A DNA stretch of 42,342 nt. Origin: Candidatus Woesearchaeota archaeon (GTDB lineage Archaea > Nanobdellota > Nanobdellia > Woesearchaeales > UBA10200). Shown here one piece after another: positions 1-42,342 of this stretch. Made by a program: the position numbers and the translations under genes. Position 1 is the first letter of the stretch. The number at the start of each line of letters is the position of its first letter. Location: NCBI GenBank assembly GCA_016180275.1, contig JACPBN010000007.1, positions 1 through 42,342 of the forward strand, written 5' to 3'. The notes beneath the pieces were generated by a model. That model did no database searches, had not been told where the DNA came from, and saw only the letters and a program-made list of their open reading frames with translations.

Positions 1-84
1 TGTTATCAAGGGCAGGAAGAAAGCTCGGAGAGCCTGTTCTTTATTTTTTATTTTTTAAAAAGTATGCCCTATCTATATCAAAAA

Positions 85-155
85 CAATTTTGGATAACAC
101 CTTCTATGCGAAGTAGCTTGTATATTGCGCTTAGAAGGTGTTATACGCAATTTTG
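85..155. repeat. Small inverted-repeat element (ATAACACCTTCTA / TAGAAGGTGTTAT) flanked by 8-bp direct repeats CAATTTTG
   Basis: Exact 13-bp inverted repeat at 94-106 and 132-144; CAATTTTG at 85-92 and 148-155, read directly. Confidence 0.55.
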
Positions 156-251
156 TGACCTGATGTCTGGAGAGGATGATTGTGTTTTTGGTTATCTATA
201 GTATCTATACTGACAAAAAGGTATAAATAGGGGGCAATCTTTGCTGAGATT

Positions 252-512
252 ATGTATAAATTCACAACTCGCTCTAAAAAAGCTGAAAAACAGTTTTATG
301 AAGCTATTAATTCGAGGAATGATGTTAGAGAAAAGTTACAACGTTTGCAGAATAACCCTAGATTAGAGTTAGATGCCCATAAGCTCAAAGGAAAGCTTAA
401 AGATAAATGGAGCTGTTGGCTTGGTGGTGATCTAAGGCTTATCTATGAGATAGATGATGATAATAAAGAAATTATTGTTGTAGCTGCAGGATCACACAAA
501 GAATATTTCTAG
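252..512 (+). CDS. RelE/ParE-superfamily mRNA interferase-like toxin
   Basis: 86 aa; RelE-like pattern (LKGKLKDKWSCWLGGDLRLIYEIDDDNKEIIVVAAGSHKEYF); TATAAATA at 222-229, about 23 nt before the ATG. Confidence 0.75.
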   Translation: MYKFTTRSKKAEKQFYEAINSRNDVREKLQRLQNNPRLELDAHKLKGKLKDKWSCWLGGDLRLIYEIDDDNKEIIVVAAGSHKEYF

Positions 513-661
513 ATTTCTAATTCCCATGGCTTAACTCCCTTAGCCTTGGCTTTATCACTTTCATCAATTGCTTCAGACATCTTAGGATTTCTCAATATCC
601 CAACTTCTTCTAAAAGGAGCTCATATTCTTTCTTAGATATACATACAGTTTCAGCTTTCAT
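509..661 (-). CDS. Small RelB-like antitoxin, 50 aa: MKAETVCISKKEYELLLEEVGILRNPKMSEAIDESDKAKAKGVKPWELEI
   Basis: Manual translation of the minus strand; not in the supplied ORF track (shorter than 60 aa). ISKKEYELL pattern typical of archaeal RelB-like antitoxins; own TATA-like box (TTTATATATTT, complement of 681-691). Confidence 0.65.
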   Translation of the reverse strand: MKAETVCISKKEYELLLEEVGILRNPKMSEAIDESDKAKAKGVKPWELEI

Positions 662-732
662 GGCATTAATAAACTCACCTAAATATATAAATTTTTCTCT
701 ATTGTAAGCTGTTTAAAGTAAGTTGAATAAAA

Positions 733-1101
733 TCACCTTATCTTGTCAAGAGCATTCTCCCTTATCTTCTGGATTGTTCTTATGCTATATCTTTCGCCTC
801 TGTTGTTTTTGACAAGCTCAACTATCTGCTTTGGCTTTAATTTTAGCTCAAATAGCATCTTTAGCACAAGCTTATGCGTTTCATTGTTTGTGGTAGAAAG
901 TATTTCCTGCACAGTTGGCTTTTTTATGCCTGCTGTTTTTGCAATCTCTTTGCTGCGCTTCAGCATGATTTCATTTGCTCTTCTGAAGGCAGAGTATATT
1001 ATACCCTGGTTGCCTGTGTTCAGTCCATATTTTATGCTGCGCTCTAAATTAAGCAATGTTATGCAGTTTTTATCTGCTATGTCCAGTGTTTTGTATTTCA
1101 T
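733..1101 (-). CDS. Hypothetical protein, possible HTH-containing
   Basis: 122 aa ORF with helical, Lys-rich composition (TVQEILSTTNNETHKLVLKMLFELKLKPKQIVELVKNNRGERYSIRTIQKIRENALDKIR). The plus-strand ORF 743-1201 looks like its antisense shadow. Confidence 0.5.
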   Translation of the reverse strand: MKYKTLDIADKNCITLLNLERSIKYGLNTGNQGIIYSAFRRANEIMLKRSKEIAKTAGIKKPTVQEILSTTNNETHKLVLKMLFELKLKPKQIVELVKNNRGERYSIRTIQKIRENALDKIR

Positions 1102-1392
1102 TTTATTACCTCAAATGATTTTAGCAATAAAAGGAGAGAAGCTGGTCAATGAAGGTTTCTATGCAATGGAAAGCCCAATTAACCTGCTCTTTTCAGATTA
1201 AGTTGTTACATGGCATTTGAGGCAGATGAATACAGAAATCCACTGGACAGCTTTAAAATTGGTTATACTATTTTTTTAGACAGCGTTGAGCATGAAAATA
1301 GCATCCACTGGACACTGGACATTCTCGGTCAGAATTTATAAATGCAAATTGTTTTACTATAATTGAAGAAAATCAAAAAATAAAGAAAAAAG

Positions 1393-1496
1393 CTGCACAG
1401 TCATTAATGCGCCGAACTTAAAATCAAGTGTCCTTTCCAGGGACATGCGGGTTCGAAATGTTCATTTTGAGCACGGATCTCCCGTCCACGGCGCAC
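1393..1496 (+). pseudogene. tRNA-Leu-like element, copy 1 (degenerate; anticodon-loop region CTTAAAA)
   Basis: TGCGCCGAACTTAAAAT...GCGGGTTCGAAATGTTCATTTTGAGCACGGATCTCCCGT...CGGCGCAC closely matches copy 3; 5' acceptor strand and anticodon stem are not well formed. Confidence 0.5.
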
Positions 1497-1524
1497 AAAA
1501 CATCCATGAAAGAAATAATAAAAG

Positions 1525-1725
1525 GTGATTAACGTGAAAAAATGCAGAATCTGTGATAAAAAGATATCAGCCAATTATGTGTATTGTTATAGCTGCTGGA
1601 AAGATAAAACGTATGACAATACAAGCCATGTCAGCGAATTTTCAGGTGATGGGCAATTCTCGCCGGAAGTTTATTCTCCTACTCCGGCAGATTTTATGAG
1701 ACAATGGGGAATAATAAACAGATAA
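1525..1725 (+). CDS. Small zinc-ribbon protein
   Basis: 66 aa (or from GTG at 1534) with CRICDKK...YCYSCW paired CxxC motifs; GGTGA-type RBS. Confidence 0.5.
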   Translation: MINVKKCRICDKKISANYVYCYSCWKDKTYDNTSHVSEFSGDGQFSPEVYSPTPADFMRQWGIINR

Positions 1726-1744
1726 TAAAAAATAAAGAAAAATT

Positions 1745-1798
1745 GTCGCATAACTTGTATTGTACTGAACTCAAAATTCAGTAACCCTTACCTGGATT
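1745..1798 (+). pseudogene. tRNA-Leu 5'-half fragment, copy 2 (D-arm, anticodon arm, start of variable arm)
   Basis: GTCGCATAACTTGTATTGTACTGAACTCAAAATTCAGTAACCCTTACCTGGAT aligns to 1851-1904 of copy 3, then similarity stops. Confidence 0.55.
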
Positions 1799-1844
1799 AT
1801 AATTAATAATGTATACAATTATTTAAGCTTTTCGTTTGTGCAAT

Positions 1845-1954
1845 GCCGGTGTCGCATAACTTGGTAGTGCGCCGAACTCAAAATTCGGTGATCCTTACCT
1901 GGATCCTGCTGGTTCGAAATGTTCATTTTGAGCACGGATGTCCCGTCGCCGGCG
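1845..1954 (+). tRNA. tRNA-Leu(CAA)-like gene with long variable arm and an approx. 22-nt insertion (candidate intron) in the T-loop
   Basis: Acceptor GCCGGTG/CGCCGGC; D-stem GCA/TGC with GGTA; anticodon stem-loop CCGAA-CTCAAAA-TTCGG; variable stem GATCC/GGATC; TTCGA start of T-loop, interrupted by AATGTTCATTTTGAGCACGGAT before CCCGT. One T-stem mismatch. Confidence 0.55.
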
Positions 1955-1986
1955 CACTAAACTTACATTAATAAAAAGGTGAACCA

Positions 1987-2817
1987 ATGTTAAACTCAAC
2001 AGATTATGAAGAAAGATTAAAGCAAGAATTATTGTCTCGCGGATTTAGCCATGCAACATTTAAGACATACTCTACCGGCATGAATGAATTTGCAGGATTT
2101 CTCAAGAAAGAACTGCGTTATGCAAAGAATGATGATTTCAGGGATTTCAAATTATTCTTGAGGGAGAAGAAGTTTGCAACAAAGACAATAAACAGCTATC
2201 TTGCAGCAGTTAAATTCTTCTACAGGAACGTGATGAGCAGAAAGCTGGCTTATCTTCCTGGCTACAAGAATGCAAAAAAGCTTCCTGTTGTGCATAATCA
2301 GGAGTTTATTCTTGAGATGATTGAAAAGACAGAGAATCTGAAGCACAAGCTGCTGATAAGCTTGCTTTATTCCTCAGGATTGAGAGTTTCTGAAGCAATT
2401 AGATTAAGATTAGAAAATATTGACATACCTGCCAAAGAATGCAGGATAATAGCTGGCAAAGGAAATAAAGATAGAATCTCTATCTTGTCTGATAACTTCA
2501 TTGGTTTCTTGAGTCAATATTTAACTGAATATGATATTGCTTCTGGTTATCTGTTTCCAAGCCACAAAGGCCATGTTTGCACAAGGACTGCAGAGGAGAT
2601 CGTAAAACAAGCAGCTGCCAGGATTGATAAGAACAGGAGAGTGTTCTGCCATTCATTGAGAAGCAGTTTTGCAACGCATCTGATGGAGAACAATGTTCCA
2701 ATAAATAAGATAAGTGACCTGCTCGGGCATACAGATCTCAGAACCACTCAGGTTTACTTAAATGTCAATAGAAAAAGATTTGAAGGGATTAGGTCTCCGA
2801 TTGATGTTGTGCATTAA
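1987..2817 (+). CDS. Tyrosine recombinase/integrase (XerC/D/XerA-like)
   Basis: 276 aa; catalytic motifs SGLRVSEA, GKGNKDR, HSLRSSFATHL, LGHTDLRTTQVYLN. Confidence 0.9.
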   Translation: MLNSTDYEERLKQELLSRGFSHATFKTYSTGMNEFAGFLKKELRYAKNDDFRDFKLFLREKKFATKTINSYLAAVKFFYRNVMSRKLAYLPGYKNAKKLPVVHNQEFILEMIEKTENLKHKLLISLLYSSGLRVSEAIRLRLENIDIPAKECRIIAGKGNKDRISILSDNFIGFLSQYLTEYDIASGYLFPSHKGHVCTRTAEEIVKQAAARIDKNRRVFCHSLRSSFATHLMENNVPINKISDLLGHTDLRTTQVYLNVNRKRFEGIRSPIDVVH

Positions 2818-2840
2818 GCAGCTGATATGTGTATAGCAGC

Positions 2841-2980
2841 TTAGCAGCTGCCTCCAGAGCCAATTAAGTCGGCACGTTTCCTGATTGTTTTTAGAGCTTC
2901 TTTTACTTTATCAACAAGAACTGGTTTTCTGTACTTTGGAATCAGATAATGCGACAATTGATGTTGTATTTGCAATGGTA
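2841..2980 (-). pseudogene. Degraded IS200/IS605 TnpA fragment
   Basis: Minus strand reads KYNIN-C in one frame and YLIPKYRKPVLVDKVKEALKTI in another; recalls the TnpA N-terminal 'YxxNYHLVWxPKYRxxVL' signature with a frameshift. Confidence 0.45.
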
Positions 2981-3023
2981 AGATGTTCTCACAGTTACGA
3001 TTTATTTTTGGAGTATGTCATTT

Positions 3024-3377
3024 TTATGCGCTGCCAAAACCTATAAATGACACACCTACTATAATTATCGCAATCCCAAACCATTTGTAAGAGTTCATCT
3101 TCTCATTCAACATTTTTATGGATAAGAAGGCAATCCAGATATATGTTGTTGCGACTAATGGATATAAGACAGATAATTCACCTGCTTTCAAGGCGATTAT
3201 GAATAAAACTGTGCCGATGCCGTAAAAGAACAATGAGATGATAAGCTGGGGATTTTTTATAGGATGCCTTATGCACTGTCTTATATGCGCAGAGACTTTT
3301 TTTAGCATCACTGCGCCATAGCTGCCGACAAAGCTAGCTAATAACACTACGCCAATTGACCATAATGGAGTTGTCAT
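3024..3377 (-). CDS. Small EamA/SMR-like transporter half
   Basis: 117 aa, four hydrophobic helices, GELSVLYPLVATTYIWIAFLS motif; paralogous to the adjacent gene. Confidence 0.75.
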   Translation of the reverse strand: MTTPLWSIGVVLLASFVGSYGAVMLKKVSAHIRQCIRHPIKNPQLIISLFFYGIGTVLFIIALKAGELSVLYPLVATTYIWIAFLSIKMLNEKMNSYKWFGIAIIIVGVSFIGFGSA

Positions 3378-3758
3378 TTAAATTACCTCAGCAGGAATTG
3401 CCTGTGTTTTTGAACCATAGCCTATAACAGTTACACCAATTATTACGAAAATGATGCCAAGCCATTTGAACAGGTTAACAGGTTCATTAAAGAAATATGA
3501 GCTTGCAAAAGTGACCCAGATATAGCTTGTTGCAATTATTGGATATAAAACAGAAAGCTCTCCGCCCTTTAATGCAATTATAAGCAAGGCTGCGCCTATC
3601 GCATATAATCCTAACCCAATTATAAGATTATAATTTGTAATCAATAAGGGAATATCAAATTTCAGGACATTTGCCCCAAGCTTATAGAATACCTGAGCAG
3701 ATGTGGTAATAGCTGTACAAAATAATACAAGCAGGACTGCCCATGTTTTTGTTGCCAT
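3378..3758 (-). CDS. Small EamA/SMR-like transporter half (paralog)
   Basis: 126 aa, four hydrophobic helices, GELSVLYPIIATSYIWVTFASSYF. Confidence 0.75.
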   Translation of the reverse strand: MATKTWAVLLVLFCTAITTSAQVFYKLGANVLKFDIPLLITNYNLIIGLGLYAIGAALLIIALKGGELSVLYPIIATSYIWVTFASSYFFNEPVNLFKWLGIIFVIIGVTVIGYGSKTQAIPAEVI

Positions 3759-3890
3759 GGATTGACAGAATAAATTAAATGTATAAAAAGTTATGGGTTG
3801 GAAGATTTGGATTTGATTTAGAAGAGTGTTAATTTGTGCATGTAAAAATTAGGTATTTGTTTAGCATGTGTGATAAAATCCTCTAAAGCG

Positions 3891-4079
3891 GTGGCGACTG
3901 CCGACGAATACTGGCAGGTAATATTAAAGAGTTGCTCCTCCTCTACGCTCAGATAGTAGATGTGATAATAGTAAAGCATTGCATGATGTGTTTATGAATG
4001 TGTAGTTAGAAGGTCTTGCCCGTCGCAACTTATCACAGTTACTGTAGAATTATGTTCGTCATATAATGGCAGTCGCCAC
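3891..4079. ncRNA. Structured intergenic element, copy A
   Basis: GTGGCGACTGCC (3891-3902) pairs with GGCAGTCGCCAC (4068-4079); inner helix GACGAATA/TATGTTCGTC; shared core AAAGAGTTGCTCCTCCTCTAC and TTGCCCGTCGCAACTTA. Strand unresolved. Confidence 0.55.
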
Positions 4080-4130
4080 CACTTTTGATGTTGTTATAAC
4101 TAAACAAATACAAAATTAGTTTTAGAATTA

Positions 4131-5984
4131 TTAATTGCCTTCCTTCATCAGTATCTCAAGTATCTTTGCAAATGCCGGACGCGCGATAAAGACACCCATA
4201 GTGATTCCAGCTAATGTTGTAAGAGCAAATCCTTTTAACAACCCAGCGCCTGCGAACAATAACGGCAGCATGGCAACAGAGACTGTTAAATATGCTCCTG
4301 AGATTATGAAGAATGCAGCTTTCAATTTCTCTTTCCAATTTATGAATCTTTCATGCCTTCTTGCAAGAGTCTCGTCTGTGATGACAACAAGATGGTCAAC
4401 ACCAGTGCCAGTGGCAATTATGATTCCTGCAATCGCTGCAATGTCTAAATTCCAGCCGATAAATGATGCAAGTCCAAGCAATAAAACTACTTCGCTTGCC
4501 AGCATGAGTGTCATAGGCAAAGCAATCTTTAGATTCCTGTATTTGATGAATACTATTGAAGATACAGCTAACAATGAAAGCACTCCTATCAATAATGCAT
4601 TTTTAATAAACTTCTCTCCTAATGCAGGAGAGACGTTATCTGTCCTTACAATAGCCAATTTTACAGGAAGGCTTCCTGTGATAAGGACTGTCTGGAGTTT
4701 TTTCATGTTATTAAGTGCATCAAATATTGCTTCCTGCTGAGATCTTCCAATGCCTGAACCAGAGATCTGGATGTCAGTAACTGCTCTTCCACGCAAATCT
4801 GCACCTATGTTCAGTGCATCAACTTCCTGATTGTCAAGGTATAATTTCAATTGCTCGCTTAAGTAACGGTCTCTGCCAGTGCCAGTTATACTTAACGGTT
4901 TTGTTAAATCTGCCTGCCTTTGAGCAGCTTCTGGAGAGAGAGTAATGCTGAATGAGAACCTGCAGACAGAGTTTGCGCCATATCCTCCACAGCCTTGATT
5001 AGGGTCAATGCCTGAGCATTCTGCGCTTCTGCAAACATAAGTCACATCCTGACCGCCTTTGAATACTGTATCATTCTTTATTTTTGCTTCAAACTTACCT
5101 TGCTTGCTTAAAAGCTCTTTAACTTCCTGCTCATTTGCGCCAGGAATCTCTACAAGGATGAATTTAGGCAAACCACCTAATATTGCCGGCTTGTCTCTTA
5201 CTACACGGATAGTTATATCACTTAATCCATAAACATTCAATCTTCTTTCCATGTTGCTCTTAAGAATATCCATCTCATCTTCAGAGAGAGAGGTTTCAGG
5301 CTCTAAGATTACTCTTGTACCGCCTTGGAGATCAAGGCCTTTTCTCAGATTTGTAGTAGGTGCTTTCTGGACAGAAATCCCTAATGGCTCTACTCCAATT
5401 ATGTTTGTGATTGTCTTGTTGACAAATATTTTTTTTGTTGCATTAACTGTTTTTGTGACAGATCTTTCCACCAAGTATGGCTCAAAATTTGTCTCATTTA
5501 TCAGAGTAATATTAACTTTTTCAGTTATGTTCTTTGTGATGTATTCTGTCAATGTCTTGTTTTTGCCGTCTTCAACGATGGTCTTTTCAATGCTTACAGG
5601 AATTTCTTTGGCTTCAAGCTCGCCTGTTATTATGGTTTCAGTTATTGGCTTTGTTTTTAATAAGTAAGAGTTTTTGTTTGTAAATAGCCTTATGCTCTGA
5701 TCAGCTTTTAGATCTTTTGTCGTTTCATGGAATTCCAGTACAGAAGTTATAGGGATTCTTTTATTATTAAGTTCGACTGCATAAATCCTCTCGCGGGACA
5801 TCGGAGGGAGATTTGGCAATGGCTTCTCTATGCCTGCGATTATTGCGCTGCTATTAGCAGTAAGGCTCTTTATTGCAACTCCAGATGCAAATGGATTAGG
5901 ATGAATCGCATATAGGGCTATGAATAAAGCTACCAATAAGAATATTACTCTTCCGGTCTTTAATATCTGTTTTAGATTAGACAT
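4131..5984 (-). CDS. secD: Protein translocase subunit SecD
   Basis: 617 aa; LRKGLDLQGGTRVILEPE motif, six-TM C-terminal RND-like domain (AGIIIATGTGVDHLVVITDE). Confidence 0.92.
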   Translation of the reverse strand: MSNLKQILKTGRVIFLLVALFIALYAIHPNPFASGVAIKSLTANSSAIIAGIEKPLPNLPPMSRERIYAVELNNKRIPITSVLEFHETTKDLKADQSIRLFTNKNSYLLKTKPITETIITGELEAKEIPVSIEKTIVEDGKNKTLTEYITKNITEKVNITLINETNFEPYLVERSVTKTVNATKKIFVNKTITNIIGVEPLGISVQKAPTTNLRKGLDLQGGTRVILEPETSLSEDEMDILKSNMERRLNVYGLSDITIRVVRDKPAILGGLPKFILVEIPGANEQEVKELLSKQGKFEAKIKNDTVFKGGQDVTYVCRSAECSGIDPNQGCGGYGANSVCRFSFSITLSPEAAQRQADLTKPLSITGTGRDRYLSEQLKLYLDNQEVDALNIGADLRGRAVTDIQISGSGIGRSQQEAIFDALNNMKKLQTVLITGSLPVKLAIVRTDNVSPALGEKFIKNALLIGVLSLLAVSSIVFIKYRNLKIALPMTLMLASEVVLLLGLASFIGWNLDIAAIAGIIIATGTGVDHLVVITDETLARRHERFINWKEKLKAAFFIISGAYLTVSVAMLPLLFAGAGLLKGFALTTLAGITMGVFIARPAFAKILEILMKEGN

Positions 5985-6081
5985 TTTATAATAGATTTAA
6001 TTGTAATTTATTTTGTTATTTTTTGTTAATTTTTTTTATTTAGTTAATTTATTAGTCTTATTTCAATTATAAACTTATTAA

Positions 6082-7320
6082 CTAATTTTTCAGCGGATGC
6101 TTTTCAAGATACCATCTTAATATGCCTGCATTCTGTATCCATGTGTAAGGCATATCTACGCATAATCCTATCAAAATTATAGTCATTATCTGTGTCAAAT
6201 CTGCGGACTGTGAAAATATTATTGCAACCAATACAGCTGCGCCTGTCGTAATAAGCATCATTGTCCCTGTTTTCATTGCACTATAGACCCTGTCCAAGAT
6301 TGTGCCTTCTTTAGTTCTCAAAACTCGCGAGGAAAGAAGTATGTCTGTATCTACGCTGTATCCTATGAGCATCAAAAATGCCGCAATTCCAGCTGTGCTT
6401 ATTCGCATACCCATCAGGTTGACTATCGCCAAAGTTGTTATTATGTCAGAGAATGCTGCCAGCAAAACAGCTGAGCTAGGAATAGGCTGGCGAAAGTAGA
6501 TGAATACGACAATTGCCATCAGCACAAATGCAACAAGCATTGCCTTGAATGTCTGCTTAAAGAAGCTCTCTCCCAAAGTTGAGCCAATAGCGACTGTGTT
6601 CTTGTCAATCAAATCTTTTTGCAAGCCTGGCATCAATCCAGTAAGTGTTTTTTTAAACTCATCAATATCATTCTCACTTTCTAATGCCGCATCTATTGAG
6701 ATGGAAATCCTTTGTCCTAAATCTGTCTGCTCCCTGACAGAAATATCTGCTTTAGGGAATTTTGAGGCTAACTGGGATTCTAATAAGCTGATCTCAAGTC
6801 TTGAGACATCAAGCTCTTCGTTGTTGACTGTAATGCTCAGGCCGCCTTTTAGGCTTACTCCTTTCTTCATGAAATCGCCAAAATGAAATTCCTCTCCAAC
6901 ATAATAAGAAGTGGAATAGATCTGATAGCCTACTTGAGCAATTGACAGGAATACCATCAATAAAGTCAGGATAAGAAGTTTCTTGTAATGAAATTCATAG
7001 ATGTGCTTTAGATTGCCTAATAATCCTCGTTTATGTCCATAATGGACGGTGTGATGTTCAGTATGGCTCGTATGTTTACTCTCTTTATGTTCGTGTGTCT
7101 TATGGCCTTCTGAATGAGAATGTTTTACTGCGCCATGAGTGTGAGAGACAGGCACTTTTGATGCAATAGAAGTGACTTGTGCAGCAGAGTCTTTTGCAGG
7201 TTCTTTTTGTTCAGGTGTGTTTATATCTTTAACTCTAATATCCTGCTGCTCTTCAGAAACAGATTCTTCTGAGTTCTCTAAACTTTCTTCTTCTTTTTTA
7301 GAAATATATTCTTCATCCAT
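6082..7320 (-). CDS. secF: Protein translocase subunit SecF with His-rich N-terminal extension
   Basis: 412 aa; SecF-like FMKKGVSLKGGLSITV, MRISTAGIAAFLMLIGYSVDTDILLSSR; adjacent to secD. Confidence 0.9.
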   Translation of the reverse strand: MDEEYISKKEEESLENSEESVSEEQQDIRVKDINTPEQKEPAKDSAAQVTSIASKVPVSHTHGAVKHSHSEGHKTHEHKESKHTSHTEHHTVHYGHKRGLLGNLKHIYEFHYKKLLILTLLMVFLSIAQVGYQIYSTSYYVGEEFHFGDFMKKGVSLKGGLSITVNNEELDVSRLEISLLESQLASKFPKADISVREQTDLGQRISISIDAALESENDIDEFKKTLTGLMPGLQKDLIDKNTVAIGSTLGESFFKQTFKAMLVAFVLMAIVVFIYFRQPIPSSAVLLAAFSDIITTLAIVNLMGMRISTAGIAAFLMLIGYSVDTDILLSSRVLRTKEGTILDRVYSAMKTGTMMLITTGAAVLVAIIFSQSADLTQIMTIILIGLCVDMPYTWIQNAGILRWYLEKHPLKN

Positions 7321-7377
7321 TTTTACGTTAGAAATAAAATATTGGTTTAAAAAGTATTCGGTTTTGGGATGGAAAAA

Positions 7378-9120
7378 TCACTTTAAGCAATTCTTTACAA
7401 ACTCAAGATACAACGGCTCTGGGTTTAATGGCCTAGATAAAAATTCCGGATGAAATTGGCAGCCGATAAAATATTTTAATTTAGGCAGCTCAAGTATCTG
7501 CATGATATTATATTTTGGATGCTTGCCGGAAAATACCATTCCGTTCTTTTCCAGTAATGGGATGAAATCTGGGTTTACTTCATATCTATGACGGAAACGT
7601 TCTCTTATTTTTGTTTTATTTCCGTAGATTGCAAATGCTTTTGTGCCTTTCTTTATCTCAACTTCCCTGCCGCCCAGGCGCATATTGCCGCCAAGGCCTT
7701 CGATCTTTTTCTGCTCAGGAAGAATATCTATCACATGATTCTTGCATGTAGTCTCTACCTCTGTAGTATGCGCATCCTTTAATCCGCAGACATTTCTCGC
7801 AAATTCAATGACTGCCATCTGGAAGCCATAACATAATCCTAAATAAGGCAGATTATTTTCTCTGGCAAACTTAACACAGGCAATCTTGCCATCTACACCG
7901 CGTTTGCCAAAGCCGCCTGGCACAATTATGCCAGAAACATCTTTTAATTCTTCTTTTACTGTTGTTTTTTTGTTTTCAATAGCATCAACATCAATCCATT
8001 TTATTCTAACATCAGCCTTTAGCCTACTGCCTGCATGTTCTAATGCAGCAATTATGCTGGCATAAGAATCCCGCAAACTTGTGTATTTGCCAGTAATGCC
8101 AACTGTAATCTGCTGCTTGTAATCCTTAATACCGGCAATAAATTCTCCCCATCTCTTGAATTCTGCAGCTTCAGCTTTTGGATTAAGCTTCTTCTTATCA
8201 TTCTTGTCAAAATGCAATATCTCTAAAACTTGTTCGTCTATCTTTGCTTCTTTCAACAGCCCAGGAATCAAATATACGCTATCAACATCATGCATGCTTA
8301 CAACTCTGCTCAATGGCACATTAGAAAACATGCTGACTTTCTCTTTTACTTTGTCAGTCACTTTATTTGCTGCTCTCAATGCAATTATGTCTGGCTGTAT
8401 TCCTTGCTCTAATAATCTTTTTATGCCAAGTTGAGCTGCCTTGCTTTTCTGCTCGCCTAAAGATTTTGGCTCAAGAACATAGCTTAATGCGACAAAGCAA
8501 ACATTATACTTGCCTTCTTCATATGCAAGCTCTCTCATGGCTTCAATGTAATGCTGATTCTCAATATCTCCAACTGTGCCGCCAATTTCAATTGCAATCA
8601 CATCTGCCTTTGATGATAATGCAAGATGTCTCAACTGGTTTTTAATCTCTCCTGTAACATGAGGGATAAACTGGACGTCTCTGCCAAGATAGCCGCCTTT
8701 TCTCTCTCGCTCTAAGATTCTTGTAAATATCTGGCCATTTGTTGTGAAATTTGATTTTGTAAGATTTAAGTCAAGAAATCTTTCATATGTTCCAAGGTCC
8801 ATGTCGCATTCCATACCGTCATCCAGCACAAAAACTTCACCATGGCGATATGGGTTTAATGTTCCTGAGTCAATGTTAAGGTAGCCTTCCAGTTTAATTG
8901 GCGCAATCTTCAGGCCTTTCATCTGAAGCAGTTTTGCTAAACTTGCTGAAAATATGCCTTTGCCTAACCCAGACATGACTGTGCCAAAGATAACTATGAA
9001 TTTTGTCTGGCCTAATTTATATCCTTTAGGGATAGGTGTATAGAATTCTGTCTCATCTGTCTTTGTTGCAATTGTCTTTAATAATTCCTGAGTGTCAGGA
9101 TCCATTATAGCAACCTCCAT
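7378..9120 (-). CDS. pyrG: CTP synthase (divergent)
   Basis: 580 aa; GTVMSGLGKG P-loop, HGEVFVLDDGMECDMDLGTYERF, EIGGTVGDIE; C-terminal class I amidotransferase (PGGFGKRGVDGK, GLCYGFQ). Start may be 9105. Confidence 0.92.
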   Translation of the reverse strand: MEVAIMDPDTQELLKTIATKTDETEFYTPIPKGYKLGQTKFIVIFGTVMSGLGKGIFSASLAKLLQMKGLKIAPIKLEGYLNIDSGTLNPYRHGEVFVLDDGMECDMDLGTYERFLDLNLTKSNFTTNGQIFTRILERERKGGYLGRDVQFIPHVTGEIKNQLRHLALSSKADVIAIEIGGTVGDIENQHYIEAMRELAYEEGKYNVCFVALSYVLEPKSLGEQKSKAAQLGIKRLLEQGIQPDIIALRAANKVTDKVKEKVSMFSNVPLSRVVSMHDVDSVYLIPGLLKEAKIDEQVLEILHFDKNDKKKLNPKAEAAEFKRWGEFIAGIKDYKQQITVGITGKYTSLRDSYASIIAALEHAGSRLKADVRIKWIDVDAIENKKTTVKEELKDVSGIIVPGGFGKRGVDGKIACVKFARENNLPYLGLCYGFQMAVIEFARNVCGLKDAHTTEVETTCKNHVIDILPEQKKIEGLGGNMRLGGREVEIKKGTKAFAIYGNKTKIRERFRHRYEVNPDFIPLLEKNGMVFSGKHPKYNIMQILELPKLKYFIGCQFHPEFLSRPLNPEPLYLEFVKNCLK

Positions 9121-9460
9121 ACAAACAAGTTATTTTGCGATTGATGTATGTAAAAGAATTAAGAACCTGTGTTGCTGTTAAATAGCCTAATTTAATACTG
9201 CGCATAGATAAAGAAATAGGCGTTATTATATAAAGTTTGCGGTTTATAGACGAGAAAATGTCATTATGCAAACATTGATATTGTATGTGATGTGGCTTAT
9301 CCACTAAGATCTAGTTTTCAATTCATTAGAATATGCCAAACAGCAATATTTATAAACAAGCTGATTCTCATGCTGCATTAGCAGTGAGGGATTAACTTTT
9401 AGATTATTGCTTTAATCAGCTTATAGTCACAACTCAAGAGATAGGAGATGAGAAATAGAG

Positions 9461-11458
9461 ATGATAAGGTTATTAATTTATATCAGCTTGATTGCATTAT
9501 TGACTGGCTCTTTTATTCCGCTAATATCAGTGAAACATGCCAGAATAGTTAGGAAGTTTTCTTTATTTGCAGCTGTGATTGGCTCAATCGCTATGCTGGC
9601 ATTCTCATCTGCCATATTATATACAGGAAATGCACTAAGGATATTTCTTTTCCAGGTCCATCCGCTTTTTCAGATAGGGTTATTTATTGACAGGCTTGCT
9701 GCATTCTTTATGTTTACAATTGCAATCGTCGGGCTAGCTGTTGCAGTCTATTCATTAAGCTATATTGAGCATTATGAGTATAAGACAAGAAAGAATGTCC
9801 TTACTGGCCTTATGTCTATTTTCATTTTATCAATGGCGCTTGTGATAGCATCTGCAAACATGGCATCATTATTATTTTTCTGGGAGATCATGGCCTTATC
9901 ATCATTTATCTTAGTTTGCCTTGATTATGATAAGAAAGAAACAAGAAAAGCAGCATTATTTTATTTTGCAATGACGCAGCTGAGCACATTGTTCTTAGTC
10001 GCAGCGTTTGCGATAATATATAACATTACTGGCTCGCTGGAGATAACTCAAATGCAATCCCTATCATCAGGCCCGCAAATCACTCCTCTGTTATCAACCA
10101 TCCTATTCTTATGCATTTTCCTTGGCTTTGGGATAAAAGCAGGGATAATCCCATTCCATAAATGGCTTCCTTATGCGCATCCTGCTGCTCCTTCCAATAT
10201 CTCTGCACTTATGTCGGGGTTAATGATCAAGGTTGCAATTTACGGCCTTATAAGATTCATTATGTTTGTGCTTCCGGTAGCAAGCCTTTGGTGGGGAGTG
10301 CTTATATTAGTTGCAGGCACACTCTCTGCAATTTTAGGGGTCATCTATGCATTAAAGGAGCATGATATAAAGACTCTTCTTGCATACCATAGCATAGAAA
10401 ATATTGGGATAATCCTGATGGGATTTGGGCTGTATATAATCTTTTCATTGAATAATCTTACGCAATTGGCAATGCTAAGCCTGGCAAGCAGCTTGTTTCA
10501 CACCCTCAACCATGCATTGTTCAAAAGCATCTTATTCATGGCAGCTGGCTCTGTTGTAAATGCTACAGGAACAAAAAATATCGAGGAGCTTGGAGGCCTA
10601 ATTAAAAAGATGCCAACAACAGCTGTTCTTTTTTTGATAGGAGCCGTGTCAATTTCAGGATTGCCTCCGTTCAATGGATTTGTAAGCGAGCTTATGCTGT
10701 TTCAGGCATTTTTCAATGTGTATCTATTAGGAAGCTATTCTCTTCAGATGCTTCTTGTAGTATGTGTAGCTGTACTAGCCCTTACAAGCGCGCTTGCAGC
10801 TGCCTGCTTTGTAAAGGCATTTGGGATCATATTTCTGGCGCAGCCTCGCTCAAAAAAAGCGGAAGATGCTAAAGAAGCGCCTAGCTCAATGCTTCTTGGG
10901 CCAGGGATATTGGCAGCGTTATGCATCTTGCTTGGGGTGTTTTCATTTCAGATCTTTCAAGCAGTTTCAGGTATGTTTGGGATTCAGTTTTCTATACCAA
11001 ACCTTCTTGTAATTGGGATTCTGCTGATACTTACTTATATGCTTGCTTTGTTCTTTGCAGATTCAGGCAAGAAATCAAAACTAAAAAATATAAGAGAAAG
11101 CGAGACATGGGGATGTGGATATAAATTTCCTTTGAAACATATCCCAACAATACCAACAGAATATACTGCATCTGGATTCTCAGAGCCTATAGTAAATATC
11201 TTCAAAAAGTTCTATCTGCCAAAACGCAATCTTGAAAGGAATTATTATGACCAGGCACAGAGTGTATTCAAGGATGGCTTTGTTGAGATCAGCTTAATAA
11301 AATTTTTTGAAAAATACATGTACATGCCGGTTGCTGCAGGCGTTGATTTCGTCTCAAGAAAAATATCTAGATTGCAAAGCGCAGGCTTAGATGCGTATGT
11401 CTCATATTTATTTATTGCATGCCTTGGAATAATAATCCTGATGAGGTTTATCATATGA
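9461..11458 (+). CDS. HyfB/NuoL-like proton-antiporter subunit of a group-4 hydrogenase-related complex
   Basis: 665 aa; FWEIMALSSF, GFGIKAGIIPFHKWLPYAHPAAPSNISALMSGLMIKVAIYG, ALFKSILFMAAGSV. Confidence 0.9.
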   Translation: MIRLLIYISLIALLTGSFIPLISVKHARIVRKFSLFAAVIGSIAMLAFSSAILYTGNALRIFLFQVHPLFQIGLFIDRLAAFFMFTIAIVGLAVAVYSLSYIEHYEYKTRKNVLTGLMSIFILSMALVIASANMASLLFFWEIMALSSFILVCLDYDKKETRKAALFYFAMTQLSTLFLVAAFAIIYNITGSLEITQMQSLSSGPQITPLLSTILFLCIFLGFGIKAGIIPFHKWLPYAHPAAPSNISALMSGLMIKVAIYGLIRFIMFVLPVASLWWGVLILVAGTLSAILGVIYALKEHDIKTLLAYHSIENIGIILMGFGLYIIFSLNNLTQLAMLSLASSLFHTLNHALFKSILFMAAGSVVNATGTKNIEELGGLIKKMPTTAVLFLIGAVSISGLPPFNGFVSELMLFQAFFNVYLLGSYSLQMLLVVCVAVLALTSALAAACFVKAFGIIFLAQPRSKKAEDAKEAPSSMLLGPGILAALCILLGVFSFQIFQAVSGMFGIQFSIPNLLVIGILLILTYMLALFFADSGKKSKLKNIRESETWGCGYKFPLKHIPTIPTEYTASGFSEPIVNIFKKFYLPKRNLERNYYDQAQSVFKDGFVEISLIKFFEKYMYMPVAAGVDFVSRKISRLQSAGLDAYVSYLFIACLGIIILMRFII

Positions 11459-12564
11459 CTGCCATACTACAAAATTTTATGCAGGGTTCAGTTCAGAAAT
11501 TTCTGCGAGAATCATTGCCCATATTAGCTATGATAGGTTATGCTGCTTTGAATACCTTCTTTGTGATCCTTATCTCCCCATTTTTTATGGGAGTTATAAA
11601 AAAAGCTAAGGCTTTATGCCAAAGAAGAAAAGGCCAGCCTGTTCTTCAGCAATATTATAATTTGCTTAAGCTTTTTAAGAAAGAAACTGTTGTCTCGCAT
11701 AATTCTTCATGGATAATGCTAAAAGCGCCTTATATAAACATAGCTGTTATCATAGTTGCATCATTGTTTGTCCCTGTCTTGTTTTCATACAATAATACTT
11801 TTTCATTTTATGCTGATCATACTACTGATAATAATACATCAAACTATACTAACCCTAATAATGCATCAAATTCTCCAATCTTCGGAAACATACTTTTATT
11901 TTTATACTTGCTTGCATTGGGAAAATTCTTCATGGCGCTTTCTGGATTAGATGCAGGCAGCGCTTTTGGTGGTATGGGGAGCTCAAGAGAGATGTCATTA
12001 TCTGCCATACTTGAGCCAATAACATTCTTGATCCTGCTGGCATTTGCATTTGTATTTAAGACTACCAATTTCTTTGAGATATTTACACTGACATCCACAA
12101 CAGGCATAGTGTTGGCAAACCCTGCGCTTATACTATTAGCAGCGTCATTGTTTGTAGTGCTCATAGCGGAAACTGCGAGAGTGCCAGTTGATAATCCTGA
12201 AACGCATCTTGAGCTAACGATGATACATGAAGCCATGATTCTTGAGCAGTCTGGAAAGAATCTTGCGCTTATGGAAGCTTCACATGCGATAAAGCAGACG
12301 CTTTTTATGGCAGTATTCATCAATATATTTGTTCCGTTTGGATATATAGGGAATACTGGAAATATAGGAAATTCTGCAGCAATAACTTTTGTCAGCATCA
12401 TGATTGCAATGCTTTGGTTTTCTCTAAAAGGCACAATATTAGCTGTGGCAATAGCATTGTTTGAATCATCAACAGCAAAACTAAGGCTGTTTAAGGTGCC
12501 AGAGCTGTTTATGATCTCATTCTTCCTTGCATTCCTTACGATCATAATTGAGGTGTTCAGATGA
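11455..12564 (+). CDS. HyfC/NuoH-like membrane subunit
   Basis: QRRKGQPVLQQYYNLLKLFKKE and AETARVPVDNPETHLELTMIHEAMILE; ATGA overlap with upstream stop suggests start at 11455 rather than 11419. Confidence 0.88.
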   Translation: MTAILQNFMQGSVQKFLRESLPILAMIGYAALNTFFVILISPFFMGVIKKAKALCQRRKGQPVLQQYYNLLKLFKKETVVSHNSSWIMLKAPYINIAVIIVASLFVPVLFSYNNTFSFYADHTTDNNTSNYTNPNNASNSPIFGNILLFLYLLALGKFFMALSGLDAGSAFGGMGSSREMSLSAILEPITFLILLAFAFVFKTTNFFEIFTLTSTTGIVLANPALILLAASLFVVLIAETARVPVDNPETHLELTMIHEAMILEQSGKNLALMEASHAIKQTLFMAVFINIFVPFGYIGNTGNIGNSAAITFVSIMIAMLWFSLKGTILAVAIALFESSTAKLRLFKVPELFMISFFLAFLTIIIEVFR

Positions 12565-13397
12565 TGCTAACTGCAATATTATCAGGACTATCAGAGACAC
12601 CTGAATTCTCTTCCTTTTCCTCATCTATTTCTTCACTCCCGTCTGCACTTTCTTCTTCACTTTCTTATCCTTTAGAGCAGGTAGAAAAAGTGCTGCCAGC
12701 AGACATCCAGATCTCAGTTGACATAATCAAGATATTTTTGGTATTGATAATTTTAACTGCAGCATTTATCACTGTAAGAAGAGACCTTATCTCAATGATT
12801 AATATCTATAGTATCCAGTCTTTTCTCATAGTAATTGTCTCCCTGGCAATTTATTATTCAGAAAAACACCCAACATTAATCTATATTGCGCTCATAACTC
12901 TTGTAAGCAAAGTTATTGCGGTGCCTTTTATAATAAAAAGAGTCTCAAAAGACCTGAAGATAAAGCGCGATGTTGAATTCCATTATCTTACACCTACAAG
13001 CACTATATTTGTGAGCATATTGATCCTATTCTTCATGTATGGGGCATTTTCTGATCTTGGGCTTGAGCCTGTGCATCCATTAAGCAGGATCTTTACACTA
13101 GCTGCGACTTTGTCAATCTCCCTTGTGTTTATGGGAATGATCATAATATTTACAAGAAAACAGACAATCACAGATGTAATAGGCTATCTTACAATGGAAA
13201 ACGGAGTAGTATTGTTCAGCCTTTTTGTTGCAGAGCTGCCGATGGTTATAGAAGTCATGATATTGCTTGATCTTGTCATGCTTATACTATTGCTTGTGTT
13301 GCTTGGGTTTGGAATAGATTCAAGCATTGAAGAGTTCCATGCTAAGCTTGATCCATTCAGAAAACTGCTTGGAAAAGAAGGAGAGGAACAAGAATGA
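12561..13397 (+). CDS. HyfE-like membrane subunit with Ser-rich N-terminus
   Basis: Hydrophobic protein in HyfE position; overlaps upstream gene by ATGATG. Confidence 0.75.
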   Translation: MMLTAILSGLSETPEFSSFSSSISSLPSALSSSLSYPLEQVEKVLPADIQISVDIIKIFLVLIILTAAFITVRRDLISMINIYSIQSFLIVIVSLAIYYSEKHPTLIYIALITLVSKVIAVPFIIKRVSKDLKIKRDVEFHYLTPTSTIFVSILILFFMYGAFSDLGLEPVHPLSRIFTLAATLSISLVFMGMIIIFTRKQTITDVIGYLTMENGVVLFSLFVAELPMVIEVMILLDLVMLILLLVLLGFGIDSSIEEFHAKLDPFRKLLGKEGEEQE

Positions 13398-13507
13398 GCA
13401 TTGGGGAAATAATATTATTGAAACTAATAATGAAAACTAAGAAAAACAGCAGGAATAGGAATAATGATTGGCCATGTATTTGGATTAATGGAGTTGAATT
13501 AGGATGA
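13394..13507 (+). CDS. 37-aa ORF bridging hyfE-like and hyfF-like genes (MSIGEIILLKLIMKTKKNSRNRNNDWPCIWINGVELG)
   Basis: ATGA overlap at 13394-13397 and stop overlapping the next ATG at 13504; not in the supplied ORF track. Confidence 0.35.
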   Translation: MSIGEIILLKLIMKTKKNSRNRNNDWPCIWINGVELG

Positions 13508-15015
13508 TGCTTTTAATTTATGTGCTAATAGGGCTAGCTGCACTGGCATTCATTATAATGTCGCGATCGTATAAGCTTATGAACTTCTTTTCACTCTTGC
13601 ATTCAGGCTCTTATATGGTGCTTGGATTGTATATCTTATCATTCAAGCAGCTGCCGATATATTACACCTCAAAAAATTATTTTTTCATGGATAATTTTGG
13701 TTTGTATCAGGCAACCATCGCTTCTTTAATATTTTTTCTCGCATCGCTTTATCTGGATGGATATATTTGGAGCCTTATCAGGCTGAAAGAGCTTAACCCG
13801 AAAAATATCAAGCTGTTTTATGCAGCAATGAATCTTTTATTGATAGCTACCATATTAGCATTCTTTTCAAATAATCTTGCCGTGTTCTGGATAGCTTTGG
13901 AATCAACCACTTTATTTGCTGCAGTGCTTATAGTAATACTTAATGCAAAGGAGAATATTGAAGCTGCGCTTAATTACCTGTTTGTAGCTTCCCCTGCAAT
14001 GCTGTTCTCATTCATTGGGCTAATATTATTATATTCAGCTACCCAAGCTTCATTAAAAGGCACACTTGACTGGAATGTGTTAATAGAGAGCACAAAGAAT
14101 ACTGCAGCATCATCTTTATCTTCTTTACCAGGTCCATCATCGGCATATCTATTATCGCCAAAACTGCTTTCTGCTGCATTTATATTTATTTTCATCGGAT
14201 TTGCATCAAAATCTGGGATTGTCCCATTCCATGCATGGCTCCCAAGCGCATATGCAAAAGCGCCTTCTCCAGTGAGCGTTGTGCTGTCGGCAGTTGTAAG
14301 CAGCATAAGCATTTATGGCATCATAAGGGTATTTTCCCTTTTAGTGCATAGCCCTGCAGTTAATTCAATCTCATGGTTTCTTATCGTATTTGGGGTTATC
14401 ACCATTGCAGTAGCAAGCTTTAACATGGTCAGAAAAACAAATGTAAAAAGAATCATTGCATTCTCAAGCATTGAGCATATGGGGATAATATTAGTAGGCA
14501 TAGGGATTGCCACAAGAGCTTCTATCTACTGGACAATTTTTTATATGCTTGTCCATTCTCTCATCAAGGCGCTTTTATTCTTTTCAGCAGGCGTAATCAA
14601 CAGCCAGTATGGAAGCAATGACATAAACTCTATAAAAGACCTTATAAAGCTGCAGCCATTGGCATCATTAGGATTAATCATCGGAAGCATTGCAATTATA
14701 GGCATGCCGCCATTTGCGCTTTTCCTGCCTAAACTGATGATCTTTATTGAAGCAAGCAAGTTCTCTCTGGGATTATTTTTTATAATAATTATGCTGGTGC
14801 TTGTTGCCATCTGCGCATTTGGCATGTTCATGACACAATTATTTTCATCTGTGTCTGAAAGCAATGCCCAGGAAAAGATAGAGAGATACATAATGCCTGT
14901 AGAGATGAAGCTGCCCATCATCATCCTGGTAGTATTAATCTTAGTCCTTGGATTAGTTATTCCGCAGGAAATTCAGCAAGTATTGAATAATATAGTCGGT
15001 GAGCTTGGATTATGA
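13504..15015 (+). CDS. HyfF/NuoN-like proton-antiporter subunit
   Basis: 503 aa; FWIALESTTLFAAVL, GFASKSGIVPFHAWLPSAYAKAPSPVSVVLSAVVSSISIYG, LIKALLFFSAG. Confidence 0.88.
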   Translation: MMLLIYVLIGLAALAFIIMSRSYKLMNFFSLLHSGSYMVLGLYILSFKQLPIYYTSKNYFFMDNFGLYQATIASLIFFLASLYLDGYIWSLIRLKELNPKNIKLFYAAMNLLLIATILAFFSNNLAVFWIALESTTLFAAVLIVILNAKENIEAALNYLFVASPAMLFSFIGLILLYSATQASLKGTLDWNVLIESTKNTAASSLSSLPGPSSAYLLSPKLLSAAFIFIFIGFASKSGIVPFHAWLPSAYAKAPSPVSVVLSAVVSSISIYGIIRVFSLLVHSPAVNSISWFLIVFGVITIAVASFNMVRKTNVKRIIAFSSIEHMGIILVGIGIATRASIYWTIFYMLVHSLIKALLFFSAGVINSQYGSNDINSIKDLIKLQPLASLGLIIGSIAIIGMPPFALFLPKLMIFIEASKFSLGLFFIIIMLVLVAICAFGMFMTQLFSSVSESNAQEKIERYIMPVEMKLPIIILVVLILVLGLVIPQEIQQVLNNIVGELGL

Positions 15016-15082
15016 ATGACATAATTTGAAATTAGATAAAAAATTTATATAAAATTTAAACTATATTATAAAATGGTATAAA

Positions 15083-16690
15083 ATGAATGCATTCACGCAT
15101 AAACTGGAAGAGATATTTGGAAATAAAGTAACTGTGCTTGAAATGTCTGGGGGCTGCAATAATGAGGTATTCATAAGAGTAAAAGAAGATGATGTTGAGA
15201 AAGCAGCATCAATGCTCTCAAAAGCAGACTTTGTCTTAATTGCAATGTTCTGCGAAGAAGGATTTCAGAATAAAGGGAAGTTCAGCATATTCTATGTTTT
15301 TGAAAAAAAGAGCTACAACAAAATTTTGGTTTTAGTTCGTGACATAAGCTCAAATAATATTAGCTCAGTTACGGGTATATTTCCAGCAGCATTCTGGTAT
15401 GAAAGGGAGATAATGGATGGATTTGGAATAAACTTTAATGGCAATCCTGACAAAAGAAGATTGTTTTTGCATGAGTGGTACCAGAATGAGTTTCATCCAT
15501 TGCTTAAGTCATTTAAAAACAGAAAGATTGAGAATATCGGGCCTAGAAAAATTGAGTTCAAGAAAGAAATGGAAGAAAACACAGGCAATGATTATGAATT
15601 TAAAGAGATGAAAGGTGATGGTGTTTATCAAATTCCTGTAGGGCCAATACACGCAGGCATAATAGAGCCAGGGCATTTTAGGTTCAGCGTTATTGGTGAA
15701 GTGATATACAATCTTGAGATAAGGATGTTCTACAAACATAGGGGAATAGAAAAATTTGCAGAAGAGAAGAAAGCTGAAGATGCTATTGCGATTGCAGAAT
15801 CAATAAGCGGAGATGAAAGTGTTGCAAACAGCACAGCATTCTGCACTGCTGTTGAAAAGATATATATGGCTGATGTGCCAAAAAGAGCTCTTCACTTAAG
15901 GACAATACTTTTGGAGCTGGAAAGGATCTATTCGCACTTGGGAGACTTAGCAGGCATGATAATTGATGTTGGATTTCCTGCAGGAGCAAGCCAGTTTTTT
16001 ATATTAAGGGAGGAAATATTAAGGATGAACAACAAGCTCACTGGCTCGCGTTTTATGAAAAATATATTAACTATAGGCGGCCTGAAAAAAGAAGTGAAAA
16101 ATGATGCTCTTATACGGGCTAATCATTATTTTAACAAATTTCTTGGTGAGTTCCATAAGGCAGTCAAAGTTGTCCATACAACTGCATCTGTAATCGACAG
16201 GCTTGAGACAACAGGCATAATAAGAAAAGACCTGATAAAATGCTTGAACATAACTGGGCCAGCAGCAAGAGGTTCAGGAGCAGCAATAGACACAAGAATT
16301 GATCACCCTTATGGGATTTATGGAAAGATAATGCAAGCTCCTAAAATAAGGTATGCTGGAGATGTACTATCAAGATTTGAAGTCAAGACAGAGGAGACGA
16401 TTGAATCTGTCAAAATGATACAGAATCTGATCAACACAGTTCCAGAAGGGAATGTAAATGCAGAGTATACTCCTAAAGACGGGTTTGGGTTGTGCATTCT
16501 TGAAGCGCCGAGAGGACAGAGCATACATTGGGTGGATATAAAAGACGGTAAAATTTATAGATATAAGATAAGAACAGCATCTTTCTGCAATTGGCAGGCA
16601 ATAGAGCATGCAGTATTAGGAAATATTGTGCCTGATTTTCCGCTTATCAATAAAAGCCTGAATCTGTCATATGCAGGGACTGATTTGTAA
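15083..16690 (+). CDS. HyfG-like (fused NuoC-NuoD) large subunit lacking NiFe-ligand cysteines
   Basis: 535 aa; IPVGPIHAGIIEPGHFRF, KHRGIEKFAE, ANSTAFCTAVE, NWQAIEHAVLGNIVPDFPLINKSLNLSYAGTDL. Confidence 0.88.
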   Translation: MNAFTHKLEEIFGNKVTVLEMSGGCNNEVFIRVKEDDVEKAASMLSKADFVLIAMFCEEGFQNKGKFSIFYVFEKKSYNKILVLVRDISSNNISSVTGIFPAAFWYEREIMDGFGINFNGNPDKRRLFLHEWYQNEFHPLLKSFKNRKIENIGPRKIEFKKEMEENTGNDYEFKEMKGDGVYQIPVGPIHAGIIEPGHFRFSVIGEVIYNLEIRMFYKHRGIEKFAEEKKAEDAIAIAESISGDESVANSTAFCTAVEKIYMADVPKRALHLRTILLELERIYSHLGDLAGMIIDVGFPAGASQFFILREEILRMNNKLTGSRFMKNILTIGGLKKEVKNDALIRANHYFNKFLGEFHKAVKVVHTTASVIDRLETTGIIRKDLIKCLNITGPAARGSGAAIDTRIDHPYGIYGKIMQAPKIRYAGDVLSRFEVKTEETIESVKMIQNLINTVPEGNVNAEYTPKDGFGLCILEAPRGQSIHWVDIKDGKIYRYKIRTASFCNWQAIEHAVLGNIVPDFPLINKSLNLSYAGTDL

Positions 16691-16698
16691 GAGAATAT

Positions 16699-16833
16699 TT
16701 GAAAGTAATCAACAGCAAGATATTAAAATGGGAAGTTGATAAGGATATGATTAAGCTTAAGGGTAAGCTAGAGATAGGCGATGGGATAAATAAAATAATT
16801 GCAAAACTTGCGGAGGTTAATGAACTAAAATGA
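16699..16833 (+). CDS. 44-aa ORF (LKVINSKILKWEVDKDMIKLKGKLEIGDGINKIIAKLAEVNELK), TTG start
   Basis: Stop TGA at 16831-16833 overlaps the DUF1016 ATG at 16830; not in the supplied track. Confidence 0.3.
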   Translation: MKVINSKILKWEVDKDMIKLKGKLEIGDGINKIIAKLAEVNELK

Positions 16834-17201
16834 AAAAAATGACACTATCAGAAACAAGCATATTCCAGCACATCAAACAACTCATAACTAATGCAAGAAA
16901 TAATGTCGCAATTGCAATAAATTCAGAATTATCCTTATTATACTGGCAGATTGGAAAGAAGATAAAAACAGATATCTTGAAAGACAAAAGGGCAGAATAT
17001 GGAGAGAAAATAATAGAGGATTTGTCCAAGAGATTGACTTTTGAATATGGCAGAGGATGGAGTGAAAAACAGCTGAGGCATTGTCTCCGCACTGCGGAGA
17101 CTTTTCCGGATGAAGAGATTTTCTCTGCGCTGCGGAGAGAATTGACTTGGACTCATATTAAAGCATTAATGTATATTGACGATCCGTTAAAAGAAGATTA
17201 A
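16830..17201 (+). CDS. DUF1016/YhcG N-terminal domain protein (short)
   Basis: 123 aa; LLYWQIGKKI, YGEKIIEDLSKRLTFEYGRGWSEKQLRHCLRTAETFPDEEIFSALRRELTWTHIKALM; ends without the PD-(D/E)XK nuclease region. Confidence 0.8.
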   Translation: MKKMTLSETSIFQHIKQLITNARNNVAIAINSELSLLYWQIGKKIKTDILKDKRAEYGEKIIEDLSKRLTFEYGRGWSEKQLRHCLRTAETFPDEEIFSALRRELTWTHIKALMYIDDPLKED

Positions 17202-17219
17202 AATAAAGAAGGGACCAAA

Positions 17220-17756
17220 ATGGAAGCAATATTAAACATATTCAGGAAAAAGCCAACTGAAAATTTTATGATGCATGGCAAAGAGCAGAAAGAGACTGAA
17301 AAGATCAGCATAGAGCTCAAGAAACACATTGACACCATATTCGGAAGAAGCCTTGCAATAAGAGAGGTTGATTCCGGAAGTGATAATTCAACAGAGATAG
17401 AATTAGTCAACCTGACAACTCCTCATTATGATATTGAAAGATTTGGTATCAGTTTTGTAGCTTCTCCAAGGCATGCAGACGCCATGATCGTAACAGGGGC
17501 AGTAACCCACAATATGGAATTTGCCTTAAGAAAAGCCTATGATGCAATGCCTGCGCCAAAGCTTGTGATTGCAGTTGGCAATGATGCATGCAACGGAGGA
17601 ATATTCAGGGAAGGTTATGCAGTCAATAATGGAGTTGAAGAGATATTGCCAGTTGATATGAAAATACCTGGCAATCCGCCAACGCCAAAAGAGATCCTTC
17701 TTGGGCTGCTAGCACTGATGAAAAAGATAAGGCATGAGAGAGAAAAAGGCAAATGA
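17220..17756 (+). CDS. HyfI/NuoB-like small subunit lacking the [4Fe-4S] ligand cysteines
   Basis: 178 aa; TTPHYDIERFGISFVASPRHADAMIVTGAVTHNME, AVGNDACNGGIF, PVDMKIPGNPPTPKEILLGLLAL. Confidence 0.88.
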   Translation: MEAILNIFRKKPTENFMMHGKEQKETEKISIELKKHIDTIFGRSLAIREVDSGSDNSTEIELVNLTTPHYDIERFGISFVASPRHADAMIVTGAVTHNMEFALRKAYDAMPAPKLVIAVGNDACNGGIFREGYAVNNGVEEILPVDMKIPGNPPTPKEILLGLLALMKKIRHEREKGK

Positions 17757-17862
17757 ATCTGATTCTATTAAATTTTTCTAGATATTCTTAACAATGTTTA
17801 GTCTCATAATTGGTTTACATTTTCTTTAGTTTATAAACAACTTTTTATTAGGTCATTAAATT

Positions 17863-17985
17863 ATGAATAAAGAGGCGGTTATTATGCCAAAACTTAATGA
17901 AAAAAAACAGACTATAAAACTCCTGAAGAAGTATATCAACAAAATCTGTGAACTAATTTCGGAATTATACCCTCAATTGATGTAA
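17863..17985 (+). CDS. Possible 40-aa small ORF (MNKEAVIMPKLNEKKQTIKLLKKYINKICELISELYPQLM)
   Basis: Manual translation; plausible amino-acid composition only. Confidence 0.25.
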   Translation: MNKEAVIMPKLNEKKQTIKLLKKYINKICELISELYPQLM

Positions 17986-18006
17986 AATAGCCATTATATG
18001 ATTTAA

Positions 18007-18615
18007 CTAAAAAAATGTTTTTATGACTCCATTCAGCACATGCTCACCATCAAACCCAAATATAGGTATCATGTTGAAGAAAAACAAGAGCATGTTAATA
18101 TGCTTGGTTAAAGTGAAGAATGCAATGTATTTCTTTCCGCAGAGCTTTTGTTTTATGATGAGCCAGCCAGAAAGCCAAAGCAATAAGTTAACTCCTGGGC
18201 CTGCAGCTGCAATCAATGCAGACTGTAAATATGTTGCACCTCCGCTGTGGCTGACATACGCAGGAACAAAAAAAATAAATCCGGAATTTAACAGTTTTAA
18301 AATTATTCCAAATATCAACCAGCTATAAGCTGCGTGAAAAGTTGCCTGCAATCCAAATGCTAATGCAGCAATCTTATGGCCTAATTCATGTAAAATGATT
18401 GCAGGAGCTGTCACATAGCAGGCAAATTTGAATGATTCCCAGTTGTAGCCTGCAAAGAGCTTGTTTGTTGTGTATTCCTGCAATGGATTATATTCTGGCG
18501 CTAAATGCCTTTTGTAGCTGTGTGCAAACTTGCTGAATGAATCTGCAAATATATAGCCTAAAGCAGCTGTCATTAAAATAATGTCAAAGATTTCATTAAA
18601 TGTGATGAGTGCCAT
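18007..18615 (-). CDS. M50-family (site-2 protease-like) membrane metallopeptidase
   Basis: 202 aa; ILHELGHKIAALAFG HExxH-type motif; IPIFGFDGEHVLNG resembles the second M50 motif. Confidence 0.85.
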   Translation of the reverse strand: MALITFNEIFDIILMTAALGYIFADSFSKFAHSYKRHLAPEYNPLQEYTTNKLFAGYNWESFKFACYVTAPAIILHELGHKIAALAFGLQATFHAAYSWLIFGIILKLLNSGFIFFVPAYVSHSGGATYLQSALIAAAGPGVNLLLWLSGWLIIKQKLCGKKYIAFFTLTKHINMLLFFFNMIPIFGFDGEHVLNGVIKTFF

Positions 18616-18735
18616 GATAGTTATTGTAATTTAATTTGTGTTATTAAATCTACCTGTTTGTTTTGATTGAAATCAGTTTTATCAATAAAAATATAAAAGA
18701 TTATAAGATAAGTGATTACATTTAAACGAAAAGCA

Positions 18736-18923
18736 GTGGCGACTGCCGACGAACACCGGAAAGAAAGAAAAAAGAGTTGCTCCTCCTCTACATTTAGGGA
18801 TGCAACTTTGTAATTTGGTAAAACATCACATAAGTTAATCACTTAGTCAATGGTCTGCATTGCCCGTCGCAACTTAGTATAGTTATTGTGGATTTGTGTT
18901 CGTCAAATAATGGCAGTCGCCAC
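18736..18923. ncRNA. Structured intergenic element, copy B
   Basis: GTGGCGACTGCC-GACGAACAC ... GTGTTCGTC-AAATAAT-GGCAGTCGCCAC; core identical to copies A and C (18771-18791, 18860-18876). Confidence 0.6.
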
Positions 18924-19013
18924 AGATTTTGATCTAAACTCATTGGAAAACATTATAAATAAAGCTGAATAATTTATGCAAATAATGTAGTTTTGCATTT
19001 GGAGGAAATCTTT

Positions 19014-19457
19014 ATGGCAAATAATGTTGTTGAAGCAGGAAACACAGTCAAGGTTGATTATACCGGCAAATTAGATGATGGCACAGTATTTGATGCTTCA
19101 GAAGGAAAACAGCCATTGCAATTTCAGACTGGAGCTAAGCAGGTAATACCTGGATTTGATAATGGAATTATCGGGATGAAGCTAAATGATGTGAAGAACA
19201 TCAAGATCCCTGCAAAAGATGCCTATGGTGAATCGCGCCCTGAAATGATAATTGAAGTGCCTAAGCAGCCATTTGTAACTTCACAGAACATGGAGCCAAA
19301 AGAAGGGATGATAGTGACATTGAAAGCAAAAGACGGCAATATGATGAATGCGATCGTCAAGGAAGTTAAAGGAGATAAGATGATACTTGATTTCAATCAT
19401 CCATTAGCTGGAAAGAATCTTAATTTCCATGTAAAGGTTGTTGAGATTGTGAAGTAA
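19014..19457 (+). CDS. FKBP-type peptidyl-prolyl isomerase
   Basis: VKVDYTGKLDDGTVFDAS, QVIPGFDNGIIGMK; GGAGG at 19001-19005 supports start at 19014 rather than 18993. Confidence 0.9.
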   Translation: MANNVVEAGNTVKVDYTGKLDDGTVFDASEGKQPLQFQTGAKQVIPGFDNGIIGMKLNDVKNIKIPAKDAYGESRPEMIIEVPKQPFVTSQNMEPKEGMIVTLKAKDGNMMNAIVKEVKGDKMILDFNHPLAGKNLNFHVKVVEIVK

Positions 19458-19578
19458 TTGTCAGGTTATTTCTTTCTTTCCGACTTTTCTTATATCACTT
19501 TAATTTTATTTGAACTTATACAAAGTTATTTATATCCTAATCTATTATTAAATGTTATATTATTTGAGAGGGATTCCT

Positions 19579-20367
19579 ATGGCAGAAAAAAAAGAATGTC
19601 CGTATAAAAAGATCCATTGGATTTTGGCAATTGCTGTTGTTGTTTTATTGGCAGCTGCGTTTAAGCTAGGGTATTACAAAAGCTCTTATCATGAGAGCTA
19701 TGGTTCAAAATATAACAGGAACATAATAACCGTCTCTGGAAATTCTGAGATTGATGCTTCTCCTGATAAAGCAGAGATGTATGTTGCAGTAAGTAATGAA
19801 GCATTAGCTGCAAAAGAAGCTAAAGATAAGAACAGTGAAACAAGTAATAATGTGATTGATGCATTAATTAAGCAAGGGCTTAAGAAAGATGATATTGAAA
19901 CAAGCAGCTTTACAATCTCTCCTAAGTATGAATGGGAAAATGATGAGAAAGGGATTGGGAAGCAAGTGTTTAAAGGATATGAAGTAAGGCATGTTCTTAA
20001 AATTACTACACAAACAATAGATAAGATCGGTGAATTTCTGGATGCAGCAGTTGATGCTGGAGCTAATAATGTCGAGCAGATAAGATTTGGACTGACTAAA
20101 GAGAAAGAGGTAGAAGTGAAAACAGATGCTCTCTATGAAGCAGCTAAAAACGCAGAGGAGAAAGCAATCGTGCTTGCAACTAGCTTAGGAGTGAATTTAA
20201 AGAAAGCTGTAAGCATACAGGAGACAAGCTTCAGCTATCAGCCCTATTATTATGACACAAGAAGCTTTGAAACTGCTGCGATGGCAAAAATGGAGTCAAC
20301 TCAAGTAATTGCGCCTAAGAATGTTGAAGTAAGGGCTAATGTGAATGTTGTGTTCGGGATGAAGTAG
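19579..20367 (+). CDS. SIMPL-domain (DUF541) membrane-anchored protein
   Basis: VSGNSEIDASPDKAEMYVAVSNE, GLKKDDIETSSFTISPKY; N-terminal TM. Could start at 19552. Confidence 0.85.
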   Translation: MAEKKECPYKKIHWILAIAVVVLLAAAFKLGYYKSSYHESYGSKYNRNIITVSGNSEIDASPDKAEMYVAVSNEALAAKEAKDKNSETSNNVIDALIKQGLKKDDIETSSFTISPKYEWENDEKGIGKQVFKGYEVRHVLKITTQTIDKIGEFLDAAVDAGANNVEQIRFGLTKEKEVEVKTDALYEAAKNAEEKAIVLATSLGVNLKKAVSIQETSFSYQPYYYDTRSFETAAMAKMESTQVIAPKNVEVRANVNVVFGMK

Positions 20368-20399
20368 AGAATAAGATAAAAAAATTATTGTACGAATAA

Positions 20400-20550
20400 A
20401 AGCCTTTGATTGGAGCCGGCAGCAGGAACTTCTGCCTTAACCTCCTGAGATACATACTTAAATAAGTGAGCGGAAATTTCAACCATTTAAGATTGAGATT
20501 GATAGCGATTGCGTATTTATCAATTAAACTCAAAGGAATCTCTGCCTTTT
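20400..20550. ncRNA. Possible structured convergent-intergenic element (or bidirectional terminator)
   Basis: CCTTTGA/TCAAAGG outer pairing, nested GGAG-GGCAG/CTGCC-CTCC, ATTGATA/TATCAAT, ACTTAaaTAAGT hairpins between convergent genes. Confidence 0.3.
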
Positions 20551-20565
20551 ATGGTTGAGATGATG

Positions 20566-21171
20566 TCAATTATTATTTTTGCTCAAATAAACTTTATATC
20601 CAGACTCTTTAGCCAATGTTGCTGCGTTGCCAAATACTTCTAGCATCTTTTTTTCAGTTTCTTTGCCGCCTTTTTGATGCCTGGCAACAACCTGCAAAGT
20701 CCCGCCATGTTTAAGATAGTTTTTTGATTGCTCAATTATGGTGAAGCATGTTTTTCTGCCTGCGTGCTGAGGCAAGTTAGATATTATAGTATCGAATTTA
20801 AGTTCTGTAGGAATGCTTTCATACAAATTTCCTTGGAATGCGGTTATGTTCATATTATTCAGCTCTGCATTCTTTCTTGCAATCCTGACTGCGCGTTCGT
20901 TAATATCTGTTAAGTAAACTTTTGTCTGTGGCAATATTTTTTTTATTGCTATTCCAACTACACCAATTCCGCAGCCAAAATCAAGCACAGAATCTTTCTC
21001 TCTAACAATAACATTTTCTATCAAAATTCTAGTGCCAGTATCAATCTTCTCTGCAGAAAAGACGCCAGATGCAGTATAAAACTCAAAATCAGTATTTTTA
21101 ATATTAACATTTATTTTCTTAATAATTTCTTTGCTTAATGGTTTCTTAGAAAAATAATGTTCTTCTTCCAT
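20566..21171 (-). CDS. SAM-dependent methyltransferase (RsmC/MTS-domain-like)
   Basis: 201 aa; VLDFGCGIGVVGIAIKK, FDTIISNLPQHAG. Confidence 0.85.
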   Translation of the reverse strand: MEEEHYFSKKPLSKEIIKKINVNIKNTDFEFYTASGVFSAEKIDTGTRILIENVIVREKDSVLDFGCGIGVVGIAIKKILPQTKVYLTDINERAVRIARKNAELNNMNITAFQGNLYESIPTELKFDTIISNLPQHAGRKTCFTIIEQSKNYLKHGGTLQVVARHQKGGKETEKKMLEVFGNAATLAKESGYKVYLSKNNN

Positions 21172-21177
21172 GTTTCT

Positions 21178-22023
21178 TTATCCAATTATCGCATACGCTC
21201 TCATAACCAGGTTTTCAGCTGCTTTAATCAAATCCCATTCTCTGCCTTCAATTATTGTGCAGTTGCCTGCAAATGTTATTTTTGGCTTAGCTGCTTCTCT
21301 AACAAATATTACTGCAGTGTCAGTTGAATTTTCACAGGTTATTATTGGCCTGCTAAAGCATGCAGGAGATTCTTCGTTTGTGCACGCTGCAATTATCTCT
21401 TTTTTGAATGTCTTGATAAAATGAGTGTCTATCTGGCCAACTGCCAAGGCAACATACTTCATTGTAGATTCATTATTCTCAGACCTAGCGTATTTTGATT
21501 CATTCGGATCAAATGTAACATATAACTTTTCATTTTGGAATGCCGTGCCAAATACGTTTCCATTTTCGCCTGCTGTCTGTATGTTTTCTATCTCTCTAGG
21601 CCCGTAATAGAATTCTGTGCTGTATACTGTATTTCCTGTCTTTAGATCAGCATACCAAAAATCATCTTTGCGCATAAATTCGATGTTGTTATAGACATAT
21701 TCTTTTGCTTTCTCTGAAGTAGGATGAGGCGCATTTATCTTAACTAAACCGGTGCTTATCTTTGGCTCTGGATTGTAGATGTAAGGAATAGATGCAATGA
21801 TTGCTATGATTACGACAATAGATATTATGCTAACTATAGTAACATTAATGCTTTTCTTATCGCTGATGCCATAATCTTCTTTTTCTTCTGCGAGTGTTAT
21901 TTTAGTATCATCGCTGACTAAATTATCCTGATTAGCACTTTCTTCTTTTTGGTATTCTTGCTTTTGTTCCTGAGTATTTGTTTCTTGCAGGCTTTCTTGT
22001 TCTTTTATATCATTTTGCTCCAT
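21178..22023 (-). CDS. Hypothetical single-pass membrane protein with acidic N-terminal tail
   Basis: 281 aa; Gln/Glu-rich N-terminus, one TM (VTIVSIISIVVIIAIIASI), extracytoplasmic C-terminal domain. Confidence 0.7.
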   Translation of the reverse strand: MEQNDIKEQESLQETNTQEQKQEYQKEESANQDNLVSDDTKITLAEEKEDYGISDKKSINVTIVSIISIVVIIAIIASIPYIYNPEPKISTGLVKINAPHPTSEKAKEYVYNNIEFMRKDDFWYADLKTGNTVYSTEFYYGPREIENIQTAGENGNVFGTAFQNEKLYVTFDPNESKYARSENNESTMKYVALAVGQIDTHFIKTFKKEIIAACTNEESPACFSRPIITCENSTDTAVIFVREAAKPKITFAGNCTIIEGREWDLIKAAENLVMRAYAIIG

Positions 22024-22105
22024 CGTGCTGACTAATTTATCATGGCTGTATAAAAATATTGCGCATGTGCTGACTAAAATTGGTGTGTATTAGGCTTTAG
22101 ACGAT

Positions 22106-22307
22106 AAAAGCCAGAACTGTGGCTTTGTCTCAAGTCGGAAATTTATATACTGCGTATACAAATTTCCGCCTTTCGACCGTCGCCTGCGAACACTGGCAAA
22201 GTTTATTACAAGGAACTTGCCTTTCATGGAACCTCCGGCAAGTTCTTGCAGGAATCCATAAAGGTGTTCGCAAAATTGGCGACGTCAGCCACAGCTCTGG
22301 CTTTTTT
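22106..22307. ncRNA. Structured intergenic element, copy D (divergent)
   Basis: AAAAGCCAGAACTGTGGCT / AGCCACAGCTCTGGCTTTT outer helix; GTCGCC-TGCGAACAC ... GTGTTCGCA-AAATT-GGCGAC matches the architecture of copies A-C. Confidence 0.45.
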
Positions 22308-22379
22308 AAGATTAGCTTAATACATACTAAAATTGTATTGGATAGAAAGATATATATTCTTTTGAGATATTAGGTTATT

Positions 22380-24179
22380 ATGCCTAAAAAAACAATGATA
22401 TTTACTATTTTGGTGATTGTTTTAATTTTATTTGTAAGCTGCAAAAGCCCTAGTGATATGCCTTCTAATAATAATGCTAATAATATATATGATGATAATA
22501 ACATAGTAGAGAATATTCCATCAGATGCAATTAAAGAAACTTTTGTTGAGCAAAATCTTCCAGAGCATTGCAAAGATGGATTATATGATAAAGGCGAAGA
22601 AGGGCTTGACTGCGGCTGGAGCTGCCCGAATAAATGCAATTTTGCAGAGAAATGCGGAGAGTTAACCGAAGATGAGACTTGGGAAGGGAATATCCATGTA
22701 AATTGTTATGTCAGTGTCCCTGAAGGCATTACATTAACCGTCCAGCCAGGCACCATAGTGAAATTTCATCATGACAGGGACTACAAGACATTTGGCAGGG
22801 CAGGATTATCTGTAAACAAGGGAAACCTTAGAGCAATAGGCAATAAAGACAAGATGATATGGTTTACCTCAGATGCAAAAGACCCTATCAACGGAGACTG
22901 GATGCATATTAATATCGACCACAGCAAGAATTCGAGACTGGACCATGTCATTGTGGAATTTGCAGAGCTTGGAATATCACAGTTCGATTCCTCAGTGCCA
23001 ATCACTAATTCCATCATCCGCTGGATCAACAGCGAGGGCCTTTACGGAGAGCGTTCAACTCCGATCATCCAGAATAATACACTTTACAGCAATGGTTACC
23101 ACGAAATTGCGCTAGAGCAATACAATAAAGATGCGATCATTTCTGACAATTACTTTAAAAATGGGCATCATGGAGTTCATTTTGAGAAGAGCACGGGGAC
23201 AGTCAAGAATAATTTTTTTGAGAATTACAGTGTCTTAAAGACCAATGACCCCGAGTTTACAGTAAGTGCAGGCATGGAATCGCAAGTGACTGTAGAGGAT
23301 AATGAGTTCCAGAATACAGGAGAAACTCTTTTTGCCATCGATGATAATGTAAAGAGTAACCTAAAAAATAATCAGGTGGTTAATGGCAGAAAACCGCCTA
23401 TTTTTGACTATCAGGACATAAGAAACTTTGAGATACCTTATATACCAGGCGATGAAGAAGATAAATTCCCATATGTATATGCAGATCAAGATGAAACAAG
23501 AAGAGTAGTTAAAAAGATAGGAAAGGGCCTTTACTTTGGATGGTCATTGGTTTATGCAAACGGCTATCTTTATCGCTTTAGTTTAGATAGCAAGATCGGT
23601 GGAGACCTTGACTTTATCAAAATTAATCCGGAAACAGGAGCTACTGAACTATTTGGGAATAATGGCATCATAAGCCCAAGGGGATTGGCATATGACGGAG
23701 AATATTTTTATATCAATGATGGCAGCCTAAAAAAAATCTTTAAATTCAAATTAAAAGATGGTGCAAAACAAGGAGATTTTATCGAGGTAGTTGATAAGTT
23801 TGATATCCCTGAAGCAGATAAAGGCGGCACAGCCGGCTTGGCTTCAGACGGCGAGTTTCTCTATCTAGTCCATCGTTATGGAGAGAAGATCTGGAAATTA
23901 GACAAGAAAGGAAATGCAGTTGGAGAAATCCAATTTCAGGCGCCAGGCGGCTCAATCACTTATGCAGACGGATATTTCTGGGTGTATGCAGGCTGCAAAA
24001 AAGGCATCTGCAAATTTACAAAAGATGGAAAATTAGCCGGGGAGATATATCCTGCAGCCAAAGACCCATGGGCATTGGCATGGGACGGGAAATACCTCTG
24101 GGCATTATACAGGACAAGCGAAACTTGGAATGATGCAAAGATATACCAGATGGAGATCCTGGATGATTCGTTGGATTGA
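22380..24179 (+). CDS. Secreted lipoprotein-like protein: right-handed beta-helix plus beta-propeller-like domain
   Basis: Signal with LILFVSC; DGLYDKGEEGLDCGWSCPNKC; repeated NNxFxN/IxNNT motifs and YFWVYAG/YLWALYR repeats. Confidence 0.7.
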   Translation: MPKKTMIFTILVIVLILFVSCKSPSDMPSNNNANNIYDDNNIVENIPSDAIKETFVEQNLPEHCKDGLYDKGEEGLDCGWSCPNKCNFAEKCGELTEDETWEGNIHVNCYVSVPEGITLTVQPGTIVKFHHDRDYKTFGRAGLSVNKGNLRAIGNKDKMIWFTSDAKDPINGDWMHINIDHSKNSRLDHVIVEFAELGISQFDSSVPITNSIIRWINSEGLYGERSTPIIQNNTLYSNGYHEIALEQYNKDAIISDNYFKNGHHGVHFEKSTGTVKNNFFENYSVLKTNDPEFTVSAGMESQVTVEDNEFQNTGETLFAIDDNVKSNLKNNQVVNGRKPPIFDYQDIRNFEIPYIPGDEEDKFPYVYADQDETRRVVKKIGKGLYFGWSLVYANGYLYRFSLDSKIGGDLDFIKINPETGATELFGNNGIISPRGLAYDGEYFYINDGSLKKIFKFKLKDGAKQGDFIEVVDKFDIPEADKGGTAGLASDGEFLYLVHRYGEKIWKLDKKGNAVGEIQFQAPGGSITYADGYFWVYAGCKKGICKFTKDGKLAGEIYPAAKDPWALAWDGKYLWALYRTSETWNDAKIYQMEILDDSLD

Positions 24180-24222
24180 TTACTGATTGTGCCTTAAAAT
24201 TTCCGGATTTTAGGCTGAAATA

Positions 24223-24292
24223 TTTCCGAAAATAAAAACATTTATATACTAGCTTAATTTCTGAAATTACAGATTATTTGAAATTTCAGAAA
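24223..24292. promoter_or_regulatory. Three TTTCNGAAA palindromes around a TATA box
   Basis: TTTCCGAAA 24223-24231, TTTCTGAAA 24258-24266, TTTCAGAAA 24284-24292; TTTATATA at 24241-24248. Confidence 0.5.
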
Positions 24293-24391
24293 GTTATGGT
24301 CATAGCCAAGGGCCGCAATGGAAAGTTCTAAACCCCCAAAAGCTGCTCTTGGCAACTTTATCCTTTTCATGGTTTTCAGAGAAAATGGAAA

Positions 24392-24820
24392 ATGAAGGAG
24401 AATAATGCAGTAATCAGTGAAGTTATTTCTAATCTAGGCAATGTTACCGAGAAATTTGGGATGAATTCTGCGACAGGGATGATATTTGGAATGCTGTATT
24501 TTTTCGGAAGCAAGACGCAGGAGCAGCTAAAGGATGAACTGAAGCTTGGCCTTAGTACAGTGAGCCAGAGCTTGACTATTTTAGAAGCGTTTGGTTTTGT
24601 TAAGGTTGAGAAAGACGGGAGAAAGAAATCTTATTCTGCAAACCTGGAGAAAAGCAATGCTGTTTTAGAGAATATCATGCGGTTCAATATACAGCCATTA
24701 GCTGCATTAATTGAAAGCAGAGAGAAATATGTGAAAGATAAAGAAACTAAATTAAAACTGAAACTGCTCAGAGAGCATTGCAACAGTTGTTGTGATAAGA
24801 TTGAGAGGATGATGGGATAA
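24392..24820 (+). CDS. GbsR/MarR-like wHTH transcriptional regulator
   Basis: 142 aa; MIFGMLYFFGSKTQEQLKDELKLGLSTVSQSLTILEAFGFVKVEKDGRKKSYSA. Confidence 0.8.
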   Translation: MKENNAVISEVISNLGNVTEKFGMNSATGMIFGMLYFFGSKTQEQLKDELKLGLSTVSQSLTILEAFGFVKVEKDGRKKSYSANLEKSNAVLENIMRFNIQPLAALIESREKYVKDKETKLKLKLLREHCNSCCDKIERMMG

Positions 24821-24895
24821 AGAGCAAGATTAAATGACCATAAGAAACAAATGAAGATAAAGAATAAAAGTAAAAAATAAAATGATTTAACGCAA

Positions 24896-25585
24896 ATGAA
24901 CAGGACAATAATCAAGCTGGAAAATGTGTGGAAGATATATAAGATGGGTGAAGTAAAGGTAAATGCATTGCGGGGAGTAGATTTATCCATCAAAGAAGGT
25001 GAGTTTGTCTCAATAATGGGGCCTTCTGGGTCTGGCAAAAGCACTTGTGTCAACATGGTAGGATGCTTAGATGTGCCAAGCAAAGGAAGAATCTCTTTGG
25101 ACGGACATAATATTGCTCATTTATCTGAATCAGAGCTTGCGCAGATCAGAGGGAGAAAGATCGGATTTATCTTCCAGCAGTTTAATCTTATCCCAACTCT
25201 GACAGCAATAGAAAATGTGATGCTGCCTATGGTATTTCAAGGCTATTCTCAGGAAGACAGGATAAAAAGAGGAAAGGAATTGCTTGCATTAGTTGAGCTG
25301 CAGGACAGGATGCATCACAGGCCAACAGAGCTTTCAGGCGGGCAGCAGCAGAGAGTGGCGATTGCGAGAAGCCTGGCAAATAACCCTGAAGTTATCCTTG
25401 CAGATGAGCCAACTGGAAATTTAGATACAAGCACAGGAAAGAATGTGATGGATTTCCTGATGAAACTGAACAGGAAAGAAGGCAAGACAATCATCATGGT
25501 TACGCATGACAGCTATGTTGCAAACGCTGCCAACAGGGTCGAATACCTTAAAGATGGAAAGATAATCAAGACTAAACATAACTAA
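24896..25585 (+). CDS. ABC transporter ATPase (MacB/LolD type)
   Basis: 229 aa; [36 protein letters not shown]. Confidence 0.95.
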
Positions 25586-25654
25586 GATGGAAGAGAAGAC
25601 TAAAGATAATTGAAGAGATGATTGAATAATATAAAACAGAAAGGGTGAAGAAAA

Positions 25655-27055
25655 ATGGAAGCAAACAATCTGAAAGCGAAGACAAGAGTAAATTTAGCAG
25701 GAGAAGTTAAATTATTGAGGATGTTTGCTTTGTTATCGTTGATAGTTATAGCAGTTATAGCGGTAGCTTTCTTTGTGTTCCCTACAGTAACTGCAGTGAA
25801 TGAATTAGGAACTCCAACTATAAATACGACTCTGAAAAGCCAGAGCCCTGATCCTTTAGAGCCAGATAAGACAGCTGAGCTCAAATTTACAATCCGTAAT
25901 AGGGGAAAAGTCGCTGCTAAAGATGTTGTTGTGCAGTTAGTGCCTGAGTTTCCTTTAAGTGTTTTCGGCAAAGAAACTGAAAGTATAGGAGACCTTAGTG
26001 GCGGTGAGGATATAGGTGAAGCAACTGAAGTCGTATTTAAGGTAAAAGCTGAGAAAGATGCTACAGAAGGAGAGCATAAAGTAAAGTTAAAGATAAAATA
26101 CAATGGAGTCTGGACAGGAACACAGGATTTTACAGTAAGAGTGAGGACATTTGATTCAATATTAAATATTGAAGAATATAGTTTTGAGCCAGAAGAGATA
26201 AAGGCAGGAGAGCCATTCAAGCTAAAACTGAGATTAAAGAATTATGCTGACAATTACTTAAGAGATGTAAGCGTAAAGCTAGAGATTGATGGGACAAGCT
26301 TTGCACCTGATAAATCAACAAATGTAAAAGTAATAAAAGAGCTTGCTGCATACAAGACAGAAGAAGTTGATTTCGACCTGATAAGCGACAATACACTCAC
26401 AGCAAAGCTCCATAAGGTGATTGCTAGGATAACATATGTGAATAATCTTGGAACAAGCTTTGCAAGAAACAGCACATTAGGCATTGCAGTAAAGAGTGAG
26501 CCAGAGTATACTGTTAATATTGACCAGACAGAAGTGTTCTCCAAGAAAGATAAAGGCAAAGTTGTTGTCTCTTTCTATAACAAAGGCACAAGCGACATCA
26601 ATTTTGTCTCGCTTGAATTAGCAGAGAGCAGTGATTTTGAAATATTGTCTCCAAAGAATGTTTACTTGGGCAATATTGAGAGCGATGATTTTGAGAGCGC
26701 AGATTATAACATCTATGTCAAGGAAGTGAAGAAAGAGATTGAATTGAAAATGACAGCTAAATTCAAGGACAATTATAACAAGGAATATGTCAGGCAGATA
26801 TCATTGCCGTTAAAGCTCTACTCTGAGAAAGATGCCATCAAATATACTCTCAAAAAGGCAGAAAGCAAGGCAATGCAGATAATATTCGGGATGATCGGAG
26901 TTTTGTTTGCAGCATTCTGGGTGTTTATGCTAGTTGACTGCTACAACAGCAGATTGACAAGAAACAAAAAGATCGCTTGGCTTGTGATAATTGGGCTTTC
27001 GTTCGTGTTCGGCGCAGCTGCATATTATTTTATCGGGAGAAGCAAGAGCATTTAA
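25655..27055 (+). CDS. Membrane protein with CARDB/COG1361-like Ig-type domains
   Basis: 466 aa; N-terminal TM, repeated NRGKVAAKDVVVQL / YNKGTSDINFVSLELAES segments, C-terminal TMs; between ABC ATPase and permeases. Confidence 0.75.
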   Translation: MEANNLKAKTRVNLAGEVKLLRMFALLSLIVIAVIAVAFFVFPTVTAVNELGTPTINTTLKSQSPDPLEPDKTAELKFTIRNRGKVAAKDVVVQLVPEFPLSVFGKETESIGDLSGGEDIGEATEVVFKVKAEKDATEGEHKVKLKIKYNGVWTGTQDFTVRVRTFDSILNIEEYSFEPEEIKAGEPFKLKLRLKNYADNYLRDVSVKLEIDGTSFAPDKSTNVKVIKELAAYKTEEVDFDLISDNTLTAKLHKVIARITYVNNLGTSFARNSTLGIAVKSEPEYTVNIDQTEVFSKKDKGKVVVSFYNKGTSDINFVSLELAESSDFEILSPKNVYLGNIESDDFESADYNIYVKEVKKEIELKMTAKFKDNYNKEYVRQISLPLKLYSEKDAIKYTLKKAESKAMQIIFGMIGVLFAAFWVFMLVDCYNSRLTRNKKIAWLVIIGLSFVFGAAAYYFIGRSKSI

Positions 27056-27076
27056 TCAGATATTTTTATTATAATC

Positions 27077-27282
27077 AGTTAAGGCAGTGGCTACGCCTGC
27101 GAGCACTCGCTTAGATTATTGAAGAGTTGCTCCTCCTCTACGCATAGTTAAGATGCAACCTCGCTAGAATAGTTAGTTGTTATGAATATTGCTACCTTAC
27201 CAGTTCAAGTTCGCCCGTCGCAACTTAAGATGTTTTTATTGATTTGTGCTCGCCAAAATTGGCTGTAGCCACTGCCTTAACT
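27077..27282. ncRNA. Structured intergenic element, copy C
   Basis: AGTTAAGGCAGTGGCTAC (27077-27094) / GTAGCCACTGCCTTAACT (27265-27282); GCGAGCAC/GTGCTCGC; core at 27121-27141 and 27211-27227. Confidence 0.6.
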
Positions 27283-27312
27283 CTGCAGAAATTATTTTAG
27301 TATGAGGTACTT

Positions 27313-28533
27313 ATGCTGAACGAATATTTCAATCTTGCATTAAAGAATCTGCTGAAAAGAAAGCTGAGAAGCTGGCTGACTATGATAGGCATCTTCATAG
27401 GCATTGCTGCAGTTGTATCTTTAATCGGATTAGGACAAGGGTTAAGAAATGCTGTTATCGGGCAGTTCAGTTTTCTTGGGACAGACTTTATTACAGTGCA
27501 GGCAGGTGGAGTGCAGTTTGGGCCTCCAGGCAGTGGAGTCGTTAAGCCGCTTACAAAAGATGATGTCGAAGATCTGAATGATGTAAATGGAGTGAAGTTT
27601 GCAATTGGCAGACTTATCAAGACAGGCAAGACTGAGTTTGATGATAAGGTAAGCTTCAATTTTGTAGGAAGCATGCCAGATGGTGAGCAAAGAAAAGAAG
27701 TTGAGAAGATTCTCGGCATTAAGGCAGAGAAAGGAAGATTGTTGAAAGATGGAGACAGGCTTAAGGTTGTAGTTGGAAACCATCTGCTGAACAAAGACCA
27801 TTTGGGAGAGAAGCTGAAGATAGGGAGCAAGATTCTTGTGCAGGGTAAGCAGTTTGAGGTAGTAGGGATATTAGAGAGCAGAGGCAGTTTTATCATCGAT
27901 ACTGTTGTTTTTATGAACATTGATACTATGAGAGAAGTATTTGACAAGAAGGATGATGTGAGCGCAATCCTTGTAAAGACAAGAGACGGAGCTAACATGA
28001 ATATTGTCAAAGAGAATATTGAGAAAGTCCTTAGAAGGACAAGAAAAGTAGATGAGGGAGAGGAAGATTTTAGGGCTGAGCTTGCTGCCAATAATCTCGC
28101 TGCATTAGATTCTACATTATTTGCAGTGCAGCTTTTTGTCTATATAATTGCAGGAATATCTTTAGTAGTGGGAGGCATAGGGATAATGAACACGATGTAC
28201 ACTGCAGTTATCGAGAGGACTAAAGAGATAGGAATAATGAAGAGCATAGGCGCAAAAAACGAGGATGTGTTTATTCTGTTCTTTTTTGAATCAGGATTAT
28301 TAGGGATGGTGGGAGGGATAATAGGCATAGGCATTGGAGTTGGATTAGCAAAAGGCCTTGCATACATCGGAAGCTTGCAGCTGGGGAGCAATCTGATACA
28401 AGCAAATATTTCATTTGGTTTAATTGTTGGCGCATTGCTGTTTTCGTATTTAATTGGAAGCCTTGCAGGAATATTGCCTGCAGTTCAGGCGAGCAAGCTA
28501 AGCCCTGTTGAGGCGCTGAGGTATGCGAAATGA
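27313..28533 (+). CDS. MacB/FtsX-like ABC transporter permease 1
   Basis: 406 aa; KRKLRSWLTMIGIFIGIAAVVSL ... MNTMYTAVIERTKEIGIMKSIGA ... LPAVQASKLSPVEALRYAK. Confidence 0.92.
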   Translation: MLNEYFNLALKNLLKRKLRSWLTMIGIFIGIAAVVSLIGLGQGLRNAVIGQFSFLGTDFITVQAGGVQFGPPGSGVVKPLTKDDVEDLNDVNGVKFAIGRLIKTGKTEFDDKVSFNFVGSMPDGEQRKEVEKILGIKAEKGRLLKDGDRLKVVVGNHLLNKDHLGEKLKIGSKILVQGKQFEVVGILESRGSFIIDTVVFMNIDTMREVFDKKDDVSAILVKTRDGANMNIVKENIEKVLRRTRKVDEGEEDFRAELAANNLAALDSTLFAVQLFVYIIAGISLVVGGIGIMNTMYTAVIERTKEIGIMKSIGAKNEDVFILFFFESGLLGMVGGIIGIGIGVGLAKGLAYIGSLQLGSNLIQANISFGLIVGALLFSYLIGSLAGILPAVQASKLSPVEALRYAK

Positions 28534-29744
28534 AAGCAGATTATTTCAAATATGCAATTGATAATCTATTGCACAGAAAGATGCGAAGCTGGCTTACTGT
28601 GCTCTCTATACTTATTGGAATAACAGCAATATTTGCGCTAGTGAGCTTTGGGCAAGGGCTTAGCAGCTATGTTGATAATATCAGCAATGAAGCTGGCAGA
28701 GATAAGCTTTTGTTCCAGAGCAGCAGAATGCAGGCTCCAGGAGCAGATGATACATTCTTCCTCAAGAAAGAGGAGATTGACTTTTTGAGAAAAGTAAACG
28801 GAATAAAAGAGGTTGCTGCTACTTATATCAAGGTTGCAGAAACAGAGTTTGACAAGCAGAAAAAATATGTGTTTATATTTGGCATCAGGCAGAATGAGGA
28901 ATATAAGCTTGTTGAAGAAGCATTCACATTAAAATTAGATAAAGGAAGGAAGCTAAAGCACGGAGATAAGTTTGATATTGTGCTTGGATATAATTATCAG
29001 CTACCGAATAAGATCTTCAAGAAACAGATAGGATTAAGAGACAAAATAAAGATCAATGGCAAGGATTTTGAAGTTGTTGGGTTCTATAAATCTATAGGAA
29101 ATCCGCAGGATGACAGTAACATATATCTCACAGATGAGGCATTTGAAGAGCTTTATCCTTCGCTTGTTGACAAATTTCAGTTTAGCATTGCGAGAAGCGA
29201 GAAAGAAACTGCAACCAAAGAGCTTGCAGAATTTGCTGAAGATAAGCTAAGAAGATTCAAAGGCCTTGACAAAGGAGAAGAGGATTTTTCTATCCAGACA
29301 TTCCAGCAGGCAGTTGAGACTTTTACAAACATACTGAATGTCATCAATGCTGTGCTTGTCTTGATTGCATTAATCTCTCTTTTAGTTGCAGGAGTAAATA
29401 TAATGAACACGATGTATACTGCCGTATTAGAGAGAACTCAAGAGATTGGTGTGATGAAGGCAGTAGGTGCGCAGAATAAAGATATAATGCTGATATTTTT
29501 GCTTGAGTCTGGGATGCTAGGGTTGATAGGCGGAGTTCTTGGTGTTGTTTTTGGTTATCTGATTGCAAGCATCGGCGGACAGATAGCTGTGAGTTATGGG
29601 TATGCTATTTTGCAGCCAGTGTTTAGCTGGATGCTTGTTGTTGGATGTTTAGGATTTGCTTTTTTCATCGGTGCAATCGCTGGATTACTGCCTGCAAGAC
29701 AAGCAAGCAGATTGAGGCCAGTGGATGCGCTTAGGTATGAGTAA
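28530..29744 (+). CDS. MacB/FtsX-like ABC transporter permease 2
   Basis: 404 aa; paralog of preceding gene, overlaps its stop; MNTMYTAVLERTQEIGVMKAVGA. Confidence 0.92.
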   Translation: MKADYFKYAIDNLLHRKMRSWLTVLSILIGITAIFALVSFGQGLSSYVDNISNEAGRDKLLFQSSRMQAPGADDTFFLKKEEIDFLRKVNGIKEVAATYIKVAETEFDKQKKYVFIFGIRQNEEYKLVEEAFTLKLDKGRKLKHGDKFDIVLGYNYQLPNKIFKKQIGLRDKIKINGKDFEVVGFYKSIGNPQDDSNIYLTDEAFEELYPSLVDKFQFSIARSEKETATKELAEFAEDKLRRFKGLDKGEEDFSIQTFQQAVETFTNILNVINAVLVLIALISLLVAGVNIMNTMYTAVLERTQEIGVMKAVGAQNKDIMLIFLLESGMLGLIGGVLGVVFGYLIASIGGQIAVSYGYAILQPVFSWMLVVGCLGFAFFIGAIAGLLPARQASRLRPVDALRYE

Positions 29745-29848
29745 TCTTTATATACTTGAATTTATTATTTGTTGATATTGTATTGTTATAAATTTTTTAT
29801 TAAGATTTCAGTTTAAGATTTTAATAGTATAAAAAAGAGGGCGATAAG

Positions 29849-31171
29849 TTGGTAGAACTAAATGTATTCTTGAATTTCCTGATAGCAATGGCTTTAGGGG
29901 CAATGGTAGGGTTTGAAAGGGAGATTGGGCAGCTAAAAAGCGTTGCCAAGGAATTCGCTGGATTGAGGACATTCATACTTATTTCTCTGCTTGGCGCGAT
30001 CACTGGTTACCTTGCAAATGTGAGCAATTCTAATATATTATTTATTGTTGCTTTAGCAGGAGTCTTTTTTATTACGATTGCAGGATATACAGTAACTAGT
30101 TTTGTGTATAAGAAAGTAGGCGCGACTACTGAGGTAGCAGCATTGCTTGTCTTTCTATTGGGTGCAATGACAACAACCGGATTTAGAGAACTTGCGATAA
30201 TATTTACGATAATCGTTACTGTTGTTCTTGCAACAAGGCCAATTTTAGCTGGATTTGTAAAGAGAGTAGATACAGCTGAGATATATGCTACTTTGGAGCT
30301 TGCAGTAATATCTTTAGTTATTCTGCCTTTTCTTGCAAACAAAAGCTATTCTCCGCTTGATGTGCCTATATTAGCAGATATAATCAAAGTCATGCCGTTC
30401 TTTTCAATTGAAATGGTTGCGCAGCTTGCTGTTTTTAATCCTTATAAAATCTGGCTTATGATTGTGTTTATTTCTGCACTAAGCTTTGCAGGGTACATAT
30501 TGATAAAAATTGTCGGAACAGAAAAAGGCATTGGGCTGACAGGATTTTTAGGAGGCATAGTGTCAAGCACAGCTATTACAACCAGCTTGGCGCAGGAAAG
30601 CAAAAGAACAACTGCTGTTTTCAGGCCATTTGTGCTTGGAGTTGTGATTGCTTCTTCCACAATGTTTTTGAGAGTAATGCTTGAAGTTCTTGTAGTAAAT
30701 AATTCATTAATAAAATTTGTTGCACTGCCGCTTGGCATAATGGCATTAACAGGTTTCATCGCTGCGTTTGTCGTCTGGCAGAAAGAAAAGAGCGAGCCAA
30801 AAAAGCACATAGATTTCAAAAGCCCATTTGCATTATTGCCAGCGATCAAATTTGGGCTGTTTTTTGCATTTGTATTATTTGCTGCAAAATTGGGGCAGAT
30901 ATTGTATGGCAGCAAGGGTATCTATCTTGCTTCATTGCTTTCTGGGTTAGTTGATGTAGATGCTATCACATTAAGCATGTCTAGCTTGGCATTAGCAGGA
31001 GATATATCTTCAAAAGTGGCTGTTACGGCTATCACTATTGCAGTGTCTAGTAATACGATAGTCAAGGGAGGGATTGCTTATTTATTTGGAGCTCGAGAGT
31101 TTGGGCTGATGATAATGAAGATATTTGGGCTGATATTATTGCTTGGGTTGGCTAGTACGCTACTGCTTTAG
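29849..31171 (+). CDS. MgtC/SapB-DUF4010 family membrane protein
   Basis: 440 aa; NFLIAMALGAMVGFEREIGQ...LRTFILISLLGAITGYL; C-terminal multi-TM. Confidence 0.85.
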   Translation: MVELNVFLNFLIAMALGAMVGFEREIGQLKSVAKEFAGLRTFILISLLGAITGYLANVSNSNILFIVALAGVFFITIAGYTVTSFVYKKVGATTEVAALLVFLLGAMTTTGFRELAIIFTIIVTVVLATRPILAGFVKRVDTAEIYATLELAVISLVILPFLANKSYSPLDVPILADIIKVMPFFSIEMVAQLAVFNPYKIWLMIVFISALSFAGYILIKIVGTEKGIGLTGFLGGIVSSTAITTSLAQESKRTTAVFRPFVLGVVIASSTMFLRVMLEVLVVNNSLIKFVALPLGIMALTGFIAAFVVWQKEKSEPKKHIDFKSPFALLPAIKFGLFFAFVLFAAKLGQILYGSKGIYLASLLSGLVDVDAITLSMSSLALAGDISSKVAVTAITIAVSSNTIVKGGIAYLFGAREFGLMIMKIFGLILLLGLASTLLL

Positions 31172-31229
31172 ATAGGTAATGAGGATATTGATTATAAGTG
31201 GATAATTATTTGGATGCAGTGAACATAAA

Positions 31230-31808
31230 ATGAACATCTTTGATGCAGTTGCCTTATTGTCCATCAGTTATATTTTTCCATTGCCTTTCTGGTGGTTTGT
31301 AATACATTCTAAGTTTCTGGCTTTAAGAAAATTTGGACTTGGCTTTCATATTATGATCATGGCCATTTGGGTGATGATAGGCATAATTCTCTTCAAATAC
31401 TCTTTTAAGATATTGGCTTATCGCTTAGAGACAAGATACACATTTTTTGCTGGGATCTTATTAACATGCCTAGTTGTTTTTATTGACCTAAAAAGGCAGC
31501 AGGATTTCTCATTCACGACCATAATCGGATTGCCTGAAGTTTTGCCTAAAAAATACAAAAGCAAGCTTATAACTCAAGGTGTCTTTAGTTATATCAGGCA
31601 TCCACGGTATTTAGAATACATATTGTTTGCTTTGGCGATGGCATTTGTTACAGGGTCAGTGATTTGTTATCTGTTCTTCATTTATACGCTTGTTGCATTT
31701 AATTTTCTTGCAAGATTGGAAGAGAAAGAGCTTATCCAGAGATTTGGGAAGAAGTATCTTGCTTACATGAAGAGAGTGCCGAGGTTTTTGCCGGGATTAC
31801 GTGCATAA
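31230..31808 (+). CDS. Isoprenylcysteine carboxyl methyltransferase-like membrane protein
   Basis: 192 aa; LITQGVFSYIRHPRYLEYILF ... RLEEKELIQRFGKKYLAYMKRVPRFLPG. Confidence 0.8.
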   Translation: MNIFDAVALLSISYIFPLPFWWFVIHSKFLALRKFGLGFHIMIMAIWVMIGIILFKYSFKILAYRLETRYTFFAGILLTCLVVFIDLKRQQDFSFTTIIGLPEVLPKKYKSKLITQGVFSYIRHPRYLEYILFALAMAFVTGSVICYLFFIYTLVAFNFLARLEEKELIQRFGKKYLAYMKRVPRFLPGLRA

Positions 31809-31820
31809 TAAATAGCTAAT

Positions 31821-32837
31821 CTATCTTTTCATACCCTCGCAAATAGTGCCGAGACTCATCAAGCATGACAGACCGAGTAGGGATGATTCATCATTGGGTC
31901 CTAATATCTCTTCTTTGGCATGTGCATATGCAGGTTGGATCGCTGAAAGATAAATCAAAGCTGTGGGTATTGCTCTAATCAAAAACAACTGCTTTATATC
32001 TCTGTAGGCAAATGAACTAGACTTTTCAGGATCGTGCTCAGCTGAACAGTAAGCTCCTAAAGGGATAGGCCCTGTGTTATTAACAGGTAAAAATCCGTAA
32101 TTTTCTCCTAGTCCATTTTGTATAGCAGATGCTGCGGTGTCATAGTAGATTGCGTTCATTATTCCAGCTGAAAATTTTCGCAATGGTAAAGGCCAGCCTA
32201 TTCCTAATCTGCCTCCTTTATGTTTTGCTCTAACTCTATCAAAGTATAAAGCAATTTTTTCATTCATTTCTGATTTTAAATGAGCTAATCGGGTTTCATC
32301 TTCTGTGAAGCCCATAAGTACACCAAAGTCGGATATTGCTTGTCTTTTATTTTTAAGTAAATCACTATATTTTAATGGATGTTGTCTTGCAGCCACTTTA
32401 ATTTCTTCAACAAGCTCAGCTATAGACACAGATCTATCTGGATTAATATCTTGTATAAGTGAAGAATAGAGTTCTACCACTGTATCCCAAAAGCCAGAAT
32501 AATTTAATGCCACTAGCCCACATATTCTTGCTTGTGTTTGTGAAGAGAATGGTAATTGGAGATTTATTTTGGAAACACTATTTGCAAATCCGTGAACTTT
32601 ACCTTTCACATCTTCTATTCCTTTTCCTGCTCCAAATTCATCAAACATTTTTCTATACACCGCAAGCATTCTCCCTGTTGCATTTCCAAGAGAGTATGCA
32701 AACAATTTACCTAAGATTCCGATATTTTCAGGCATAGCTGCTGAACATGCATGATAATCATTAACCTTTGCTTCTAGCAGTTCCTCAACAATAACGGTTC
32801 CATCTTCAGTTATGTCTGTCATTTTTATTATCCCCAT
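31821..32837 (-). CDS. Hypothetical protein
   Basis: 338 aa ORF, no family recognised. Confidence 0.6.
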   Translation of the reverse strand: MGIIKMTDITEDGTVIVEELLEAKVNDYHACSAAMPENIGILGKLFAYSLGNATGRMLAVYRKMFDEFGAGKGIEDVKGKVHGFANSVSKINLQLPFSSQTQARICGLVALNYSGFWDTVVELYSSLIQDINPDRSVSIAELVEEIKVAARQHPLKYSDLLKNKRQAISDFGVLMGFTEDETRLAHLKSEMNEKIALYFDRVRAKHKGGRLGIGWPLPLRKFSAGIMNAIYYDTAASAIQNGLGENYGFLPVNNTGPIPLGAYCSAEHDPEKSSSFAYRDIKQLFLIRAIPTALIYLSAIQPAYAHAKEEILGPNDESSLLGLSCLMSLGTICEGMKR

Positions 32838-33005
32838 AATCTATAAATATGCTTATGACTCAATTTTGTACGTTTATCCTCATCATCTATTTTAATCCCC
32901 GGAGAGTAAAAACTCGATGTAGTTAATATATCCTCGGTTTCAAAAACTGCAACTTTAAGTTTCAGAGCAAAAAGCTTAAAAACTATAGGGCATTAACAGC
33001 CAAAG

Positions 33006-33827
33006 ATGTATGTAAAAACAATATTTCCGCAGAAAGACACGATAAGCACACTGATCATTGCAGTCTTAAGCAGGAATTATCCTCTTTCTAAGATGAAGCT
33101 CTTTAACACGATAAAGTCAGAGCACAAGAAGAATATAACGTATCAGGGCGTGTCAAAAGTTGTCGGGCAACTGGCTGAAGAAGGCATACTGCAAAGACAA
33201 GGAAAGGAATATGCCTTAAACAGTGAGTGGATCAATAATCTCCATAAATTCAGCCAGGAATTAAAGGGAAATTACACCAAAGGAAAGTTAGGGTTGATAG
33301 ATAAAAACACGACAGAAGCCACATTCTATACAGTGGGAGAGTTTATTGATTTTACATTTAATAATCTTAACACAGATTTCCTTGGTTGCGAGAAAGGCAA
33401 AAAAATAGCATTGCAATTAAGAAATATCGGATTTATGCCTGTTTCAAGAGCCCATATAGCGCATCTGAAAAAATTCATGGAAACAAATGAGATGTATGTT
33501 GCAGTCCAGGGAAATACAATAGTAGATAAGACCTTATCAAAGTTTCTCAAATCTTTTGGGATTAAAGTTAAGTTAGGGGCTGACTGCGCAAAAGACTCAT
33601 TAGTTCTTGTTACTGAAAATTGCTTAGTTAATATTTATGAGTCAGACGAGCTAAGAAAAGAGCTTAGGTCAATCTATCATGATGCCAAAGGCCTTAAAGA
33701 CCAAAAGCTGATGGGCTTTTTCAGGGATATCTTGTTTAAGCAGTACACATATCATGTAACATTTAACAGAAATAAGGAGCTGGCTGCCAAAATATTAAAG
33801 CAGACACTTGCATTTTTTGAGAAATGA
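33006..33827 (+). CDS. wHTH transcriptional regulator-like protein
   Basis: 273 aa; N-terminal KMKLFNTIKSEHKKNITYQGVSKVVGQLAEEGILQRQGKEYAL resembles archaeal wHTH. Confidence 0.65.
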   Translation: MYVKTIFPQKDTISTLIIAVLSRNYPLSKMKLFNTIKSEHKKNITYQGVSKVVGQLAEEGILQRQGKEYALNSEWINNLHKFSQELKGNYTKGKLGLIDKNTTEATFYTVGEFIDFTFNNLNTDFLGCEKGKKIALQLRNIGFMPVSRAHIAHLKKFMETNEMYVAVQGNTIVDKTLSKFLKSFGIKVKLGADCAKDSLVLVTENCLVNIYESDELRKELRSIYHDAKGLKDQKLMGFFRDILFKQYTYHVTFNRNKELAAKILKQTLAFFEK

Positions 33828-33875
33828 TGATGATATTTTGTTTTTTTAGCTAATGCAATAAAATCCTATAATCTG

Positions 33876-34301
33876 CTATTTCTTTCTCATTGTTATTATC
33901 TTATACCCAAATATCCTGCTCAGAAAGAGGTTAAACAGATTCTCTCTGATGCGAAAAAGGAGACTCATCTTGTCTGTTTTCTTAAATCCGCATTTTTTAT
34001 ATAACTTCTCAAGCTTTGAGTCACACTGTAAGAAGAGATCTGAATCTGTTGTTGATAAAACTTTTTTTACCAATTTTTCCGCATAACCTTTGTTCCTGTA
34101 TCCAGGATAAGTATAAGCTGTCTTTAATTCGTAAAATCCATCATATTTTTTCAGGGTCAAGAAAGAGATGATACTTCCCTTTTTTATCATATAAACTTCA
34201 GAATTAAAGAGGATCACTGATGGGTCAAGGGGCGGAGAATTCTTTAAGATTGTCGCCATTAATCCAGGATGTTTCCAAAGCTTTGATTTTGTTATCTTCA
34301 T
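33876..34301 (-). CDS. GNAT-family N-acetyltransferase
   Basis: 141 aa; AYTYPGYRNKGYAEKLVKKVL ... KLEKLYKKCGFKK. Confidence 0.75.
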   Translation of the reverse strand: MKITKSKLWKHPGLMATILKNSPPLDPSVILFNSEVYMIKKGSIISFLTLKKYDGFYELKTAYTYPGYRNKGYAEKLVKKVLSTTDSDLFLQCDSKLEKLYKKCGFKKTDKMSLLFRIRENLFNLFLSRIFGYKIITMRKK

Positions 34302-34321
34302 TGTTGTTATCTTTATTATGA

Positions 34322-34939
34322 TTATTTGCGTTTTGCAATGAACACTTTAAACACATCAGTCCAGCCTGTTGTATGCTCTTCAACGATCTTAAACCCTGCA
34401 TTTAAAATATCTGATTTAGTGTCTCTTGTCATATCAGAGCCAATCACTAATCTGCTAAACGGCTCCATGACATATTGGTGCAGTTTTATCAACCAATTCT
34501 TGCTTAATACGTGCGCAATGACAATCATCCTGCCATTTTTCTTCAAGACTCTTTTTGCTTCCTTCAATGCAGCAACTGAATCCTTAACAGAACAGCAGTA
34601 GATAAACACCACAACAACAGCATCAAAAGAACTTTTTTTAAGCATCGATAAGTCCTGCGCATCTGCATGGATGAAAGTGTAGTTTTTTTTATCTGAAACG
34701 GTTTTTTTTGCGAGCTCTAACATCTTTTTCTCAAAATCAAGGATGGTTACCTTTGCGCCTTTTGAATAATATCTGTAATTGCCTGCGTCTCCAACACCTA
34801 TATCAAGAACTTTGCCTTTGAGCTTAGGAAGAAGCTTCTTCCTCAAGGATTCTAAATCAATAAGGCCAATATGCCTAAATAAGCCATAAATTATCCTGTA
34901 CATATGCAGGTTTCTTGAATTCTTTATCAATTCACGCAT
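34322..34939 (-). CDS. Class I SAM-dependent methyltransferase
   Basis: 205 aa; VLDIGVGDAGNYRYYSKGAKVTILD, LKEAKRVLKKNGRMIVIAH. Confidence 0.85.
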   Translation of the reverse strand: MRELIKNSRNLHMYRIIYGLFRHIGLIDLESLRKKLLPKLKGKVLDIGVGDAGNYRYYSKGAKVTILDFEKKMLELAKKTVSDKKNYTFIHADAQDLSMLKKSSFDAVVVVFIYCCSVKDSVAALKEAKRVLKKNGRMIVIAHVLSKNWLIKLHQYVMEPFSRLVIGSDMTRDTKSDILNAGFKIVEEHTTGWTDVFKVFIAKRK

Positions 34940-34959
34940 TTTATTGTTTCTTAATCTTC

Positions 34960-36195
34960 TTATGCTCTCTTCTTCCTTATAAACTCCCTTTCCAATCTTC
35001 TATGATATCTCCAGTGTGAGATCTTGTTCCATAGGATTATAGTCAATCCTGCGCCAATACTCTCAGTTGAGCCAACTGCTGCTAAAACCCAACCATTGTA
35101 CATTAAACCGGAAACTGCAGCGATTATGCCAGTAATAGGCGCTAATGAAGAGCCAATCAATAATCCCAATCTTGCAGGGTTAGTAAAATCCTGCCTTAAC
35201 GCTTCAATTACTTTCTCCCATCTTGTATGAGGCTTTAATTTCCTTTCTTTTATAAGCGTTTCAACACTGTGATAATACATGCTGATGCTGAGTATGGCAG
35301 TTGTCAATGAAAGAGCAACGCTGCTAAGGCCAAACAAAATGCCTGCAAATATAATGTGACCTGAAACAAAAAAATGCTCGACTTTGTAAGCACCATATGT
35401 TGCAAGAATAAAAACAGGCACAAGAATCTTTAATCTCTTTAACAAGAATCGCCATGAAAATCCAGAGCCGCGGAGAGCCATTAATTCTGCAGATTCGCCC
35501 AACAAATCATCTGCGCTTGCAGCAAATATCTTTCCAAAGCCATGTGAATATTTCTCAAGAATGTGGGCAATTGGACCGACAAACAACATTGCTTTTATTA
35601 TGTTTTGGGCAATTGCAGTCCTTTCATGGGCATTATCGCTGATAATCCTAAAAATAATATAGTCAACTGCCAACTGATAAAGAATCTCATTTAAATGCGC
35701 GACAAAATCCTGCTCGTGCTTTGTGATGCCTGAATTATTTATGTCAATCAAGACTACCTGCTTGAACTTTGTCTTGTACCTAAGGATTGTGTTCAGATCT
35801 TTGTCCAAATCAACCTTATGGGCTTTTGCATGATTATAATCGTTTTCAGTGAATATTGGCTTTTTGCCTTCTTTTAACAATTGAGGAAGCCATGTTGTGA
35901 TGCAGAAATGCTGGCTATTGATGCTGATATCAGAAACTGCTTTCAACAAAGCATCTGGTGTTCTTTCAAATATTCTTACGCCAATAGCTTTGCCTTCTTC
36001 TATAACTTGTATTAGCTTTTCCCTGTTATGAGGAGTCTCTTTCAGAATATACTTAATCTCGTCTGGCAGATATTTTTCATTCTTTGGAGTCAATTCTTCA
36101 GGGATAGAGATCACTTTAAGGGCATAATTATCATCTTCTCTTATGCCTTCTTTCTTAAGAAGATTATCAATTCTGGTTTTTATTGATTTGAGCAT
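34960..36195 (-). CDS. Hypothetical multi-pass membrane protein
   Basis: 411 aa; long soluble N-terminal region, C-terminal TM helices. Confidence 0.65.
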   Translation of the reverse strand: MLKSIKTRIDNLLKKEGIREDDNYALKVISIPEELTPKNEKYLPDEIKYILKETPHNREKLIQVIEEGKAIGVRIFERTPDALLKAVSDISINSQHFCITTWLPQLLKEGKKPIFTENDYNHAKAHKVDLDKDLNTILRYKTKFKQVVLIDINNSGITKHEQDFVAHLNEILYQLAVDYIIFRIISDNAHERTAIAQNIIKAMLFVGPIAHILEKYSHGFGKIFAASADDLLGESAELMALRGSGFSWRFLLKRLKILVPVFILATYGAYKVEHFFVSGHIIFAGILFGLSSVALSLTTAILSISMYYHSVETLIKERKLKPHTRWEKVIEALRQDFTNPARLGLLIGSSLAPITGIIAAVSGLMYNGWVLAAVGSTESIGAGLTIILWNKISHWRYHRRLEREFIRKKRA

Positions 36196-36249
36196 TATTT
36201 ATGATGAAGCAACAACCTTTTTATATTTATCTCTTATTAGCGCTTTTTT

Positions 36250-36414
36250 ATGAAATGCGAACTATGCAAGAAACAGCTAGAAGAATTGTTTTTGAAGAAG
36301 ATAAAAGGCACTTATATCAAAGACAGCAAAGGCAAGAAGCATGCTGTATGCTTTGAATGCCAGAAGAATCTTGGGAATGATAAAGAGGAGATACTGAAGA
36401 AGATGGGAGTCTGA
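36250..36414 (+). CDS. 54-aa zinc-finger-like protein (MKCELCKKQLEELFLKKIKGTYIKDSKGKKHAVCFECQKNLGNDKEEILKKMGV)
   Basis: Manual translation; CxxC...CxxC; TATA-like sequence upstream; not in the supplied track. Confidence 0.65.
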   Translation: MKCELCKKQLEELFLKKIKGTYIKDSKGKKHAVCFECQKNLGNDKEEILKKMGV

Positions 36415-36420
36415 GAATTT

Positions 36421-36466
36421 ATAGATGATTATTAATAATTCATATAGATGATTATTAATAATTCAT
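36421..36466. repeat. Perfect 23-bp tandem duplication (ATAGATGATTATTAATAATTCAT)x2
   Basis: Read directly; each unit contains the palindrome ATTATTAATAAT. Confidence 0.8.
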
Positions 36467-36491
36467 TTTTGTTTCAAGTGATTTCATATTT

Positions 36492-36564
36492 GCCCTTGTA
36501 GTATAGCGGTTAATACGGCACTTTCGTAAAGTGCATATCCCAGGTTCAAATCCTGGCAAGGGCT
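36492..36564 (+). tRNA. tRNA-Thr(CGT)
   Basis: Acceptor GCCCTTG/CAAGGGC, D-stem GTAT/ATAC, anticodon GCACT-TTCGTAA-AGTGC, T-arm CCAGG-TTCAAAT-CCTGG, discriminator U; CCA not encoded. Confidence 0.92.
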
Positions 36565-36607
36565 TTTTTTATTATCATTATCATCATTATCTCTCTATTT
36601 TAGTAAA

Positions 36608-37012
36608 ATGCAGCCAACAAATAAAGACCACAAACTGGCTTTATGCCCAAAGTGCAATGCATGGATCAATTATACGCCTATCTCTGGCATACATCTCTCT
36701 GCATTGACCAGGAAGTTTGGGTTAAGCACTACATATTTCAACAAATGCCATAAATGTGGGTATATGCCAACACACAAAGAGCTTGAGCAAGGGCATAAAA
36801 TAATTGAGCATGCGTATCATACTCCTGAAGGCAAGAAGATAACTTCTGACTTTAAGGCATATAATGACAAATACCTTGCAATATATAAAAAATTGCAGGC
36901 AAAAGAGATCTCAGAGACGGTGTTTGATAAATATGAAAAGATCTTTAAGGAGGAATTCAAAGAGCTCTGCAGTAAGCAGGAAGAGTTCAATGGGAAGATT
37001 GTGTTTAAGTGA
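36608..37012 (+). CDS. Zinc-ribbon-containing hypothetical protein
   Basis: 134 aa; LCPKCNAW...NKCHKCGYMP paired CxxC. Confidence 0.65.
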   Translation: MQPTNKDHKLALCPKCNAWINYTPISGIHLSALTRKFGLSTTYFNKCHKCGYMPTHKELEQGHKIIEHAYHTPEGKKITSDFKAYNDKYLAIYKKLQAKEISETVFDKYEKIFKEEFKELCSKQEEFNGKIVFK

Positions 37013-37059
37013 GATATTGATTTTTTCTGAGATTGAATTTAAGAATATGAGATAATGTA

Positions 37060-37401
37060 TCAATGAACAAGGCTCTTCTCTAACTTCTGTTTCTTAATCT
37101 CTTTATCAGAAGCAAGGCTTGTCATATTGTCATATAACTTAATAAGGGCTTTAATGAACTCATTATCAAGATTTAATCTATACAATTGCATGTTGCCAAA
37201 TTTTTTTGCTGGCAGAATGATTTTGTTTTTTAACAGCTCATCAATCATCCTATAGAATGTGGCTCTTCCGATTTTTGCCTGCTCTGCTATATCGCTGATG
37301 GAATACTCTAACTCTCTGCCTGTTATCAGCATATCCAATACCCTGATCTTTGGCGAGTCTCCCAAAAACTTCACAAATAAAGTTGTTTCTTCCATCTGCA
37401 A
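37060..37401 (-). CDS. wHTH transcriptional regulator
   Basis: 113 aa; SPKIRVLDMLITGRELEYSISDIAEQAKIGRATFYRMIDELLKNKIILPAKK. Confidence 0.75.
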   Translation of the reverse strand: MQMEETTLFVKFLGDSPKIRVLDMLITGRELEYSISDIAEQAKIGRATFYRMIDELLKNKIILPAKKFGNMQLYRLNLDNEFIKALIKLYDNMTSLASDKEIKKQKLEKSLVH

Positions 37402-37515
37402 TAGAAAGATGTGCTAGTATTTAAATGTTTCGTTTTGAGACAGTGATGTATTAGTTTGATACAGCTAGTTAATAACAGAAAAATATTAATAAATAGGTAG
37501 TTCTCTAGCAGTATA

Positions 37516-37776
37516 ATGGACATCCTCTCACTCCAAAAATTCTTTTTAAGAAAACTGAGAAATTTCTCTCCGCCTAAATGAGGCGCTTCCCATACAGAAG
37601 AAAGAAATCTCTTTAAAGGATTGCCAAAGCATCTTATCGGAAGAAAAGAGACTAAAGATGCATTGGCTGAACTGTATAAGATAGGCTTTATCAACAGATA
37701 TAAGAAAACCTATGAAGTTCATGTCTCTCTTAATATCGAGAAGAAGAAAGAGATTGAAAGATTACTTGAAGAATAA
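37516..37776 (+). pseudogene. Small protein gene interrupted by an in-frame TGA (MDILSLQKFFLRKLRNFSPPK*GASHTEERNLFKGLPKHLIGRKETKDALAELYKIGFINRYKKTYEVHVSLNIEKKKEIERLLEE)
   Basis: Manual translation; frame stays coherent after TGA 37579-37581 through to TAA 37774-37776. Confidence 0.6.
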
Positions 37777-37825
37777 AGAAAGTGGGCTGCTGCGACGCTT
37801 ATCGCATATATTTTTAAGAGCTTTA

Positions 37826-37860
37826 TGTTACACGTAACATCTTTTCTATTATATGTAACA
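37826..37860. repeat. Flanking repeat L: two 14-bp near-palindromes (TGTTACACGTAACA, TATTATATGTAACA) at 21-bp period
   Basis: Read directly; about 30/35 identical to 38945-38979. Confidence 0.6.
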
Positions 37861-37865
37861 GATAA

Positions 37866-38507
37866 TTATTTGCACCAAATCTCCTTAACAGTATAAGGTA
37901 TTTTAAACTCCTTAAGAATATCCAACACTTTTTTTAAATTATTCACTCTTACCTTTATTTGATTTACAGTTACCTTAACAGCACCAAGCTCTTCAGCCAT
38001 TCCTTTTTGCACATAGATCATTTTTCCCTTTTTATTTTTGTATCCATACATCTTCCTCAAAAAATTCATTTTTTTATTCTGCATTATCTTATTGAGTGAA
38101 TATGACACTAATGCATCATGCTGCAAATCAGAAGGATTTTTTTCATATTTTCCATATATTACAATGCCCGTGCTTATAATTTCACTATGCAACTCTTCCC
38201 ACTCAGGCTCATTTAATCTGCCAATAATTGGCTTTATAGGGAAATATTTTTTTTTAAGCCCCCATGTCTTTTCTGATTTTATATCAAAATTGCTAATAAC
38301 TTCTTTAACTGCTTTCTCAAATGTATTCTTATGGCTAAGATTCTTAATTTCTATAAACAAATCAATGTCGCTTTTATCATCAAAATCTCCTCTAGCCATA
38401 GAGCCGAATAATATTATCATGTCTAAATTACTTATAACTTCTTTTCTTTCTAAAAGCATCGATATAAAGTCATATAAGTATGCGAATATAATATTCTGCG
38501 AATTCAT
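37866..38507 (-). CDS. Nucleotidyltransferase (MNT-type) of a MNT/HEPN-like pair
   Basis: 213 aa; ILFGSMARGDFDDKSDIDLFIEI motif; C-terminal extra domain. Confidence 0.85.
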   Translation of the reverse strand: MNSQNIIFAYLYDFISMLLERKEVISNLDMIILFGSMARGDFDDKSDIDLFIEIKNLSHKNTFEKAVKEVISNFDIKSEKTWGLKKKYFPIKPIIGRLNEPEWEELHSEIISTGIVIYGKYEKNPSDLQHDALVSYSLNKIMQNKKMNFLRKMYGYKNKKGKMIYVQKGMAEELGAVKVTVNQIKVRVNNLKKVLDILKEFKIPYTVKEIWCK

Positions 38508-38908
38508 AATTCCTCACCTAGTAATTCTTCCAATATCTTTTTGAGCTCAAATAGATTTTTGACAGCACCATTAATAAGGGTTTCATCTTTTTGTTTGCCA
38601 TAGCATAATCTTTCACGGAAAGTCTCTTGCTTAATCAAAAGATCAACAATTAATTCCTTTTTATCAAAACTTTCCTTAAATACATCATTAGCTCTTTTTA
38701 GAGAAGCAAAAAACTTATGGTTGACATTAAAGCCCGGGGTTATTAATTCTTTTTTATGAAGAAAGGCTGCAAAGAGGTTGGTTGAAGCTTCAGATGCTGA
38801 AAATCCTATTATCTTCTGCCTTTTTACCAGCAAATTAGCCCTTATCTTCTCATTAATATCCTCTATGAATTCATGCGCAGCTTTTATATGCTCTTCTGTT
38901 GAAGTCAT
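38504..38908 (-). CDS. HEPN-like helical partner protein
   Basis: 134 aa, all-helical composition, 4-bp overlap with the nucleotidyltransferase; HEPN assignment by context. Confidence 0.6.
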   Translation of the reverse strand: MTSTEEHIKAAHEFIEDINEKIRANLLVKRQKIIGFSASEASTNLFAAFLHKKELITPGFNVNHKFFASLKRANDVFKESFDKKELIVDLLIKQETFRERLCYGKQKDETLINGAVKNLFELKKILEELLGEEL

Positions 38909-38944
38909 AAGCTAACTATACTAGTTAGGATATATAAATTTTTC

Positions 38945-38979
38945 TGTTATTTGTAACATCTTTTCTGTTATTTGTAACA
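38945..38979. promoter_or_regulatory. Flanking repeat R / putative operators: TGTTATTTGTAACA x2 at 21-bp period upstream of the HEPN-like gene
   Basis: Exact TGTTATTTGTAACA at 38945-38958 and 38966-38979; TATA (AATTTATATATCC on minus strand) immediately adjacent. Confidence 0.55.
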
Positions 38980-38999
38980 TACGAGCTAGAATTAAAGAA

Positions 39000-39212
39000 A
39001 GTGGGGACACTGGGAATTCCTTAAGCAAAGGTTTCCCTTAGGCTTATTTTGAATTTCTGAAGTGATAGTTATTCGCTAACACTCGCCCAGATCCGGGGCT
39101 TTCTTCATGGAAATATTATATCATCGGCTTTCGCCTCATATCTCCAGTTACTGGAGGCCCCTACTCTAGTGTCTTTGAGACATTTCTAGCCAGATTAAAA
39201 TATGTCCCCACT
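39000..39212. ncRNA. Structured intergenic element E (possibly unrelated in sequence)
   Basis: AGTGGGGACA (39000-39009) / TGTCCCCACT (39203-39212); internal GGGAA/TTTCCC, CTCCAG-TTA-CTGGAG, CGGGGC/GCCCC(T), ACACT/AGTGT. Confidence 0.4.
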
Positions 39213-39249
39213 ATATCCAGAAAAAGCCTGCGGTTATATAAAAATATTC

Positions 39250-40617
39250 CTACTTCTTCCCGTCAACGTAATACTCTACCAGCTGCTTAACTGCTCTTAC
39301 TGCGCTTTCTGGGAAAGTAAAGCAAGGCACTCCGTTCTCTTCCAAAGATTTGCGCAAGGTCATCGTAAATTCGCCACCTGTAGAAACACATACAATTGGC
39401 TTCTTTCTCAGCTCGTCAAATTCAGAAATGATATCAACAATGTCTGGAGTGATCAAAGGCGTCTGCATCAGAACAAGCACGATTATGATATCTACATTAC
39501 TGTCATTCAAAGCTGCGTCAATCGCCAATCTGTATCTCTCAGTTGTCGCATCTCCTACTAAATCCATTGGGTTGCTGACAACAACTATAGGCGGAAATAC
39601 TTTGCGCAATTCTTTTTTCTTTTTCTCATCCATCTGCGCAAGAGCTAGATTATTATTAACTATAGCGTCTGTTGTAATTATGCCATAGCCTCCGCCGTTA
39701 GTGATTATCTGGACTCTATTTCCTTCTGGCTCAACAGCTTTTTCCAATATTCTTGCTGCATTAAACATTTCTTCCAAAGAAGCAGCGTGGATTATGCCAA
39801 CCTGTCTGAACATCCCAGAGTAAATTGCTGCATTGCCTGCTAAGCTGCCTGTATGGCTCAAAGTAGCCTTGCTGCCTGCCTCTGTTATGCCGCCTTTAAT
39901 TGCAATTACTGGCTTTTTTTTTGTGACATGCTTAGCTACTTCTATGAATTTCTTGCCACGATTTATTCCTTCAACATATAAACAGACAACTTTTGTTTCT
40001 TCATCATTGCCTAAATATTCTAAAATATCTGCTTCATCAAGATTCAGTGCATTTCCATAGCTGATGACTTTTGCAAAACCATAGCCTTCGGTTGTTGCCA
40101 GGTCTAAAATAGTGGAAGCGATTGCACCTGACTGACATGCAAAGCTTATGCTGCCTGGCTTTGGGCGTTTCATGCGATAACGTGGCAGGAATAATGTATC
40201 TAATTTAGTGTAAGTATCTAATGTTCCCAAACAATTTGGGCCGATGATTTTTATTTTGTATTTGTCTAGCAATTTTACTAGTTTTTCTTCTAACTTAAAA
40301 TTACCAATTTCTCTAAAGCCAGCTGTTATCATCACTACGTCTTTAATTCCTTTCTTGCCGCAATGCTCTATTGCTTGCAAAGAAATCTCTGCAGGAACAC
40401 AGCAAACAGCCAATTCAACAGGCTCTTTAATATCAAGAACTGATTTATAGCTGCGGTAATTCAGAACCCTGTCTGCATTAGGATTTACAATATAGATTTT
40501 GCCAGGATAATGCCCGTCAAGAAGATTTCTAAAGACAACATGGCCTATCTTATTAGGATTCTTGCTTACTCCTATGATTGCAATGCTTTTTGCCTTGAAA
40601 AACTTGGTTAAATCCAC
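39250..40617 (-). CDS. acdA: ADP-forming acyl/acetyl-CoA synthetase alpha subunit
   Basis: 455 aa; CoA-binding domain IGVSKNPNKIGHVVFRNLL, ITAGFREIG, IGPNCLGTLDT, SHTGSLAGN. Confidence 0.9.
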   Translation of the reverse strand: MDLTKFFKAKSIAIIGVSKNPNKIGHVVFRNLLDGHYPGKIYIVNPNADRVLNYRSYKSVLDIKEPVELAVCCVPAEISLQAIEHCGKKGIKDVVMITAGFREIGNFKLEEKLVKLLDKYKIKIIGPNCLGTLDTYTKLDTLFLPRYRMKRPKPGSISFACQSGAIASTILDLATTEGYGFAKVISYGNALNLDEADILEYLGNDEETKVVCLYVEGINRGKKFIEVAKHVTKKKPVIAIKGGITEAGSKATLSHTGSLAGNAAIYSGMFRQVGIIHAASLEEMFNAARILEKAVEPEGNRVQIITNGGGYGIITTDAIVNNNLALAQMDEKKKKELRKVFPPIVVVSNPMDLVGDATTERYRLAIDAALNDSNVDIIIVLVLMQTPLITPDIVDIISEFDELRKKPIVCVSTGGEFTMTLRKSLEENGVPCFTFPESAVRAVKQLVEYYVDGKK

Positions 40618-40902
40618 AGATAACCTCTTTTCTTACTGCTTAAAGTTGTTTTATACTCCACCGCAATTATTTTTCTGAATTTTCTGCGGTTTAATAACAC
40701 GCAACCATAATGCTAAGTCCGAAATTTTGCCTGCTGTTGCGTATATTAGATATTTTGTATGTATTTGAGTGAGATAGTATATACCAGTATATTCACATAT
40801 CTCTCTTAATAAAAATTAAGATAGGCTATTATATAAATATTATGGAAGAGAAAAAATCCTAAAACATACTATTATTTATATTACCAATACTTAACTTTTT
40901 TA

Positions 40903-41519
40903 ATGCAATTAAAAAAAGGCATCTACGCAGAGCATGAAGCAGAGCAGTTTCTAGCAAAAAGCTTGCCTGTTGCAGCTTCTTTATTGACAAAAAAGCATGA
41001 GCAAGCTACCGAGTTTATTAAAAAACAAAAGCTTTCTTATCCTGTTGTACTAAAGCTGATTTCTAAACAAGCATTGCATAAGACAGACATCGGCGGAGTG
41101 AAGATTGCAAAAAGTGAGCAGGAGCTTAATGATCATTACAATGAATTACTTGCTGTTTCTAAAAAGAAAAAACTTAAGATTGCAGGAAAGACAGAAGGAA
41201 TATCAGTCCAGGAATTTATTGAAGGCAAGCAATTGCTTGTTGGCATAAAGAAAGATGCAACATTTGGCCATGTCATAGCCTTTGGGTTTGGAGGCATTCT
41301 AGTTGAAGTGATGAAAGATGTTTCTTTCAGAGTCTGCCCAATCGAAGATCATGATGCACAGCAGATGATTGATGAGCTGAAATTGTCTAAGATTCTTTAT
41401 GGTGTAAGAGGAGATAAGCCAGTTGCATTTAAAGAGCTCAAAAATATCTTGATCAAAGCATCTAAGATTGCAGAGAAGAATCCTGAGATCTCTGAGCTGG
41501 ACATTAATCCGCTGATTAT
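40903..41519 (+). CDS. acdB: ADP-forming acyl/acetyl-CoA synthetase beta subunit (ATP-grasp), 3' end truncated by the junction
   Basis: YPVVLKLISKQALHKTDIGGVKI, FGHVIAFGFGGILVEVMKDVSFRVCP, ISELDINPLII; the ORF then runs to 41592 through foreign sequence. Confidence 0.88.
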
Positions 41520-42342
41520 CAACTCCGGCTTGGATAGAAAAAATGCCAGTATCGGTATACGAGCTAGCTTCGGCATGAATGGAATAACATAAGCCTTGGC
41601 GTTCACGCACTCGAATAAATAACCGAGAGCTCATATTACCGCCTAAAATAATTGCCAGCACTTGGGCGGCCGGTAACCACGGGTGATGATACGGATACGC
41701 CACCAAACCTAAACCGAGCTGGGTTTGCTGGGTATCTTTGTGACGATACACGATGGTTGACTGACGCTGCGATTGACTAAATGGCTTCGGACGCAAACGC
41801 CGGTGCGGTTGTGTATAATTACCAAAATAACGCCGCGCCAACGCCAGTGTATTATGTGGCACATTACCAGCGATCACAAGCTGCATGGTACTAGGCCGAT
41901 AATGCTGCTGCATAAATCGAAAAAAGGCCTGGCGAGGTAAATGAGTAATATTGGGTTTTGGTCCGGCAATATCGTATCCCAGTGGATGGTGTTCGCCAAA
42001 TACTCCCATTTCTAAAACCGTATCCAAGTGCATCAGAGGATTATCTTGATACATGTTAATTTCCTCTACAATCACTCCCCGTTCGCGTTCAATTTCTTTA
42101 GGGTCAAACACTGAATGAAATAACATGTCCGATAATAAATCGAGAGCCAGTTCAGTATGTTGGTTAGCTAACTTAATATAATACAAAGTATGGTCTTTAG
42201 CAGTATAGGCATTGTATTCGGCTCCCACGCTATCAAGCGCCTTGGAAATATCCAGAGTGGTGGGACGCCGGGTAGTACCCTTAAACATCAAGTGTTCTAA
42301 AAAATGGGAAATGCCATTATTGACTTTGGTTTCATAGCGTGA
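41520..42342 (-). CDS. M16-family zinc peptidase fragment (truncated at both ends)
   Basis: Minus strand: SRYETKVNNGISHFLEHLMFKGTTRRPTLDISKALDSVGAEYNAYTAKDHTLYYIKL ... LCYSIHAEASSYTDTGIFSIQAGVD; HxxEH motif lies upstream of the tracked start and the ORF runs off the contig. Confidence 0.88.

Follow-up and report, generated by a model that had tools for sequence, protein, structure and literature searches.

Structured repeats at the locus

The window analysed here, 42,342 nucleotides long, is contig C61 of a Candidatus Woesearchaeota metagenome-assembled genome (1.37 Mb in 97 contigs, 76% complete), hereafter the host. On its complementary strand a SecD/SecF-type gene precedes a non-coding element, copy A, with the stop of the gene lying ~20 bases from the right end of the element. 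Copy A is a complete type-1 member of a repeat family (Table 1), contains no open reading frame of at least 80 amino acids within its 259 bp and folds better than its shuffled counterparts (z -4.8). An initial annotation of this DNA had described a unit of ~189 nt (3891-4079), bounded by a 12-bp inverted repeat and holding a second helix offset by a 3'-side bulge and a pairing of AGTTGC with GCAACT; the three helices and the bulge were found exactly where it had placed them, and the unit itself is real but too short, forming the inside of the longer element.

Table 1. Coordinates of copy A, its parts and the other family members in the window
Feature	Position	Strand	Remarks
Copy A, complete type-1 element	3853-4111	+	259 bp; terminal repeats, flush 8-bp duplication
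Copy A terminal repeats	GTATTTGTTTAGC 3853-3865; ACTAAACAAATAC 4099-4111		13 bp, one mismatch
Left target-site duplication AAAATTAG	3845-3852		identical to 4112-4119
Right target-site duplication AAAATTAG	4112-4119		exact 8 bp
P1 5' arm GTGGCGACTGCC	3891-3902	+	partner of 4068-4079; type-to-type covariation; innermost pair invariant
P1 3' arm GGCAGTCGCCAC	4068-4079	+	partner of 3891-3902
P2 5' arm	3903-3911	+	pairs with 4052-4060; six pairs changed on both sides
P2 3' arm	4052-4060	+	partner of 3903-3911
A/T-rich 3'-side bulge, P2/P1 junction	4061-4067	+	from the alignment; copy D has one too
P3 5' arm AGTTGC	3930-3935	+	pairs with 4025-4030
P3 3' arm GCAACT	4025-4030	+	partner of 3930-3935
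Box 1 remainder TCCTCCTCTAC	3936-3946	+	CCTCTA part nearly invariant, even when P3 changes
Box 2 TTGCCCG	4016-4022	+	CCC constant across 59 distinct copies
Copy B, type 1 without GTATTTG ends	18721-18938	+	157.5 bits; outer arms 18721-18747 / 18912-18938
Copy C, same boxes, different P1/P2 sequence	27078-27280	+	153 bits
Copy D, short relative: P1, bulge, P2, no boxes	22106-22307	+	outer limits read from sequence

The two further close copies claimed at the outset, B and C, are genuine and share both boxes with A. Box 1 (AGTTGCTCCTCCTCTAC) and box 2 (GCCCGTCGCAACTTA) each have three exact occurrences in the window, all of them in A, B and C; at up to three mismatches chance would supply 0.09 and 0.32 matches respectively, and a search of the window at that tolerance returned no box match beyond these copies. 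A covariance model run with its filters off scored the three at 153-180 bits. Copy B sits between divergent genes, and copy C has the sense opposite to copy A relative to the neighbouring genes. The "copy D" mentioned in passing by the initial annotation is presumably a shorter relative, which the model matches at 22174-22292 (45.8 bits, E 1e-9); it keeps P1, the A/T bulge and P2 around a different inner hairpin of its own. Short forms of this kind recur (L116, L130, L102), and since they and copy D are without boxes, the boxes are dispensable in some members. Long forms (L193, L196, L203, L206, L161, L153) carry additional paired arms, such as AAAATCGCTCGTTGGTGG / CCACCAGAGCGATTTT.

Abundance and distribution

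Copies A, B and C were correctly identified, but the family is not one of three or four members: variants included, the host genome holds about 100, a figure that is an estimate and no exact count. Box 1 with at most two mismatches occurs at 75 places in the host genome, its reversed control pattern at none, and searches with box 2, the terminal repeat and the P1-P2 arms led to further places. At roughly one copy per 12-18 kb, this is a heavy load for a genome so small. In the three genomes of the genus, a strict two-box pattern was matched 50, 39 and 15 times; 58 further genomes of the order gave no match. Close copies are present in three relatives of the host, the carriers being the Candidatus Woesearchaeota MAGs UBA10200, RIFCSPHIGHO2_02_FULL_37_9 and RIFCSPHIGHO2_02_FULL_36_9, and the covariance model found no convincing match in 144 other genomes of the order. 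Weak matches in two genomes (G039 and G142, 25-26 bits) were set aside as chance, matching the boxes only partially in a large search space.

The viral contigs searched contained no exact two-box match, and Rfam, searched at gathering and at permissive thresholds, returned a tRNA as the only hit in the window and nothing better than E 3.9 for copy A, in agreement with the initial annotation, which had not recognised a known family. Nor was a description of this Woesearchaeota repeat family found in the literature searched, which comprised open-licence papers only. The host frequently has GTATTTG ends, which its two relatives rarely have, and this suggests that the host underwent a recent burst of copies with these ends. 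Many host contigs (C2, C9, C16, C22, C37, C70, C72 and C93) begin ~80-100 bases away from a terminal repeat; the host assembly was therefore probably broken by the family's repeats.

Ends, target-site duplications and empty sites

Type-1 copies reach past the unit first described to GTATTTGTTTAGC/GCTAAACAAATAC ends, type-2 copies have GTATGTGCATAG ends, and the pattern GTATxTGxxTAG is common to both. Of 26 type-1 copies, 11 have 8-bp flanks that are exact duplicates and 18 have flanks with at most one mismatch, the rate in mismatched controls being 0.3%; the signal peaks at 8 bp with zero offset and drops at 9 bp. At the same offset, type-2 flanks match with at most one mismatch in 9 of 31 copies, where 0.17 would be expected. 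The site of copy A is empty in the sister species RIFCSPHIGHO2_02_FULL_37_9, which has a single AATTAG at the orthologous place (compared with L099). A second empty site emerges from comparing L151 with L140, and several further candidate sites are empty or filled depending on the species. Such species-specific insertions are a source of divergence between close relatives.

One intergenic region in two species (L163, L127) harbours elements of different types flanked by different duplications ~8 bp apart, and because types and duplications differ these are two insertions. Another insertion (L059/L256) is common to two species, whose flanks have diverged and both of whose copies retain the folded core. 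At a third place, the host copy (L160) and its counterpart in UBA10200 (L126) share a homologous left flank and lie in opposite orientations, the result of either an inversion between the arms or a second insertion.

The family thus combines what characterises MITEs: short, ORF-less sequences with terminal inverted repeats, target-site duplications and empty sites in relatives. With 8-bp duplications significant in both main types and the sister site empty, we regard it with considerable confidence as a non-autonomous, mobile, MITE-like DNA element. An integron-like attC site, or another site for site-specific recombination, would share the long hairpin with extrahelical bases and could claim the apparent inversion at one site; set against the target duplications and empty sites, conservation that lies inside the element rather than at its ends, and copies spaced ~12-18 kb apart instead of around cassettes, this explanation is highly improbable.

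A search for the source of mobility, in genomes 64-76% complete, yielded no paired ends 0.7-3 kb apart that would mark an autonomous copy, and no match to any of three transposase Pfam families that carried the family's ends. PF01609 was matched only in one relative, by a copy that an internal stop interrupts, and PF00872 had no match in the genomes searched. An IS1595-type transposase of UBA10200 (L208) was considered as a parent and rejected, having ends of its own (GGTGATTA...) and a neighbourhood without those of the family.

Covarying arms around conserved boxes

Almost every copy forms P1, P2 and P3, and each of these helices shows changes in both arms, as the initial annotation had proposed in describing one family whose covarying helices surround a conserved core. 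The covariation score of the helices is 0.375; shuffling lowers it to 0.166, and sliding the partners leaves 0.10 or less; for P2 and P3 together, across 59 copies, it is 0.336 against 0.153. P3 alone scores 0.168 and is equalled by a three-column slide (0.167), because its letters are mostly A and T; its fraction paired is 79.5% against 44% for that slide. The P1 helices of L174, L161, L149 and L110 are mutually unrelated in sequence, each still complementary. The core had also been called invariant, which comes close to the truth for the loop boxes but not for P3, whose sequence is changed in 12 of 131 distinct copies, each time fully compensated, by exchange of GTTGC/GCAAC for GTTAC/GTAAC or in nine-pair variants (AGTTTTTCC/GGAAAAACT, AGTTTTTCT/AGAAAAACT, AGTTTTTTC/GAAAAAACT), while the neighbouring CCTCTA and CCC letters stay unchanged. 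P3 differs, again with compensation, even between the two descendants of the shared insertion (L059 and L256).

Type-1 copies found by one arm only, their right side intact, nearly all keep recognisable boxes, and these are also seen in arm-only copies without detected GTATTTG ends; the arm-only search is independent of the boxes, so no ascertainment on the boxes enters. Because they have been kept in old shared insertions, something probably constrains them, be it as RNA, as a hairpin of single-stranded DNA or as a site for a protein. Exchange between copies could be an alternative keeper, since copy A and the type-2 copy L029 have nearly identical loops even though their arms are of different types. 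The suggestion that the conserved box acts as an anti-Shine-Dalgarno found no support: copy D does without it, and P3 variants alter the CU-rich run in part, along with the sequence that pairs with it. GCCCGTCGC may resemble a conserved stretch of 16S rRNA.

Such variable but paired arms around fixed boxes make selection on nucleic-acid structure testable, and the interior is likely to be under selection for its folded nucleic-acid form. Against selection, compensated arms could instead arise from gene conversion or template switching.

Which molecule and which strand

G-U pairs are tolerated in a selected RNA helix and should exceed A-C mismatches on the selected strand. On the strand on which the family was first described, mismatched pairs comprise 32 G-U against 56 A-C (type 1: 25 and 49; type 2: seven of each); counted once per position, about 20 A-C and 17 G-U distinct cases remain and the difference is nearly gone, so that neither strand is strongly supported as RNA, the described strand least. 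Covarying helices, one hallmark of a functional RNA, are thus present, and a wobble preference on the transcribed strand, another, is absent. Where the flanking genes, identified solely by ORF length, run in the same direction, the sense strand is the complementary one in 38 cases and the described one in 19 (two-sided binomial ~0.016). The initial annotation's view that covariation favours a functional RNA over a DNA repeat, and any further step to an RNA on the described strand, find no support in view of the 8-bp duplications and empty sites, the missing wobble preference and this bias towards the opposite strand.

Mismatches without strand asymmetry, together with the terminal repeats and target duplications, would also suit a plain MITE whose boxes are a transposase or host-protein site on double-stranded DNA and whose pairing is a by-product of palindromes. 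Such an element does not account for P3 pairing kept through its compensated changes, nor for a P1 that takes many unrelated yet complementary sequences, and we consider it unlikely.

A structured RNA with a cis-regulatory or trans-acting function, spread by means of mobile ends and transcribed from the strand complementary to the described one as 3' UTR of the neighbouring gene, would suit the look of the interior: arms free in sequence yet paired, loop boxes nearly fixed and forms with extra paired arms. On that strand, sense so often between co-directional genes, the mismatches beside P3 read as tandem G-A, and variants have Watson-Crick pairs in their place. However, counting by position shows no wobble excess, copies such as C are oriented the other way, and at one shared site the orientations are opposed in two species, leaving this explanation unlikely. 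We hold to be doubtful its fullest version, in which DPANN archaea would have a mobile structured RNA that resides in 3' UTRs and multiplies by transposition, its internal motif being fixed and its arms, loops and peripheral helices exchangeable.

The combination that we favour, a MITE-like mobile family with a structural requirement on its inside, is, taken as a whole statement, probably correct. Its non-autonomous elements of ~190-350 bp insert into intergenic DNA rich in A/T, where they duplicate 8 bp of the target, and would be moved by a transposase that acts in trans on their ends of ~12 bp. The hairpin inside (P1, bulge, P2, P3 and loop boxes) may be kept as a needed folded form, acting perhaps as single-stranded DNA during transposition or as RNA made by read-through from neighbouring genes, and exchange between copies would shuffle arms and loops.

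Comparison with known mobile repeats

Ordinary MITEs are conserved at their ends; what is new here is a MITE-like family in which that usual conservation is partly inverted. The SM1-SM4 MITEs of Sulfolobus solfataricus, with 25-44 copies per family, are similarly short and non-coding, with terminal inverted repeats, direct repeats and A/T-rich intergenic targets (PMC10969869). Compared with them, the Woesearchaeota family has arms that differ strongly between types yet remain complementary, loop boxes that are nearly fixed, and no known parent transposon. In the Bacillus cereus group, the bcr1-bcr18 repeats are likewise MITE-like, intergenic and conserved in their folding, some members being predicted RNA elements transcribed in UTRs (PMC3446304, PMC2267715); their hosts are bacteria, and the likeness is one of description. 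Correia/NEMIS, ERIC, RUP, YPAL and CIR, as presented in part of one source, are mobile repeats of small size that fold into long stem-loops once transcribed, and YPAL also has internal inverted repeats and empty sites (PMC2229807). The Woesearchaeota family similarly folds into long stem-loops; these repeats belong to other organisms and have other duplication sizes, and fixed loop boxes, a feature of the Woesearchaeota family, are not seen for them in that part of the source (PMC2229807).

Other repeats in the window

The window also contains repeats of other kinds. Separate imperfect direct repeats lie at 1404-1444, 1757-1797 and 1864-1904 and at 1431-1515 / 1892-1976, up to 82% alike over 85 nt. 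A 39-nt direct repeat (37822-37860 / 38941-38979) is 85% alike and has repeated TGTAACATCTTTTCT motifs, and at 86-152, near the contig start, 30-nt arms in inverted orientation flank a loop of 7 nt.
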